From assembly GCA_030591525.1 (NCBI GenBank), contig JAUVAV010000007.1:23198-87197 (forward strand): DNA of 64,000 bases. The letters are read 5' to 3'. This document shows positions 1 to 64,000 of this stretch, piece by piece. Source of the DNA: a candidate division FCPU426 bacterium (GTDB lineage: Bacteria > Oederibacteriota > JAAXVQ01 > JAUVAV01). The notes beneath the pieces were generated by a model. The model searched no databases. It had not been told where the DNA came from and saw only the letters and a program-made list of their open reading frames with translations. A program made the position numbers and the translations under genes. Each line of letters starts with the position of its first letter. Position 1 is the first letter of the stretch.

Positions 1-198
1 TATTTCAAAAGGTTTGCGTATCCGGCTGATATCCACTGGCCGGGAAAAGTATTCATCTGCCGGACGATGGTTAACAAAAATATTTCCTTGACCCGGCTTT
101 AAACGAACACGGGCTACCGAGGTTTTTCGCCGGCCGGTAGCTAGAAATTCCAATGCCACCGCTTCCTTGTCTGGTTTAACCGTTTTATTTTCTTCCAT
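1..198 (-). CDS. rpsI: 30S ribosomal protein S9, N-terminal part (gene runs off the window edge)
   Basis: Reverse translation of 198..1 gives [59 protein letters not shown], typical S9 ([12 protein letters not shown]); directly downstream of L13. Confidence 0.95.
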
Positions 199-199
199 C

Positions 200-628
200 T
201 TATATCTCCATTTTTTCCGGTTTTTGGGCTTGCTGACTATGCTCGGATCCCCGATAAATCATTAATTTCTTTATCATGGCGCGTCCCAATGAATTCTTCG
301 GCAGCATTCCTTTGACTGCCAACATAAATATCCGCTGCGGATTTTTTTCCATTAGAACACGGTAAGGAGTAGCCTTGGTTCCTCCCGGCCAGCCGGAATG
401 ACGAAAATCTGTTTTTTGATCGAGTTTCTTGCCGGTTAATCTGATTTTTTCCGCGTTAACGGCTATTATATGATCCCCGGTATCCAGGTGGGGAGTAAAA
501 ATCGCCTTATGCTTGCCCTTTAAAATAGCAGCCACCCGGCTGGCAGCCCGGCCCAGGACTTTGCCTTCCAGATCAATCAGGTACCATTTCCGCTCGACCT
601 TCCCGGTTTTGGGAAAAGGCGTCGACAT
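200..628 (-). CDS. rplM: 50S ribosomal protein L13
   Basis: [28 protein letters not shown]...[12 protein letters not shown]...[32 protein letters not shown]; rplM-rpsI order. Confidence 0.97.
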
Positions 629-701
629 AATAAAATCCTCCTTGCGATTACATTACCTTTACTAAATAAGTTGAATAACTTACCGGATTCTTCGCTCTCT
701 G

Positions 702-1730
702 TCAAGGCAAAAAATCCCTTTTTTCACTTGCTCCATGCTCCCATCCGGAAGGCATATCTACCCGACAGCCGTCGGGCCGGGTTAAATAAAGCCCCTCGCG
801 CTGCGGAAGGATTTTCCCCACTACAGTGCATATGGTTCCGGTACGTTTCCGCAGCTTATTTATTAATTTCGGCGCATGCGGGGATGGACAGGAGAACAGC
901 AATTCATAATCTTCCCCTCCGCAAAGGGCCAAGTCCAGAGGATTGCATTTCAAAGCCCGGGCCGCCATGCGTGCTTCCAGGGAAACCGGTAATTGAGAGG
1001 CAAAAATACAGGCCCCGGTTTGGCTGGCCTGAGTTAAACGGCGGGTATCACCTGCCAGCCCATCCGAGAGATCTATCATAGCACGCACCTTTCCCGATTG
1101 GGCCAATAAGTTTCCCTCTCTTAGGCGTGGTAGCGGGCGTAACCAGCGCTGTACTACCCGGTCCCGCACCGGAATTCTTAGCCGCGGACGCCGCAGCAGG
1201 CCTAACCCGGCGGAAGCGGTTCCCAATTCACCCGTTACCAACAGCAGGTCTCCCGGCCGGGCGCCGGTCCGCCTGATTACTGCGCCGGCCGCCGCTGTTC
1301 CCTGCACAGTTAAAGAAACCATTATCGGCCCGGGAGATAAAACCGTATCGCCCCCGGCCAGCCGAACGCCAAAGCGGCTCAACTCACCGACCAGACCGTC
1401 AATCAGGCGTATTATAAATGGGCGCGCTGTTTTCGCAGGCAGCGCCAGCACGAGAAAAGCGCGTTGCGGAGTCCCGCCCATGGCTGCAATATCCGATAGA
1501 TTCACAGCCGCGCTTTTTACACCCAGGGATTCCGGATCACACCAGGGTGATTCCCAATGCACACCTTCCACCAGCGCATCACAAGTAATAAGCTCGAGTT
1601 TCCGGGGATCTACACAATGGGCGGACGTGTCGTCGCCAATGCCAATCTGGTCTCTTACTCCCAACCGGCCGCTTCGCTGACGAATGAGATCGATTATTTG
1701 GAATTCCTGCCAACTATTTTTTTTGCGCAT
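702..1730 (-). CDS. thiL: Thiamine-monophosphate kinase
   Basis: GIGDDTSAH..., NLSDIAAMGGTPQ, GGDTVLSPG, DLSDGLAGD, GGEDYELLF motifs of ThiL/PurM-like kinases. Confidence 0.95.
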   Translation of the reverse strand: MRKKNSWQEFQIIDLIRQRSGRLGVRDQIGIGDDTSAHCVDPRKLELITCDALVEGVHWESPWCDPESLGVKSAAVNLSDIAAMGGTPQRAFLVLALPAKTARPFIIRLIDGLVGELSRFGVRLAGGDTVLSPGPIMVSLTVQGTAAAGAVIRRTGARPGDLLLVTGELGTASAGLGLLRRPRLRIPVRDRVVQRWLRPLPRLREGNLLAQSGKVRAMIDLSDGLAGDTRRLTQASQTGACIFASQLPVSLEARMAARALKCNPLDLALCGGEDYELLFSCPSPHAPKLINKLRKRTGTICTVVGKILPQREGLYLTRPDGCRVDMPSGWEHGASEKRDFLP

Positions 1731-1750
1731 TATGAGCCTTTGCTATGCCG

Positions 1751-1805
1751 CTATTTTCCCCACTGTAATATGCCGGGGAAATTACTTCCCATATTCAGAC
1801 GTCGA
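1751..1805 (-). pseudogene. Fossil copy of the 3' end of a TPR-protein gene
   Basis: Reads RRLNMGSNFPGILQWGK-stop; aligns without gaps to the end of the TPR gene at 3982..4036 (RLNMGKKSPGISQWGK-stop). Confidence 0.7.
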
Positions 1806-1862
1806 GGTGATAGGGGGCGGTTTAATCTTTCCCTACTTTTATACATTGTCGGCAGCAGAATT

Positions 1863-2957
1863 TTATCTCAATTCTATTTTATGGTCATCATAAATTAAGT
1901 AAGTCTTATCGTTTTTACCGGTTTCAAACCATATTATTTCCCCTGACACATAATTCCCGACACTTTCTTCAATTAAGGAATTGACTATTTCTTTATTCGT
2001 AAGATCAACTAATAGATAGGTCGTTTCAACCCGTCCTTGAATTTCAGCGGGCATTGATATTAAAATCGCCCATTGCTTATCTTTCGAAACTTCAATAAGT
2101 TGCAGCACTGATGAGGCAGCATTGTAAACGGCAACACCATGATTATCATCATCCAGTAATAATACGTTTTTATCCTTACTTAAATAAACTTTATTAATTT
2201 TATTGGATGCGGTTTTCTTACGAGAAACAAAACTGTCATTAAAGAATATTTCAGAGATGCAAACATCTTCATATTTAGTTCCTGATTTGGTTTCCAATAT
2301 TTCGATTTGCAAAACAAAGCATGTATCCGCTATGGGCAACCTATTAATAGAATTATAGTTGTGCAGCACTTTTTTTCTAAACTCAGATAATTCCTGGGCG
2401 GAATATTTTAACGGAAACGATTGGATGCCAAAACTATCGTCCAGTTGAATAGTTTTTTTAGGCGGAAATCCAATAGCTTTATATAGTACTCTGTTTTCAG
2501 AAACATATCCATCAGGATTAACCGCAAAATAAACCGAAAACCTTAGTTTTTCAGGTCGCCCATTTTGATAATACAGTTTTTTGCTCTTTCCGTATCCTGC
2601 GAAAATGCTTATCATTATTCTATTAAGTTCAGGCAATTTTATGAATATTGAAGAATTGTTTTTATCCGGACCGCTTACCCAGCAAGTATTAAAATCTGCA
2701 TCGAATAAATTGGATGGCGGATAACGATGATTATGGCTATGGTTTACTTCAAATTGAGCATATTCCATTGTATCAAGCAGGCTAATATCTACCCAGTTGA
2801 TTTTCTGCTGGGCTGAAACATTTTTAAATGGAAAGAGACTAATAACCAAAATAATAATACTTAGATTATAGTAAGCTCTGAATCCATTTATAGGTATCTT
2901 TTGAAGAAAATCCATACTTTGCTTTCTCATAACTTTCCAGGCTATTTTTAAATTCAT
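1863..2957 (-). CDS. Secreted protein with discoidin-like NADase-type glycan-binding domain
   Basis: Signal-like N-terminus then NHSHNHRYPPSNLFDADFNTCWVSG...IFAGYGKSKKLYYQNGRPEKLRFSVYF...FVLQIEILETKSGTKYEDVCISEIFF. The track start overlaps the upstream gene; the true start is probably internal (MDFLQK...). Confidence 0.7.
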   Translation of the reverse strand: MNLKIAWKVMRKQSMDFLQKIPINGFRAYYNLSIIILVISLFPFKNVSAQQKINWVDISLLDTMEYAQFEVNHSHNHRYPPSNLFDADFNTCWVSGPDKNNSSIFIKLPELNRIMISIFAGYGKSKKLYYQNGRPEKLRFSVYFAVNPDGYVSENRVLYKAIGFPPKKTIQLDDSFGIQSFPLKYSAQELSEFRKKVLHNYNSINRLPIADTCFVLQIEILETKSGTKYEDVCISEIFFNDSFVSRKKTASNKINKVYLSKDKNVLLLDDDNHGVAVYNAASSVLQLIEVSKDKQWAILISMPAEIQGRVETTYLLVDLTNKEIVNSLIEESVGNYVSGEIIWFETGKNDKTYLIYDDHKIELR

Positions 2958-3729
2958 CCATCTTTTTGAGTAAGTCCTTGATTTCCTGCTTGCTCAGTTT
3001 TGATATAATTTGTTCTATTACCGCCCGCCGGGTAATAGCAGAACCGTTATGCAAATAGATAGTTTCCTCAATATAAGCCTTATCGGATTTTGGATAAATA
3101 TCTTGTATTACCAATCCCCAATCCGCCAAGGGAAGCGCTGATAATTTCCTGTTTAATTCGGTCCGGTTAGCTCTATTGGCTGCTTGGCTTTTTTGATAAA
3201 CAGAACTGAACAGCGATGAATCTACTATAGACACCTTTTTTTCATTGATATTATAAGCATATGTTTTACTGTATTTTTCTTTTAGAGAGCGCGCTTCCAA
3301 GGAGTCGTTTGAATGCTCAATCCAAAAAGCCCATCCCGAAACAGGATTTATGCTGTAATAAATTAAAGCATCATTAAAAGCAATTTTTACATCATACCTG
3401 CCTTTGCTATTCCCCAGTAGTTCTGTTATATCCTTAAAATCTACCGCCTCTGTCAATTGTTTATTTTTCGGATTAAAAATATAGAGTCCTACATCCTTTA
3501 TTAAATAATCCGGTATCCCACCATCAGGAAAGGCAGCTATTCCTTTGGCACGTCGGTATGCGCTTTTGGAAGCTACCAAGGCAATTTCGGAATGCTCTGT
3601 GTTCCACTGAGCGCCCCCATGAACTGTATAATCTAAAGAAACATGCTCAGAATAGCAGGACGTCAAGAGCAAAGATAATCCTGCTATTAATACAAATAGT
3701 AATCGACTATTAATACGAAAACCGGACAT
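2866..3729 (-). CDS. Hypothetical lipoprotein
   Basis: N-terminus MSGFRINSRLLFVLIAGLSLLLTSC has a lipobox (LLTSC); no family recognised. Confidence 0.65.
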   Translation of the reverse strand: MSGFRINSRLLFVLIAGLSLLLTSCYSEHVSLDYTVHGGAQWNTEHSEIALVASKSAYRRAKGIAAFPDGGIPDYLIKDVGLYIFNPKNKQLTEAVDFKDITELLGNSKGRYDVKIAFNDALIYYSINPVSGWAFWIEHSNDSLEARSLKEKYSKTYAYNINEKKVSIVDSSLFSSVYQKSQAANRANRTELNRKLSALPLADWGLVIQDIYPKSDKAYIEETIYLHNGSAITRRAVIEQIISKLSKQEIKDLLKKMDEFKNSLESYEKAKYGFSSKDTYKWIQSLL

Positions 3730-3981
3730 TACGTTAACCTGTTTTTTGAGGATATTTCATAATGATTATTCCAAAGTTGTCATTCCCGCATGCTTGCAGC
3801 GGAATTACGCCTCTCCCCCCATAGGGGTTTGGCAGCAGAACCTTATTTTAATTACAGCCCCCTTTATAAACGCTTCACTTTATGAAGCTATTATAAGGAC
3901 TTATCGCTTCACGGTCAACCGCTCATGAATTCTCCCCGCAGCAAGCTGCGGGGAATTACAAGTTAAATATTATTATTACTA

Positions 3982-4833
3982 TTATTTCCCCCACTGCGAT
4001 ATACCGGGTGATTTCTTTCCCATATTCAGACGTTGGAGACGGCGGCGGGCCTCGTCACGCATAGCCGCAGGATATTTCTCCATCACGGTTTGGTAGGCTT
4101 GGCGGGCCTCCGCCCGGTTTCCCAGCTTTTCATGACAACTGCCCTGATGCACCAGGGCATCAGCCGCCAGGAATCCGCCCGGATAATCGTTAATTAAACC
4201 GGCGTAAGCCGCCACCGCCTTGTCCCAGCGTTTAGCATCTTCCAGCACTTTACCCTGTCCCAGCCGGGCTTCGGCATCCCAGTCACTCTGGGGATACTTT
4301 TGGGATATCTCCGCATAAGTTTTAAGCGCCGTTTCCCAATCTCCGGCCTTATTCTGGCTTTCAGCAATTCTTAACCCCGTCCAGGCCTGCATAACTCCAC
4401 TGGATTCCTCCATCTGCAGACGCCGATAGGTTTCAACCGCTTGAGACCATTGGTTTTGTTCATAGTAAAGATCTCCCAGACCTATGAGGGCCTGCTGAAT
4501 TTGTTCCTGGCTTACATGCTTTTTTTTCATGATTTTTTGATACTGGGATATAGCCGCCTTATACCTTTTAGCCAGGGTAAGGTTCCGAGCGGTTTTGAAA
4601 TGCCTTTGCATAACTTTGTGAGGGTTTCCCCAACCGGTAAAGTAACCATATCCCTGAACCAGGGCTAAAATTAAAAGCACTCCTCCCAAGGTAATCAGCC
4701 AGAAACGGCGTGAAGCCTGGAGCGTAACCTCCGGTCCGGGGGGCGTTCCGGCGGATTTCGAGGTTGTAGAAGCTGCTTTTTTCGGTTTGGCCCGGCGTGA
4801 TGATTTTATGCTCTGCTTAGCGGATTTCGACAC
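3982..4833 (-). CDS. TPR-repeat membrane-anchored protein
   Basis: Basic N-terminus, one TM (FWLITLGGVLLILALVQGYGYF), TPR-like repeats. SD GAGGAGG (about 4842-4848) precedes GTG at 4833, so the longer track start at 4944 (reading through a hairpin repeat) is likely an artefact. Confidence 0.8.
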   Translation of the reverse strand: MSKSAKQSIKSSRRAKPKKAASTTSKSAGTPPGPEVTLQASRRFWLITLGGVLLILALVQGYGYFTGWGNPHKVMQRHFKTARNLTLAKRYKAAISQYQKIMKKKHVSQEQIQQALIGLGDLYYEQNQWSQAVETYRRLQMEESSGVMQAWTGLRIAESQNKAGDWETALKTYAEISQKYPQSDWDAEARLGQGKVLEDAKRWDKAVAAYAGLINDYPGGFLAADALVHQGSCHEKLGNRAEARQAYQTVMEKYPAAMRDEARRRLQRLNMGKKSPGISQWGK

Positions 4834-4874
4834 TGCTTTTTTCCTCCTCAAGTTTTTTAATACGTTAGCGCTTC

Positions 4875-4898
4875 TCCCCCGCTCTTCAGAGCGGGGGA
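4875..4898. repeat. REP-like hairpin
   Basis: tccccc gctc ttca gagc ggggga, perfect 10-bp stem between two genes. Confidence 0.7.
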
Positions 4899-4900
4899 TT

Positions 4901-5269
4901 TTAAGGAGCTGCCACCCATGCCTCTCCCCGGCACCTGGATCCATCCGGCGCCCGCCCCTGGACTACAATCTGATAGCGTCCCGGATCCCAGACCGCGGTT
5001 AGGGGTATTTGGGTCGTAAAAGTCCAGGTTCTCCCCTCATCTTTGGTCTTGAGATGTACTACCGGAGAACCGGGCATATCCAAACGTCCGGTAACCGCCT
5101 GCGTTCCGATCGGCGCTTTAACCTGAATAGTCACTATGCTCCCGGGATACACGGTCTGCGGTGTAATGGTCACTTCCAAAATCTGGGCAGGTTTCATTAG
5201 TCCGGCGCATCCCGTGACGCCCGATATCACCAGAAAAAGCATTACGGTCTTGAGCTCCCGGCCAGGCAT
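4901..5269 (-). CDS. Small Ig-fold-like lipoprotein
   Basis: LFLVISGVTGCAGL lipobox, then a beta-rich YPGSIVTIQVKAPIGTQAVTGRLDMPGSPVVHLK... domain. Confidence 0.65.
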   Translation of the reverse strand: MPGRELKTVMLFLVISGVTGCAGLMKPAQILEVTITPQTVYPGSIVTIQVKAPIGTQAVTGRLDMPGSPVVHLKTKDEGRTWTFTTQIPLTAVWDPGRYQIVVQGRAPDGSRCRGEAWVAAP

Positions 5270-5730
5270 TACTCCTCCTTGGCTATGGCCCGAACCATAT
5301 CGGCTTTACCGACAATTCCCACCAGACGGTTGTTGTCCATTACCGGCAGCAGGTGCCGTTTTTTTTCATGCATAATAGTGGCTATCTCCTGGAGGCCGGT
5401 GTCCGGCGAGAGGGTAATTACATCACGCGTCATAATATCCTCGACTTTTCCACCGATTATTTTTTGAAGTTCAGGTTCATATTTATGCGGACTTTCCAAA
5501 TAAATAACCGCATCAAAGATAGTTATTACCGTGGGAAGATGAACCGCGGTATTCCGGAAAATCAGATCCCCTTCTGTTGCGATGCCTGTTATCCGGCCGT
5601 TCTGATCAATTACAGGAGCCCCGGAAATAGCATGTTTGAGCAGAAAATGGGCCAGTGCTTTCACGCTGGTTTCCGGCGTAACCGTTAAAACTTTAGTAGT
5701 CATAATATCCCGAGCCTTAATATTTTTCAT
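5269..5730 (-). CDS. CBS-domain pair protein
   Basis: ARDIMTTKVLTVTPETSVKALAHFLLKHAISGAPVID...VEDIMTRDVITLSPDTGLQEIATIMHEKKRHLLPVMD. Confidence 0.95.
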   Translation of the reverse strand: MKNIKARDIMTTKVLTVTPETSVKALAHFLLKHAISGAPVIDQNGRITGIATEGDLIFRNTAVHLPTVITIFDAVIYLESPHKYEPELQKIIGGKVEDIMTRDVITLSPDTGLQEIATIMHEKKRHLLPVMDNNRLVGIVGKADMVRAIAKEE

Positions 5731-5827
5731 ACTGCCTCCTTTTCTTTCTCAGCGCATTGTCAAAAAAATCTACATATTTCTGTTCTGATAGCCGCAGGCC
5801 TCAGCCTGCGAATAATTAATCAGGATT

Positions 5828-5994
5828 CTAGAAGCCTGAGCATTTAGTCGATTTTAATATAAATAATTCCTCTCCCTCGAGGGGAGAGGTTAGGTAAGAG
5901 TGCGATTTTAAAGACTTTTATCACCCTCCCCTTTATCCCCTCCCGTCAAAAAGGGAGGGGAATACTTGAATTCCGGACTAAATGCTCAAGCTCC
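5828..5994. mobile_element. MITE family A, copy 1
   Basis: Ends TGAGCATTTAGTC / GACTAAATGCTCA; contains CCTCTCCCTCGAGGGGAGAGG and CCCCTCCCGTCAAAAAGGGAGGGG palindromes; four other copies in the window. Confidence 0.8.
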
Positions 5995-6035
5995 TCATTC
6001 CATTCTGCGCAGGCTGAAACCTGCGCTTACCATTT

Positions 6036-7640
6036 TTACTTCATACCATATTTAGCATTACCCTTACTCCCGCGCAATTGCCGGAAGACAAAGGGAATAG
6101 CGTCAGCAACCTCCCGCGCGCGAACTCCCAGCCCACCGGGATCCATCCCCGCCAATTCTCCGGCCCGGCCGTGCAGATAAACCGCTAAAGCCGCCGCGTC
6201 GTATGGCTCCAGTTGCTGCGCGGACAAGGCGGCTGCCACGCCGGACAATACATCACCGGTTCCGGCGGTTGCCAAGGCCGGCGTTCCGGCCCCGATGATT
6301 CTAAGCCGGCCTTCCGGACTTGCCACCACGGTATGAGGTCCTTTAAGCAGAATAGTCGCCGCATACCGCCGGGCCAGTTCCCGGGTTATTGCCCAGCGTT
6401 CGGCCCTGATTTTTTCAGGCGGAACGCCCCTCAGCCGGCCGGCCTCTCCTTCATGGGGCGTTAAAATCAGGGCGGGAAGGCTGCGTGACCGTCTTAACCG
6501 TTGGACACCGGCCAGAGCGTGCAAGGCGTCGGCATCAACTACTATGCTCCGAGGTCCGGAAGCCTCCCGGATAAAGGCCCGGACCAGCTGAAAAACCTTG
6601 GAGGTTCTTCCCAGTCCCGGTCCTATTACTATGGCATCCTGCTCCCGGGCTATGCTTAGCAGGGGTTTTAATGCCGCTCCGGCCAAATCCCCGTTTTTAT
6701 CTCCGGGCAAAGGGCAGCATATTTCTTCCAACACATGCTGACGAACTATCAGATCTAATGGCTTAGGATAGGCCAGGGTAACATATCCCGCGCCCGCTCG
6801 TATGGCTCCCCGGCTGGCCAGCAGTAAGGCTCCATGATATTGGGCTGATCCCCCGATAATTAAAACCTTGCCCGCCGTACGCTTATGCGCGTCTCTCGCG
6901 CGTTGAGGCAAAATAACGGCCGCGGCCGGGTCATTGAAATACGCTGTGTCATCAGCTTGGGGATATAAAAGTTCCGGTGGAAATCCAATGGAATCAACTG
7001 CCCATGCTCCGACCCAAGCCATAGCTTGCGGTTGAAAAAGTCCCTTTTTAGGCAGTCCGAAGGTTAAAGTGAAGTCAGCCCGCACGGTCGGTCGTCCGGG
7101 CTCACCGGTATCTGCATTCAATCCAGAAGGCAGATCAACGGCTAAGACCTTTACGCGCATGGAATTGAGAGTTCGTATAACACTCGCTACCGGCTCACGC
7201 GGTGAACCTGCTACTCCGATTCCTAAAAGAGCATCCACCACTAAATCCACATCCAAAAAAGGTTGGAGGGTTTTTCCGGAAAAATCATTATTTAACTTTA
7301 TAATTTTTATTTTTTTCGGGTTCAGCCGTTTAAAATTAGCCGCGGTTTCCGGTGCCAACCGGCTCTTGGTCGGCAATATAACGGATACGTGCATCCCGGA
7401 TCCTGCCAGCAGGCGGGCGCAGACCAACCCGTCTCCGCCATTTTTTCCTCTGCCGGCCAAGACTGCTACTTTAGGCTGTGGCGTCGATTCCAGCATGGAG
7501 TGAGCTTGCTCGGCCAGGCTTCGCCCTGCGCGTTCCATCAATTCCAAACCAGGGATACCATATTGAGCAGTAGCCGCGGCATCAACCGCCTGCATCCCCT
7601 GCCTGCCAACAATTTTCAGCAATGGATAAATCTCCTTCAA
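6036..7640 (-). CDS. nnr: Bifunctional NAD(P)H-hydrate epimerase / ADP-dependent NAD(P)H-hydrate dehydratase
   Basis: YjeF-N (VAVLAGRGKNGGDGLVCARLL) fused to carbohydrate-kinase-like domain (GKVLIIGGSAQYHGALLLA...GTGDVLSGVAAAL). Confidence 0.96.
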   Translation of the reverse strand: MKEIYPLLKIVGRQGMQAVDAAATAQYGIPGLELMERAGRSLAEQAHSMLESTPQPKVAVLAGRGKNGGDGLVCARLLAGSGMHVSVILPTKSRLAPETAANFKRLNPKKIKIIKLNNDFSGKTLQPFLDVDLVVDALLGIGVAGSPREPVASVIRTLNSMRVKVLAVDLPSGLNADTGEPGRPTVRADFTLTFGLPKKGLFQPQAMAWVGAWAVDSIGFPPELLYPQADDTAYFNDPAAAVILPQRARDAHKRTAGKVLIIGGSAQYHGALLLASRGAIRAGAGYVTLAYPKPLDLIVRQHVLEEICCPLPGDKNGDLAGAALKPLLSIAREQDAIVIGPGLGRTSKVFQLVRAFIREASGPRSIVVDADALHALAGVQRLRRSRSLPALILTPHEGEAGRLRGVPPEKIRAERWAITRELARRYAATILLKGPHTVVASPEGRLRIIGAGTPALATAGTGDVLSGVAAALSAQQLEPYDAAALAVYLHGRAGELAGMDPGGLGVRAREVADAIPFVFRQLRGSKGNAKYGMK

Positions 7641-7667
7641 GCGGAGGGCCTTTTTCGAATATTCACG

Positions 7668-9581
7668 CTACTTCCGGTAAATAATAGTAATTTCAACCCG
7701 CCGGTTCTTTTTTCTCCCAGCTGCCGTCTGGTTGCTCGCCACCGGGTGCTTGCTTCCCCGTCCCCGGACATTAACATTGCGAAGCGTAATTTTATAGGTA
7801 GCAGCCAAATACCTCACCACACTATCTCCCCGCTTCTGGGATAGCAAAAACTCCCCCTCTTTCTCTCTACCGCTGTCCGTATGACCTTCCACGATAATTT
7901 TTATATAAGGCCTGCTTTTTATCTGCTTGGCCGCATTTTTCAGGATTTTTATACTGGCGGACCTCAGGTCATAAGAGCCTTCTTCAAAATATATCAGAGG
8001 CAGCTTGGCTTCCGCGGCATCCTCCCTGGTCTCCTCCCGGGCCAAAAGCACCGTTTGATCCACTACCTTGCCGGTAAAATGCTCCACCGTACCATCTTTC
8101 ATCAGCACTTCAAACTCATAGGTGCAGAAGATCGTCTCGGAAAGAGCCTTCCCCTTACGGTCCTTACCTTCCCATTTAATTTTCCCGGGAGGCCCTTTTC
8201 CGGAAAAACCTTTTACCGGCCGGCCCTTACCGTCTAATATCTTCATCCCCCAATGTTCAACCTGCTTCCGGTCTCTCACTTCTAATTTGAAAATCGCTTT
8301 TTCAATTTTGGTCTTTTCACGGGAATGCAACACGCTTTCCACTTTCACCTGAATCGCTTTTCGTTCCGTTAACTGCGCAATTTTAGGTACCAAGACCTCG
8401 TCCATCTCTTCCAAGCCTTCCGCTTCTACCAGCTTGGGAGTTTCCCGCAAGGGCGCTTGCCGGGATTTATCCTTGGGCACCGCTTTTTTCTTCACCGGTT
8501 TAGTTGTTTGCTTCCGGACTTTCTTTTTAGGTTTCACCGGACCGACCGCCGGCTTTTTTCCTTTCTGCGATTCAAACCCGGCAGTAAAGGAAATACGATG
8601 GGTAGTCCCCAGCGCGCCAAAAGGCAAAAACGCGTAATCCAGGCTGAAACTCCGATAATAAACGCTTACCCCGGCCGCAAGTCCGGCCATATCCCCATTT
8701 TGATTAATCTCTGAAATTTTGTACCCGACACGTCCGGCTAATATTCCGAGATATTTATACTCCAGACCCAAATTCGTATAAAACGGTTGGTCCAGAGGAA
8801 ACGGCACCTCAAGATCCACTACCGCTCTAAAGCCGTCTTTTTGGGAATCTATTAAATTGTAAGCCAGGCCCAATCTGAGATTTAGCGGCAAATTATAACC
8901 TTCTAAAGACATTCCCAGATTTCGTATCATCACGCCGGCGTCCAGGTTTTTGATTACACCCCTGGTCTGCAATCCCAGATCCACGGCCAGGGCGACGCTG
9001 CTGAAAGTATCAATATTTTCCGAAATCATTTTTAAGGTGCCGCCCAGGCTGCATCCCGGCAGCCACAACCGGCTGCCATACCCTGCTGAAAGAATCATAG
9101 CATAAGGACTGAATTTCTCATCCAGCGGAAGAGGATATCCGCTGGGGTCTACATCGATTTTTTCAAATTCACCGAAATTAAAATAACTTGCATTGATGCC
9201 GATGCCGCCATCCTGGAGGGGATGAGCATAACTGGCGCATAGATGCTGAATCTCACCCAGCCAAAAATTATGCATATAGGAAACTTGGGGTATTTTAATC
9301 TGAGTAAGACCGGCGGGATTCCAATAAAGAGCATACACATCGTCAGCCACCGCTGTATGCGCCTCGCCCATCCCCGCGGCTTCCGCGCCAATTCCTATCT
9401 GTAATATTTTACCGGCGGTTTTTAATATCGTGTCTCCGCCCCAGACCGAGATCGGCAATCCCATACCAAGCACAATAATAATCGGCAAACCTTTTTTTAG
9501 TATGATAAACGTACCCTCCATATACATAATCACCGTCTTGGGTAAGCCGGAATAGGATACGGCCACCAGGAGCTTGAACAT
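7668..9581 (-). CDS. PorV/PorQ-like outer-membrane barrel fused to FlgD-like Ig and OmpA-C domains
   Basis: N-terminal GIGAEAAGMGEAHTAVADDVYALYWNPAGL; basic Lys/Pro linker; KIKWEGKDRKGK FlgD-Ig-like; C-terminal IIVEGHTDSGREKEGEFLLSQKRGDSVVRYL...GRKKNRRVEI OmpA motif. Confidence 0.85.
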   Translation of the reverse strand: MFKLLVAVSYSGLPKTVIMYMEGTFIILKKGLPIIIVLGMGLPISVWGGDTILKTAGKILQIGIGAEAAGMGEAHTAVADDVYALYWNPAGLTQIKIPQVSYMHNFWLGEIQHLCASYAHPLQDGGIGINASYFNFGEFEKIDVDPSGYPLPLDEKFSPYAMILSAGYGSRLWLPGCSLGGTLKMISENIDTFSSVALAVDLGLQTRGVIKNLDAGVMIRNLGMSLEGYNLPLNLRLGLAYNLIDSQKDGFRAVVDLEVPFPLDQPFYTNLGLEYKYLGILAGRVGYKISEINQNGDMAGLAAGVSVYYRSFSLDYAFLPFGALGTTHRISFTAGFESQKGKKPAVGPVKPKKKVRKQTTKPVKKKAVPKDKSRQAPLRETPKLVEAEGLEEMDEVLVPKIAQLTERKAIQVKVESVLHSREKTKIEKAIFKLEVRDRKQVEHWGMKILDGKGRPVKGFSGKGPPGKIKWEGKDRKGKALSETIFCTYEFEVLMKDGTVEHFTGKVVDQTVLLAREETREDAAEAKLPLIYFEEGSYDLRSASIKILKNAAKQIKSRPYIKIIVEGHTDSGREKEGEFLLSQKRGDSVVRYLAATYKITLRNVNVRGRGSKHPVASNQTAAGRKKNRRVEITIIYRK

Positions 9582-9589
9582 TTAGTGCG

Positions 9590-9845
9590 TTTTGTCATCC
9601 CGGCGAAAGCCGGGCTCCAGATTAATTTGGACAAGAATGATATTTTATCAAATTATTCCTAATAAATCAAATTCAAACCTGGTTTTTACTGGGAATGGCC
9701 GGTTAAGGTCCCAACGCTTAATATCTCTCCTGGATTCCGGCCTGTCCTGGATGGTTTAGTCCAGGGGATGGTTTAGTCCAGGGCTAAAGTCATGCCGGAA
9801 TGACAACCAAGGTGTCACCCCGGCGAAAGCCGGGGTCTAGGAAGA
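9590..9845. repeat. Dispersed palindromic repeat cluster
   Basis: gtcatcccggcgaaagccgggctccag ... ggattccggcctgtcctggatggtttagtccaggggatggtttagtccagg ... gtcaccccggcgaaagccggggtctagg; related copies at 34560, 41695 and 59386. Confidence 0.75.
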
Positions 9846-9914
9846 CAGAATTGACTCTGGTTACTACTTTTTTCATTAATTGTAACCCAGTATTTTTCAT
9901 ATCGTCAGAAGCTA

Positions 9915-11321
9915 TTAACGTTGCCCTATAACCTGGATTTTTAAAAAATTAGCCCGGCTTTTAACCGGCGAACTGGCCAGCACGACCATCTTTTCTCCCC
10001 GGCGTAGTATCCGGTTTTTAAGCAGGCATTTTTCCGCCTCCTGAACCACGGCTTCGATATCCGGCTGGTTCTTGATTACTATTGATTGAATCCCCCAATA
10101 TAACTGTAATTGCCGGCAAATCCCGGGGTCATGGGCCAAAGCAATCACCGGTACGCGGGGACGTTGCCGCGCAGCCAATTTAGCGGTACGTCCGGAGTTG
10201 GTAAATATCACTAATGCCCGGGCCTCGGCCTTCTCGGCCAAATTTACTCCCGCCGCAACCATCATGTCCTCCGGGCTATTAAAGAGGGCGCGCGCGTTTA
10301 GGCGATTATACTCCGGCGAAGCCTCTGCTTCCTTAATAATTCTAGCCATCATGGCCGCGGATTGGCGCGGGTAAAGTCCGGCCGCGGTTTCCCCGGAAAG
10401 CATAACCGCATCCGTCCCGTCAAATATTGCATTGGCAACATCCGAGGCTTCCGCGCGGGTCGGTGTTGGTTTTCGCATCATGGATTGAAGCATCTGGGTG
10501 GCGGTAATTACCATGCGTCCTGATTGATTAGCCAGAGCGATGATGCGCTTCTGCAAAATAGGAACCTGTTCCGGGCTCATTTCCACTCCCAGGTCCCCCC
10601 GGGCGATCATTACACCGTCCGCCGCCTGTATAATCTCTGCCAGACAGGGTATGGCTTGGGGTTTCTCTATTTTGGCAATAATGCCGGCCGTGGATCCGGC
10701 ACGGAGAACCAGCTTCCGGAGTTTTATCAATTCCTCCGGACGCCGGACAAAAGACAAAGCCACATAGTCCATGCCTAATTTTAATCCAAACTTCAAATCA
10801 ATGCGGTCTTTGGCGGTCAAGGCCGGCAGGCTGACGGCTATCCCGGGTAAATTAACCCCCTTATGATCTTTAAGCCGACCGCCGGTTTCCACCCGGCAGA
10901 AAACCTCCTGCTTGATAATCCGCAGTACTTTCAGTTTTAACAACCCGTCATCAAGCAATATTCGATCCCCGGGCTGAACATCTTCGGCCAGGCGGGGATA
11001 CCCTATGGGAATAACCTTATCAGCCCCCAGCAGGGGCTGGGCGGTAAGTCTGACTTCTGTGGAAGGAATTAATTCCATTTGGCCGTGGCGCAGCCGGCCT
11101 ATGCGCAGTTTGGGCCCGGTCAGATCCAGCATCGAGGCCACAATTTTCCCCGATCTTTTGGCCTCGCTTTTTAAAAGCTGGAAGCGCCGGGCATGTTCCT
11201 GATGCGACCCATGGGAAAAATTAAAACGCGCGCAGTCCATGCCGGCGCGCAGCAGGCCGGTTAATACCCCCGGCTGATCCGTGGCCGGGCCCAGGGTATA
11301 AACCTGCTTAGTTCGCAGCAT
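9915..11321 (-). CDS. pyk: Pyruvate kinase
   Basis: DCARFNFSHGSHQEH..., IIAKIEKPQAI, GVMIARGDLGVE, VITATQMLQSM, DAVMLSGETAAGLYP. Confidence 0.97.
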   Translation of the reverse strand: MLRTKQVYTLGPATDQPGVLTGLLRAGMDCARFNFSHGSHQEHARRFQLLKSEAKRSGKIVASMLDLTGPKLRIGRLRHGQMELIPSTEVRLTAQPLLGADKVIPIGYPRLAEDVQPGDRILLDDGLLKLKVLRIIKQEVFCRVETGGRLKDHKGVNLPGIAVSLPALTAKDRIDLKFGLKLGMDYVALSFVRRPEELIKLRKLVLRAGSTAGIIAKIEKPQAIPCLAEIIQAADGVMIARGDLGVEMSPEQVPILQKRIIALANQSGRMVITATQMLQSMMRKPTPTRAEASDVANAIFDGTDAVMLSGETAAGLYPRQSAAMMARIIKEAEASPEYNRLNARALFNSPEDMMVAAGVNLAEKAEARALVIFTNSGRTAKLAARQRPRVPVIALAHDPGICRQLQLYWGIQSIVIKNQPDIEAVVQEAEKCLLKNRILRRGEKMVVLASSPVKSRANFLKIQVIGQR

Positions 11322-11359
11322 ATTTCAATCCTTTGGTTTATTTTAGGCACCTAATTAGT

Positions 11360-11530
11360 ATAAGGAACCTGAATAATTAGCCCAGAATTCAAGTATTCCC
11401 CTCCCTTTTTGACGGGAGGGGATAAAGGGGAGGGTGATAAAAGCCTTTAAAATCGCACCCTCACCTAACCTCTCCCCTCGAGGGAGAGGAATTATTTCTA
11501 TTAAAATCGACTAAATGTTCAAGCTCCTAG
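11360..11530. mobile_element. MITE family A, copy 2
   Basis: TAAGGAACCTGAATAATTAGCC ... GACTAAATGTTCAAGCTCCTAG ends with the same internal palindromes as copy 1, opposite orientation. Confidence 0.8.
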
Positions 11531-11557
11531 GAAGATTTTTTCCGCAACAGAACTCAA

Positions 11558-12007
11558 CTAAAAAGGCAGAAAATAACGCCCGGCTTGGAGAATCAGATTA
11601 GTGTAAATTCCGGCCAGAACATCATCCACCATTATGCCCCAACCACCCGGCAGATTCTGCGAACGGTTAATGGGGAAGGGTTTCCAGATATCAAAAAGAC
11701 GTAAAAGAAAAAAAGCGGCCAGGGGATAAAACCAATGGTGCGGAAGACAGGCCACGGCTATCAGATAGCCGGTCACTTCATCAATGACCACGGCGTGGGG
11801 GTCTGTTTGCTTAAGCAGTTGTTCGGCTTGGCGGGAAGACCAGACACCTATCGCAAATAGCGCTATGGTAATACCAATATAAAGACCGGTATGGCCCCGC
11901 AGAAGAAAATACGGCAATACTGCCAGACCGGAGGCCAGGGTCCCGGAGGCCAGAGGAAAATAGCCGGCTCCCCCCACGGTGGCAATCAAGAGGATTAAAA
12001 TTTTCAT
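11558..12007 (-). CDS. pgpA: Phosphatidylglycerophosphatase A
   Basis: GYFPLASGTLASGLAVLPYFLL...DPHAVVIDEVTGYLIA...GGWGIMVDDVLAGIY. Confidence 0.93.
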   Translation of the reverse strand: MKILILLIATVGGAGYFPLASGTLASGLAVLPYFLLRGHTGLYIGITIALFAIGVWSSRQAEQLLKQTDPHAVVIDEVTGYLIAVACLPHHWFYPLAAFFLLRLFDIWKPFPINRSQNLPGGWGIMVDDVLAGIYTNLILQAGRYFLPF

Positions 12008-12648
12008 TCGTTGGGATTTCGGAAGAGTTCTTTGTTTTTTATCAAGTATTCCATGCCCGAATACAAGGACAGCGCCGCCGCTACGAACAGACAGGCATAC
12101 GGCGCATAAGCAATCACCAATAAAAGAATTTCCCCTCCCAGACCCAGCGCATGTAAAGTCTGCTCCCAGGGCGGAGCCCAGGCCTCCAGAGATTTTACCA
12201 GCACACTAACTACCATAATCATGAGTATGGCTACAATCTGGGAGATGGTTTTATGCTTGCCCGAAGCCGAGGCTGGGATTACCCTCCCCTGCACTGCTGC
12301 CAATACCCGCATCCCGGTTATGGCAAATTCACGGCCGATAATCAGTATCACCATCCACGCCGGCGCCAGGCCTAACTGCACAAAAGATATGAAGGCCGAA
12401 GCCATTAATAATTTATCCGCCAGCGGATCCATAATCCGGCCGAAGTTGGTAACCAGGTTGTGCTCCCGGGCCAAGCGGCCGTCCCAATAATCCGTCAGCG
12501 CCGCAGCGCCAAAAACCAACAAGGCCAGGTAAGCGCCGGCTAAAGTATCTGTGAGAATACAAACCATTAAAATCGGCACGGCCGCTATGCGTGCCAAGGT
12601 AAGCTTATTGGGTAAATTCAGCTGCTGAAAACTCGTCCATCCGCTCAA
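12004..12648 (-). CDS. pgsA: CDP-diacylglycerol--glycerol-3-phosphate 3-phosphatidyltransferase
   Basis: NLPNKLTLARIAAVPILM; DYWDGRLAREHNLVTNFGRIMDPLADKLL CDP-alcohol phosphotransferase motif. Confidence 0.96.
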   Translation of the reverse strand: MSGWTSFQQLNLPNKLTLARIAAVPILMVCILTDTLAGAYLALLVFGAAALTDYWDGRLAREHNLVTNFGRIMDPLADKLLMASAFISFVQLGLAPAWMVILIIGREFAITGMRVLAAVQGRVIPASASGKHKTISQIVAILMIMVVSVLVKSLEAWAPPWEQTLHALGLGGEILLLVIAYAPYACLFVAAALSLYSGMEYLIKNKELFRNPNE

Positions 12649-13970
12649 AGTATAACTCCTGTCAAGTCATGATCCGTGGATCCGGTTACCCGAACCTGTA
12701 TGATTTCACCCGGCCGGGCCCGGCCGGTCACTATAATTCCGCCGTCCACTTCAGGCGCATCCCTAAAAGTACGAGCAATAATATGCTTTTGACCCGAAGG
12801 CTCTTCCACCAGGCACTCCATTTTCGAGCCCACAAAGGAAACCAACCGTTGCCGGCTAATCCCGGCCTGCAGGTCCATCAACTCGTGCTGCCGGCGCTTC
12901 CGCAGAGGCGCTGAAATCCGGCCTAACATCGTGGCCGCGGGTGTACCTTTCTCCCGCCAATAAGGAAATACGCCCAAACGGTCGAAACGGGCCTGCTTTA
13001 TAAAACTCACCAACTCCTGGTACTCAGTCCGGCTTTCGCCGGGAAAACCGGTGATCAGCGTGGTTCGCAACGCAATCCCGGGCACCTGTTGACGTAAATG
13101 GGCGATTAATTTCAGGAACTTATCTCCATTTCCCGAGCGTCCCATGCGTCTTAATATTTTTCGGCTGGCATGCTGCAAAGGCATATCCAGATATTTACAT
13201 AATTTGCTTTGGCCGGCTAAACGCTGAATAAGTCCGGCGGAAATCCCGTCCGGATAGACGTACATTAAACGTATCCAATGTACTGAGGGAACTTTGACCA
13301 ACCGGTCAAGCAGGTCCGTCAGTCCAAAACGTCCGCCTAGATCATTTCCATAACTGGTAATATCCTGGGCAACAAGAATTAATTCCCGAACCCCCTCGGC
13401 TGCCAGGGCTTCGGCTTCTCCGACAATAGCATCTATCGGCCGGGAATGCAAGGGGCCTCTTAAGGCGGGTATCAGGCAAAATGTGCATTTCCGTGAACAT
13501 CCCTCCGCGATTTTTAAATACGCGGTTCCGGGAGAGGAAAGCAGCACGCGTTCATTTCTCTCTTTTGAAAAGCCGGGTTTGACAACCCTCCGGCCAAGAG
13601 CCGATTTTTCCACAGCCGCTACCAGGCATTCTAGTTTCCCGGGAGGAAAGGCATAATCCAGTTCCGGAATAGCGGCCCGGACTTTTTTCTCGCCATATTT
13701 AGAAACCAAACAGCTGGCCGCAATTAATATTTTAATGCGTCTTTGCCGCTTTAAAACCGCGGCTTCCACCAAAACCTGGAGCGTTTCCTCCTCCGCCGGC
13801 CGGATAAAAGCGCAGGTGTTAACAATCAGGATATCCGTGTTTTCGGGATCATGCACCGGCCTATAACCCCGGTGTTTAAACGCGCCTAATATCTCTTCCG
13901 CATCCACCTGATTTTTAGGACAACCCAGATTGATTATGCAGACACGCGGTTTATATCGGGTATTTAACAT
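12645..13970 (-). CDS. rimO: Ribosomal protein S12 methylthiotransferase
   Basis: VCIINLGCPKNQVDAEEILG; AEGCSRKCTFCLIPALRG radical-SAM motif. ATG at 13970 has SD GGAG; the track start at 14027 reads through a repeat. Confidence 0.95.
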   Translation of the reverse strand: MLNTRYKPRVCIINLGCPKNQVDAEEILGAFKHRGYRPVHDPENTDILIVNTCAFIRPAEEETLQVLVEAAVLKRQRRIKILIAASCLVSKYGEKKVRAAIPELDYAFPPGKLECLVAAVEKSALGRRVVKPGFSKERNERVLLSSPGTAYLKIAEGCSRKCTFCLIPALRGPLHSRPIDAIVGEAEALAAEGVRELILVAQDITSYGNDLGGRFGLTDLLDRLVKVPSVHWIRLMYVYPDGISAGLIQRLAGQSKLCKYLDMPLQHASRKILRRMGRSGNGDKFLKLIAHLRQQVPGIALRTTLITGFPGESRTEYQELVSFIKQARFDRLGVFPYWREKGTPAATMLGRISAPLRKRRQHELMDLQAGISRQRLVSFVGSKMECLVEEPSGQKHIIARTFRDAPEVDGGIIVTGRARPGEIIQVRVTGSTDHDLTGVIL

Positions 13971-13980
13971 TTTAACTCCA

Positions 13981-14058
13981 GTAGAGACGCCCAATTTGGG
14001 CGTCATCCCGGACAGGCAGGAATTCAAGGGTAGAGACGCCCAATTTGGGCGTCTCTAC
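13981..14058. repeat. Nested palindrome repeat
   Basis: gtagagacgcccaatttgggcgtc ... tagagacgcccaatttgggcgtctctac, two copies of a GACGCCCAATTTGGGCGTC palindrome. Confidence 0.8.
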
Positions 14059-14069
14059 AAAACCATCCC

Positions 14070-14567
14070 TTAACGGTAATTCACGAATTCTACGTGGATT
14101 TTCAGATCAGCCTCGCGGATCTTTTGCTGTACCAGCTGCAAATCATCCAGTACCTGGCCGGAAATACGCACTTGATCGCTTTGAATGGCGGCCTGAACTT
14201 TCAGTTTTAGCTGCTTGATTATTTTGACTATCTCCCGGGCTTTCTCAGTGGGAATTCCGTTCTGAAGCCGGTATTCCTGACGGGCGCTCCCGCCGGAGGC
14301 CACTTCAATCTGGCCACGCTCGACCGCCTCCAGGGGAATCCGGCGCTTGGCCATCCGGCTCTCCAGCACCTCGGCCAGGGACTTCAGGCGGAAATCACTC
14401 TCCGCCGTAAGCGTCAGAATCATTTGTTTCTGGTCAAATACCACGCGAGCCTGAGAGCCTTTAAAATCGTAACGCTGCGAGATTTCCCGTTCAGTTTGCT
14501 GCACAGCATTAACGATTTCCGGCTGGTCTAATTTGCATACTATATCAAAGGAATGTTCTTTTGACAT
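14070..14567 (-). CDS. yajQ: YajQ-family nucleotide-binding protein
   Basis: SFDIVCKLDQPEIVNAVQQTEREISQRYDFKGSQ... ISGQVLDDLQLVQQKI. Confidence 0.95.
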   Translation of the reverse strand: MSKEHSFDIVCKLDQPEIVNAVQQTEREISQRYDFKGSQARVVFDQKQMILTLTAESDFRLKSLAEVLESRMAKRRIPLEAVERGQIEVASGGSARQEYRLQNGIPTEKAREIVKIIKQLKLKVQAAIQSDQVRISGQVLDDLQLVQQKIREADLKIHVEFVNYR

Positions 14568-14579
14568 AATGACTCCTAA

Positions 14580-15383
14580 TTATTTTTTTTCTTCCGGCGC
14601 CGGTTTGGGCCGTTTTCGTTCAAAAACCACTTCTTTTCGGACATCGCCCTGCCGGCCCAAGGAAGGCTGCAGTTCGCCGTTAAAAGTCACTTCAATACCG
14701 CCCGCATTACCGGTCCAGAGCATAAAACGTTCCTTAGCCCGCCAGGTCCTCTCCTGGCCCGCTTTTAAAGTAATATCCGGTTCTTGTCGCCCATCGGCCA
14801 TTATCGTAATCCAGGTTTTTTCCTTAGCCTTGATCTTTAAGGTCATTTCTTCCTGCCTGCCGGGAAGCTGCTCGACATTCTGGGCTCCAGATTCCGCGCC
14901 GGATTCATCTTGAACGTGAACTTTCTGAGCAGGTGCTTTATGCTCCGCTTTGGGCCAAAGTAAAAAAATTCCGGCGCCCAACCCCGCTAAAAACAACATA
15001 GAGAGTAACGGCAGCCAGGTGGATTGATTGCTTTCGCGCGACTCTTCCGTGCCCTCGGGTGGTTCCTCTTCTGCTTCCGGCAGCAAACGCTTCATACGCT
15101 TGTATTGATTTACTATCTGTTCCTCGTCCATTTCAAGATATTTGGCATAGGCTCTCAAGAACCCCAGAATGTAAGTGTCGCAGGATATGATTTCGAAGCG
15201 CCCTTCCTCAAGTCCTTCCAGATACCTTTTGCCGATTTTGGTATGTTCCGCTACTTCTATGATCGATATCCCCCGCGCCTTGCGTTGTTTGCGAAGCTGC
15301 TCTCCGATTTCCACCTGCTCCCGGCCGGGCGGCATCACGTTTTGCCCTCCATCCGCTTCGACTCGCTGGGAATGTTTATTCAT
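14580..15383 (-). CDS. RodZ-like HTH/TM/DUF4115 protein
   Basis: GEQLRKQRKARGISIIEVAEHTKIGKRYLEGLEEGRFE..., TM, C-terminal EKTWITIMADGRQEPDITLKAGQERTWRAKERFMLWTGNAGGIEVTFNG. Confidence 0.88.
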   Translation of the reverse strand: MNKHSQRVEADGGQNVMPPGREQVEIGEQLRKQRKARGISIIEVAEHTKIGKRYLEGLEEGRFEIISCDTYILGFLRAYAKYLEMDEEQIVNQYKRMKRLLPEAEEEPPEGTEESRESNQSTWLPLLSMLFLAGLGAGIFLLWPKAEHKAPAQKVHVQDESGAESGAQNVEQLPGRQEEMTLKIKAKEKTWITIMADGRQEPDITLKAGQERTWRAKERFMLWTGNAGGIEVTFNGELQPSLGRQGDVRKEVVFERKRPKPAPEEKK

Positions 15384-15400
15384 TTAGTTTAACCCCCTGA

Positions 15401-16201
15401 TTATTTTGACGGCCAGAACATCTCAATTACTTCCGCCTCCGCGGGTGGAGTAAAATTAAACCAGGCAGAAGACATTGGGTTATAATTAATCTTCACATTT
15501 CCAAATTCCACCTGGACACGCCGCGCGGCCTCAATCTCCATGCGGCAAGGCAACAAGTATTTTCCTCCCAGCCAAAGCAGTACCCGCGTAAACCCCAAGG
15601 CCTCTCCCTCTCTGGGAATCAGCTCATACTGCCGGATTCCATTTTTTTTAACATCAGCAGCCAGGCGTTTTACCCGGCATTGCGAAATAAGTTTCGGCAA
15701 ACCGCCGCCCAGCTCCAGAAAAATATCATTAGGCTCCAGGACTGAAGGCAGCGCCTGGATCTGAACCTGGTTGATTTTTTCGAGGTAAAGCCAGCGCTTG
15801 GTCCCATCGGAAACCAAGAGCTGGCGTTCCGGCTGCTCATACTGTACGCGGTAGCGGCGGCCGGAAGCCAGCCAAACTTTGCCCTGGGCCGCAAAATCCT
15901 GTCCCGCCCGGGCCGCACCGATAATTTTAAAGGAAAAGTCGGCGGTTAAATTTTTTATCGCTTGCTGAGCTGTGGTTATTTCATCAGCCGCTGGGCTCGG
16001 CCTAACCGGCAGACCGGCGGGCTGATCCGGCCGGGGAGCAGCCGTGACTGCCGGCGTCGCCTGCTCCGGCGTGGAATGGCTCTGCCCGGGCCGGTCCGGG
16101 GTTTTCGGCATTGTGGGAGTAAGCCCGGGTTTTCGGCCCGCACCTGTCCCCATCAGCAATAAACCCAGTATTGCCACGCCCCACACCCGCTTGGCAATCA
16201 T
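15401..16201 (-). CDS. LolA-like outer-membrane lipoprotein carrier with Pro-rich N-terminal linker
   Basis: LTADFSFKI...QGKVWLASGRRYRVQYEQPERQLLVSDGTKRWLYLEKINQVQIQ. Confidence 0.85.
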   Translation of the reverse strand: MIAKRVWGVAILGLLLMGTGAGRKPGLTPTMPKTPDRPGQSHSTPEQATPAVTAAPRPDQPAGLPVRPSPAADEITTAQQAIKNLTADFSFKIIGAARAGQDFAAQGKVWLASGRRYRVQYEQPERQLLVSDGTKRWLYLEKINQVQIQALPSVLEPNDIFLELGGGLPKLISQCRVKRLAADVKKNGIRQYELIPREGEALGFTRVLLWLGGKYLLPCRMEIEAARRVQVEFGNVKINYNPMSSAWFNFTPPAEAEVIEMFWPSK

Positions 16202-18606
16202 GCTTCCTCCCTGGCATCTCCGGACTGGATTCCCGCTTCTTCCGGCTGGACCAATACCCGGCGGGGACGGCTTCCTTCCGGCGGTCCGACAACTCCATTT
16301 TCTTCCATCTTATCCAGCAGGCGGGCGGCCCGGGAATAACCTACCTTAAGCCGGCGCTGCAGCATAGAGGTACTGGCCTGTTTGGCGCGTACTACCCAGG
16401 CCACGGCCTGTTCATAAAGATCATCCTCCGTTGCTCCGCCTTCCAGGCCGATGCTGCCCGTTTTCAGCCTGGCACTGGAAAATTCCGGATCAAAGACCGG
16501 GGTCCCTTGTTTTCTCCAAAAATCCGCAATCCTATCAACCTCAGCCGTAGTGACAAAAACTCCCTGGACCCGCAGCGGCTTGCCGGCCGAAGCCGGAGCA
16601 TACAGCATATCTCCGCGGCCCAGCAAGGCATCCGCGCCATTGGCATCAAGGATGGTTCGGGAGTCCACCTTGGAGGAAACTTGAAAAGCTATGCGCGACG
16701 GAAAATTAGCTTTGATTACGCCGGTAATTACATCGACCGAGGGACGCTGAGTAGCCAATACCATATGTATGCCCACTCCCCGGGCCATTTGCGCCAAACG
16801 GGTAATCGTGCTTTCGACTTCATTGGCTGACACCAGCATCAAATCCGCAAGTTCATCGATAAATACTATGATATAAGGCATATGCGAAGGCGCCGGCCCT
16901 AAGGCCGCGCATTCTTCCGGTTCCATAGTTTGGCGTTCCGCCGCCTCGGCCGCTACTTGCCGGTTATAATCAACAATGCTTCGAACCCCCATGGCGGCGA
17001 AAAGCTTGTAGCGTTCCTCCATTTCCCGGACCAAAAGCTTCAAGGCCATGGCCGCTTCCCGGCTGTCGGTAATCACCGGACTCTTCAAATGCGGAATGCC
17101 GTTGTAATTGGTTAATTCCACCCGCTTGGGATCAATCATAAGAAATTTTACCTGCTCCGGCGTGGCCCGATAGAGCAAACTACTGATAATGGCATTAATA
17201 CACGCGCTCTTGCCTGAACCGGTAGCGCCGGCGATAAGCAGATGGGGCATGCTCTCAAGCTGCGCCAGGATCTGCCGGCCTCCGATGTCTTTTCCGACCG
17301 CAAAGGTTAAAATCGAATCGGAAGCAGTGAATCCTTCAATAGCCAGCATTTCCTTTAAAACCACCACCTGCTTCTGCTGATTGGGAATTTCAATCCCCAC
17401 CGCGCCCTTGCCCGGTATAGGCGCCTCAATGCGCACATGCTCGGCACGCATAGCCAGGGCTATATCATCTCCCAAAGAAATGATCCGGTTGACTTTTACG
17501 CCCGGAGAAGGCTGCAGTTCATACCGCGTAACCACCGGCCCGGGACAAACTTCCACCACTCGGGCCTCCACTCCAAACTGACTTAGGGCTTGCTCCAGCG
17601 TCCGGCTCATGTTTTGGAAATATTCATCCGAAATCGCAGAATTCTCTTGGGGAGCGTTGAGCATTTCCAAACCCGGCAGGGAGTAATTTTTATTTTCCCG
17701 GCAGCATGAATCGGTCTTTTCCACGGACAGGAAATTTGACATATCGGCTTCAGCCTTGGCCGCCCTGATTTTAATCGGCGGACGTTCCTCTGTCCTGCTG
17801 TCAGCCTGCTCGCTGCCCGGTGAAAGACGGCCGGCTCTAACCGGGCTTGAGGAGGAAGCTCGATTAGTATCCGGCGATGAGCAAGATTTCCGGCGGCCGG
17901 CATAATCAAATTGAGACCGCGAAGCTTGACGGGTTTTTTTCATCACGTCGCGCATATAACCTATCCCGCGCCGCAATACTTTAACCAGATAAGGCTCTGC
18001 TTCCAACAGGTAAAGAGAGATCACCAATATGGTTCCGCAGATAATGTAAGCTCCCACCGTGGAGAATACGGTAACCGTCAGGCTTTCCAGGCGGTCGGCT
18101 ATCAATCCCCCGGCCGGTATAGAAATCTCACCCCACACTCTGAAAATCTTGGGAAGGCTTTTCCAAAAAACCCCGGCGCCTTCCCAGGTATAAAATTGTT
18201 TAACCATGGCCAGGTGAATAGTCCGGGCATGGATTAGTTCTACCAATATCCCCAAAGCCAAGACCGCTAGTATCAAACCCAGCATTTTAAAGGGCGCTCT
18301 TTCAATCCGGCTGGCTTTAAATACCAGGAATCCATAAACCAGGGTTCCCGCCGGCAGCAGGTAAATCAATACGCCCATCAAGGCAAAACCTATTCTAAAC
18401 ATAATTTCGCCGCTGGGACCTAAAGCATTCTGCCCGGCGGAGTGCGGCCAAATGGCAACGAGCAGTAGAAGGCTCAGCGCCCACCAGGCAATAGCTTTAA
18501 TCTCATTGCGGCGCCGGCCGGAAAATATTTCCCGCAGGGTAATCCGGCCGGACACGTTTTGTTTCGCTTGCTTTTTTTTTCTGATACGTGCAAATAGAAC
18601 CCGCAT
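16198..18606 (-). CDS. ftsK: DNA translocase FtsK
   Basis: N-terminal TMs; HLLIAGATGSGKSACINAIISSLL; FIDELADLM; LATQRPSVDVITGVIKANFPSRIAFQVSSKVDSRTILD; winged-helix C-terminus. Confidence 0.97.
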   Translation of the reverse strand: MRVLFARIRKKKQAKQNVSGRITLREIFSGRRRNEIKAIAWWALSLLLLVAIWPHSAGQNALGPSGEIMFRIGFALMGVLIYLLPAGTLVYGFLVFKASRIERAPFKMLGLILAVLALGILVELIHARTIHLAMVKQFYTWEGAGVFWKSLPKIFRVWGEISIPAGGLIADRLESLTVTVFSTVGAYIICGTILVISLYLLEAEPYLVKVLRRGIGYMRDVMKKTRQASRSQFDYAGRRKSCSSPDTNRASSSSPVRAGRLSPGSEQADSRTEERPPIKIRAAKAEADMSNFLSVEKTDSCCRENKNYSLPGLEMLNAPQENSAISDEYFQNMSRTLEQALSQFGVEARVVEVCPGPVVTRYELQPSPGVKVNRIISLGDDIALAMRAEHVRIEAPIPGKGAVGIEIPNQQKQVVVLKEMLAIEGFTASDSILTFAVGKDIGGRQILAQLESMPHLLIAGATGSGKSACINAIISSLLYRATPEQVKFLMIDPKRVELTNYNGIPHLKSPVITDSREAAMALKLLVREMEERYKLFAAMGVRSIVDYNRQVAAEAAERQTMEPEECAALGPAPSHMPYIIVFIDELADLMLVSANEVESTITRLAQMARGVGIHMVLATQRPSVDVITGVIKANFPSRIAFQVSSKVDSRTILDANGADALLGRGDMLYAPASAGKPLRVQGVFVTTAEVDRIADFWRKQGTPVFDPEFSSARLKTGSIGLEGGATEDDLYEQAVAWVVRAKQASTSMLQRRLKVGYSRAARLLDKMEENGVVGPPEGSRPRRVLVQPEEAGIQSGDAREEA

Positions 18607-18615
18607 AATAAATAT

Positions 18616-20292
18616 TTAGACCTCCATAATGACCGGAATGATCATGGGAAAGCGCATTATTTCTTTCTTAAAGTATCTTTTTAAAGCACTGCGCACCTGA
18701 TCCTGCAGCACCGGAATATCCAAAATACCTTCCATGGTTTCCTGGCTAAGCACTTCCTGCAAGATCGTCACTGCTCCCTCGGTCAGGCGCGCCGTCTCAT
18801 GTCCGTCCGCAATGCCACGCGTGATCAAGTCCGGTCCGGACAACAAGGCTCCGGTCTGCCGGTTCAGACCCAGTATTGCCACCACCATGCCGTCCTCTGA
18901 CAGATGCTGGCGATCCCGAAGGACTATGTGACCAACATCGCCTACGCTTTTGCCATCCACCAGAACATTTCCGGCGCTCACCTTTCCAGCCCGTCGCAAA
19001 GTTTCACGGGTTAGCTCCGCCCGGTCGCCGTTTTCCAGAATTAATATCTTATCTTCCGGCATTCCCAGTTCACGTGCCAGTTCGGCGTGATGATAGAGAT
19101 GGCGGGTTTCTCCATGGATCGGAATAAAATGCCGGGGACGAATAATATTATGCATGATTTTCAGTTCTTCCCGCGCGGCGTGCCCGGAAACATGAATTTC
19201 ACTTACCCGCTCATAATGCACCCGGCAGCCTAAACGAAATAAACGGTTGATCATGTTTCCTATACGGCGCTCATTACCGGGTATGGTCCGGGCCGAGATA
19301 ATCACGGTATCCCCGGGCTTAAGTTTCAGGTCCCGGTTCTCACCGACCGCAGCCCGGGCTAACGCCGATTTCGGCTCACCCTGGCTGCCGGTAGTCATTA
19401 CCACGGTTTTCTCGGAAGGAAGTTTTAGCAGATCATTCCAGGTCCGCCAAAGATTTTCAGGAATCTGAAGATAACCCAGTTCCTGCGCCGTACGCATGTT
19501 TTTCACCATACTCCGGCCCAGTACTCCCAAAGAGCGCTGGTAGCGCACCGTAGTATTGGCCACCTGCTGAAAGCGATGGATATTACTGGAAAAACACGCG
19601 ATTACCACCCGTTGCGGAGCGTCCCGGATAATTTCATCAAAAGCCACTCCGACTTCCCGTTCTGAAAGCGTATACCCGGCACGTTCTACATTGGTGGAAT
19701 CCGCCAATAAGATATCCACTCCCCGCCGGCCTAGTTCGCCGAACTTGCCCAGATCAGTGAATTCGTTGTTCAGCGGCGTGGGATCAAGTTTGAAATCACC
19801 GGTATGGACTATCAGTCCTGCGGGCGTGGTTATTCCCAAACCGATCCCATCTACAATGGAATGGGCCACCGGTATGAATTCCAGTTGAAACGGCCCCAAG
19901 GTCAAACTTCCGCCGGCCTTAATTTCATGCAAGGAGACCTCGCCCGGCAGATTATGCTCTTCCAGTTTATTTCGTACCATACCCAGGGTCATCCGCGTCC
20001 CATAAACCGGCACTAATAATTGCCGAAGGACATACGGCAACGCCCCGACATGATCTTCGTGGCCATGCGTGAGAATAATTCCCAATACCCGGTCACGGTT
20101 TTCCAGTAAAAAGGAAATATCCGGGATAATAAAATCAATTCCCGGTTGATCCTCGGTGGGAAAAGTCATGCCTGCATCCACCACCAATATCCGGCCCCCG
20201 CAATCCAGGGCCAGCATATTTTTTCCAATTTCACCAAGTCCGCCTAAGGGAATTAACGCGCAAGTCGTTTCCTCTTTCAATCCAATCTCCAA
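18616..20292 (-). CDS. rnj: Ribonuclease J
   Basis: ILTHGHEDHVGALPYVLRQL; HTGDFKLD; SGHAAREELKIMHNIIRPRHFIPIHGE. Confidence 0.96.
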   Translation of the reverse strand: MEIGLKEETTCALIPLGGLGEIGKNMLALDCGGRILVVDAGMTFPTEDQPGIDFIIPDISFLLENRDRVLGIILTHGHEDHVGALPYVLRQLLVPVYGTRMTLGMVRNKLEEHNLPGEVSLHEIKAGGSLTLGPFQLEFIPVAHSIVDGIGLGITTPAGLIVHTGDFKLDPTPLNNEFTDLGKFGELGRRGVDILLADSTNVERAGYTLSEREVGVAFDEIIRDAPQRVVIACFSSNIHRFQQVANTTVRYQRSLGVLGRSMVKNMRTAQELGYLQIPENLWRTWNDLLKLPSEKTVVMTTGSQGEPKSALARAAVGENRDLKLKPGDTVIISARTIPGNERRIGNMINRLFRLGCRVHYERVSEIHVSGHAAREELKIMHNIIRPRHFIPIHGETRHLYHHAELARELGMPEDKILILENGDRAELTRETLRRAGKVSAGNVLVDGKSVGDVGHIVLRDRQHLSEDGMVVAILGLNRQTGALLSGPDLITRGIADGHETARLTEGAVTILQEVLSQETMEGILDIPVLQDQVRSALKRYFKKEIMRFPMIIPVIMEV

Positions 20293-20360
20293 TCTTGATT
20301 CGTGATAAAAATCACGTAATAATTATAGCTTCCCCACACGTAAAAATCTGATCACGTGGC

Positions 20361-20406
20361 GTAGGGGCGACGCATGCGTCGCCCCTACAACTGCCGGTGA
20401 TGCCAT
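20361..20406. repeat. Palindromic core of MITE family B
   Basis: gtaggggcgacgcatgcgtcgcccctac followed by aactgccggtgatgccataac; related cores at 20950, 50200, 52550, 58308. Confidence 0.75.
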
Positions 20407-20561
20407 AACAAACATTTAAATATTATTCCGGTAATGGCCGCTAATCATCCATACCAAATCCAAGTTTTGGTATTATATCAAAATGATCATCCAGAAGCCA
20501 AATAAAAAACCCGCCCAACCCAAAATGCTGTCTTGGGCCGAACGGATATTTAACCATAAAT

Positions 20562-20600
20562 AAAACAACGTAGAATGTTTTTTTCATTCTACGTTGTTTT
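20562..20600. terminator. Bidirectional intrinsic terminator
   Basis: Perfect 16-bp stem AAAACAACGTAGAATG / CATTCTACGTTGTTTT with 7-T loop, immediately downstream of the 24-aa ORF (minus strand). Confidence 0.85.
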
Positions 20601-20621
20601 ATTAAAACTATTACCGGTTTA

Positions 20622-20696
20622 TTATTTCTTTTTCTTTGCGGTCTTCTTGGCTGCTTTTTTTGTCGCCTTCTTCACAACCTTCTTCTTCGTAGCCAT
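20622..20696 (-). CDS. 24-aa Lys/Ala-rich histone-tail-like peptide
   Basis: ATG at 20696, TAA at 20622: MATKKKVVKKATKKAAKKTAKKKK. SD GAAGGGGG upstream, promoter at 20754-20782, terminator downstream. Not in the supplied ORF track. Confidence 0.75.
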   Translation of the reverse strand: MATKKKVVKKATKKAAKKTAKKKK

Positions 20697-20753
20697 TCGT
20701 GTTAATCCCCCTTCTCTATATAGTGGGTACTAAAATAAATCAAATACAATATA

Positions 20754-20782
20754 TAGTTATCAAAATATCTGTTTTTTGTCAA
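20754..20782 (-). promoter_or_regulatory. Sigma70-like promoter for the 24-aa Lys-rich peptide
   Basis: Minus strand TTGACA (20777-20782) - 17 nt - TAACTA (20754-20759) with an upstream TG. Confidence 0.6.
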
Positions 20783-20835
20783 CCATAAAAACCGCAGTAA
20801 ATATTTTTTCTGTTTCGTCCTGGAACCGCCGGCAA

Positions 20836-20912
20836 CAGTAGGGGCCGCCTTCCATGCCGGCTCATGAATTTTACGTCGTACGGGCGGGCAGACACGGAAG
20901 TCCGCCCCTACG
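20836..20912. repeat. Palindromic repeats of the GTAGGGGC...GCCCCTAC type
   Basis: gtaggggccgccttccatgccggctc and gggcgggcagacacggaagtccgcccctac. Confidence 0.7.
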
Positions 20913-20998
20913 AAAAACGTCATTATAACAAAGTATGCGAACGCCGAGGCGTTTAATTAAATGCCTCTGCCACTGCCGGTGATGCCATAACGTAAGGC

Positions 20999-22282
20999 TT
21001 ATATGCTGATATCCGGAAACGGTGTTTTGGGCAGGGGGCCGATCATGGCCGAGGTCATGGGAGCTTCCAGGAACAAATCACGGGCCAGGTCGAGAATATC
21101 CTGTTTGGAAATGCGGCCCAGCGCGCGCAGGACAGCGGGGATGCCGGCATGCTTCTGAAGATAATCCTCTTCCTGAAGCATCTGCCACATATGCGATGAC
21201 GAACTCTCCAGGGAAAGTAACAAACCGCCCTGCATTTGCTCACGAACATCATGCCATTCCTGGTCGGTGATCAGACGCGTGGAAATACTTCGTAATTCAT
21301 CGTGAACAATCTGCATGGCGTGTTTAAATTTTCGGGGGTGACAGGCCAGGTATACTCCCGCCGCTCCGGTATCGCGAAAAAAATCCATGAAAGAATAAAT
21401 GGAATAAGCCAGCGCTCTTCGCTCCCGTACCTCGTGAAACAAGCGCGAATTGGTGCCGGCCCCCAGAATGTTCGAGAGCGCCGCGGCTGTCAGCCGCCGT
21501 TTATCTTCATAGGGGAGCCCTTTAAATCCTATGCAGATATGCAATTGTTCAAGACGCCGATGCTCTTTCCGGGACTTAAAGGCCAGGGCCGCAACCGGTG
21601 GGCCGGGCTCGGCCCTCTCTTCTTGCTGAGCCGGCTTTCCGAAATATCGTTTTGCCAGTTTGCTTGCCTCCGCGGGCCGTACATTTCCGGCAATGGCCAG
21701 TATCAGGTTTGGAGGCTGGTAATGGCGCTGCAGATACTTGCGCAAATCGCGGCAGGTCACGTTTTTCAGTCCGGCCCGGGTTCCCAGAATCGGTCGCCCC
21801 AGCGGATGATTGGGCCAGAGGGCTTGGGCAAAACGGTCATGGATTAACTCGTCCGGCGCGTCTTCATACATTCTGATTTCCTCGAGAATAATCCGCTTCT
21901 CTTTTTCCAGGCTGCTGGAATTAAATCGGTAATTGGTTAGCATATCTGAAATTACATCCAGGGCCAGGGAAAGGTAGGAGGCCGGTACCTTGGCATAATA
22001 GGTGGTATTCTCACGGCCGGTACAGGCATCCAGATAACCGCCGACCGCGGTCAGTACCCGCGCGAGTTCGCGCATGCTCCGGCGCCGGGTTCCCTGGAAG
22101 AGCATATGCTCTATAAGATGGCTCCATCCCATTTCCTGCCGGGTTTCATCCCGGGAACCGGTTTTTACGCTCAGCCCAACGGAGACTGAAACCAGGCCGG
22201 GAAGCGGCTGGACCAGCAAGGTAAGTCCATTACTGAATACTTCCCGCTGTATAGGCTCAATCCGGTATTTAAGTGTTTGCAA
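20999..22282 (-). CDS. M16 family zinc peptidase (insulinase-like)
   Basis: GWSHLIEHMLFQGTRRRS contains HxxEH; M16 inactive-half domain at the C-terminus. Confidence 0.95.
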   Translation of the reverse strand: MQTLKYRIEPIQREVFSNGLTLLVQPLPGLVSVSVGLSVKTGSRDETRQEMGWSHLIEHMLFQGTRRRSMRELARVLTAVGGYLDACTGRENTTYYAKVPASYLSLALDVISDMLTNYRFNSSSLEKEKRIILEEIRMYEDAPDELIHDRFAQALWPNHPLGRPILGTRAGLKNVTCRDLRKYLQRHYQPPNLILAIAGNVRPAEASKLAKRYFGKPAQQEERAEPGPPVAALAFKSRKEHRRLEQLHICIGFKGLPYEDKRRLTAAALSNILGAGTNSRLFHEVRERRALAYSIYSFMDFFRDTGAAGVYLACHPRKFKHAMQIVHDELRSISTRLITDQEWHDVREQMQGGLLLSLESSSSHMWQMLQEEDYLQKHAGIPAVLRALGRISKQDILDLARDLFLEAPMTSAMIGPLPKTPFPDISI

Positions 22283-23684
22283 GGAGCCTGCGTCCCTCCC
22301 CGGCTAAACGCCTCAAGCCCTGCCTACTCCTTGCTTCCAGGTATAATCTGGCTACCGGCTCGGTACCTGATAAACGGATAGCCAGCCAGGTACCATCTTG
22401 TAAAAGGTATTTATAACCATCTGTATTGTCTATTGCCACCACCCGGCGCCCGGCTAATTTGTCCGGACGGTATTTATCCAGCCGCCGCCGCAATTTCAGC
22501 CCGGCCCCGGAGTTGGGCAATTGGACATTGACCCGGTCTGTTATTATGGTACCGACCCGTCTATGGATGGACTTCAATATGGCTCCCAGGCTCCGTTTTT
22601 CCCGGGCCACCAGTTCAGCCATTAGTAAGCAAGCTAAAATGCCGTCTTTTTCCGGGATATGATTGGCAATGGTCAGGCCGCCGCTCTCCTCTCCCCCGGC
22701 CAGAAAACCGCCCCTCAGCATACTCTCCCCAATATATTTAAATCCCACCGGCGTAACTTCGACCGGCAGGTTATGCTGCCCGGCCACGGCATCCACCAGA
22801 TGGCTGGTAACCACTGAACGCACCACGCGGCCGCGCCAGCCGCGATGCCGCACCAGTAAATATACGGTCAAAGCCAGAACCTCGTTGGGCGTAATATACG
22901 TTCCATCCGCGTCGATTACGCCAAAGCGGTCCGCGTCTCCGTCCGTGCCCAAGACCAGGCAAGAACCCTGCTTTTTCATAAGCCCTGCGGCTTCCCGCAG
23001 ATGCTCGGCATTCGGTTCCGGGGCGTTCCCGCCAAATAAGGTATCACGCCAATCATGCAATACTTCCACTCGGCAGCCGGCCCGGCGCAAGGCCTCTGCC
23101 AAATATCCCTGTCCGGCGCCGTAAAGAGGATCGGCTATGATTTTTAATTTGGCCCGGCGCAATATTGGCATAGCTGCCAGCTTATCAAGGCGCTTGAAAT
23201 AAGCCGGCTTGGGATCAAAAATAATAATCTTCCCTTGCCTAATTCCCCGGGGCGGCTTGCCGCCCCCCTGCGCCAACCAACGGTTGGCTTCTCTTTCAAT
23301 CGGCTGGACTTCCTCCTTGGTTGCCGGCCCGCCAAAAGCATTCGACCACTTGAATCCCTGATAAACCGCCGGATTGTGACTCGCGGTAAAATTAATACCG
23401 CCCGCCAATCCCAGATTCTGAATGCCCAGTGCCAGGGCCGGAGTAGGCGCCGGGCCTTCCACCAGGTGGACTGTGAGACCCTCTTCGCTGAGTATGACAG
23501 CGGCATGCCGGGAAAATTCCTCGGAAAGGAACCGCGGATCATGCCCGATTAACACCCCGCGGCTTGCCAGCCGCCGGGCTTTTAAGTAACGGGCCACTGC
23601 CCGGGTAACTGCCGTTACTTTACTGAAAGTAAATCCATCCGCAATAATATCACGCCACCCGGAAGTCCCGAATTTAATGCTCAC
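22269..23684 (-). CDS. Phosphoglucomutase/phosphomannomutase
   Basis: FGTSGWRDI; INFTASHNPAVYQGFKWS; LGTDGDADRFGVID; AGGEESGGL; RLSGTEPVARLYLEA. Confidence 0.95.
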   Translation of the reverse strand: MSIKFGTSGWRDIIADGFTFSKVTAVTRAVARYLKARRLASRGVLIGHDPRFLSEEFSRHAAVILSEEGLTVHLVEGPAPTPALALGIQNLGLAGGINFTASHNPAVYQGFKWSNAFGGPATKEEVQPIEREANRWLAQGGGKPPRGIRQGKIIIFDPKPAYFKRLDKLAAMPILRRAKLKIIADPLYGAGQGYLAEALRRAGCRVEVLHDWRDTLFGGNAPEPNAEHLREAAGLMKKQGSCLVLGTDGDADRFGVIDADGTYITPNEVLALTVYLLVRHRGWRGRVVRSVVTSHLVDAVAGQHNLPVEVTPVGFKYIGESMLRGGFLAGGEESGGLTIANHIPEKDGILACLLMAELVAREKRSLGAILKSIHRRVGTIITDRVNVQLPNSGAGLKLRRRLDKYRPDKLAGRRVVAIDNTDGYKYLLQDGTWLAIRLSGTEPVARLYLEARSRQGLRRLAGEGRRLLANT

Positions 23685-23696
23685 TATTCAACTCTC

Positions 23697-26192
23697 CTAT
23701 CCTTGCCATTCCTGGATCATTTGGGTATAGCGCAGAAGCAGTTGCTGGCTTTGTTCTGAATTAACGCCTTCGACATTAATATGAAAAAAAGGTTTATCCG
23801 CGTCCGGCATAATCAGGACCCAGGATTTGCCGTGCCAAATTTTTACGCCGTCTAATAACTGGACTTTTTCTGACCGCGTAGCCTCAATCAATCGGCGCAT
23901 AATAGCGCCTTTTTGTTCCCACGAACAGGCTATTTGGCGGCGCAGCATGTGGATCGGAGGGATTTGGTCAACCAATCGGCTAAGCGGCTCTTGGGCACCG
24001 GCCAGCAGTTCCAGGAGTTTGGCCGTAGCCATCATAGAATCAAAAGCCGGTTGAAACTGCGGAAAGATATATCCTCCCCGGGGCTCACCCAGAAAATCCA
24101 GCCGGCGCCGGCCGGCCGCCTCCATAATGGCCGTGTACGGAGTCTTGGTCCGCAGGACCCGGCCGTTGTACTGCTGCGCGAGATCTTCAGTTATCCGGGA
24201 GGCGGAAATCGGCACTCCAATGCGCGCGCCGTTCTTGGCCTTAAGCACTAACAGCGTCATCACGGCCAGGGCCAGGTCATCGTCCAGGATTCTCCCGGTA
24301 TCATCAACAATATATATTTTTTGCGCTCCGGCGTCCATCATTACTCCCAGATGCGCTTTGAGAGTACCCACGATTTCTCCCAGCCTTTTCAACGATTGGT
24401 CGAATTCCTCCGGACCCTTGGTTAAACGGGTTCCGTCCGGATAAGAGTTGAGCGCGATAACTTCGCAGTGAAGATCGCCCAATACCTGCGGAAAAATCCC
24501 CACCGCGCTTCCCCAGGCATAATCAATTACTACCTTGAATTTTGCCCGCCGGATTTTATCATGGTCCAGAACGCGCATGAATCCTTCCTGGTAGTATTCC
24601 AGGGCCCGGGGAGGAAACATAACTTCCCCGGCCGCTTCCATCTCCGCCCGGGGAAAGTCCTCTCTAAAAAACAGGTTTTCGATCCCTTTCTCCTTGGCGC
24701 CGGACAGTTCTTTGCCATGAGCGTCAAAAAACTTAATATCCATGATCATGGCATCATAAGGCGATTTGCGGACATGAAACCCACCGGCCACTTTAAGTGC
24801 CCTCACTGAATAACGCGCCACCGGCGTAGGCACAACACGCAGGTCATAAACATTAATCCCCACTGAAGCCAAGCCTGTCATGATGGCACGGTCAATAATA
24901 CGCGAGGTCTTGTGATGGTCCCGGCTGGAAATAACAAAATCTCCCTTACTCAGGGAGGCGCCATAAGCGGCTCCCAGCTTGGCGGCAAATTCCGGTGTGA
25001 TCTCGATGTTTCCCAGACCCGAGACTCCATAGGCATCAAATATATGTTTTGACCATCGTTCTCCCCAGATCAAGGAGGTCGAGAGCGTGGTTCCTTCTTC
25101 GATAATTTTATAGGGCCAAACTTTTACCTCAGCCTTCACTGTGGCATCTTCGCCTATGCTGCAATGCTCCGCCACCACGGCCCCTACGCCGATATAAGTC
25201 CGTGATCCGACCCGGCAGTCATTTGCCAGGGTCACCTCTTTTAAATTGGCTCCATTCCCAATGGAGACATTATCCCAGATTATACAGCCGATCAGTTTTG
25301 ACCCTTCGCCTATCCGGCAGGAGGCTCCCATCACCGTGTTGGCGATCCGCACATTAGGTCCGATCCAGCAATAATCTCCCAGTACTACTCCTTGCTCCAG
25401 CTCGGCCGAAGGATCAATATAGCATTCTGCGCCGATTAAATTTCCCTTGACCCATTCCCCCCGCCCCGGATCAACCAAATCCTTCCCGGCCCGGAGGGCA
25501 TCGTAATGCGCCTGCCGGTACTCGGTCAAGTTGCCGACATCCTTCCAATAGCAGTTTTCGGCAATATAGCCGTAGATCGGGACCTTGGCGTACAGCATTT
25601 CGGGAAATAATTGTTTGCTGAAATCATATTCCTCCGGGGGTATCCTATCCAGCACCTCGGGTTCCAGAATATAAATACCGGTATTAATCGTATCGGAAAA
25701 CACCTCGCCCCATCCCGGCTTCTCCATAAAACGGGAGACCCGGCCGTCGTCGCGGGTTATAACAATTCCGTAAGCCAGCGGATTATCCACCCGTCCCAGC
25801 ACTAAAGTGGCTTGGGCCTTTTTTTCCTTATGATAAGCCACTGCCCGGGACAGATCAATGTTGGTAAGCACATCGCCGGAAATAACTAAAAAAGTGTCCC
25901 GGCCCAAAAACTGCGCGGCTTGCTTGACGCAGCCAGCGGTGCCCAAATCCGAGTCCGGCAGCAGGTAGGAAATGTGGATCCCCCAAGCGGAGCCGTCGCC
26001 GAAGTATTCCTGTATAACCTCGGGCTGGAAATAGAGGGCGACTACGAACTCTGTGAAGCCATGCTTCTTTAATAAATTGAAAATATGCTCCAACATCGGC
26101 TGGTTTAACAGGGGGACCATGGGTTTGGGAATGTTGCAGGTAAGCGGACGCAGCCTGGTTCCAAAACCGCCGGCCATAATTATTGCTTTCAT
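23697..26192 (-). CDS. NTP-sugar nucleotidyltransferase + left-handed beta-helix + degenerate phosphomannomutase fusion (mannose-1-phosphate guanylyltransferase-like)
   Basis: MKAIIMAGGFGTRLRPLTCNIPKPMVPLLNQPMLEHI; hexapeptide repeats; C-terminal PMM-like fold with altered catalytic motifs. Confidence 0.92.
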   Translation of the reverse strand: MKAIIMAGGFGTRLRPLTCNIPKPMVPLLNQPMLEHIFNLLKKHGFTEFVVALYFQPEVIQEYFGDGSAWGIHISYLLPDSDLGTAGCVKQAAQFLGRDTFLVISGDVLTNIDLSRAVAYHKEKKAQATLVLGRVDNPLAYGIVITRDDGRVSRFMEKPGWGEVFSDTINTGIYILEPEVLDRIPPEEYDFSKQLFPEMLYAKVPIYGYIAENCYWKDVGNLTEYRQAHYDALRAGKDLVDPGRGEWVKGNLIGAECYIDPSAELEQGVVLGDYCWIGPNVRIANTVMGASCRIGEGSKLIGCIIWDNVSIGNGANLKEVTLANDCRVGSRTYIGVGAVVAEHCSIGEDATVKAEVKVWPYKIIEEGTTLSTSLIWGERWSKHIFDAYGVSGLGNIEITPEFAAKLGAAYGASLSKGDFVISSRDHHKTSRIIDRAIMTGLASVGINVYDLRVVPTPVARYSVRALKVAGGFHVRKSPYDAMIMDIKFFDAHGKELSGAKEKGIENLFFREDFPRAEMEAAGEVMFPPRALEYYQEGFMRVLDHDKIRRAKFKVVIDYAWGSAVGIFPQVLGDLHCEVIALNSYPDGTRLTKGPEEFDQSLKRLGEIVGTLKAHLGVMMDAGAQKIYIVDDTGRILDDDLALAVMTLLVLKAKNGARIGVPISASRITEDLAQQYNGRVLRTKTPYTAIMEAAGRRRLDFLGEPRGGYIFPQFQPAFDSMMATAKLLELLAGAQEPLSRLVDQIPPIHMLRRQIACSWEQKGAIMRRLIEATRSEKVQLLDGVKIWHGKSWVLIMPDADKPFFHINVEGVNSEQSQQLLLRYTQMIQEWQG

Positions 26193-26239
26193 TAATACTT
26201 CCTACCTTTCCTTTGCGACGACTTACCATAGGTTTTTTT

Positions 26240-26403
26240 ACTAATTAGTTTCTGTTGTGGAAAGTCAAAATGAATTCCTCCCCCTTGAGGGGGGAGGTTA
26301 GGTGGGGGTGTTTTTAAAAGCTTTTTACACCCTCCCCTTAATCCCCTCCCATAAAGGGAGGGGAATTACCTATTTGAAAATCCGACTAATTCCTCAAGCT
26401 CCC
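26240..26403. mobile_element. MITE family A, copy 3 (divergent)
   Basis: Right end gactaattcctcaagctcccag matches the family A terminal repeat; internal cctcccccttgaggggggagg and cccctcccataaagggagggg. Confidence 0.7.
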
Positions 26404-26412
26404 AGCTACTGA

Positions 26413-28731
26413 CTATTTAAAAAGATTTTTCAAATTGAAATCCTTCAATTTCTCCTTGGCCTTGTTCAACTCCCGGTTTAGATCCTGCTTGATCTCTTCC
26501 GGCGGTTTATTCTTCTGTTTGGTTATAAATTTTCCGACTTTTTTACCCGCCTCATCGGCAGCGGTCTTAATTTTTCTTTTAGCCTTGCCCGCGAATTGTT
26601 TCCGGATCCAATCCCAATCCGGCTTCACGCCCGGTTTCTTAATCGGTCCGTTTAAAACCACTGGTATCGTGACCCACCCGCGGTCATCCTTGAGAATCTC
26701 GTTATATTTTCGAAATTCCGGCGACAGCTCTTTCGCTGCCCTCGGATGCAGGCGCGGGCGCAGTTTAAAATCCTGGAAAGCCGCCTTAAAGGTCAATTTC
26801 CCGTTGGCAGTCATCCGAATATCGCCGGCTTCGCCCCGGGGCCCGGATTCCGCCGTGAATTTCGTAACTTTTACTATCTGTTGGCCCAGGGAAAATTCCA
26901 TAACAGTATGATCAAAAGGGATATCCTGCTTTAATTTATCACTCCCGAACCATTGCGCCAGTTTATCCTGAAACGCGAATTGGCGGAGAGATCCTTTTTT
27001 CAGGGTAAAGCTGCCCTGGCCCTTCAAGGCCGGCTTGGCCTTGGCAGAGTGCATACCGCTTCCGGAAATATCCATTTGTCCGCTCAGAATTCCTGTCATT
27101 TTGCTTTTTAACTCGGAAATCAGTTCCGGCTTCTTGAGCTTGGCTGCTATAAAAGTATCTACTACGTCGTTTAAAAGCGGTTCCAAATTCACGTTCCGGA
27201 CCTGGGTTTTAATGGTATAGCGCAGCACTTTCCCGGTAAAATCCAACTGCAGGCTGTCTTTAATACTTCCCTGATATCCCCGCAGCGTTCCCGAACTCTT
27301 AAGCCGGCGTTTATTCAAATTCATGGAAAAATCCATAGCCCCAAGCTTGACTGCTCCCAATCGCAGGCCGCCGAGCTTGGCCTCGCCATCCACCTTGAGA
27401 TTAGCCGGGATTAATTTCCGGGCATCCGGCTCCGGCCGGGCCAAAACCGTCCTGGTCGCCGGAGGTTGGTCCGTATTGGCCGGGTCCGGCGGTTTGGGCA
27501 TGAGAGCCAACAGGGCATCCATATCCAGCAAATCGCTTTCCAGCTTCCACTTGACAGTGGCCTTCAGCCGGCCGGGTTTTAAGGTATCCGGTTGCCGCAA
27601 ATCAAATCCCCGGGCCTGGAGAGAGGCACGGAAAGATTGTCCGGCCAACCGGCCGGTTAAGGTTTTAAGCGTTATTTTATCCGGAAGTATAATCAGCGCA
27701 GCGGATAAATCCTGCAGTAATGCTTTATCTTTATAACTCGCTTCCAGGCCCGCGATCTGCAGGCGGCTGGAAAATGATAACTTTCCGGGCCCGTCTTTTA
27801 CCGGGCCTTTCGCTTTAAAGTCGATTTCCGCTGTACCACCTACTTTCATTTCACGCGGCATTTTTTTCCGCACTGGCAACGGCAAGAGCTTGTTTAATAC
27901 CCGGTTGAAATCGGCCTTAACTTTCCCGGAAAGGTCCAGGCTCGGCTCGGTAAGGACTTTTTCCACCTGGCCCTCAGCTCTCACCTTAACGCCCGGAAGA
28001 TCCAGGATAAACTCCTCCAGGATAAATTCCTCCTGAAGGTAGTTGAAGCGCCAACTTGTTTCCACCGCCAGGGGAATGGTCTGCCCCATGCTCTGGAGCT
28101 TTACCTCCAAATTAACTTTTACCGGGGTAAGACCGGCCAGGGTTAAATTTTGGATGCTTAAATTAAAATCCTCCAGGCGCTGTTCGCTCTTTTTTGCGAG
28201 ATCACGATAAATCAGGGAAGCATCCGATATTTCCACGCGGGCGATCAGCAATTCAACCGGCAGCCGGGTGGGGGTCTTGATTTTGCTTTCAGGTTTAGGC
28301 GCGGAAACGGAAGGAGGGGGAAGCATATCGGAAAAATTAAATCGGCCGTCTGCCTTTTTCTCAATCAGCAGCTGCGGCCGCTTTAACTTAACCGCCTTAA
28401 TCATTACTTTTCCCGCCAGCAAGGGCAGCAAACGGTACTGGAGAGACGCAATTTCATCGGTCAAAAGCGGTTCTTGGGAAAAACCCCGGGCATTTTCGAT
28501 CTTTAGATCCTTTATCTCGATCCCTCGAAAAACATTAAAGTGGATGGAACCAATGGTGACCCGGTGATGGATAGTCTCGGAAATTTTTTCTTCCGCGCGG
28601 GTTTTAATCTTTTCCCAGGGAATAAAACGCGGAACTATGACGAGCGCCAGTCCTGCCACAAGTACTATCCCCAGCGCGGAGATGTACAAAAACCGGCCGA
28701 TACGGAATCGCGGTTTGGGATTATTAGTCAT
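26413..28731 (-). CDS. AsmA-family protein
   Basis: Single N-terminal TM, SIHFNVFRGIEIKDLKIENARGFS, long beta-rich body, LKGQGSFTLKKGSLRQFAFQDKLAQWFGSDKL. Confidence 0.88.
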   Translation of the reverse strand: MTNNPKPRFRIGRFLYISALGIVLVAGLALVIVPRFIPWEKIKTRAEEKISETIHHRVTIGSIHFNVFRGIEIKDLKIENARGFSQEPLLTDEIASLQYRLLPLLAGKVMIKAVKLKRPQLLIEKKADGRFNFSDMLPPPSVSAPKPESKIKTPTRLPVELLIARVEISDASLIYRDLAKKSEQRLEDFNLSIQNLTLAGLTPVKVNLEVKLQSMGQTIPLAVETSWRFNYLQEEFILEEFILDLPGVKVRAEGQVEKVLTEPSLDLSGKVKADFNRVLNKLLPLPVRKKMPREMKVGGTAEIDFKAKGPVKDGPGKLSFSSRLQIAGLEASYKDKALLQDLSAALIILPDKITLKTLTGRLAGQSFRASLQARGFDLRQPDTLKPGRLKATVKWKLESDLLDMDALLALMPKPPDPANTDQPPATRTVLARPEPDARKLIPANLKVDGEAKLGGLRLGAVKLGAMDFSMNLNKRRLKSSGTLRGYQGSIKDSLQLDFTGKVLRYTIKTQVRNVNLEPLLNDVVDTFIAAKLKKPELISELKSKMTGILSGQMDISGSGMHSAKAKPALKGQGSFTLKKGSLRQFAFQDKLAQWFGSDKLKQDIPFDHTVMEFSLGQQIVKVTKFTAESGPRGEAGDIRMTANGKLTFKAAFQDFKLRPRLHPRAAKELSPEFRKYNEILKDDRGWVTIPVVLNGPIKKPGVKPDWDWIRKQFAGKAKRKIKTAADEAGKKVGKFITKQKNKPPEEIKQDLNRELNKAKEKLKDFNLKNLFK

Positions 28732-28780
28732 TTTAAAAGACTACCCTCGCTGATAATTGTCTGATCCGGCTGACCCGAAA

Positions 28781-29860
28781 CTAATTGCGTCGTCCGGAGC
28801 GCGCGGTTTGGGCCACTTCCGGATCCGGGCTTGCCCCTTTCCCGTTGTTGTTGTTCTCCGGTTCCGGCTGCGTAATTGGCATAAGTTTTTCCCGGATTAA
28901 CTTCTCAATCTCCTGCGCGGTCTCTGTGTGCTCTTTTAGAAAGGCCTTAACCGCTTCCCGGCCCTGGCCGATCCGTTGGCCTTGAAAGGAAAACCAGGCG
29001 CCGGATTTTTCCACGATTTCCTGGGCTACTCCCATATCAATCAGGTCGCCTTCTTTGGAAATGCCTTCCCCAAACATAATATCAAAAACAGCCATTCCGA
29101 AAGGAGGCGCTACCTTATTTTTCACTACCTTAACCTTCACCCGGTTCCCGACGGCTTCCTGGCCCTGTTTAATGGTTTCGATCCGCCGAATATCCAGACG
29201 CAGACTGGAATAAAACTTAAGCGCCCGCCCGCCGGGCGTGACTTCCGGATTACCAAACATTACGCCGATTTTTTCCCGGAGCTGATTAATAAAAACAATG
29301 GAAGTGGCAGCCCGGCTGCTGATCGCGGTTAATTTTCGCAGGGCCTGGGACATCAAGCGGGCCTGCAGTCCCATATGCGAATCTCCCATCTCACCTTCAA
29401 TCTCAGCCCGGGGAACCAGGGCTGCAACCGAGTCAATCACAATCATATCCAGAGCCCCGGAACGAACCAGGGTCTCGGCAATATCCAGAGCCTGCTCCCC
29501 GGAATCCGGCTGAGAGATGAGCAAATTATCAATATCCACGCCGATCTTGCGGGCGTACTCCGGATCAAGGGCATGCTCGGCATCGATAAAAGCAGCGTTC
29601 CCTCCCGCTTTTTGGGTCTGCGCGACGATATGCTGAGCCAGAGTGGTCTTGCCCGATGATTCGGGACCAAAAAGTTCTATAATGCGTCCCCGCGGAATTC
29701 CGCCCACCCCGATGGCCGTATCCAGTGAGATCGAACCGGTCGAAATCGCCTTGACATCAATCACCGGGCGCTCGCTGAATTTCATTATCGTGCCCTTGCC
29801 GAACTGTTTTTCGATCTGGGAAATAGCCAATTCCAGGGCCCGGGATTTTTCATTCGCCAT
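28781..29860 (-). CDS. recA: Recombinase RecA
   Basis: [54 protein letters not shown] at 29860 has SD GGAGG; the track start at 29875 is less likely. Confidence 0.98.
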
Positions 29861-29959
29861 AATATAAGCCTCCATGTAATGAAATAGATGCCTTTCTTTC
29901 AGATCAGGGAAGAAGGAGGTAAGAAATTCTTAAAATCAAGGCATTTAATTTGAAATGGG

Positions 29960-29989
29960 ATTTTAGCATGGGGTTTTAAGGCGTGTCAA
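29960..29989 (-). promoter_or_regulatory. Sigma70-like promoter upstream of recA
   Basis: Minus strand TTGACA (29984-29989) - 18 nt - TAAAAT (29960-29965). Confidence 0.6.
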
Positions 29990-30106
29990 GAAGGTTTAGG
30001 TGGTATTTAGCCGGTAACCGGCTGCTGCTTTTTTAACATTGTTATATAAATCGGTCTATGATAAAAGCTATAGTTCCGGGGACACCCCGGAATGAGGAAA
30101 TCACTT

Positions 30107-32341
30107 ATGATTAATACCCTGGCGGATAATCCCGGGCGGCAATTAAAGCTCAGAAATAAGCTGCTTTTATTCTGTTTAGTCACTCTCTCTTTCGGTTATT
30201 TATTGATAATGAACGCCTGGATAGTCGATGATGCTTACATCACTTTTCGTACCATTTATAATTCCATGAATGGTTTCGGATTGGTCTGGAACCCCGGCGA
30301 GCGGGTACAAGCTTACACCCATCCTTTATGGCTGCTTTTAGTTTCCCTGGTTTATTTTTTCACCCGCGAATTTTACTTTACCGGCATATTTTTAAGTATC
30401 GCCTGTGTTTTATTCACAGTTAATTTAATCATGTTTAAATTAACCAGGACTAATCTCAAGCCGCTCCTGGGACTGGCGCTTTTAAGTCTGTCAAAAGCTT
30501 TCATTGATTATTCAACCTCCGGGCTGGAAAACCCCTTGACTTATATATTGCTGGCAATTTTTCTTATCCTGTATTTTAACCAGCGTCATGATTTAAGACA
30601 ATTATTCTATTTAAGTTTGATAACCTCCCTTGCCCTCTTGACGCGCATGGATAATTTTCTGCTTTTCGCGCTTCCCTTGATTTATGTTTTTTATCAAACC
30701 CGTAAATATAATCTTAATACCCGCGCCGGTTACATTTTAGCCGGGTTTTCCCCTTTTATTTTATGGGAGATGTTTTCCCTGTTTTATTATGGATTTCCTT
30801 TCCCTAATACGGCCTATGCCAAATTAAATACCGGGGTCGAGACTGTCACTTTAATAAAACTGGGATTTAAATACCTGGAACACTCTTGGCGCCTTGATCC
30901 GGTAACTCTGGTAGTGATTGCTTCAGGTATATTCCTGCCTCTAGCTAGAAAAAACCTTAAACCCTGCATGCTTAGTTTAGGCCTGGCTTTATATTTAATA
31001 TATATAGTATTAATCGGTGGAGACTCAATGAGCGGCCGTTTTTTAGCCGCCCCCTTTTTGGCAAGTGTGATATTACTTATTAAAATCCCGTTTAATTCCC
31101 ATCGATTACATCTAATCGTAATTATTTCAATTTTATTCTATGTTTTTTTCTCGCCCTTTAATCCCTGGAAAAGCCATCCTGACTATGGAAAAAACATCAT
31201 GCCGATATATAATATCCACACCATTGATGACACCCGGGGCGGATATTATCAAATGACCGGTTTATTAAGAAAATCGCCCGGATCTCATTTCGGGATAAAA
31301 TCAGGCGAAAATCTTAGAAGCAGCGGTGCGCGCGTCTTCGTATATCCTCTGGTGGGTTTTTTAGGGTTTTATGCCGGTCCCGGCGTATACATCATTGATG
31401 TTTTAGCTTTAGCCGATCCTTTGCTGGCGCGTTTACCGTGCGTTTCGCATGGATGGAGAATCGGGCATTTCACCCGGAAACTCCCCGAGGGGTATTTCGA
31501 AACCATTCAAGCCGGCGGCAACCGAATACAGAATGCTAATTTGAAATGTTATTATGCTAAGCTGATGAATATTACACGCGGCAGATTATTTAGTTTAGCG
31601 CGCTTGCTTGACATCGTCAAAATGAATCTGGGGTTTTATAATCACTTGATTGCTTTTGATTTTTATAAAAGCCGGATATCCACCTATCAGGAACGAATGC
31701 TTATCCGGGCCGCCTTATTATTGCTTTCCGCCCCCGGACGGGATGAGTATGCCGATTTAATCAACCAAGGCAATCATGCCGCGTTTGGAGATAATTGGAA
31801 AACCGCTTGTGAATTTTGGGAAAAAGGCAAAGCCTTAAAACCGGAGGGCGTAGAAGCCGGCGCTAATTTAGGGGTCTACTATGAAAGAAAAGAAGAATCA
31901 TTTAAAGCTTTACAAGCATACCAACAAGTCGCTGATAAATTAGGCTTACCCTGGACGGAATATCACCAGCAGATAACCGAGGTTATTAATTCATCAAAAA
32001 AGAGAGATCACGCAGGCGATAAAAACCTCCCTTCAGCAACGCATTTCCGACGAAACCTGGCAACCGCCAATACCCATGATCATTACACGCAATTAGTCGC
32101 GCAAGGCAATCAAGCCGCCCGGCTGAACAATTTTGCCCAAGCTAAACAATTATGGCATGCGGCTTATAAACTCCGGCCGGACCGGCCCGAAGCCAGGGCC
32201 AACCTGGGAGTATATTATGAAAAAGCCGGCGACTTAAAACCGGCTCTAAAACATTATAAACATGCCGCCCAACGGCTCGGAAGCCCCTGGGACCAGTATT
32301 ATAAACACGTTCAATCGCGTATAACCGGAGAAATCAAATAA
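30107..32341 (+). CDS. Polytopic membrane glycosyltransferase (AftB-like GT-C) with two C-terminal TPR cassettes
   Basis: WIVDDAYITFRTIYNSMNGFGLVWNPGERVQAYTHPLWLLL resembles arabinofuranosyl/mannosyl GT-C enzymes; many TMs; C-terminal TPR cassettes. ATG at 30107 has SD GAGG (track start 30092). Confidence 0.8.
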   Translation: MINTLADNPGRQLKLRNKLLLFCLVTLSFGYLLIMNAWIVDDAYITFRTIYNSMNGFGLVWNPGERVQAYTHPLWLLLVSLVYFFTREFYFTGIFLSIACVLFTVNLIMFKLTRTNLKPLLGLALLSLSKAFIDYSTSGLENPLTYILLAIFLILYFNQRHDLRQLFYLSLITSLALLTRMDNFLLFALPLIYVFYQTRKYNLNTRAGYILAGFSPFILWEMFSLFYYGFPFPNTAYAKLNTGVETVTLIKLGFKYLEHSWRLDPVTLVVIASGIFLPLARKNLKPCMLSLGLALYLIYIVLIGGDSMSGRFLAAPFLASVILLIKIPFNSHRLHLIVIISILFYVFFSPFNPWKSHPDYGKNIMPIYNIHTIDDTRGGYYQMTGLLRKSPGSHFGIKSGENLRSSGARVFVYPLVGFLGFYAGPGVYIIDVLALADPLLARLPCVSHGWRIGHFTRKLPEGYFETIQAGGNRIQNANLKCYYAKLMNITRGRLFSLARLLDIVKMNLGFYNHLIAFDFYKSRISTYQERMLIRAALLLLSAPGRDEYADLINQGNHAAFGDNWKTACEFWEKGKALKPEGVEAGANLGVYYERKEESFKALQAYQQVADKLGLPWTEYHQQITEVINSSKKRDHAGDKNLPSATHFRRNLATANTHDHYTQLVAQGNQAARLNNFAQAKQLWHAAYKLRPDRPEARANLGVYYEKAGDLKPALKHYKHAAQRLGSPWDQYYKHVQSRITGEIK

Positions 32342-32419
32342 ACATCCCTGTTGTTCCTACCGCCCGGTTTATTATGCCTCTCATTGCCCTACGTAGTTCC
32401 GGAACTAAATAAGAACTAA

Positions 32420-32450
32420 TATTTCGAAATACTCGAGTATATAGTATAAT
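32420..32450 (+). promoter_or_regulatory. Candidate promoter/operator of the alkD-like gene
   Basis: TATTTCGAAATA and TACTCGAGTA palindromes directly before TATAAT (32445-32450). Confidence 0.45.
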
Positions 32451-32495
32451 TTAATCGCTTCATGCGAAATTCATTTGAAAGGGATTTAAAAAATT

Positions 32496-33200
32496 ATGTC
32501 GTTGAAATTAAACGCGCTCCGGAAAAGCCTGCAAAAACAGGCTGATCCGCATAAAGCCAGAATATTGCAAGGTTTTTTCAAAACCGGTCCGGGCGAATAC
32601 GGCGAGAATGATATCTTCATCGGCGTGCCAGTCCCGGAATTGCGAAAACTGGCTAAAATTTTCCCTGCCCTGGAACTTAAAGACCTCCAGGTTCTGATCC
32701 AGTCCCGGATTCATGAAGAAAGACAGGTCGCACTGTTTATTCTAATCATACAATTCAATCACGGCCCCACGGCCCGGCAAAAAGCTGTCTACAGTTTTTA
32801 TCTTCGCAACCTGCGTTTCATTAACAACTGGGACCTGGTTGACGCCTCGGCTGAACATATCCTTGGGGCTTATTTAGCGGATAAAGACAAAACGCTGTTA
32901 AACCGGCTGGCGCATTCCCGGAACTTCTGGAAAAGACGTATCGCCATCCTCTCGACTTTCCATTATATTAAAAAAGGGGAATTCGACGAGACGCTTAAAA
33001 TAGCCAGGTTACTTTTGCATGACAGCGAAGATTTAATTCACAAGGCAGTAGGCTGGCTGCTGCGCGAAATCGGCAAGCGGAATCTTAAAGCTGGGGAAGA
33101 CTTTCTCAGGCAACATTATAAAACCATGCCCCGAACCATGCTGCGTTATGCCATTGAACGCTTTCCCGAACCCAAACGCCGGGCATATTTGAAGGGATAG
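32496..33200 (+). CDS. DNA alkylation repair protein (AlkD-like HEAT-repeat)
   Basis: FFKTGPGEYGENDIFIGVPVPELRKLAKIF...NNWDLVDASAEHILGAYL...FWKRRIAILSTFHYIKKGEF. Confidence 0.95.
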   Translation: MSLKLNALRKSLQKQADPHKARILQGFFKTGPGEYGENDIFIGVPVPELRKLAKIFPALELKDLQVLIQSRIHEERQVALFILIIQFNHGPTARQKAVYSFYLRNLRFINNWDLVDASAEHILGAYLADKDKTLLNRLAHSRNFWKRRIAILSTFHYIKKGEFDETLKIARLLLHDSEDLIHKAVGWLLREIGKRNLKAGEDFLRQHYKTMPRTMLRYAIERFPEPKRRAYLKG

Positions 33201-33208
33201 ATGTTTAA

Positions 33209-34294
33209 TTATTTTGGCGTCGCGTTCCTTTTCTTTTTATCCAGCAAGCCCTTAACCTGGGCCGCATAATCAGTCCAGGGCGGGCCCAGTTTATCAGCCA
33301 CAAATTTATAATCCTTCAGCGCCTGTTCAAAATTACCGGTATGCTCGCGCAAAACCCCCAGGTTGGCCCGGGCCTCCGGCCGTTCGGGTTCCAACGCCGC
33401 TGCGCGGAGCCATAAACTTCCGGCCTCCTCCCAGTTGTTCTGCCAGGCGTTCCGGATGCCGTTTTTCACCAAACGGGAATATTCGTCCCGGCCGGCCGCG
33501 TCAATCAGCCGGCGCCGGCGTGTAATGGTTCGGGTTAGCAGGTCCTTTACTAAACGCCGCGCTGCCGGCCCTAGCAATTGGTTGATTAATTCATGCTCCG
33601 GCTTCCAATTCCCTTTGCGAATACCGCCTTCCTCCTCCACGGACAGGAAGTTTCTGCGTATTTGGATGCTGTTTTCCCATAAAACCGCACTGTCTTTGGT
33701 TCTAACCAGCCGGGCTCCGGCCTGTATCATCACGGTTCGCGTGATTTTCCTGCGCCAAAAATCTTTATAAACCGGGATGATTTTCACAACCACACGCGTA
33801 TTCCCATTAGCATCAATAATTTTTCTGGTCCGGCGTTCTTCCCCGACTTTGCGCCTAAAGGTTTCGGACTTAACATCTTTATGGAGACGTATTCCGGTAA
33901 GATCTCCAAAGAGCAGCGCATCGGTCTGCAGTTCTTCTCCGATTTGAAATATTACTCTTGATTTTTGAAAATGGCTGGGGACTAAACGCCGCGCTCTCAG
34001 TATTGGCCGGGATACTGCAGGAAGAATAATCCGGTACTGATCTTGTTGGCTAAAAACCCGGCTTACCAGATCGGCAAATTTCTGGCCGTAAATTTTACGG
34101 CCCAGAGGCACGGCGAAGTCCAGTATGGCCAGGCTTTGCACCCGGGGCAATACCACCCGGCTCTCGCCCTGCACGGTAAATTCAACTACACGCGTAAGCG
34201 AGGCGCATCCGGGCAGACCGGGAACAGCAAGCAGCATTAAAATTAGTGATTTTCGGCTCCATGGAAGTCCGGTTAAAAGCTTAATTAACTGCAC
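33209..34294 (-). CDS. Lipoprotein, CsgG-like N-terminal part with C-terminal TPR cassette
   Basis: MLLAVPGLPGCASL lipobox; SLAILDFAVPLG...LQTDALLFGDLTGIRL; C-terminal cassette shared with 30107..32341. Confidence 0.7.
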   Translation of the reverse strand: MQLIKLLTGLPWSRKSLILMLLAVPGLPGCASLTRVVEFTVQGESRVVLPRVQSLAILDFAVPLGRKIYGQKFADLVSRVFSQQDQYRIILPAVSRPILRARRLVPSHFQKSRVIFQIGEELQTDALLFGDLTGIRLHKDVKSETFRRKVGEERRTRKIIDANGNTRVVVKIIPVYKDFWRRKITRTVMIQAGARLVRTKDSAVLWENSIQIRRNFLSVEEEGGIRKGNWKPEHELINQLLGPAARRLVKDLLTRTITRRRRLIDAAGRDEYSRLVKNGIRNAWQNNWEEAGSLWLRAAALEPERPEARANLGVLREHTGNFEQALKDYKFVADKLGPPWTDYAAQVKGLLDKKKRNATPK

Positions 34295-34335
34295 TGATAA
34301 ATTACTACCTTATTCTTGAGCTGGACAGGATTTTT

Positions 34336-34646
34336 GTAACATATTAGCCATACGTTATAACCAAATATTAACTCTGTATTCCTAGACTGTGTCGCAACTC
34401 TGTTTTTGAGCAATTTCATTAAGTTTGTCATTTCGAGGCGTAGCCGAGAAATCTCCAAACGTCCTTTTAAATTAAGCGTTTTCGTGGAGATTCCTCACTA
34501 CGTTCGGAATGACAAAGTAACACAAATGCTTCTGAAAAACTATTATGACACAGCCTGTTCCGCCGGGGTGACGCCCTAGTTGTCATTCCGGCATGATTTT
34601 AGCCGGAATCCAGGGAATAATTAAAACCGAATGGCTAATATATTAC
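34336..34646. mobile_element. Composite IS66-like MITE (family B ends) containing nested repeats
   Basis: GTAACATATTAGCCATACG ... ATGGCTAATATATTAC ends; flanks GGATTTTT / GGGTTTTT (7/8 match). Interior holds gtcatttcgaggcgtagccgagaaatctcc...gtcggaatgac-type and gtcattccggcatgattttagccggaatccagg repeats. Confidence 0.6.
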
Positions 34647-34680
34647 GGGTTTTTTCATCAATCCCTACCCCAGTAGCAGC

Positions 34681-37600
34681 TTACCTCGTGAGCAAAATTT
34701 TCCCAACAATTTTTTCTTTGCCGGGGCTGGTAATAATATACATATATATCCCGGTTGCTACTTCCTCTCCCTGCTTATTCTGCCCATCCCAGGTTTCCCG
34801 GGATGCCGCGGCATCCCATTGTCTGATCAATTCTCCGGAAAGCGTGAAAATCCGGATATTCGCATCCAATGGAAGATTCTCAAATTTCAAAACCTGGCCC
34901 ACCGCGGTCCGGGGATTAAACGGGTTCGGAAATACGCGAATAGCCTCCGGCGCAGACGGCAGGGTTGGGGTGGCAGTGGGGGTAGGCGTTGAAGAGAACG
35001 TAGGCGTAGCCCATATCCAGGCAGTGCCGGTGGGAGTAGGCGAAAAAGCCGGCGTCAGGGTTGCGGTCACAGAGGGGGTAAATACCGGCGAGACGGTAAT
35101 GGTCAGGGTGAATGTCATGGTAGGTGTATTAGTCGGGGTTATGGTAGGCGTAGCGCTGTTTAAAGGTGTGGCCGAACCGGTCGGGGTCGGCGTATAAGTC
35201 ACTGAAACCGTGGGCGTGGGCGAGATAGTCAAGGTCAGGGTAATCGTCCGGCTGGCTGTGGGCGTTGTGGTCAAACTCGGTGTCCCGGTCGAGGTAACAG
35301 TAAGCGTGACAGTGGCGGTATATGAGGCTGTCGGACTCTTGGTACAAGTCAATGTGGCAGTGGGGGTAGCCGTAAAACTCGGCGTTCCGGTAAGCGTGGG
35401 CGTAGGCGTAAAAGTCATGGTCACGGTCGGGGTGGCCGTAGAACTCGGTGTTCCGGTAAACGTAGGCGTAGGTGTAAAAGTCATGGTCACGGTCGGGGTG
35501 GCCGTAGAACTCGGCGTTCCGGTAAGCGTGGACGTAGGTGTAGAAGTCATGGTCGCGGTCGGGGTGACCGTATAAGTTGACGTGGGCGTATTTGTGGGCG
35601 TCATGGTCAAAGTAAGCGTAGGCGAGAAATGCGGAGTATTAGTAGAAGTCGGTGAAATTGTTGATGTCATGGTGCTGGTCAAGGTCGCGGTCATTGTCAT
35701 GGTCGGCGTAAAAGTCAAGGTCCCGGTCGTACTCGGCGTAATCGTGGGGGTTCCGGTGAAAGTCGCGGTACTGGTCAGAGTATAAGTCAAAGTCGCTGTG
35801 GAAGTAAAAGTGGGCGTCCCGGTTGGGCTTGGGCTGGGCGTCGGGGTAAAGCTTATAGTCGGGCTAGGCGTTACCGTAGATGTAGGCGTGAAGCTAGAGG
35901 TACCGGTCAAGGTCGGGCTGGGCGTAGCTGTAAAAGTTATGGTCGGTGTGGAAGTCGGGGTTGGCGTGACGGTCGCAGTATATGTTCCGGTAGCAGTGGT
36001 AGTATAAGTCGGCGTGCATGTATTGGTAGGCGTAGGGGTAAAGCTCGGCGTCACGGTGGAAGTAGCAGTATACGTAGCCGTACACGTAGGCGTGGCGGTC
36101 GGTGTAGAAGTTCCGGTATAAGTCGGCGTGCAAGTATACGTAGGCGTAGGGGTAAAGCTCGGCGTCACGGTGGAAGTGGCAGTATAGGTAGCCGTAAACG
36201 TAGGCGTGGCGATCGGCGTAGGCGTTCCGGTATGGGTCAGCGTGCCGGTTGCGGTCGGCGTCGGGGTAAAGCTCGGCGTCACGGTGGAAGTAGCTGTACA
36301 CGTAGCCGTAAACGTAGGCGTGGCGCTCGGCGTAGGCGTTCCGGTATGGGTCGGTGTGCCGGTCGCGGTCGGAGTAATGGTCACGGTCGGAGTATAAACC
36401 ACTGCCGTAGTGTGAAGGTTGTTGGAATATTCAGTAAATTCCGTCATCCCGCTTGTATATTCCACGTGCGCCTGGTTATCCCACCCAACGGCGGACTGTA
36501 ACAGAAAGGTCACGGTCACGCTGCCGGAGTCCCCGATATCCAGGTTTCCCAGGTCCCAGGTTACCACGCCGCCGCCCGGAATGCCTCCGCCGGTGCATGA
36601 AATGTAGGTCGCATTAGCCGGATAAGGATCTGTCAGGATTACGTCATAGGCAATACCGGAAACATTCTGATAAGAAATCGTATAGGTGATCTGTTCGCCT
36701 ACTTCCGCTTCCCCTGGGCCGGTTTTGGTTAAATACATCTTGGGAACCACTTCATAAGCAGCCGGCGATTCAAAGAGCGAATTGTAGTAATAGCGCAGCA
36801 TGGGCGCGCTGGTACTGGTGCTGTAAGGCAGAGCAGGATTCGATTCATGGCCGGTCAAATAAGAAACCTTGCCCGCCGTCCTAATGCCTTTATAATGACC
36901 GTTCATGAATAAAAGCGGAAATTCGTAATCAGGATCACCATCCAGGCTGAGCCGGTCGACGACAATAATGGAGGATTCGCCGCCGTAAAATATACTTCCA
37001 TCCGCCAGCCCGAAAGCGGCCAGATGCGAGGAATCCAAAGTGGTCCAGTCCCCTACTGCCTGGCCGGCCGGCGCATCCGCCAGTTCATTGATAAAACTTA
37101 ATGGCTGGGTAGCGGTATGCCGGAATCCATTGGTAGTAAGCCAATGCCCGTGCCCGCCGTAGATCCAATCCGCGCGCGCGAGCGGAGTCGTGGATATAAT
37201 ATCATTTTCCAAAGCTTCCACTGCAATGCATTGCGCGTATATATGGGCGCTGCCATAGGTCAGATAGGTGTCCATTTCCGCCACGGTCTCAATGGCATTG
37301 TCCGTGGCCACGGAGTCTAGTAGGCCCTCCTCCGGTCCCAGTTCCCCGCCGCCGCCGTATTGGCCGATGGGATAAGCGCTCCAATGATAGGTTACGATTG
37401 CGCCGTAGGCCGGCAAACCGTCGGCTTCCAGGAAAAGGGCTCCGTCATGGTGATTAGTGGTAGTGGGTCCGGCAATCTCATCCTCATCCAGCACATCGGG
37501 TGAAGAATTCGGCCAGTTGCCGCCTTGGGAATCCCGTATTCCGGCCGGACCCATATATTTGGTCCGGAACATACTGGGCGCTCCCTTGGGATCGCTGTTG

Positions 37601-40600
37601 TGATAATAAGCGATCTTGGGGGCTGCCAAAAGTTTGCGGAAAATCGGGGCTACCAGTGATTGCCCGGCATCTGTATATTGATGGACATTTACAATATTTA
37701 CCTGGCTCTCGTTCCAGGCCGTAATAATTGCCATGGCGGCCGTGGAATTGGAATGAGCAATAATAAAGGGGCCGCCATTGTAAGCCGCACTATTATATAT
37801 CTCGCTGGTACGAACACACTGGGTCTGCGAGGCGATAAAGTCGGTTTCTTCATAAGCCTTATAGGATTTTATTGACCAATGGACGGGAATACCGTTTTTA
37901 AGCAGGTCATAAACCAGCCCATAGGCGCGCCACATCCCGTAGTCCTGGTTGGTGCGGCCGGAGTTGATATCCATGGGAATAATCAAGGTCCCAGCCTCAA
38001 AAGTATGATCTGCATTGGGCGTGGCCGTGGGGCTGCAGGTCCAGGTCGCGGTCAGGGTAACAGTCGCGGTCGGCGTAGCTGTTACTATGGGTGAAGCGGT
38101 CAAAGTACAGGTATGGGTAGGTGTCGGCGTTACACTGGCAGTAGCCGTAGGGGTGGGAGTTATGGTCACAGTACAGGTTCCCGTAGCGGTTGGCGTTACA
38201 GTTGAAGTCATGGTAGGAGTTGGACTATTGGTCGCAGTATTGGTTGCCGTTGCGGTAGTGGTCGCGGTCGGGGTACTGGTCGCGGTCGCAGTACTGGTCG
38301 CAGTTACGGTCGGAGTTACGCTGAAAGTCGGCGTAAAGCTGGGGGTTGCGGACGGGGTATGCGTAGCCGTAGGAGTAGCGGTCGGTGTAATGGTCACAGT
38401 ATAGGTCGGCGTGCCGGTGAAAGTCGGCGTAAAAGTTGGGGTGTCAGTCGGTGTGGCCGTGCTGGTAGAGGTCGGCGTAAAAGTCGGGGTGCCAGTCGGT
38501 GTGGCTGTGCTGGTAAAGGTCGGCGTAAAAGTCGGGGTGTCAGTCGGTGTGGCCGTGCTGGTAAAGGTCGGCGTAAAAGTCGGGGTGTCAGTCGGTGTGG
38601 CCGTGCTGGTAGGGGTAGGTGTCACAGTAGGCGAAATGGTGGAAGTTGGAGTAATTGTTAATGTGTGAATAACATTGGTCGATGTGGGAGATATAGTCGA
38701 GGTAACAGTAATGCTAGGAGTAGCTGTATACGTCGGTGTAATGGTGGGTGTGGAAGTTACCGTGGGAGTGGCGGAATAGGTCGGTGTACTGGTAGAGGTT
38801 ATCGTAGAGGTCGAAGTGCACGTAGGCGTAAAGGTCGCGGTCGGAGTCGCGGTCGGAGTCGCGGTCGGAGTCGCGGTCGGGGTCGCGGTTGGGGTCGCGG
38901 TCGGGGTCGCGGTCGGGGTCGCGGTTGGGGTCGCGGTCGGAGTCGCGGTCGGAGTCGCGGTTGGGGTCGTGGTCGGGGTCGCGGTCGGGGTCGCGGTCGC
39001 GGTCGCGGTTGGGGTCGCGGTCGGGGTCGCGGTCGGGGTAAAGGTAAAAGTACTGGTAACCGTCGGAGTAGACGTCAAGGTGGGAGTGGAGGTTAAAGTA
39101 GGTGTTGTGCTTGCGGTTATGGTAGGCGTACCGGTTAAAGTCACACTGGGCGTAGCTGTAGGGGTCGGGGTCATTGTCAAGGTCATAGTGGGAGTGGCAG
39201 TCAAGGTCGGGGTAATGGTCGGTGTCGGCGTACTGGTAAAAGTCGGGGTAAATGTCGGGGTAGGCGTGGGAGGAAGCCAGTATTCCAGATTAATCTGTGA
39301 AATCCGGGGAGAAAGATTGGTATTAGTCGTGGTTAATTCCGCTTTCCATTTCAGCCTGGTTCCTTCATAGCCGCTGTCGAAGATCGTGGCCACACCCGGA
39401 GTAGCCTGGATCCAGTAAGTATGCGGATCCGCCAACTGTCCATTGACAGTGATCCAATAATCCACATCGGTCCCGGTAGGAATAGTATCTATCGCGGTCA
39501 AGGTAACAGAGTAAAAAAACTCGGTTGAGCTGGCTACAATGGTTGATTGCGCCCATTTCGGCTGCTCGTAAATTGGTCCATACCGGTTAATGCGGGCTTC
39601 CCCGCCGCCCAGCAGCCAGTATTCCCCGCTCCATTCCAGGGAGTTAATGGAGGAGGTGCCAAAATATATCAGTTCATCGGACATATCTACGGCCGTGGTA
39701 CCCCAATCCCAGTCGTATTTATTGAGTTTCGCATTGGCCCCTCCGATCAACCAATACTGGTCCAGATCGCTGTAAGCTAAAGTCTTAACAGTATCGCTGG
39801 CAAAGCCGGTCAGGGTTATCCATTCCCAATACAAAAAATTCAAATGATAAACTCTCACTCGCTGCGGCGAGGTCACGCCGCCTACCATGAAACGGTGGTT
39901 ACCCGAGACATTCGCATATCCGATAGCATTGATATCTGTAAATCCGGAGGCAAGGCCGGTGAAACTGGTTCCATTGTATCTTGCCAGTTTTCCGGCACCT
40001 CCCCCGATCATCCAGATGCCGCCCCCGGAGCTTATCGCCTGCACCGCGTCCGTCGCTTCAAATACCCCGGAGAGATCAAGATTTGTAAAACTGCTTCCAT
40101 TATAACTTTTCAACTGCCGGCCAGTGCCGCCGATCAGCCACTCAGTCCCGTTCCAATGAATCGCCCTTACACTTCCCGCAAATCCCAAGGCCGTGGTCAA
40201 GTCGGTTGCAGAAGTTCCATTGTAGCTTACCAGTTTGGCCGAACTCCCGCCGATCAGCCAGTAATTCTCATTTCCATCCAGAGCCAGGACATTTTCCCCG
40301 CTCCAGTCCGCATCCACCAGGGCATCGCTTATATCCTCAAATAAAACCCCATTGTAGCGGTTCAAGCTTTCATTGTTTCCGCCCAATAATAGCAGGCCGT
40401 TGCTGTCCGCACCGATCGCATTGATCTCCTCAATCCCAAAATCCTTTATCTGCCCGGACAGGTCCGTATAGGTAGTAGAAGCGGCATCACCAGTATGGCG
40501 GTTTAAACAGGCCTGGCCGCCTCCCAAGAGCCACTCACTGCTCCCCCACTCCAAGGCATAAATCGGATTACTGCTCCCAAAACCAGCCAAATCACCGGAT

Positions 40601-41595
40601 TGTTCCCTCCAGTTACTCCCGTCCCAGGAATAAACCACAGCGGCTTGACCTGTTCCGTTTCCGCCGATTAACCAGTAATTCTGATCTCCATTATAATCCA
40701 GCGCGAAAATATTAACCATTGAGGATACATTGCCTGATAAATTCGTGAATGTACTTCCATCGTACTTCATCAGTTTTCCGCCGCTGCCCCCGATCAGCCA
40801 TTGGCTGCCATCCCATCCGATGGTACGTACGATGTTCGTTCCAAAGGCCGAGCTCTGCAATTCGGAACTCAAATCCGTAAATGTGCCTGATTCGTATTTG
40901 CACAGGTGGCCGCCGTCGCCGCCAATCAGCCAGTAGGTACCATTAAATCCTATGGCATAGGCGTTTGTCGTGCTCAGAAAATATCCGGTCGAACCTGCCA
41001 GGCTGGTAAAGGTCCCGTCGTACTTGTTCAGCCGCCCGTTGTCCCCGGCGATCAGCCAGAAATTCTCAGAAGCTCCGCCGCCGTATCGCAAGGCATTGAT
41101 ATTCTGGCTGACCCAGCTTGCCAGATTTCCGGATTGATCGGTAAAGCTGCTGCCATTGTAGAAATTAAGCTTCTTGCCCTCACCTCCGAGCAGCCAGAGA
41201 TTGTTATTATACCAGATGGAACGGATAGCACTATTGCCAAAGGATTGAAGATCAGGCGAGAGATTGGTCCAGGCAGAACCGTTGTAGCTGTTTATCTTCG
41301 CGCCTTTTCCACCGACCAGCCAAATACTTCCATTATTATGGATAGCGCGTATTTCGCCTCCCCAATTAACCAGACCGCCGGGCTGGCTGAAGACATGGGA
41401 AGCATGAAGATAAACCTGCCCCAGTGAGGTATCCCAATTTGCAGTGGTCTCACCGCTGTCCTTATAAACATCTGTGTTGAAAGTCTCTACAAAATTAGCG
41501 GCATAGACGCTGGAGGAAAGTGTGAGGGAGGTTAAAAATATCAATAAAATGTTACACTGGTATATCTTTTTTATTTTAAGAAATCGTATCAGCAC
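34681..41595 (-). CDS. Giant secreted surface protein: tandem beta-propeller repeats, two Thr/Pro-rich repeat blocks, central globular domain, DUF11-like domain, FlgD/sorting-like C-terminus
   Basis: Signal peptide [18 protein letters not shown]; 14 WLIGGxGxKLxxYNG repeats; long (TPTxT)n; [31 protein letters not shown]-terminal [13 protein letters not shown]...[23 protein letters not shown] at 41595 has SD AAGGGAG (track start 41634). Confidence 0.85.
34970..36390. repeat. Low-complexity coding repeats, Thr-Pro block 2
   Basis: Includes about 66-nt units ([22 protein letters not shown]) near 35350-35550 and about 108-nt units near 36000-36360. Confidence 0.85.
38020..39270. repeat. Low-complexity coding repeats, Thr-Pro block 1
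   Basis: 12-nt units gtcggggtcgcg (PTAT)n at about 38830-39050 and 48-nt units ([16 protein letters not shown]) at about 38410-38610. Confidence 0.88.
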
Positions 41596-41689
41596 TTTAA
41601 CACTCCCTTTAAGAGATATTGCGCTGAAAAACATATTTATAGCTAGACTTTTGCAAATTTATATTTTTGCAGTATTTCTTTGTCACATT

Positions 41690-41815
41690 CCGGCATGCTT
41701 GAAGCCCTGGACTAAACCATCCCCTGGACTAAACCATCCAGGACAGGCAGGAATCCAGAAATTGGCTTTTTTAAAAGCTTTTTGTGGACCCCGGCTTTCG
41801 CCGGCTGACGAATAA
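41690..41815. repeat. Dispersed palindromic repeat in the 5' leader of the giant gene
   Basis: cattccggcatgcttgaagccctggactaaaccatcccctggactaaaccatccaggacaggcaggaatccag ... cccggctttcgccgg; same 17-bp tandem duplication as at 9749-9785, inverted. Confidence 0.75.
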
Positions 41816-41898
41816 AACAATAAAACTTTAAAAATCACAAAAAATTGTGAAATTTGTATGAGTTGAGTTATATTTTTATTGTTAAGTATCTAAGTATT

Positions 41899-41927
41899 AT
41901 TATATTTTATATAATATACACTGTCAA
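41899..41927 (-). promoter_or_regulatory. Perfect-consensus sigma70 promoter upstream of the giant gene
   Basis: Minus strand TTGACA (41922-41927) - 17 nt - TATAAT (41899-41904). Confidence 0.8.
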
Positions 41928-42008
41928 CTTATTTGTCACAACAACAAAATATATTTGCTGTTATTGACAATACATGATGAACGCCTGGGCCGGCATATGG
42001 AGCAGTCC

Positions 42009-43814
42009 CTACTGTGTTTTTATCCTCCGGGCCAGTGCCAAACTGATCCCTGGCAAGGCGGATATTTCTTTTTCCGATGCTTCCAGAACAGCCTCTACAC
42101 TGCCAAATTTCCGCAACAACAGGCTGCGCCGGGCCGGACCCAGCCCAATCACTCTATCCAGACTTGAGCTATGCATCCGGCGGCTTCTCAGTTTGCGATG
42201 ATAGGTTAAGGCAAAGCGATGGGCCTCGTCCCTGAGCTGGATTAAAATTTTTAAGGCCGGACTGGCCCGTGGCAAGCATAATGGTTCTGCTTTTTCGGGT
42301 AGATATATTTTTTCCTCTTTTTTTGCCAAGCCGACTATAGCCAGATGTTCAAGTTCCAGTTCTCTCAATACAGCCCGGCCGGCGGAAACCTGACCTGCTC
42401 CGCCATCCACCACGATAAGATCAGGCCTTGGTTCATGAGCGGAGGATACGCGCCGCAGCCGGCGGAAAAGAACCTCCTGCAACATGGCAAAATCATCGGC
42501 TCCCTTGACAGTCCTGATCCGGTAATGCCGGTAAGCGGATTTATCCGGCTTGCCATTTACGAAAACCACCCGGGAGCCTACAGCATCCTGCCCCGAAATA
42601 TTTGAAATATCATAGCCCTCCAGACGCCTGGGCAGGCCGGAAATATCCAGACTATATGCCAGGTCCTTCAGCAGCTTGGGTTCTGCTTCCTCCCCGTCGT
42701 TGGTATTATCCTCTGAACTCTGTTTTAAATATAGCCAGGCATTGGCCTCCGCCATTTTCAACAGCTTGGCTTCCTCCGCATTTTCGGGCAAACGCAGCGC
42801 CACTGGTCCCTGGCGCCGGGTTTTCAGCCATTTTTGGATCACGCTTTTATCCTGCGGATAGACGGTTAAAATCACTTCCGGCGGAATCGAGACCGGCCGG
42901 GAATAATACTGGACAATAATCCGCGAGAGAATTTCCGCGGTTGGATGGGAACCCACGTGCTGAAGATAATAATGCCGGCGGCCTTCTAAATTTCCGGCAC
43001 GAACATTAAATAATTCCACCGTGGCGGAACCCCGGGCTCTGGCCAGCCCCAGTATATCCCGGTCTTCCCGGCCGGGCGAACTTACCACCGGCTGGGCCCG
43101 TACTTTTTGGATGGTATCCAATTGGTCGCGAAGCAAGGCCGCCTGCTCAAATCGCCTCTCATCCGAAGCTTTTTGCATGGCACGCCGAATACCACTTGAG
43201 ATGGAATCCGTCCCGCCTTCCAGAAAATCCACAACATCTTTTACGCGCCGGGCATAAACCTTGGGCTGAACCCCGGCTGCACAAATACCATCGCATTGCC
43301 CCATTTGCAGGTAGAGGCACGGCCGCTTTCGGCGGGAATAATCTTTTATACGGGTTTGACATAACCGGAGCCGGAAATGCCGTGAAATAAACCGTGCCGT
43401 ATCCTTGAGCGAGGCCGTGGGAAACGGCCCAAAATAACGCGCCTCATCAATAAAAGGCTTGCGGGTAACCATCAGCCTCGGAAATTCCTCCTGCACTGTG
43501 AGCTTTAGATAAGGATAGCTCTTGTCATCCCGCAATAATATATTATAGCGTGGACTATGCTTTTTAATCAGGTTGTTTTCCAGTACTAAAGCCTCGACTT
43601 CGGAGGAAGTGGCCAGGTACTCCAGGCTCTTGATCCGGGAAACCAGGGCCCGGGTTTTAGGGTCCAACCGGTTGGAAGTGCGGAAATACGAGACCAGACG
43701 TTTACTCAGGGATACGGCTTTCCCGATATAAATAATTTTTCCTTGCTGGTCCCGCATTAAATAAACACCGGGAAGGTCGGGAGGAGAGAGGCGGCGAAGA
43801 TCCTCGAGCTTCAT
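42009..43814 (-). CDS. uvrC: Excinuclease ABC subunit C
   Basis: PGVYLMRDQQGKIIYIGKAVSLSKRLVSYF GIY-YIG; FDISNISGQDAVGS-like YDISNISGQDAVGSRVVF; UvrC RNaseH-like domain. Confidence 0.97.
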   Translation of the reverse strand: MKLEDLRRLSPPDLPGVYLMRDQQGKIIYIGKAVSLSKRLVSYFRTSNRLDPKTRALVSRIKSLEYLATSSEVEALVLENNLIKKHSPRYNILLRDDKSYPYLKLTVQEEFPRLMVTRKPFIDEARYFGPFPTASLKDTARFISRHFRLRLCQTRIKDYSRRKRPCLYLQMGQCDGICAAGVQPKVYARRVKDVVDFLEGGTDSISSGIRRAMQKASDERRFEQAALLRDQLDTIQKVRAQPVVSSPGREDRDILGLARARGSATVELFNVRAGNLEGRRHYYLQHVGSHPTAEILSRIIVQYYSRPVSIPPEVILTVYPQDKSVIQKWLKTRRQGPVALRLPENAEEAKLLKMAEANAWLYLKQSSEDNTNDGEEAEPKLLKDLAYSLDISGLPRRLEGYDISNISGQDAVGSRVVFVNGKPDKSAYRHYRIRTVKGADDFAMLQEVLFRRLRRVSSAHEPRPDLIVVDGGAGQVSAGRAVLRELELEHLAIVGLAKKEEKIYLPEKAEPLCLPRASPALKILIQLRDEAHRFALTYHRKLRSRRMHSSSLDRVIGLGPARRSLLLRKFGSVEAVLEASEKEISALPGISLALARRIKTQ

Positions 43815-43820
43815 GTTTTC

Positions 43821-45911
43821 TTAGCTCTCCCGGCCCAGCCGGCGAGCGACCCGTTTTTCCACTTGGCGTGGAACACGGCGCATTTTTCTTTTTCGGGATC
43901 TTCGCTCAGACGGGGAAGGCAGAAAAGCCCGGCCGGGATTCAAATTCCTCAGGTCAGCAATTTGATCACGCAATTCAGCCGCCTGTTCGAAGTCCAATTG
44001 CAAAGCGGTTTTTCTCATCTCGGCTTCTAAGGCCACTATCCTCCTGGGAATCTCCTCGGGCATGAGATACTCCCCGGATACTTCCCGGGCCGAAGGAACG
44101 GTAAAATAATCCATCTCGCTGACCGTGCCCAGGATCGTCCGGATATTTTTACGTATTCCTTCAGGCGTGATGTTATGCTGCCGGTTATACGCCAATTGTT
44201 TTTCCCGGCGGCGGTTGGTCTCGGAAACAGCCCGGCTTATGGATCGGGTTATAGTATCAGCATACAATATTACCTCGCCCCCCACATGCCGGGCTGCCCG
44301 GCCGATGGTTTGAATCAAAGCTGTGGCAGATCTTAAAAAACCCTCCTTGTCCGCATCCAGAATAGCAACCAGCGAAACCTCCGGAATATCCAGGCCTTCC
44401 CGCAGCAAATTAATGCCTATCAGGCAGTCAAACTCCCCGGCCCGCAGATCACGAATAATCTTGACTCGCTCCAGAGTTTCTATCCCCGAATGGAGATAAC
44501 CGACCTTCACTTCCATTTGCGCCAGATAACCGGTCAAGTCTTCGGCCATACGCTTGGTCAGCGTGGTTACCAGTGTCCGCTCTTGCTTGAGCGTCCGCTT
44601 CCGGATCTCGCCTAATAAATGATCAACCTGACCGGCTGCCGGGTTCACGGTTATTGCGGGATCAATGAGTCCGGTGGGACGGATAATCTGCTCCACCACG
44701 CATGAGCCGCTGCGCTTTAATTCATACTCCGACGGGGTCGCCGAAACAAAGAGCATTTGCCTTACCCGCTGCTCGAACTCCTCAAAATAGAGGGGCCGGT
44801 TGTCATAAGCCGAAGGCAGGCGAAAACCGTTTTCCACCAGGGCTTTTTTACGGGAACGGTCGCCGCTGTGCATGGCGCGCAATTGGGGCAGGGTTACATG
44901 GGATTCGTCAATCACCACCAGTGAGTCCGGGGGGAAATAATCCAGCAGCGTAAAGGGCGGCGCTCCCGGCAGGCGTCCGTCCAGATGCCGTGAATAATTT
45001 TCTATTCCCTGGCAATAACCCAGCTCCCGGATCATTTCCAGGTCGAATTCCGTGCGCCGCTTGAGACGCTCAGCCTCCAGGATTTTTCCGGCTTTTTCCA
45101 ATTCCGGCACCTGCTGTTTCATCTCCGCCCGGATGGACTTGACAGCCTGTTCAATCCGGTCACCGGGCATAACGTAGTGGCGCGCAGGATAGATTTTCAG
45201 ACTTTGCAACCTCTGCTTGGTCTCCCCGCTCAGGGGATCGATGCGGCTGATTGTTTCCAGAGTATTGCCGAAGAAATCCAGGCGAAAGGCGTTTTCATCA
45301 TAGGCCGGGAAAATCTCCACTACGTCGCCCTTGACCCGGAAGCGGCCCCGGAAAAAATCCAGATCGCCCCGGAGATATTGCATTTCCACCAGACGGCGAA
45401 GAAAATTTTCCCGGGCCAGGGTTTGTCCGGTTTCCAGATGCAGATACATTTTGCGGTAGATCTCCGGCGAACCGATCCCGAAAATGCAGGAGACCGAGGC
45501 CACTACTATGGTGTCCCGGCATTCCATCAAGGCATGGGTGGTTTCCAAACGCAGACGGTCCAGTTCTTCATTAATCGAGGCATCTTTTTCTATATAGGTA
45601 TCGGATCCGGCCAGGTAGGCCTCCGGCTGGTAATAATCATAGTAGGAGACAAAATAACGTACCGCGTTTTCGGGGAAAAATTCCTTGAATTCCCCGTAAA
45701 GCTGGGCCGCCAGGGTTTTATTATGGGAGATAACCAGGGTGGGACGCTGCAGGCGCTCTATAACATTAGCAATGGTAAACGTTTTACCCGACCCGGTAAC
45801 CCCTAATAAGGTAAGGGCCGGTGATCCGTTCTGCAGGTAGCAAGAGAGAGCGTCTATGGCATGAGGCTGATCACCGCTGGGCCGATACTCGGATTTCAGC
45901 TGGAATGACAT
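43821..45911 (-). CDS. uvrB: Excinuclease ABC subunit B
   Basis: [66 protein letters not shown]-terminal UVR motif. Confidence 0.98.
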
Positions 45912-45926
45912 GCCAATAGATTCAGT

Positions 45927-47084
45927 TCACAAATTTTTCTTAGCGTAAATCTGCTTTAGCAGTCCGCGTACATCCACATTTTGGGAATCCAGCTCCAATA
46001 TGCGTTGACAAAGCTGCATGGCCTCGACCAGCAGATTTTGGTTGATATACATAGCGGCCTGGGTCATAATCTCATTCAATTCCCGCTCCTTTTTACTTTC
46101 AGCCTGTGTCTGCTGGGACGCGGATTTTTTCCCGGCCTCCGGCATCTTCCTCTTTTGCGTCTTATCCCGGTTCCGCTTATGCTTAACGGCATGCCGCAGC
46201 TGTTCCTCGGCCTTGATCTTTAGTTTTTCCATTTTCTCCTTGGATTTATTCGATTCGCCGGCCGGCGGCAATGACGGGCCGGCCTTGGCCAACTGTTTGG
46301 CCCGCTCGATACTTTTTTGGCTTTCAGAATTTATCCGCGTCCAAACCGTGGCGGCCTTATCATGCCGGCTAATCTTGTGATACAAGTCGTGCAATTTCCG
46401 GCGGGCCTCGGCGTCTTGAGGTTGCAGACGGAGAATAGTAATATAGGTTTCTACGGCCTCATCCCAGGCTTGACGTTCTTCATACCGCGCGGCCAGAAGA
46501 TAGAGGTTTTTCACCACTTCGGCGTTCTTCTCCATTCCCTCTGCATCTTTGCCGGAAGCCTCCCCGGTTGGCTGGAAAACATCCCCAGGTGCCGGGGTGG
46601 CTTTTGAACGCCGGGCCTGCTGCTCCACCCTCCGGGTCTCAATCTCGGCCATTTTATCCGCTACCAGAGAATGGCCGGGCACTTTTTCTGCCAGGCGTTC
46701 ACATATTTCAGCAGCATTTTTCAAAGATCCGCGAAGTATGAATTCATCCACTTCCACCAAACGGACGCGGATCACTTCCTCAATTTTAATTTTTGTTTCC
46801 TTACGTTCCGGCTCCAGCTTTAAAATATGCTGCAAGGTTTGCAACGCCTTATCCAAACTGTTCGTTGCGCGCAGCAGATTGACGGCTTTCATGAATTCAT
46901 TAATGGCCGGTTCTTTTTTTTCCTGGTGGATATAAATCTGAGCTATCATATTGTGGATAAGAAAATCCATGGGATCCAGGTCCACAAGTTTTTTATACTC
47001 CTCCAGCGCACGTTCCCATTTCTCGCTCTGGTAATAATTATAAGCAACTTTAAGGATAATCCGTTTTTTTTCCTGTTCACCCAT
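45927..47084 (-). CDS. TPR-repeat protein
   Basis: Several TPR-like units (KWERALEEYKKLVDLDPMDFLIHNMIAQIYI; AWDEAVETYITILRLQPQDAEARRKLHDLY). Confidence 0.85.
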   Translation of the reverse strand: MGEQEKKRIILKVAYNYYQSEKWERALEEYKKLVDLDPMDFLIHNMIAQIYIHQEKKEPAINEFMKAVNLLRATNSLDKALQTLQHILKLEPERKETKIKIEEVIRVRLVEVDEFILRGSLKNAAEICERLAEKVPGHSLVADKMAEIETRRVEQQARRSKATPAPGDVFQPTGEASGKDAEGMEKNAEVVKNLYLLAARYEERQAWDEAVETYITILRLQPQDAEARRKLHDLYHKISRHDKAATVWTRINSESQKSIERAKQLAKAGPSLPPAGESNKSKEKMEKLKIKAEEQLRHAVKHKRNRDKTQKRKMPEAGKKSASQQTQAESKKERELNEIMTQAAMYINQNLLVEAMQLCQRILELDSQNVDVRGLLKQIYAKKNL

Positions 47085-47258
47085 AGTTTTATCCCGTAGT
47101 TAATTTCCTCAAATTCAGGGGCAGATTATACCCGCCGGCTTCCGGGTTGGCAAGCTGAAACTGGAAAGGCCGGTGGGACCGGCCCTAAATTTAATTTGGA
47201 CAAAAATAATTCTAAGTGTTAATATACGTTTTAAATATTTAAAAATCTGGAGAGCAAT

Positions 47259-47750
47259 ATGCATCTTTTAGATATCATAATCATAGTCTGTCTAGCCTTG
47301 GGATTTCTACTGGGCTGGAAACTCCGGGCCATCCATCTGGCGGGAATGGGTCTATCCCTTATTGCCGGCATATTAATAGCCAACCATTACTATCCCCAAC
47401 TGATGGACTCCTTCCGGCAGTTTCCCTTGCCGGTCAGCCGAATTTTATCATGGCTGGTACTTTTTCTCGTTACAGCCGTCACGATTTCCATTTTGGGCGG
47501 ACTAATTTCCAAGGCTTTCGAAGTCATACGGCTTAAATGGCTCGATCATCTCCTGGGCGCCGCATTAGGCGTCGGCTTTATCCTCGGACTACTGATAATC
47601 GGGCTTACCACCCTGGAACATTTGTCGCGAATTTACCGTTGGCGGATCGTCCAGCATTCCACTTTGTCCGCCCCCCTGTTGAAAGCCACCCGTCCCTTGA
47701 CCCGGCAATGTCTGGCCGCCTTCCCGAAACTCAGACGGGTTTTAAAGTAA
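47259..47750 (+). CDS. CvpA-family membrane protein
   Basis: LLDIIIIVCLALGFLLGWKLRAIHLAGMGLSLIAGILIA..., DHLLGAALGVGFILGL. Confidence 0.85.
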   Translation: MHLLDIIIIVCLALGFLLGWKLRAIHLAGMGLSLIAGILIANHYYPQLMDSFRQFPLPVSRILSWLVLFLVTAVTISILGGLISKAFEVIRLKWLDHLLGAALGVGFILGLLIIGLTTLEHLSRIYRWRIVQHSTLSAPLLKATRPLTRQCLAAFPKLRRVLK

Positions 47751-47752
47751 GG

Positions 47753-47862
47753 GCGGAGACACGACCCGGCCCTGCGGTTGGGCGGACATGGAAGTCCGCC
47801 CCTACGAAAAAATAAAAATCCTATGCATTGGTAGGGGCGGGCCTCCGTGCCCGCCCTTTATA
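47753..47862. repeat. Palindromic repeats between convergent cvpA-like and pheS
   Basis: gggcggacatggaagtccgcccctac and gtaggggcgggcctccgtgcccgccc. Confidence 0.75.
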
Positions 47863-47868
47863 TTAGAA

Positions 47869-48882
47869 TTAGAATTGCTCCAGAAACCTCAAATCATTCT
47901 CGAAAAAATATCGTATATTGTCGATACCGTACTTGAGCATGGCTATGCGTTCCACCCCCATCCCAAAGGCAAAACCCGTGTAGGCCTCGGGATCAATGCG
48001 GCCCGCCCGCAGAACCCCGGGATGCACCATCCCGGCTCCCAAAATCTCCATCCATCCGGTTCCCTTGCATAAAGAGCAGCCCCGGCCGGCGCATTTTACG
48101 CAGGTCATATCGACTTCTGCCGAAGGCTCGGTAAAGGGGAAAAAACTCGGCCGGAAACGCAACCGGGCCTTTTCTCCGAAGATACGGTGTATAAATAAAG
48201 CCAACACCTCTTTTAATTCCGCAAAAGAGACCTCCCGGTCCACCAGCAATCCTTCCACCTGGTGAAACATAGCAGAATGAGTTGCGTCATCGTCCACCCG
48301 GTAGGTCTTGCCGGGCATAATCGCACGGATGGGAGGAGACTGTTCTTCCATTAAGCGCATTTGCACGGGAGAGGTATGAGTCCGCAAGAGAATTTTATCC
48401 GAAATAAAAAAAGTATCGTGCATATCCCGCGCCGGATGCTCGGTCGGGAAATTCATGGATTCAAAATTATAGTAATCCGTCTCCACTTCCGGGCCTTCCA
48501 CCACGGCAAATCCCATGGCCGTAAATATTTCCTCGATTTCCCGCAGTGTGCGATTCAAAATGTGCAACCGCCCCATTTCCGGGGGCCGTCCGGGCAGCGT
48601 AGGATCTATGCTCCCTTCCTGATCTGAGGCCCAACCGCTATTTTTTAACTTAATCACCCGTTCCTCAATCAATTGCAACAATTGATGCTTGACCTCATTG
48701 GCCGCCTGGCCGGCGGCTGCCCGTTTTTCGGATGGCAGATCTTTAAGACCATGAAGCAAGGCGGTTAGGCGGCCTTTCCGTCCCAGGATTTGAACCCGGA
48801 TTTCTTCCAGAGCTTTGAGATTAGAAATCTTCTGCACCGCCTCACGGCTCTCACGGTAAATCGCTTCCAACCGATCCTTCAC
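47869..48882 (-). CDS. pheS: Phenylalanine--tRNA ligase alpha subunit
   Basis: GRLHILNRTLREIEEIFTAMGFAVVEGPEVETDYYNFESMNFPTEHPARDMHDTFFI; GFAFGMGVERIAMLKYGIDNIRYF. Confidence 0.98.
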   Translation of the reverse strand: MKDRLEAIYRESREAVQKISNLKALEEIRVQILGRKGRLTALLHGLKDLPSEKRAAAGQAANEVKHQLLQLIEERVIKLKNSGWASDQEGSIDPTLPGRPPEMGRLHILNRTLREIEEIFTAMGFAVVEGPEVETDYYNFESMNFPTEHPARDMHDTFFISDKILLRTHTSPVQMRLMEEQSPPIRAIMPGKTYRVDDDATHSAMFHQVEGLLVDREVSFAELKEVLALFIHRIFGEKARLRFRPSFFPFTEPSAEVDMTCVKCAGRGCSLCKGTGWMEILGAGMVHPGVLRAGRIDPEAYTGFAFGMGVERIAMLKYGIDNIRYFFENDLRFLEQF

Positions 48883-49703
48883 TCTCTAACCTCCCGTTTC
48901 CTGGCATTCACAAGGCGTCGCTGACGCAGCGCTTCGTAAACCATAATGCTCCCGGCCACGGCGACATTCAAGGATTCCATCCCGCCGGGCATGGGTATCT
49001 GCACTGCTTGCCCACAGGCCTGGATTATTTCCGGCCCCAGACCTCCCCCCTCTCCGCCCAGAACCAGCAGGGTCGATCCGGTCCAGTCAGAAGCAGTATA
49101 AGGTCTTCCACCTTTCGGAACCGCAGCCAAAGTCTGAATACCCAACCTTTTGCATTGGGCCAGCACTGCGGCCGGGTCCGCGTCTTCTATAACCGGCAGT
49201 TTAAATATTGACCCGGCCGAGGCGCGTAAAGTTTTCGGCGATGAAAGTTCAACACAATTACAACTCAGCCACATACCGGTTCCCCCGGCCGCCGCCAAGG
49301 TCCTCACTAAAGTCCCAAGGTTTCCCGGATCTTGCAGCCCGACACCCAGTACGCCTATAAACTCCATATGGCCGGCCTTTTGCCATATTTCTTCTTCCCG
49401 CCATACGGGACGCGGCACCACGGCTAAAATCCCCCCGGGCTGCTCGGTTACGGAAAGCCATGTCATCTGTTTAAGTGATGCAATAGAAGTGGAAATACCG
49501 GCGGCCGCCAGGCTATGAATCAAATCCGGTCTCCGGGTCCAAAAATCCGAGGTCCCGATTACTGCCTCTATGGGGCGGCCTTCGTGCAGCGCTTCTTCCA
49601 ACAGCCGTTCACTCTCCAGCAGCGTAAACCCGGCGGTCAGCCGTTCCTGCTTGGAGTGCAAAGCCCGGATTTTTCCACATCCGCGCTTGGAAAGAGGAAG
49701 CAA
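48879..49703 (-). CDS. TrmH/SpoU-family RNA 2'-O-methyltransferase
   Basis: GVLGVGLQDPGNLGTLVRTLAAAGGTGMWLS; LLVLGGEGGGLGPEI; IPMPGGMESLNVAVAGSIMVYEALRQR. Confidence 0.95.
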   Translation of the reverse strand: MLPLSKRGCGKIRALHSKQERLTAGFTLLESERLLEEALHEGRPIEAVIGTSDFWTRRPDLIHSLAAAGISTSIASLKQMTWLSVTEQPGGILAVVPRPVWREEEIWQKAGHMEFIGVLGVGLQDPGNLGTLVRTLAAAGGTGMWLSCNCVELSSPKTLRASAGSIFKLPVIEDADPAAVLAQCKRLGIQTLAAVPKGGRPYTASDWTGSTLLVLGGEGGGLGPEIIQACGQAVQIPMPGGMESLNVAVAGSIMVYEALRQRRLVNARKREVRE

Positions 49704-49728
49704 GGAGGACAGAAAATTAACCCTTGTA

Positions 49729-50088
49729 TTAGGCGGCCAAAGCCTGCTTGGCTAGGGCGGCAATCTCGGTGAAAACCGGATCGTCGTTAAAGGCAAACTC
49801 GGCCAAAATTTTGCGGTCAATATTTATATTGGCTATCTTTAATCCCCTGATAAACTGGGAGTAGGAAAGCCCGTTTTGACGGGAAGCGGCATTAATGCGG
49901 GCAATCCAAAGTCCGCGAAAATCCCTTTTCCGGGTGCGGCGGTCACGCGTAGCGTATTTAAGGCTGTGGCGCACCTGCTCATTGGCCATCTGAAACTGGT
50001 TCTTCTTGGCGCCCCAGTATCCTTTGGCGCGATCAAAAACTTTCTTTTTACGGGCGCGGGTTGTCACGCCCCCTTTAACTCTCGGCAT
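49729..50088 (-). CDS. rplT: 50S ribosomal protein L20
   Basis: [32 protein letters not shown]...[21 protein letters not shown]. Confidence 0.98.
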
Positions 50089-50137
50089 AACTCAACATCC
50101 TCCTTGCAGTTTCTTTAAACCCTATCATTTACCGAAC

Positions 50138-50275
50138 GTAATATATTAGCCCTTAGCTTTCCCGCAGGTGAATATTTCCTGCTTTTTTTCAGTGCCACCC
50201 ACGGGGCTGTAGGGGCGACGCAAGCGTCGCCCCTACAGCTGCCGATGAAGCCATAACGGATAGCTAATATATTAC
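50138..50275. mobile_element. MITE family B, complete copy, between rpmI and rplT
   Basis: GTAATATATTAGC ... GCTAATATATTAC ends (13 bp, perfect); palindromic core GTAGGGGCGACGCAAGCGTCGCCCCTAC. Confidence 0.8.
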
Positions 50276-50322
50276 TACAAAATGCGTGAAGTCCGCTAAA
50301 ACCGGGCTTTCCGTAATCAGTA

Positions 50323-50520
50323 CTAACTATATGGCATTACGCTTTTTATATTTTTGGCTACTTGACCTTTAATCTCAATATTATTGCGCATTTGCCGTTT
50401 GCTTTTTGGATCCTTATCACTCAGCAAATGCCGGCGTCCGGTGGCCTTGGCCAGCACTTTGCCGTTTTTAGTGACACGAAAACGCTTGGCCGCCTTCTTT
50501 TTAGTTTTAAGTTTATACAT
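50323..50520 (-). CDS. rpmI: 50S ribosomal protein L35
   Basis: MYKLKTKKKAAKRFRVTKNGKVLAKATGRRHLLSDKDPKSKRQ; SD GGCAGGAGA before ATG at 50520. Confidence 0.95.
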   Translation of the reverse strand: MYKLKTKKKAAKRFRVTKNGKVLAKATGRRHLLSDKDPKSKRQMRNNIEIKGQVAKNIKSVMPYS

Positions 50521-50614
50521 TCTCCTGCCTTCTCCTTTCTTCACATCTCAAACATGTTGACTGGTTTTGGTTTTAAATGAATACCTTAATTATTAATTAG
50601 CTCTGGTTGGGAAA

Positions 50615-51157
50615 TTAATCGCTTTTATTGGCGGACTTAACCGGATGATCAACCTTTTTCGGAGCAATCATCATAACCATGTTCCGTCCCTCTACGCGAG
50701 GCATGGATTCCACTATCACTTTATCCAGCAGTTCACCTACCAGCTTATCCAGGATTTTACGTCCCAATTCAATATGATCCATTTCCCGGCCCCGGTACAT
50801 AATGGTTACTTTAACCTTATTTCCCTCCCCGATAAAACGTAAAACATGGGCTTTTTTAGTTTTATAATCATGCTGATCGATCTTAGGACGAAATTTAATC
50901 TCTTTTACATGAATTATATGCTGGCGTTTACGGGCTTCCTTTTCGCGTTTTCTCTGTTCAAAACGGTATTTTCCGTAATTAAAAATTTTGCAAACCGGTG
51001 GTTTTGCTTCCGGAGAAACTTCAACCAAATCCTGATCCTGTGTTTCGGCTAAATTCAGGGCCTCACGCAGCGGCATAACTCCCAACTGCTCGCCTTGCGC
51101 CGCGATCACCCTTACTTCCCTGGCCTTAATTTCCTCATTAATTCTTTGTTCTTGGAT
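50615..51157 (-). CDS. infC: Translation initiation factor IF-3 with non-canonical AUC (or AUU at 51160) start
   Basis: RINEEIKAREVRVIAAQGEQLGVMPLREALNLAETQDQDLVEVSPEAKPPVCKIFNYGKYRFEQ. SD AGGAGG (51165-51170) lies 7 nt before ATC; no in-frame ATG/GTG/TTG between the SD and the conserved N-terminus. Confidence 0.92.
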   Translation of the reverse strand: MQEQRINEEIKAREVRVIAAQGEQLGVMPLREALNLAETQDQDLVEVSPEAKPPVCKIFNYGKYRFEQRKREKEARKRQHIIHVKEIKFRPKIDQHDYKTKKAHVLRFIGEGNKVKVTIMYRGREMDHIELGRKILDKLVGELLDKVIVESMPRVEGRNMVMMIAPKKVDHPVKSANKSD

Positions 51158-51180
51158 AATTTCACCTCCTGATTTTATTT

Positions 51181-51291
51181 AAAAAAAAAGCGGATGATAA
51201 TATCATCCGCTTTTTCAGACCTTAATCTCCAGGAAATTTATCCCCAGCCCGGACTGGCTGCCTAAGGCGCCGCCGGGCGAGAAGCGGATGC
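51181..51291 (-). promoter_or_regulatory. Attenuator-like leader of infC-rpmI-rplT
   Basis: Transcript order: CATCCGCTT (51290-51282), AAGCGGATG (51212-51204), CATCCGCTT (51196-51188), then a run of 9 U; terminator hairpin AAAAAGCGGATGA/UCAUCCGCUUUUU. Confidence 0.65.
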
Positions 51292-51428
51292 TTCTGCTTT
51301 ATATATCCCTATTTTTAGGATATTTTCACTTTTGCTTAAATATACGGACAAAAAACAGAAATGTCAAGGTTAAAAATGTAGGGGCGGGTTTCAAAGCCGC
51401 CCCTAGAGGAGGGGACGGTTGTCTCCTG

Positions 51429-51839
51429 CTACGCCTCCGGCGGCCGTATTTTCAGCTTATCCAGAATTCCGTTGATAAACCCCCCCGAATCCTCAGTACT
51501 GTATTTTTTTGCCATTTCAATCGCCTCATTCATAATCACGTTACCGGGCACTTCCGGGCAATGTTGCAACTCGTAAACCGCCATACGTAGAATATTACGG
51601 TCCACGCCGGCAATCCGGTTAAATTCCCAGTTATGCGTCTGTTTCGTGATCAAGCGGTCGATTTGGTCCAAGTCGCTTATAACACCGCGGGTTAAGGTTT
51701 CAGCATATTCCAGAACTTCAGGCGAAGCCTTCTGTCCGGAAGTAAAATAAGAAACAACCTCATTAACCTTTAATTGTCCCATATCAACCTGAAAAAGCAT
51801 TTTAAAAGCCATTTCCCGTGATTGACGCCTGCGTCCCAT
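51429..51839 (-). CDS. nusB: Transcription antitermination factor NusB
   Basis: MGRRRQSREMAFKMLFQVDMGQLKVNEV...LDQIDRLITKQTHNWEFNRIAGVDRNILRMAVYEL...NEAIEMAKKYSTEDSGGFINGILDKL. The longer track start (51953) is MITE-derived. Confidence 0.93.
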   Translation of the reverse strand: MGRRRQSREMAFKMLFQVDMGQLKVNEVVSYFTSGQKASPEVLEYAETLTRGVISDLDQIDRLITKQTHNWEFNRIAGVDRNILRMAVYELQHCPEVPGNVIMNEAIEMAKKYSTEDSGGFINGILDKLKIRPPEA

Positions 51840-51844
51840 AGTCT

Positions 51845-52001
51845 GTAACCTTTCAGTTATGGTACTAAAATCGCATTGTGATAAAGTAAGCGTTGAGAAT
51901 AGAAAATCTAAAATTGACCGCATTTGAATATTATTATCATCTTTAAGGTTCAAATGCTTCGTAACTTATCAGTCATGTTAGTACCATGACTGATAAGTTA
52001 C
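51845..52001. mobile_element. 157-bp IS66-like MITE at the nusB start codon
   Basis: Ends GTAACCTTTCAGTTATGGTACTAA and (revcomp) GTAACTTATCAGTCATGGTACTAA, 21/24 identical; flanked by perfect 8-bp direct repeats CATAGTCT at 51837-51844 and 52002-52009. Confidence 0.85.
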
Positions 52002-52016
52002 CATAGTCTGCCTCTT

Positions 52017-52484
52017 TTACTTTATTTCTCCATATAAATTCACCATTTCAATCGCAGCCAGACCGGCCGCAAAACCCTTATTTCCCGCTTTAGTACCCGC
52101 TCTTTCAATAGCCTGTTCCAGGGTATCCGTAGTAATAATTCCGTAAATAATGGGAACTCCGGTTTCCAATGCGGCCTGGGCCACTCCTTTGGCCGCTTCC
52201 GAAGCCACAAAATTAAAATGGGGAGTGCTTCCCCGAATAATCGCTCCCAGGCAGATTACAGCATCAAACCTTCCGGAGGCGGCGGCTTTTTTTGCTATGT
52301 AGGGAATTTCAAACGCTCCCGGAACCCATGCCATTTCCAGGTGCTCATCTTGGGCCCCATGCCGCAGCAGCGCATCCTTGGCGCCTTCCAGTAATTTAGT
52401 GGAAATAAATTCATTAAATCGGCTGACTACCAGGAAATATTTCTTTCCCTCGGAAATTAATTTACCCTCATAAATTTTCATCAT
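52017..52484 (-). CDS. ribH: 6,7-dimethyl-8-ribityllumazine synthase
   Basis: [26 protein letters not shown]...[16 protein letters not shown]...[34 protein letters not shown] before ATGATG (52484/52481). Confidence 0.96.
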
Positions 52485-52501
52485 CTGACCTCCTTGATTT
52501 G

Positions 52502-52612
52502 TAATACATTTGCCATTCGCTTTTCCGCATGTGAATATTTCACCCACAGAATGTAGGGGCGACGCATGCGCCGCCCCTATAACTGCAACCTAACGTATGT
52601 CTGATATATGCC
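52502..52612. mobile_element. MITE family B, degenerate copy between ribBA and ribH
   Basis: GTAATACATTTGCCATTCGCTTTTCCGCATGTGAATATTTC...GTAGGGGCGACGCATGCGCCGCCCCTAT...TAACGTATGTCTGATATATG. Confidence 0.7.
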
Positions 52613-52618
52613 ACCTCT

Positions 52619-53818
52619 CTACACCTCCAACATATGCCCGAGTTTTTTTTTCTTGGTTTTAATATAGCGCCGGTTGCACTCTGTCACACCCGCCTGCAAA
52701 GGAACCCGCTTAACAATTTTCAACCCATATCCTTCCAGACCCACGATTTTGCGGGGATTATTGGTCAGCAACCGAATGCGGCTCAAACCCAGATCAGCCA
52801 GAATTTGCGCCCCGGTTCCATAGTCCCGCAAATCAGCCGGAAATCCGAGCTTTTCATTGGCCTGTACTGTATCCAGACCCTGTTCCTGAAGATGATAGGC
52901 CTTAACTTTGTTCGCCAGTCCGATTCCCCGTCCCTCCTGACGCATGTAAAGCAGGACGCCGTTTCCTTCCTTCTCTATCATAGTTAAAGCCCGGTGTAAT
53001 TGTTCTCCACAATCGCATTGCAGGGATCCCAGTGCATCACCGGTCAAACACTCGGAATGCACCCTTACCAGCGGAGTCTTCCCTCCCGGTCTGGAAAGAG
53101 ATCCCTTGACCAGGGCCAGGTGAGTTCCCGGTTCACCCACTGATTCATACGCCATAAGCTTAAATGTTCCCCACCGGGTTTGGATCCTGGTTTCCGCCAC
53201 TCGTTGCACCAGTTTTTCATGATGCCGCCTGAACCTGATCAAGTCGGCAATGCTGATGATTTTCAAGCCGTGACGCCGGGCAAAGCGTTTAAGCTGAGGC
53301 AGGCGCGCCATGGTCCCATCAGAATTCATGATTTCACAGATCACTCCGGCCAGGGGTAGTCCGGCCAGGCGGACCAAATCAATAGCCGCCTCGGTATGTC
53401 CGGCCCGAGTCAGAATTCCCCCTTCGCGGGCGCGCAGGGGAAAAACATGCCCGGGTTTTATAAGCTCCCGGCTTTGCGTATGCGGGCTGATTAAAGTTTT
53501 AATAGTATGGGCTCGATCATGCGCCGATATTCCGGTAGTTATCCCCTGCCGGGCATCCACCGAAACTGTAAACGCGGTTCGCAGCCGGTCGGCGTTTTCA
53601 CTCACCATGGCCCCCAGGTTCAGCTTACTCAGCCTTTCCTCGGTCATGGGCACGCAAATCAGGCCCCGGCCATACCTGGCCATAAAATTGATATTCTGAG
53701 CAGTCACTTTGGCGCCTGCCATCAGCAGATCTCCCTCATTTTCCCGATCAGCATCATCAACCACAATCAGCATTCGTCCGTTGCGTATATCGTCAATAGC
53801 GTCCTTGATTTTTTGCAT
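52619..53818 (-). CDS. ribBA: Bifunctional 3,4-dihydroxy-2-butanone-4-phosphate synthase / GTP cyclohydrolase II
   Basis: IVVDDADRENEGDLLMAGAKVT...RAGHTEAAIDLVRLAGL; VHSECLTGDALGSLQCDCGEQL...YMRQEGRGIGLANKVKAY. Confidence 0.97.
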   Translation of the reverse strand: MQKIKDAIDDIRNGRMLIVVDDADRENEGDLLMAGAKVTAQNINFMARYGRGLICVPMTEERLSKLNLGAMVSENADRLRTAFTVSVDARQGITTGISAHDRAHTIKTLISPHTQSRELIKPGHVFPLRAREGGILTRAGHTEAAIDLVRLAGLPLAGVICEIMNSDGTMARLPQLKRFARRHGLKIISIADLIRFRRHHEKLVQRVAETRIQTRWGTFKLMAYESVGEPGTHLALVKGSLSRPGGKTPLVRVHSECLTGDALGSLQCDCGEQLHRALTMIEKEGNGVLLYMRQEGRGIGLANKVKAYHLQEQGLDTVQANEKLGFPADLRDYGTGAQILADLGLSRIRLLTNNPRKIVGLEGYGLKIVKRVPLQAGVTECNRRYIKTKKKKLGHMLEV

Positions 53819-53832
53819 ATTAATACCTCTTT

Positions 53833-54480
53833 TTATACATATCCGGTTTCCGCCAGCTTTTCGAGCGTCAAGTCTGATTTGTCGATTTGCGCCGTATTTA
53901 TACGCTCCAGGTAGCGGGCCAATAAATCCACTTCCAAATTTACCTGCTTCCCGTTAACCAAGCCTCCCAGATTAGTTCGGGACAGAGTATAAGGAATCAG
54001 GGCGATGGCAAAACGGTTATCGGGCATTATTTCAGCCACGGTTAAACTAACCCCATTAACCGCAATCGAGCCCTTTTCAGCGATAAAGCGGCTTAAATTC
54101 CCGGGAAACTGCACCTCCAACCTTTGGGCTCCCTTTTCCTGCTTGACCGCGGTTACGGTTCCAGTGCCGTCAACATGGCCGGCAACAAAATGTCCGTCCA
54201 GGCGGCCGCCCAGGGTAAGCGAACGTTCCAGATTTACTCTCTCGCCCACTGTCCAGTCCGGCAAAATGGTTCTCTGTACGGTCTCGGGCACAGCTTGAAC
54301 CGTAAACTCCTGGTCCTGGATTTTCACAATGGTTAAGCATACTCCACTAACCGCTATTGAATCACCCGGCTTTATATCAGAAGAGCATATTTCCGGTGCC
54401 AAAACGGACAAGGATAAAATTTCCGTTCCGGAAATAAAACGGGTGATTTTTCCGATTTCTTCAATCAAGCCGGTAAACAT
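53833..54480 (-). CDS. ribE: Riboflavin synthase alpha subunit
   Basis: MFTGLIEEIGKI; GDSIAVSGVCLTI; GHFVAGHVDGTG; GSIAVNGVSLTV. Confidence 0.97.
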   Translation of the reverse strand: MFTGLIEEIGKITRFISGTEILSLSVLAPEICSSDIKPGDSIAVSGVCLTIVKIQDQEFTVQAVPETVQRTILPDWTVGERVNLERSLTLGGRLDGHFVAGHVDGTGTVTAVKQEKGAQRLEVQFPGNLSRFIAEKGSIAVNGVSLTVAEIMPDNRFAIALIPYTLSRTNLGGLVNGKQVNLEVDLLARYLERINTAQIDKSDLTLEKLAETGYV

Positions 54481-54517
54481 ACGGGAGCTCCTTCCTGCAC
54501 AGCTAAAGCCTGCTGTA

Positions 54518-54593
54518 GGGGCCGGCTTCCATGCCGGCCCGGGGATTAAAAATTATGCATATTATCATCGGGCGGGCACGGAGGCCCGCCCCT
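54518..54593. repeat. Pair of GTAGGGGC-type palindromes between ribE and ribD
   Basis: taggggccggcttccatgccggcccggg and gggcgggcacggaggcccgcccctac; the ribD stop codon (54592-54594) lies in the repeat edge. Confidence 0.75.
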
Positions 54594-55716
54594 ACGTCTT
54601 ATACGGCGTAGCCGTTACCAGCATATCCCGGCCCAGCGGCTTCCATGATACATCCTTTAATAAAACCGCGCGGTCCGGATGTTCCACTCCCAGACCGCCG
54701 ACTACCCCCACCGCCTGACGCCCACCGATTAATTTTGGAGCCAGAATAAATTCTATCCGGTCCGCCAGTATCCGGCGGCCGGGACTGCCAAGTCCTAAAA
54801 AAGCGGCATGAACCTCGGAACCGCCTTCCACTAAAACGAAATTCGCTCCGGCTTGCCCTAAACGCAGCAAGAGCTCTTCCAGGTCAACCCGGCCCTGCCG
54901 GCCGGGAAGATGCCAAACCTCTACCTGGTTTCCCGGCTTCCGGACCGGCGGTTGCTTGGTGCCGTTGGCAATCACAACTCGTTGTATTTCCGCGGTTTTA
55001 AATATTTTTAGATCCGCCGGTATCTTATCGTGTCCCTCGAGAATAATCCGGATCGGGCAACGAGAGGCCACGCCGGGGGCCAGCCGGACACTTAACTCAG
55101 GATCATCCTTGATAGCCGTACGTCCTCCTACTATGATCGCATCCGCCAGCGCACGCAGCTGGTGGGCATGCTTCCTGGCGTCCGGTCCGGATATCCAGCG
55201 GGATGCTCCGCCAACACAGGCTATCTTACCGTCCAGGGAGAGTGCCGCTTTACAAACTACAAAAGGACGTCCGGTGGTAATCCTTTTAATAAATACCTCG
55301 TTTAACCGGCCGGCGTCCCCGGCCAATAGTCCGACTTCCACCTTAATTCCGGCCCGCCGCAGCCGGCGAAACCCGCGGCCGGAAACTTCCGGATTTGGAT
55401 CTTTCATTGCCGCCACTACCCGTTTAATTCCGGCTTGTATAATGGCCGGCGCGCAGGGAGGAGTCCGGCCCTGGTGCGCACACGGTTCCAGGTTAACATA
55501 AAGGGTTGCCCCGTGCGCCCGGCGGCCGGCCTGCCGCAAAGCATGGATCTCAGCATGCGGGCCGCCGGGCCGATAGTGCCGGCCCGCGCCCACTACCTTC
55601 CGGCCTTTTTGAACCACCACGGCCCCCACCATGGGGTTGGGCCAGGTCCGTCCATACCCTTTTTGGGCCAGATCTAAAACCATTGTCATATATTTTTTAT
55701 CTTGCGCCGTCCACAT
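54592..55716 (-). CDS. ribD: Bifunctional riboflavin deaminase-reductase
   Basis: GRTWPNPMVGAVVVQKGRKVVGAGRHYRPGGPHAEIHALRQAG...LYVNLEPCAHQGRTPPCAPAII. Confidence 0.97.
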   Translation of the reverse strand: MWTAQDKKYMTMVLDLAQKGYGRTWPNPMVGAVVVQKGRKVVGAGRHYRPGGPHAEIHALRQAGRRAHGATLYVNLEPCAHQGRTPPCAPAIIQAGIKRVVAAMKDPNPEVSGRGFRRLRRAGIKVEVGLLAGDAGRLNEVFIKRITTGRPFVVCKAALSLDGKIACVGGASRWISGPDARKHAHQLRALADAIIVGGRTAIKDDPELSVRLAPGVASRCPIRIILEGHDKIPADLKIFKTAEIQRVVIANGTKQPPVRKPGNQVEVWHLPGRQGRVDLEELLLRLGQAGANFVLVEGGSEVHAAFLGLGSPGRRILADRIEFILAPKLIGGRQAVGVVGGLGVEHPDRAVLLKDVSWKPLGRDMLVTATPYKT

Positions 55717-55746
55717 AAAAAAACCCCGCAGCCGTGGCTTCGGGGC
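55716..55746 (-). terminator. Riboswitch expression-platform terminator
   Basis: GCCCCGAAGCCACGGCTGCGGGGTTTTTTT directly between aptamer and ribD ATG. Confidence 0.85.
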
Positions 55747-55758
55747 ATTAATTAAAAA

Positions 55759-55883
55759 CGCCTTCTCCCTTCCCGACTTTAACGGTCGGCCCCGGAATTA
55801 CACCGGATCAATTCCCGATTAATATAACAGCCGGGAACTCGCGGGCTTTCACCGCCGGTGGGGACTCTCACCCCGCCCCGAAG
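55759..55883 (-). promoter_or_regulatory. FMN riboswitch (RFN element)
   Basis: CTTCGGGGCGGGGTGAGAGTCCCCACCGGCGGTGAAAGCCCGCGAGTTCCC...GATCCGGTGTAATTCCGGGGCCGACCGTTAAAGTCGGGAAGGGAGAAGGCG. Confidence 0.95.
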
Positions 55884-55897
55884 ACTTAAATGATTTG

Positions 55898-56098
55898 TAA
55901 GGGCGGACATGGAAGTCCGCCCCTACAAAAACATCATAACCACAGACTCAAATGATTTGTAGGGGCCGGTTTCCATGCCGGCCCGATAAAACAACCGTAT
56001 CCGTATTTCTAAGGGCGGACATGGAAGTCCGCCCCTACAAAAACAAGATAACCACAGACTTACATAATTCGTAGGGGGCCGGCTTCCATGCCGGCCCA
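55898..56098. repeat. Tandemly duplicated palindrome cluster upstream of the FMN riboswitch
   Basis: Two copies of gggcggacatggaagtccgcccctacaaaaaca-(t/a)-ataaccacagact... + gtaggggccgg(t/c)ttccatgccggccc. Confidence 0.85.
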
Positions 56099-56110
56099 AT
56101 AATACTACTC

Positions 56111-57040
56111 TCAGCGAATTTTGAAGATCACTTTTTCAACCCGGGATTTTTGTGCCGCCAACTTAAATTTCTGTTTGGAAAGCAGCAGTCTTTCTTCAAA
56201 ATATTTCTGGATCATTTCCCCTTTAGTTTTTGCGGCATCAATATCTTTGGCATAGGATTCAATTACCAGGGGATAATTTTGCTTGGCCGTCAGTAGGTCC
56301 GCCACCTCTCGTAAATATAGCGCACCTTTCTTGGTAATTTCCGTTTTACGCCCTTTTCTTTCCAATACAACATCATAAACAATCTGCGCCACGGTTATAC
56401 CGCCCTGCTCATAAAGCAGGGACTCCAGAATAATTGGCTTGCCCATCTGGCTGGTAGGGTTGGAAGCCACGTCTATAATGGAAAAAATGTAAGAATAGGA
56501 TGTTCCCACGTCAAGCATTTTTTCGTTTTTTCCCATTCCATCCCAGTTGATTTTCTTCGGTAGTTTGCTTCGGCCTGAAAAATCCTTAAAAACATTTCCA
56601 AAACTATCTGTTATCCGCAAACGCCATTTGGCAATTTTCACTTTACTGTTATAACGGGGACGAAGCGTCAGAATCGGCGGACTTTTAAATAACTGGATAA
56701 AGGGCGAGGCCGCCTGTACGCTGTTCAGCTTACTCACAATGGATACGCCCGGACGAGCCATCGCGGTCGGTGTAACATCCAAGACGTAATTCTCCGTCTT
56801 AACGTAAGGAACCGCTATCTCGTCGACATCAAAAGAAACATCTGGCTCCGGTTTTTCCACCTTGACCTTCAACCGGTGGACGCCCCGAATAACCACCTCT
56901 TGTTGTCCGGATTCATCAGCCGCTGCCGGTTTTTCCGAAGCTTCGGCCGGCTGGTTTTTATCCGCCGCTAATAACGGGCCGGATAAACCCAGTAACCCGC
57001 ATAAGCTTAAGGTTATAATAACTTCTCCACGTTTGATCAT
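56111..57040 (-). CDS. Periplasmic protein with FlgD-like Ig domain
   Basis: Signal peptide LSLCGLLGLSGPLLAA; KWRLRITDSFGNVFKDFSGRSKLPKKINWDGMGKNE. Confidence 0.65.
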   Translation of the reverse strand: MIKRGEVIITLSLCGLLGLSGPLLAADKNQPAEASEKPAAADESGQQEVVIRGVHRLKVKVEKPEPDVSFDVDEIAVPYVKTENYVLDVTPTAMARPGVSIVSKLNSVQAASPFIQLFKSPPILTLRPRYNSKVKIAKWRLRITDSFGNVFKDFSGRSKLPKKINWDGMGKNEKMLDVGTSYSYIFSIIDVASNPTSQMGKPIILESLLYEQGGITVAQIVYDVVLERKGRKTEITKKGALYLREVADLLTAKQNYPLVIESYAKDIDAAKTKGEMIQKYFEERLLLSKQKFKLAAQKSRVEKVIFKIR

Positions 57041-57044
57041 GCTT

Positions 57045-58085
57045 TCACCTCGACAGCCGGAAATAGAAGATTATTACGCCTTCCTGTTCTTCTTGCCGTT
57101 CACTGCTTCCCAGAGGCGCAAATCTAAAAGCCTTCATCGCTTTAATCGCAAGCTTGTCCATTTCTGAATATCCCGAACTTTGCTCCACGTATAAATTAGA
57201 TTTAACCTGCCCGTTGGAAAAAACAAAAAAATGAAGGGAAACTGTGCATTCCAGACCCTGCTCCTCGGCCCAGCGCGGGTATTTAGGAAGATATTTCTCC
57301 AATATGCGGCGATTCTTCAGCGGTCCGAAAATCTGAAAAGTATTGCCTTGCCGCTTAATCGTCAAATTGGCCGTGGAAAAATCCATTTGCTTCTTTTTAG
57401 CCGCCGGCTTTTTAATCGTCGGCATATCAGCCAGTGCCCCTCCCCGGGCTTTAAGATTTGCCCGCCGCGCAAACCTCTGGGCATTGACGATCGGAGCCTG
57501 CTTTCCCGGAAGCCAACCGCTTTTTTTACCGAGCTTGATTCCAGAGGGAAGGCGGGAGGCACTTGATGCCAGGGAATCCATCTTTTTACCCATTTTCAAG
57601 GGATTGATATTCATAGCCGACGGCCCTTTAACCGCCTTCCGGCCTACCAGATCTAAAGGTTTCCCTATCATGGCGGGTTTATCCAAATCCTTTTTCTGTC
57701 CAAGTTTTAACGCATCCGGCATAAGCGGGGCGGCCAGCTCCGCCTGCTTTTTTGGCAGTTCCATAGGTAGTTTTTGGGCAAGCATGTCATCGGCCTTTAA
57801 AGGTATCACCTGTTTCAAAAAATCCCATACATTTTTCTGTTCCGGCGGCGGCGCCATGGGCAGCGGCGGCGCCAGCGGTTCGGGTATGGGAATAATCTGT
57901 TCCACCAGCGTAATCTCGGTCAATTGTATATCGCTCTGCTGCTGTTGCTGAGATATTAAAGCGGCCAGAAACATAATACCGGCATGCATCAAAATCGATA
58001 AAGTTCCGCCTTTGGTCAGACCAGGCAAATCATAGTCTGCTGCGAATTTCATATCTTCTTCGATAGTTACCCGTATCCTGCTCAT
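57045..58085 (-). CDS. TonB-like energy transducer
   Basis: N-terminal TM, Pro-rich IPIPEPLAPPLPMAPPPEQ, C-terminal KYPRWAEEQGLECTVSLHFFVFSNGQVKSNLYVEQSSGYSEMDKLAIKAMKAFRFAPL. Confidence 0.85.
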   Translation of the reverse strand: MSRIRVTIEEDMKFAADYDLPGLTKGGTLSILMHAGIMFLAALISQQQQQSDIQLTEITLVEQIIPIPEPLAPPLPMAPPPEQKNVWDFLKQVIPLKADDMLAQKLPMELPKKQAELAAPLMPDALKLGQKKDLDKPAMIGKPLDLVGRKAVKGPSAMNINPLKMGKKMDSLASSASRLPSGIKLGKKSGWLPGKQAPIVNAQRFARRANLKARGGALADMPTIKKPAAKKKQMDFSTANLTIKRQGNTFQIFGPLKNRRILEKYLPKYPRWAEEQGLECTVSLHFFVFSNGQVKSNLYVEQSSGYSEMDKLAIKAMKAFRFAPLGSSERQEEQEGVIIFYFRLSR

Positions 58086-58142
58086 AAATTCATGCTTCCT
58101 TATACTTTGTTAATAATAGATTCTGCTGCAAAACCCCTAAGA

Positions 58143-58236
58143 AGTCATTGCGAGCGACAATAGGGAGCGCGGCAATCTGATTTTATCCTTATAAAATCGA
58201 GATTGCTTCGTCGCTGCCGCTCCTCGCAAAGACAGC
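58143..58236. repeat. Dispersed inverted repeat
   Basis: gtcattgcgagcgacaatagggagcgcggcaatct ... agattgcttcgtcgctgccgctcctcgcaaagac. Confidence 0.65.
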
Positions 58237-58307
58237 AAAAAGGGTTTTGCAGTAGAATCATAATATAACCAGCTAACCATGTTATTTTATTTGCCACACG
58301 CTGCGTA

Positions 58308-58352
58308 GGGGCGTTTAATTAAACGCCCCTACAACTGCCAGCCATGCCCTAA
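58308..58352. repeat. Family B palindromic core
   Basis: gtaggggcgtttaattaaacgcccctacaactgccagccatgccctaac. Confidence 0.7.
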
Positions 58353-58460
58353 CTAGAAGCTTAAGCATTAGTCCAGAATTCAAGTATTCCCCTCCCTTTT
58401 TGACGGGAGGGGATATAACCTCTCCCCTCGAGGGAGAGGAATTTATTGATCTTTCCGCAA
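58353..58460. mobile_element. MITE family A, copy 4 (internally deleted/truncated)
   Basis: CTAGAAGCTTAAGCATTAGTCCAGAATTCAAGTATTCCCCTCCCTTTTTGACGGGAGGGG then cctctcccctcgagggagagg; abuts the family B core. Confidence 0.75.
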
Positions 58461-58483
58461 CAAAAACTAATTAAATATATTAC

Positions 58484-58891
58484 CTACTTTTTATGCTCCG
58501 TGGCGAATACCATTTTATTCGCGCCCAGTTCCTTGGCCAAATCCAAGACCTTTAAAACAATGCCGTGATTGGTCAGTTTATCCGCCCGGATAATCACAAA
58601 CTTTTCCGAACTTTGCTGTAATTTCAGAGTCAACTCGGGTTTAAGCTCCTCGAGTGTAACCTCCTTGGCGTCGACCGCCAAATTTTCGTCCTCATCAATG
58701 GTAATGGTAATATTTTCAGACGATTCGCCTTCATCCGTAATGGCTTTAGGTAGTTCCACTTGCATAATCGGCTGGCTGAAAAGGGGAGCCGTCACCATGA
58801 AAATTATAACCAGCACCAGACATACATCCACCAAGGGAGTTACATTAATCGCTGTGATCGGTTCATCCGCACTGCCACCTGCACCGCCCAT
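58484..58891 (-). CDS. ExbD/TolR-family protein (copy 1)
   Basis: MGGAGGSADEPITAINVTPLVDVCLVLVIIFMVTAPLF; SD GGGAGG before ATG at 58891 (track start 59017 overlaps the upstream gene). Confidence 0.92.
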   Translation of the reverse strand: MGGAGGSADEPITAINVTPLVDVCLVLVIIFMVTAPLFSQPIMQVELPKAITDEGESSENITITIDEDENLAVDAKEVTLEELKPELTLKLQQSSEKFVIIRADKLTNHGIVLKVLDLAKELGANKMVFATEHKK

Positions 58892-58904
58892 AATCTGTTC
58901 CTCC

Positions 58905-59351
58905 CTATCGCCGGCGCCCTTTTTTGCGCCGCTTTTTATCCAGTTTACCCTTAACCGGGGGGCGCATAATGGAAAGTCCCTCGGCCCCGCTTTGCTTGGA
59001 AATATCCAGCACCTCAACCATTACTCCATGTTTAACATCCTCATCCGAGGTAATGGTTACTACTTTTTTTTTGTTGACCTTAAGTTTCGCCGTCAACAAA
59101 GCGGGCAACGATTCCAGGGTTACGGGTTTGTTGTTTAAATAAATACCCTTGGCCGTAAGCCGCAGAGACACGGACTCCTTCTGTGAAACCTGGCCCTCCG
59201 CGGCGTCAACCCGGCTGCTGGCCACGATAATTCCGGCCTGCATGATCATGGGCGCGGTTACCATAAAGATAATAACCAATACCAGGCATACATCCACCAG
59301 GGGAGTTACATTAATTTCGGTAATCGCTTCTTCTCCGCCTGCCATTCCCAT
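58905..59351 (-). CDS. ExbD/TolR-family protein (copy 2)
   Basis: MGMAGGEEAITEINVTPLVDVCLVLVIIFMVTAPM; basic C-terminal tail KKRRKKGRRR. Confidence 0.92.
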   Translation of the reverse strand: MGMAGGEEAITEINVTPLVDVCLVLVIIFMVTAPMIMQAGIIVASSRVDAAEGQVSQKESVSLRLTAKGIYLNNKPVTLESLPALLTAKLKVNKKKVVTITSDEDVKHGVMVEVLDISKQSGAEGLSIMRPPVKGKLDKKRRKKGRRR

Positions 59352-59385
59352 CAGCTTTTACCTCCCACCCAGAACTAAAAAGGTT

Positions 59386-59477
59386 GTCATTCCCGCGAAA
59401 GCGGGAATCCAGGACTTTGCTTGAAAACCGCTACAATCAAGTCCCTGGATTCCGGCTAAAATCATGCCGGAATGACC
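59386..59477. repeat. Dispersed repeat (gtcattcccgcgaaagcgggaatccagg type)
   Basis: gtcattcccgcgaaagcgggaatccaggac ... gtccctggattccggctaaaatcatgccggaatgac. Confidence 0.75.
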
Positions 59478-59508
59478 GAAATACGCAGTTCTACTTTCCC
59501 AGCTTGCC

Positions 59509-60159
59509 TTATCGTTTTCGGCTGCTGCCGCCTTCTTCTTTCTTGACCTCCAGCATTACCAAATAGCGTGTGGCCACGGCTTCCATCTCAACCGACATGG
59601 TTTTTACTTTCCGCATAAAAAAATTAAAGATCATAACGCAGGGAATAGCTACGGCCAATCCTCCGGCCGTGGCCACCAGCGCCTCGGCAATACCGGCGGC
59701 CACAACGGTAGGCCCGCCGGATCCGGACGCAGCCAGATCATGAAAAGCCTTGATAATTCCCACCACGGTGCCGAACAATCCGATAAAGGGTGCCGCATTA
59801 CCTAAAGTCCCCAATACTCCCAGATACCTTTCCAGTTTCACCCGCTCCTCTTCCCTGGCCGCAGACAACAGCTCTTGCAATTGGTTATAAGGCAGCTGGT
59901 GATTGATCAGACCCACGCGCAGTACCGCGGCCACCGGGCTGCGGTCGCGTTCGCAAAGTGTGATGGCCCCCTGATAATCATCATTTTCCAGGGACATTTT
60001 TATCCGGGAAAGAAAGCGGGTGGAATCCCCCTTGGCCCGCCGGTAAAAAAGAAAGCGTTCCACTGTAAAAGTCACGGCCAGAATCGAACATAGTAACAGA
60101 ATCATTAATGTAAAACTGCTCCGGAATATTTGGATATAATCAAGATTACCGAGATCCAT
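59509..60159 (-). CDS. ExbB/TolQ-family proton channel protein
   Basis: LGTLGNAAPFIGLFGTVVGIIKAFHDLAASGSGGPTVVAAGIAEALVATAGGLAVAIPCVMIFNFF. Confidence 0.95.
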   Translation of the reverse strand: MDLGNLDYIQIFRSSFTLMILLLCSILAVTFTVERFLFYRRAKGDSTRFLSRIKMSLENDDYQGAITLCERDRSPVAAVLRVGLINHQLPYNQLQELLSAAREEERVKLERYLGVLGTLGNAAPFIGLFGTVVGIIKAFHDLAASGSGGPTVVAAGIAEALVATAGGLAVAIPCVMIFNFFMRKVKTMSVEMEAVATRYLVMLEVKKEEGGSSRKR

Positions 60160-60246
60160 TTTTTACCCTCCTGAAGTTATTTGCTTTATGGTTTTATCTC
60201 CGTTCTTCAATCATAAATGTTCACTTAAGGTACTAATATTTTCCCA

Positions 60247-60384
60247 CTAGGAGAATGAGCAATTAGTCCAGCATTCAAGTATTCCCCTCCCTTTTTGACG
60301 GGAGGGATCGCACCCTCACCTAACCTCTCCCCTCAAGGGAGAGGAATTATTTATATTAAAATCGACTAAATGTTCAAGCTCCCA
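60247..60384. mobile_element. MITE family A, copy 5
   Basis: CTAGGAGAATGAGCAATTAGTC ... GACTAAATGTTCAAGCTCCCAG terminal repeats. Confidence 0.8.
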
Positions 60385-60402
60385 GCTTACGACACAGTTA
60401 TT

Positions 60403-63400
60403 TTACTTCTTTTTTTTATCCGTTTTTTTCGAACCAGCACCCGTCTTTTTCGCCAGAAATTCATTTACCGCGGCTTTATGCTCTATTTTTATAATCGATA
60501 AGCGGCTCTTCGCGGCCTGGGTCCACTCGGGCTTGCCTCCGGAGGTGGACAAATCCCCGTAAACTCCGTAAGCCGGACCCCACTGCTGGGTCTCTTCATA
60601 CAGCGCACCCAATTTCGCCAAGGCGGTTAAGCGGTAAACCTCATTTTTAGGCCGCAGCAAACGCATTTTCTCAAAGGTCTTGGCCGCCTCGGTTTTATTT
60701 TCCAACTGCATATAGGCGTCGGCAATGGAATACAGCATTTCAGCTTTTTGTTCGGCGAATTCTTTTTTTCCAAGCATTTCCTGATATATTTTAATTGCGG
60801 ACTGAAAACGTTTTTCTTCCTGGTAGGTACTGGCAATCTGGATAAGAGCTTCTTTAGCCCTGGTATCTTTGGGATACCGCTTGTAGAACTCGGTATAAGT
60901 CATTATTGCCTGCCGCCATTTTTTAAGCTTTTTATAGCACAAGGCAATATTATAAAACGCGTTGGGGGCATAATCCGTCTTGGAATCCAAATCCACTATG
61001 GACTGGTAGGCTTCTATGGCCGCCTCATAATCCTCTTTGGCAAAATAAGCTCCGCCCAGGCGCAAACGTATATCCGGAGCCAATTCATGCGTGCCAAAAT
61101 TACGTACAAAAGCTTTGTAATTCCGGATCGCTTTATCGCGCTGCCCCAATCCTTCGTAGGCCACCGCCATATAATACTGGGCGTTGGGCAGGAGTGAACT
61201 CTCCGGATAATCGGCTATGAGCTGCCGGAAAGCCGCTATTGTCTGTTCCAGGTTCTTTTCCTGGTAATATATCTCCCCCACCCGGTAGAGGGCATCAATG
61301 GCCAGGCGGCTTCGCGGGAATTTCTTGACAAATTCCATCAACTGAGGAACCGCATCGGCTGTGGCGCCCTTGCGGTAATAACTAAGTTGTATTCCCTCCA
61401 TGGCGTCCTTGACCTTGGGATCTTCGGGATAATCGTTAATGAATTTTTTATAAGCCGCAACCGCCTGGTCATCCCGCTTGGCATTGTAGTAGGCTTGGGC
61501 GATATGAATCTGCATTTCCTTGCGATAAGGATTCTGATCTTCCGGCCACTGCTCGAGCAGGCGATAGGCGGCAATGGCCTCATCATATTTTTGAGCCTTG
61601 AAAAAAGTTTCTCCCATCCGAAAAGCCGCTTCCGGAGCCTTATCGCTTTTCTTGTAATAGGTAACCACTTTTTTCCAGGCATCAATGGCATTGGCGTAAT
61701 ACTCCAACTGATAATAGGCCTGACCGGCATAAAAAAGAGCATCCCCGGCTTCGGGCATTTTGGGGTTTTCCTTGGCAAAGCGCTCGTAGTTTACAATTGC
61801 GTCCTCGTACTTCTTGCCGTTGAAAAGGCCGTGTGCCAGCATCAGGGAACCGTAGATTTTCAGTTTGGCCGGCGCATCCCCGCTTTCCGCCAGATTCTGG
61901 GCGGTTTTGCGGGCCAGACGGTACTTGCCCAATTCAAAATAACTGTAAGCCAGGCCTAGTTGGGCCCAGTTTAAAACCGGTGAATCCGAAAAATTTTCCA
62001 CGATTTTTTTAAACTGCCCCGCGGCTTGGGAAAACATATTCATGTGGTAGTAAGCCTCGCCCAGATAGAAATAGGAAAGCGAGCGCCATGTGCTCTTGGA
62101 AGGCGGAAAATTCGCGGCCAGCACCTTAAGAATATAATGGGTGGTGGAGATAAGCTGTTCATATTGCTGGGGTATGTAAAAAGCCATTTGCAAAGATGCC
62201 AGGGCGGCATCGGAAATATCCGAATATTTATACTTCATTAAAATGCTTTGATAGATCGGAACCGCCTGCCCGTATAATTCCTGCTTAAAATAGCTGTTCG
62301 CCAGCAGATAGGTGGCCAGCTGCACGTTCTCATGAATAGGATAAGTAGTCAAAAATTGCTTGAAAGTCTTTAAAGCTTCCGGGATCCGGCCGCTGCGCAG
62401 CATAGTCCAGCCCGCTTTGAATTTCGCGCTGCCGGCAACGTAGGTATTGGGATATTGCGTCACCGTTTGATTATAAGCCGCGATCGCCTCTTCCTCTCGT
62501 TCCAGTTGACGAAGGCACTCTCCTTTTAGATACATCGCGTAGCTCGCCAGGCTGGAGCGTTCGGTTTCGGCCAGCAGAACTTTAAATCTCTTCAGCGCCG
62601 AGGCGAAATCCTCCTGCCGCATATAACAGACTCCCAGTTTGTATAGGGCATTCGCGCGATATTTTGAGGTAGGATAGGCTGCCATAAAGGCCTGGAATTC
62701 CTTGACCGCCACGGAATAATTCCTGCCCTTGTAGTAGGTATCAGCCTTGCTGTAAGCGGCATCCAGTACAAAGATGGAATCAGGGTGCTGCTGTACGATT
62801 TTCTTAAACTTCGCCGCGGCCGGCAGGTAACGGCCCAGGTTTTCAAGGCAGCGGCCTTCATAATAAACCGCCGCATCGCCTTCCACGCACTGGAAATACT
62901 GCAAAGCCTGGGCGTACTGCTGGTTGTAATAATAAATCAGACCCAGGGGCATTTTTACCTTTTTTTCCGTCCTATAATGAGGAAAACGCCGGGTAAGCCG
63001 TTCAATGGCAGCCGCGGCGTTGCGCCATTTACGGCGCGCGATATGACACAGGGCCTGGCCGTAATAGGCTTCGGCCCTTAAAAAAGAACCGGGATACTTT
63101 TCCATAAAGCTTTGCCAAAGCTTAAGGGCGCCTTTATAATCCTTTTGATTATAAGCGCACTCACCCAGACGATAGCCGGCGGAAGGGGAAAAAGACTGGT
63201 TGGGATACCGCTTTAGAAATTCCTGGAATGACTTGGAGGCCTTTTCATAAAAACCCTGTTGAAAGCGGGTTTCCGCCGCCATATACAAGGCCCGCGGCGC
63301 CCGGGCCATTCTGGGAAACTGCTTGTAATATTCCTGCCATAATCCCGGCAGACTCTTATCCTGGGGATCGGCGATCGTGGCTTCAAACGCATCCTGCCAA

Positions 63401-63513
63401 CCCTGCTTGGCCGCCTTTTCTTTTTCCAGATCAACGGCCCAGCCCGTACTTGCTCCTACTGCATAAATCGCCAACCCTGCCAAAACCGTAAGGAAATTTG
63501 CTTTACCCGGCAT
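60403..63513 (-). CDS. Giant periplasmic TPR protein (1036 aa)
   Basis: Signal peptide then continuous TPR/YbgF-BamD-like repeats (FQQGFYEKASKSFQEFLKRYPNQSFSPSAGYRLGECAY...). Confidence 0.9.
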   Translation of the reverse strand: MPGKANFLTVLAGLAIYAVGASTGWAVDLEKEKAAKQGWQDAFEATIADPQDKSLPGLWQEYYKQFPRMARAPRALYMAAETRFQQGFYEKASKSFQEFLKRYPNQSFSPSAGYRLGECAYNQKDYKGALKLWQSFMEKYPGSFLRAEAYYGQALCHIARRKWRNAAAAIERLTRRFPHYRTEKKVKMPLGLIYYYNQQYAQALQYFQCVEGDAAVYYEGRCLENLGRYLPAAAKFKKIVQQHPDSIFVLDAAYSKADTYYKGRNYSVAVKEFQAFMAAYPTSKYRANALYKLGVCYMRQEDFASALKRFKVLLAETERSSLASYAMYLKGECLRQLEREEEAIAAYNQTVTQYPNTYVAGSAKFKAGWTMLRSGRIPEALKTFKQFLTTYPIHENVQLATYLLANSYFKQELYGQAVPIYQSILMKYKYSDISDAALASLQMAFYIPQQYEQLISTTHYILKVLAANFPPSKSTWRSLSYFYLGEAYYHMNMFSQAAGQFKKIVENFSDSPVLNWAQLGLAYSYFELGKYRLARKTAQNLAESGDAPAKLKIYGSLMLAHGLFNGKKYEDAIVNYERFAKENPKMPEAGDALFYAGQAYYQLEYYANAIDAWKKVVTYYKKSDKAPEAAFRMGETFFKAQKYDEAIAAYRLLEQWPEDQNPYRKEMQIHIAQAYYNAKRDDQAVAAYKKFINDYPEDPKVKDAMEGIQLSYYRKGATADAVPQLMEFVKKFPRSRLAIDALYRVGEIYYQEKNLEQTIAAFRQLIADYPESSLLPNAQYYMAVAYEGLGQRDKAIRNYKAFVRNFGTHELAPDIRLRLGGAYFAKEDYEAAIEAYQSIVDLDSKTDYAPNAFYNIALCYKKLKKWRQAIMTYTEFYKRYPKDTRAKEALIQIASTYQEEKRFQSAIKIYQEMLGKKEFAEQKAEMLYSIADAYMQLENKTEAAKTFEKMRLLRPKNEVYRLTALAKLGALYEETQQWGPAYGVYGDLSTSGGKPEWTQAAKSRLSIIKIEHKAAVNEFLAKKTGAGSKKTDKKKK

Positions 63514-63615
63514 AATATTTCCCCTTTTAAAATTTTAATCCCGCATTATTTTACCGCAAAGATATAGAGACTGTAAAGTAATTAAAGGATATTTTTAAAA
63601 AACCATCTCAGACCA

Positions 63616-64000
63616 TCAGTCCAGCTCCAGTCCGCCATCCCCGCCCAGCGGAACCGCGCTCTGGATTTTAACGGACTCGATATTTGTTTTAATAACTTTA
63701 CCGTTGGCATCGGTAATAATCAACTGCGAACTGAAATTACCATCCGGAGCCGGCAATCCCCGGTCATCCTTGCCGTTCCATACTATTTGGTTGGGCGGAT
63801 TGTCTTCTCCGGAATAGGTGCGTACGATATCCCCGTTTTGATCCTTAATATTCATCTCCCACTCCTGGATGGTATATTTGGATACCGCGGTCACGGCAAA
63901 AGTTGTGGTTTTCCTGATACCCACGGGCGAGAAAATCTTAGGCGTGGCCTTAATACTGACCTCAAATCCGCCGAACGAATACCCGGCCGAAATTTTATGG
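63616..64000 (-). CDS. FlgD-like Ig domain-containing protein, C-terminal part (runs off the window)
   Basis: HKISAGYSFGGFEVSIKATPKIFSPVGIRKTTTFAVTAVSKYTIQEWEMNIKDQNGDIVRTYSGEDNPPNQIVWNGKDDRGLPAPDG; the frame stays open to the window end, so the track start at 63924 is internal. Confidence 0.75.
   Translation of the reverse strand, partial: HKISAGYSFGGFEVSIKATPKIFSPVGIRKTTTFAVTAVSKYTIQEWEMNIKDQNGDIVRTYSGEDNPPNQIVWNGKDDRGLPAPDGNFSSQLIITDANGKVIKTNIESVKIQSAVPLGGDGGLELD

Follow-up and report, generated by a model that had tools for sequence, protein, structure and literature searches.

Our comparative analysis shows that the window, that is, the whole stretch of 64,000 nucleotides considered here, carries on its minus strand a micro-gene for a protein of only 24 amino acids, MATKKKVVKKATKKAAKKTAKKKK, made up of 13 Lys, five Ala, three Thr, two Val and one Met. 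The micro-ORF is almost certainly a coding gene under selection, and we consider it probable that it is an independently transcribed member of a phylum-wide family of polycations resembling histone H1 tails. A preliminary description, made from the sequence alone, had proposed a stand-alone gene for a complete Lys-rich micro-protein, which is borne out by its own promoter, Shine-Dalgarno (SD) site and terminator and by conserved Lys-rich orthologues. The length of 24 residues and the Ala/Thr/Val remainder given there were right, but the Lys count of 14 was one too high. The source genome (2.7 Mb, 91 contigs) was compared with a group of 45 genomes that cluster with the window, hereafter called the phylum and divided into families f1 to f16. 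The micro-gene and its neighbours are arranged as follows (window coordinates).

22269..23684, minus strand: phosphoglucomutase/phosphomannomutase gene, upstream syntenic anchor (Pfam, synteny)
20999..22282, minus strand: M16 peptidase gene, upstream neighbour (Pfam, synteny)
20777..20782, minus strand: -35 element TTGACA (sequence; TTGAC kept in all f1 and f2 orthologues)
20754..20759, minus strand: -10 element TAACTA, preceded by TGA (extended -10), spacer of 17 (sequence)
20707..20714, minus strand: SD site GAAGGGGG, 10 nt before the ATG
20622..20696, minus strand: micro-ORF for MATKKKVVKKATKKAAKKTAKKKK, from the ATG at 20696 to the end of the stop codon at 20622 (orthologues, codon test)
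20560..20602, minus strand: terminator hairpin with stem AAAACAACGTAGAATG/CATTCTACGTTGTTTT (fold, covariation)
20509..20547, minus strand: second, tandem intrinsic terminator, insulating the downstream RNase J gene
20472..20501, minus strand: separate RNase J promoter-like site, TTGGCT-N18-TATAAT, with TG before the -10 (sequence)
18616..20292, minus strand: RNase J gene, downstream syntenic neighbour (Pfam, synteny)
16198..18606, minus strand: FtsK/SpoIIIE gene, syntenic anchor in other families (Pfam, synteny)

The TTGACA-N17-TAACTA promoter that had been described lies at 20782-20777 and 20759-20754. Its -10 box is weak by itself, and the TAACTA element was not reported by a sigma-70 scan, but it is conserved within family f1; f10, f13 and f14 have TATACT instead. 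The promoter block TATTTTGRTAAC is invariant over seven f1/f2 genomes except for one site that varies between G and A. The proposed SD site is likewise present, and a purine-rich SD occurs at the equivalent position in all orthologues. As to the 16-bp stem described just past the stop codon (20562-20577/20585-20600), folding extends it to 19 pairs, with -23 kcal/mol and z = -10, and none of 200 shuffled sequences was equally stable. The intergenic region shared with the micro-gene also contains a perfect palindrome, GTAGGGGCGACGCATGCGTCGCCCCTAC, at 20362-20389, and GTAGGGGC-like sequences, which look like a dispersed repeat, recur near 20838-20915. Elsewhere in the window, an FMN riboswitch (55756-55889, minus strand) and a ribosomal protein L20 leader (51176-51305, minus strand) score above their Rfam gathering scores.

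Searches of Pfam and NCBIfam up to E = 10 and of the PDB gave no match to the micro-ORF product, and the Pfam search did not find the HU/IHF domain PF00216 in it. A protein search with MATKKKVVKKATKKAAKKTAKKKK in 97 genomes returned only the query itself and one weak match within a longer protein. Low-complexity scoring hides such genes from protein searches, whereas DNA and covariance-model searches recover them. We also retrieved orthologues without any reference to Lys, by searching the 45 genomes of the phylum for the terminator stem ACAACRNRG-N(0-26)-CYNYGTTGTTTT. This stem occurs essentially once per genome, in six f1 genomes, in the f2 genome G006, in four f10 genomes and in two f14 genomes, and an intact Lys-rich micro-ORF immediately precedes it in all 13. 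The only other matches, one in G038 and an additional one in G032, have no relation to the micro-gene, and a generic or dispersed terminator repeat can thus be rejected. Since many other members of the family were found through their Lys-rich sequence, these 13 ORFs are the sole unbiased sample.

After the Met, the 13 ORFs comprise 233 codons, which encode 148 Lys, 49 Ala, 21 Val and 15 Thr and nothing else, hence neither Arg nor acidic residues. Every one of the 148 purine-only codons is AAR: G occupies the first, second and third positions in 0, 0 and 64 of them, which would have a probability of ~1e-20 if purine content alone were maintained (a rough figure, from pooled composition and related sequences). 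Third bases of the fourfold codons are mixed. As the purine-only codons vary at their third base alone, it is the amino-acid sequence that is under selection. A pair of genomes from the same genus differs in six codons, three of them synonymous and three exchanging Val, Thr or Ala, and in length by six bases, and the 42-aa version of G002 consists of KKKVA-like repeat units whose codons differ synonymously. These patterns show that selection maintains the composition and the arrangement in blocks but leaves the length free. Frameshifts and non-synonymous drift, named in the preliminary description as evidence that would speak against a gene, are not what the comparison reveals: there are no frameshifts, Lys blocks are conserved, Lys codons change synonymously and elsewhere only Ala, Val and Thr replace one another. 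Among the ORFs of 11-61 aa in the window, none but the micro-ORF and the version from its internal GTG start attains a Lys content of 50%, and 64-kb sequences simulated 60 times with a first-order Markov model contained no such ORF; conservation across genomes is far stronger evidence against chance than these simulations.

Across the phylum, searches with DNA and with covariance models located the micro-gene in all six f1 genomes and in G006, and similar micro-genes in many further families. Orthologues at the equivalent place exist in six families besides f1, within a conserved order phosphomannomutase - (M16 peptidase) - micro-gene - (RNase J) - FtsK. M16 peptidase and RNase J genes adjoin the micro-gene in f1, the former in f2 too, and in f4, f7, f10, f13 and f14 it still adjoins phosphomannomutase and/or FtsK. 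The exception is G001, which has a different upstream neighbour, with RNase J still downstream. Two extra orthologues, MATKKKKSKKK (11 aa, G026) and MAKKKGKDKDKKKK (G015), lie upstream of FtsK in genomes that had given no earlier match. Orthologues at this place range from 11 to 42 aa. By RNase J identity, the nearest named metagenome-assembled genomes are labelled Candidatus Firestonebacteria (93%), FCPU426 (73%) and Candidatus Goldiibacteriota (71%), labels that disagree; FCPU426 sequences have been argued to belong to Goldbacteria (PMC7031533). In the two nearest named relatives with the upstream region on the contig, the position of the gene is unchanged and the orthologues read MATKKVKKTVKKATKKAAKKATKKKK and MATKKKAKKVAKKKVAKKKK.

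Several families contain more than one locus per genome. The second locus of f1 has the order cyclophilin - micro-gene - pyrR-like - aspartate carbamoyltransferase, and in the source genome its product is MAVKKKAAKKVVKKAAKKVAKKKATKKK.

G000:C57:93515-93601 (L053:2016-2102), minus strand: second Lys-rich micro-gene of the source genome, 28 aa, with SD AAAGGAGGTG and a strong terminator, between a cyclophilin-type PPIase gene and pyrR-like/pyrB

The cyclophilin neighbour is found in G002, G004 and G005 as well. In f2, a similar micro-gene precedes YicC and an apparent guanylate kinase. A third class was noticed in f3, with a GTG start and the product VAKKAKKASKKKAKKGKKK (L118, L119 and L120, near position 1500), adjoining genes that, judged from the sequences by eye, appear to encode a flavodiiron protein and a thioredoxin reductase. 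Counting paralogues, at least one stand-alone Lys-rich micro-gene is present in at least 35 of the 45 genomes and in 14 of the 16 families, the weakest member of this tally being MATAKKKPAKGKKK in G018. For most micro-genes a strong terminator-like hairpin follows within 130 nt of the stop.

What could such a peptide do? Proteins with ~8 to 27 Lys and without hydrophobic segment or signal sequence should be disordered and bind polyanions, as expected from established chemistry. We infer that the product is expressed, stays in the cytosol and, judging from its composition, binds polyanions. It would be a complete, probably disordered polycation in which Lys blocks are spaced by one or two Ala, Val or Thr. 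Many copies of the peptide would together neutralise and bridge polyanions, namely chromosomal DNA and/or RNA and possibly polyphosphate, without sequence specificity, in a role like that of a free-standing histone-H1-type tail and as a genetically encoded "protein polyamine" beside HU. Length variation at fixed composition is as expected for a bulk-charge function, like that of H1-type tails, and the high charge and the lack of a family match count against the peptide being an enzyme or a folded domain. On these grounds, we favour nucleic-acid binding as the job of the peptide, although two observations count against this reading. Basic DNA packaging does not depend on the peptide, since the source genome has four copies of the HU gene, and a length of 11-12 aa, as in the smallest orthologues, leaves very little scope for stable non-specific binding. 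Of the 45 genomes, 43 encode HU, so that the peptide would supplement it; a replacement of HU was rejected for the same reason. HU/IHF (PF00216) is itself a basic nucleoid protein, but a folded dimer of 90 aa.

The closest known counterparts are the bacterial H1-like proteins, such as Chlamydia Hc1 and Hc2, Bordetella BpH1 and the tails of Pseudomonas AlgP and PhaF, in which Lys blocks are also spaced by Ala, Val or Thr. Common to both groups are units resembling pentamers, lengths that vary with the number of repeats, and presumed disorder and polyanion binding. The size of Hc2 varies by Lys-rich pentamers (PMC2848022), and AlgP-type KPAA peptides bind DNA in vitro (PMC9239181). The likeness to H1-type tails claimed at the outset is supported by the Lys/Ala-rich low complexity of the micro-proteins and by the occurrence of only K, A, V and T in the 13 ORFs retrieved blindly to Lys. 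By contrast, H1-like proteins have ~100-350 aa, often with a further domain, and match described family models, and AlgP possesses a separate N-terminal domain and Pro in its repeats, whereas the micro-proteins consist entirely of a single low-complexity segment of 11-44 aa, match no family model, are almost devoid of Pro and contain scarcely any Arg. Most likely, they would work like an H1-type tail while falling outside the H1-like proteins in size and family model. Protamine-like proteins are Arg-rich, a property absent from the 13 orthologues.

An exclusively protein-based reading does not account for everything. When 15 terminator sequences are compared, 99% of the 16-bp stem is paired, and in seven of its pairs both partners have changed (32 cells; shuffled mean 8, with none of 500 shuffles reaching the observed value). 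The upper pairs covary, while the lower eight are near-invariant in sequence. As the stem is unique in each genome, the constraint is gene-specific, and such conservation of primary sequence, which protein function alone leaves unexplained, counts against a purely protein reading. Termination in both directions, stability of the mRNA, a site for a protein or a further function of the RNA may lie behind it. Alternatively, although we consider it unlikely, the transcript might be dual-functional, with its RNA, chiefly the 3' hairpin, acting in trans or bound by a protein and the peptide as a second product. This would fit the restriction of the stem in four families to about one copy per genome, always at the micro-gene, as well as its near-constant lower pairs, and is compatible with the data and with a function of the peptide together. 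Nevertheless, the terminators of other families are quite unlike this one, selection clearly acts on the peptide, and a perfect palindrome could simply be a good two-way terminator. Nor do we claim a hairpin in the 5' UTR or leader, because single folds are plausible in several f1/f2 genomes but their covariation does not exceed that of shuffled sequences, which counts against this alternative too. In the 3' UTRs of f7 and f10 (L105, L103, L150 and L152), we observed a GGGGTAACAMCA-like motif between stop codon and terminator.

A second alternative, which seems to us quite unlikely, is a basic micro-protein of the size of eL41 or bTHX that would associate with the ribosome and bind rRNA. Eukaryotic eL41 and bacterial bTHX/Thx and bL36 are very small, highly basic proteins encoded by stand-alone genes, matching the micro-proteins in size and charge, and housekeeping genes lie near the micro-gene, including RNase J in f1. 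However, these ribosomal proteins have fixed, Arg-containing sequences to which the micro-proteins show no similarity, in agreement with the negative Pfam, NCBIfam and PDB searches. The lack of Arg and aromatic residues and a near-fourfold length range are unsuited to a defined rRNA site, and the micro-genes lie outside ribosomal operons.

We regard as highly improbable an attenuator in which the micro-ORF would serve as leader peptide, its Lys codons responding to Lys-tRNA or to stalled ribosomes and thereby governing the RNase J gene downstream. A short ORF rich in one residue and followed by a hairpin terminator recalls the his and trp leaders, and poly-Lys slows ribosomes (PMC9207662), which counts in favour of this idea. 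Unlike in those leaders, there is neither a conserved antiterminator nor a Lys-related downstream gene, such as one for Lys biosynthesis: in most of 11 orthologues, with G004 and G032 as exceptions, upstream complements of the terminator arm are of chance length. The tandem terminators and the separate RNase J promoter-like site also led us to reject attenuation, FtsK comes next in other families, paralogues precede pyrR/pyrB or YicC, and selection acts on the Ala, Val and Thr residues too. The shortness and low complexity of the micro-ORF might suggest that purine-rich DNA has produced it spuriously, but Lys-blind conservation, phase-specific codon constraint, synteny and the simulations leave this reading practically no room.

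Returning to the free-standing polycation, we found no description of proteins of this kind in the open-access papers searched, nor in Pfam, NCBIfam or the PDB. Such micro-genes would mean that a segment normally found at the end of a larger chromatin protein can make up a whole gene, of as few as 11 residues, and be retained throughout a phylum. More tentatively, the micro-proteins might constitute a new protein class of 11-44 aa made almost only of Lys, Ala, Val and Thr, an encoded polyamine near-universal in one candidate phylum and sporadic elsewhere, to which in several families a gene-specific conserved mRNA hairpin would add a second, RNA-level function. Since the gene lies below usual gene-calling limits and trypsin shreds the peptide, both annotation and standard proteomics would miss the product. 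The natural series of 11, 12, 18, 24 and 42 aa can be synthesised and used to define the minimal requirements for biological nucleic-acid condensation. A strict pattern running from the SD to a KKK-stop has true examples, as judged by reading the matches, in 16 of the 45 genomes of the phylum against 5 of 339 other genomes (Fisher P ~1e-12), and the same class may thus have been overlooked in other bacteria. In the five genomes outside the phylum (L112, L113, L115, L117 and L139), we observed stand-alone Lys-rich micro-ORFs, for example MATKKKAKKAAKKKKK; each of them has an SD, and a terminator-like hairpin accompanies several.
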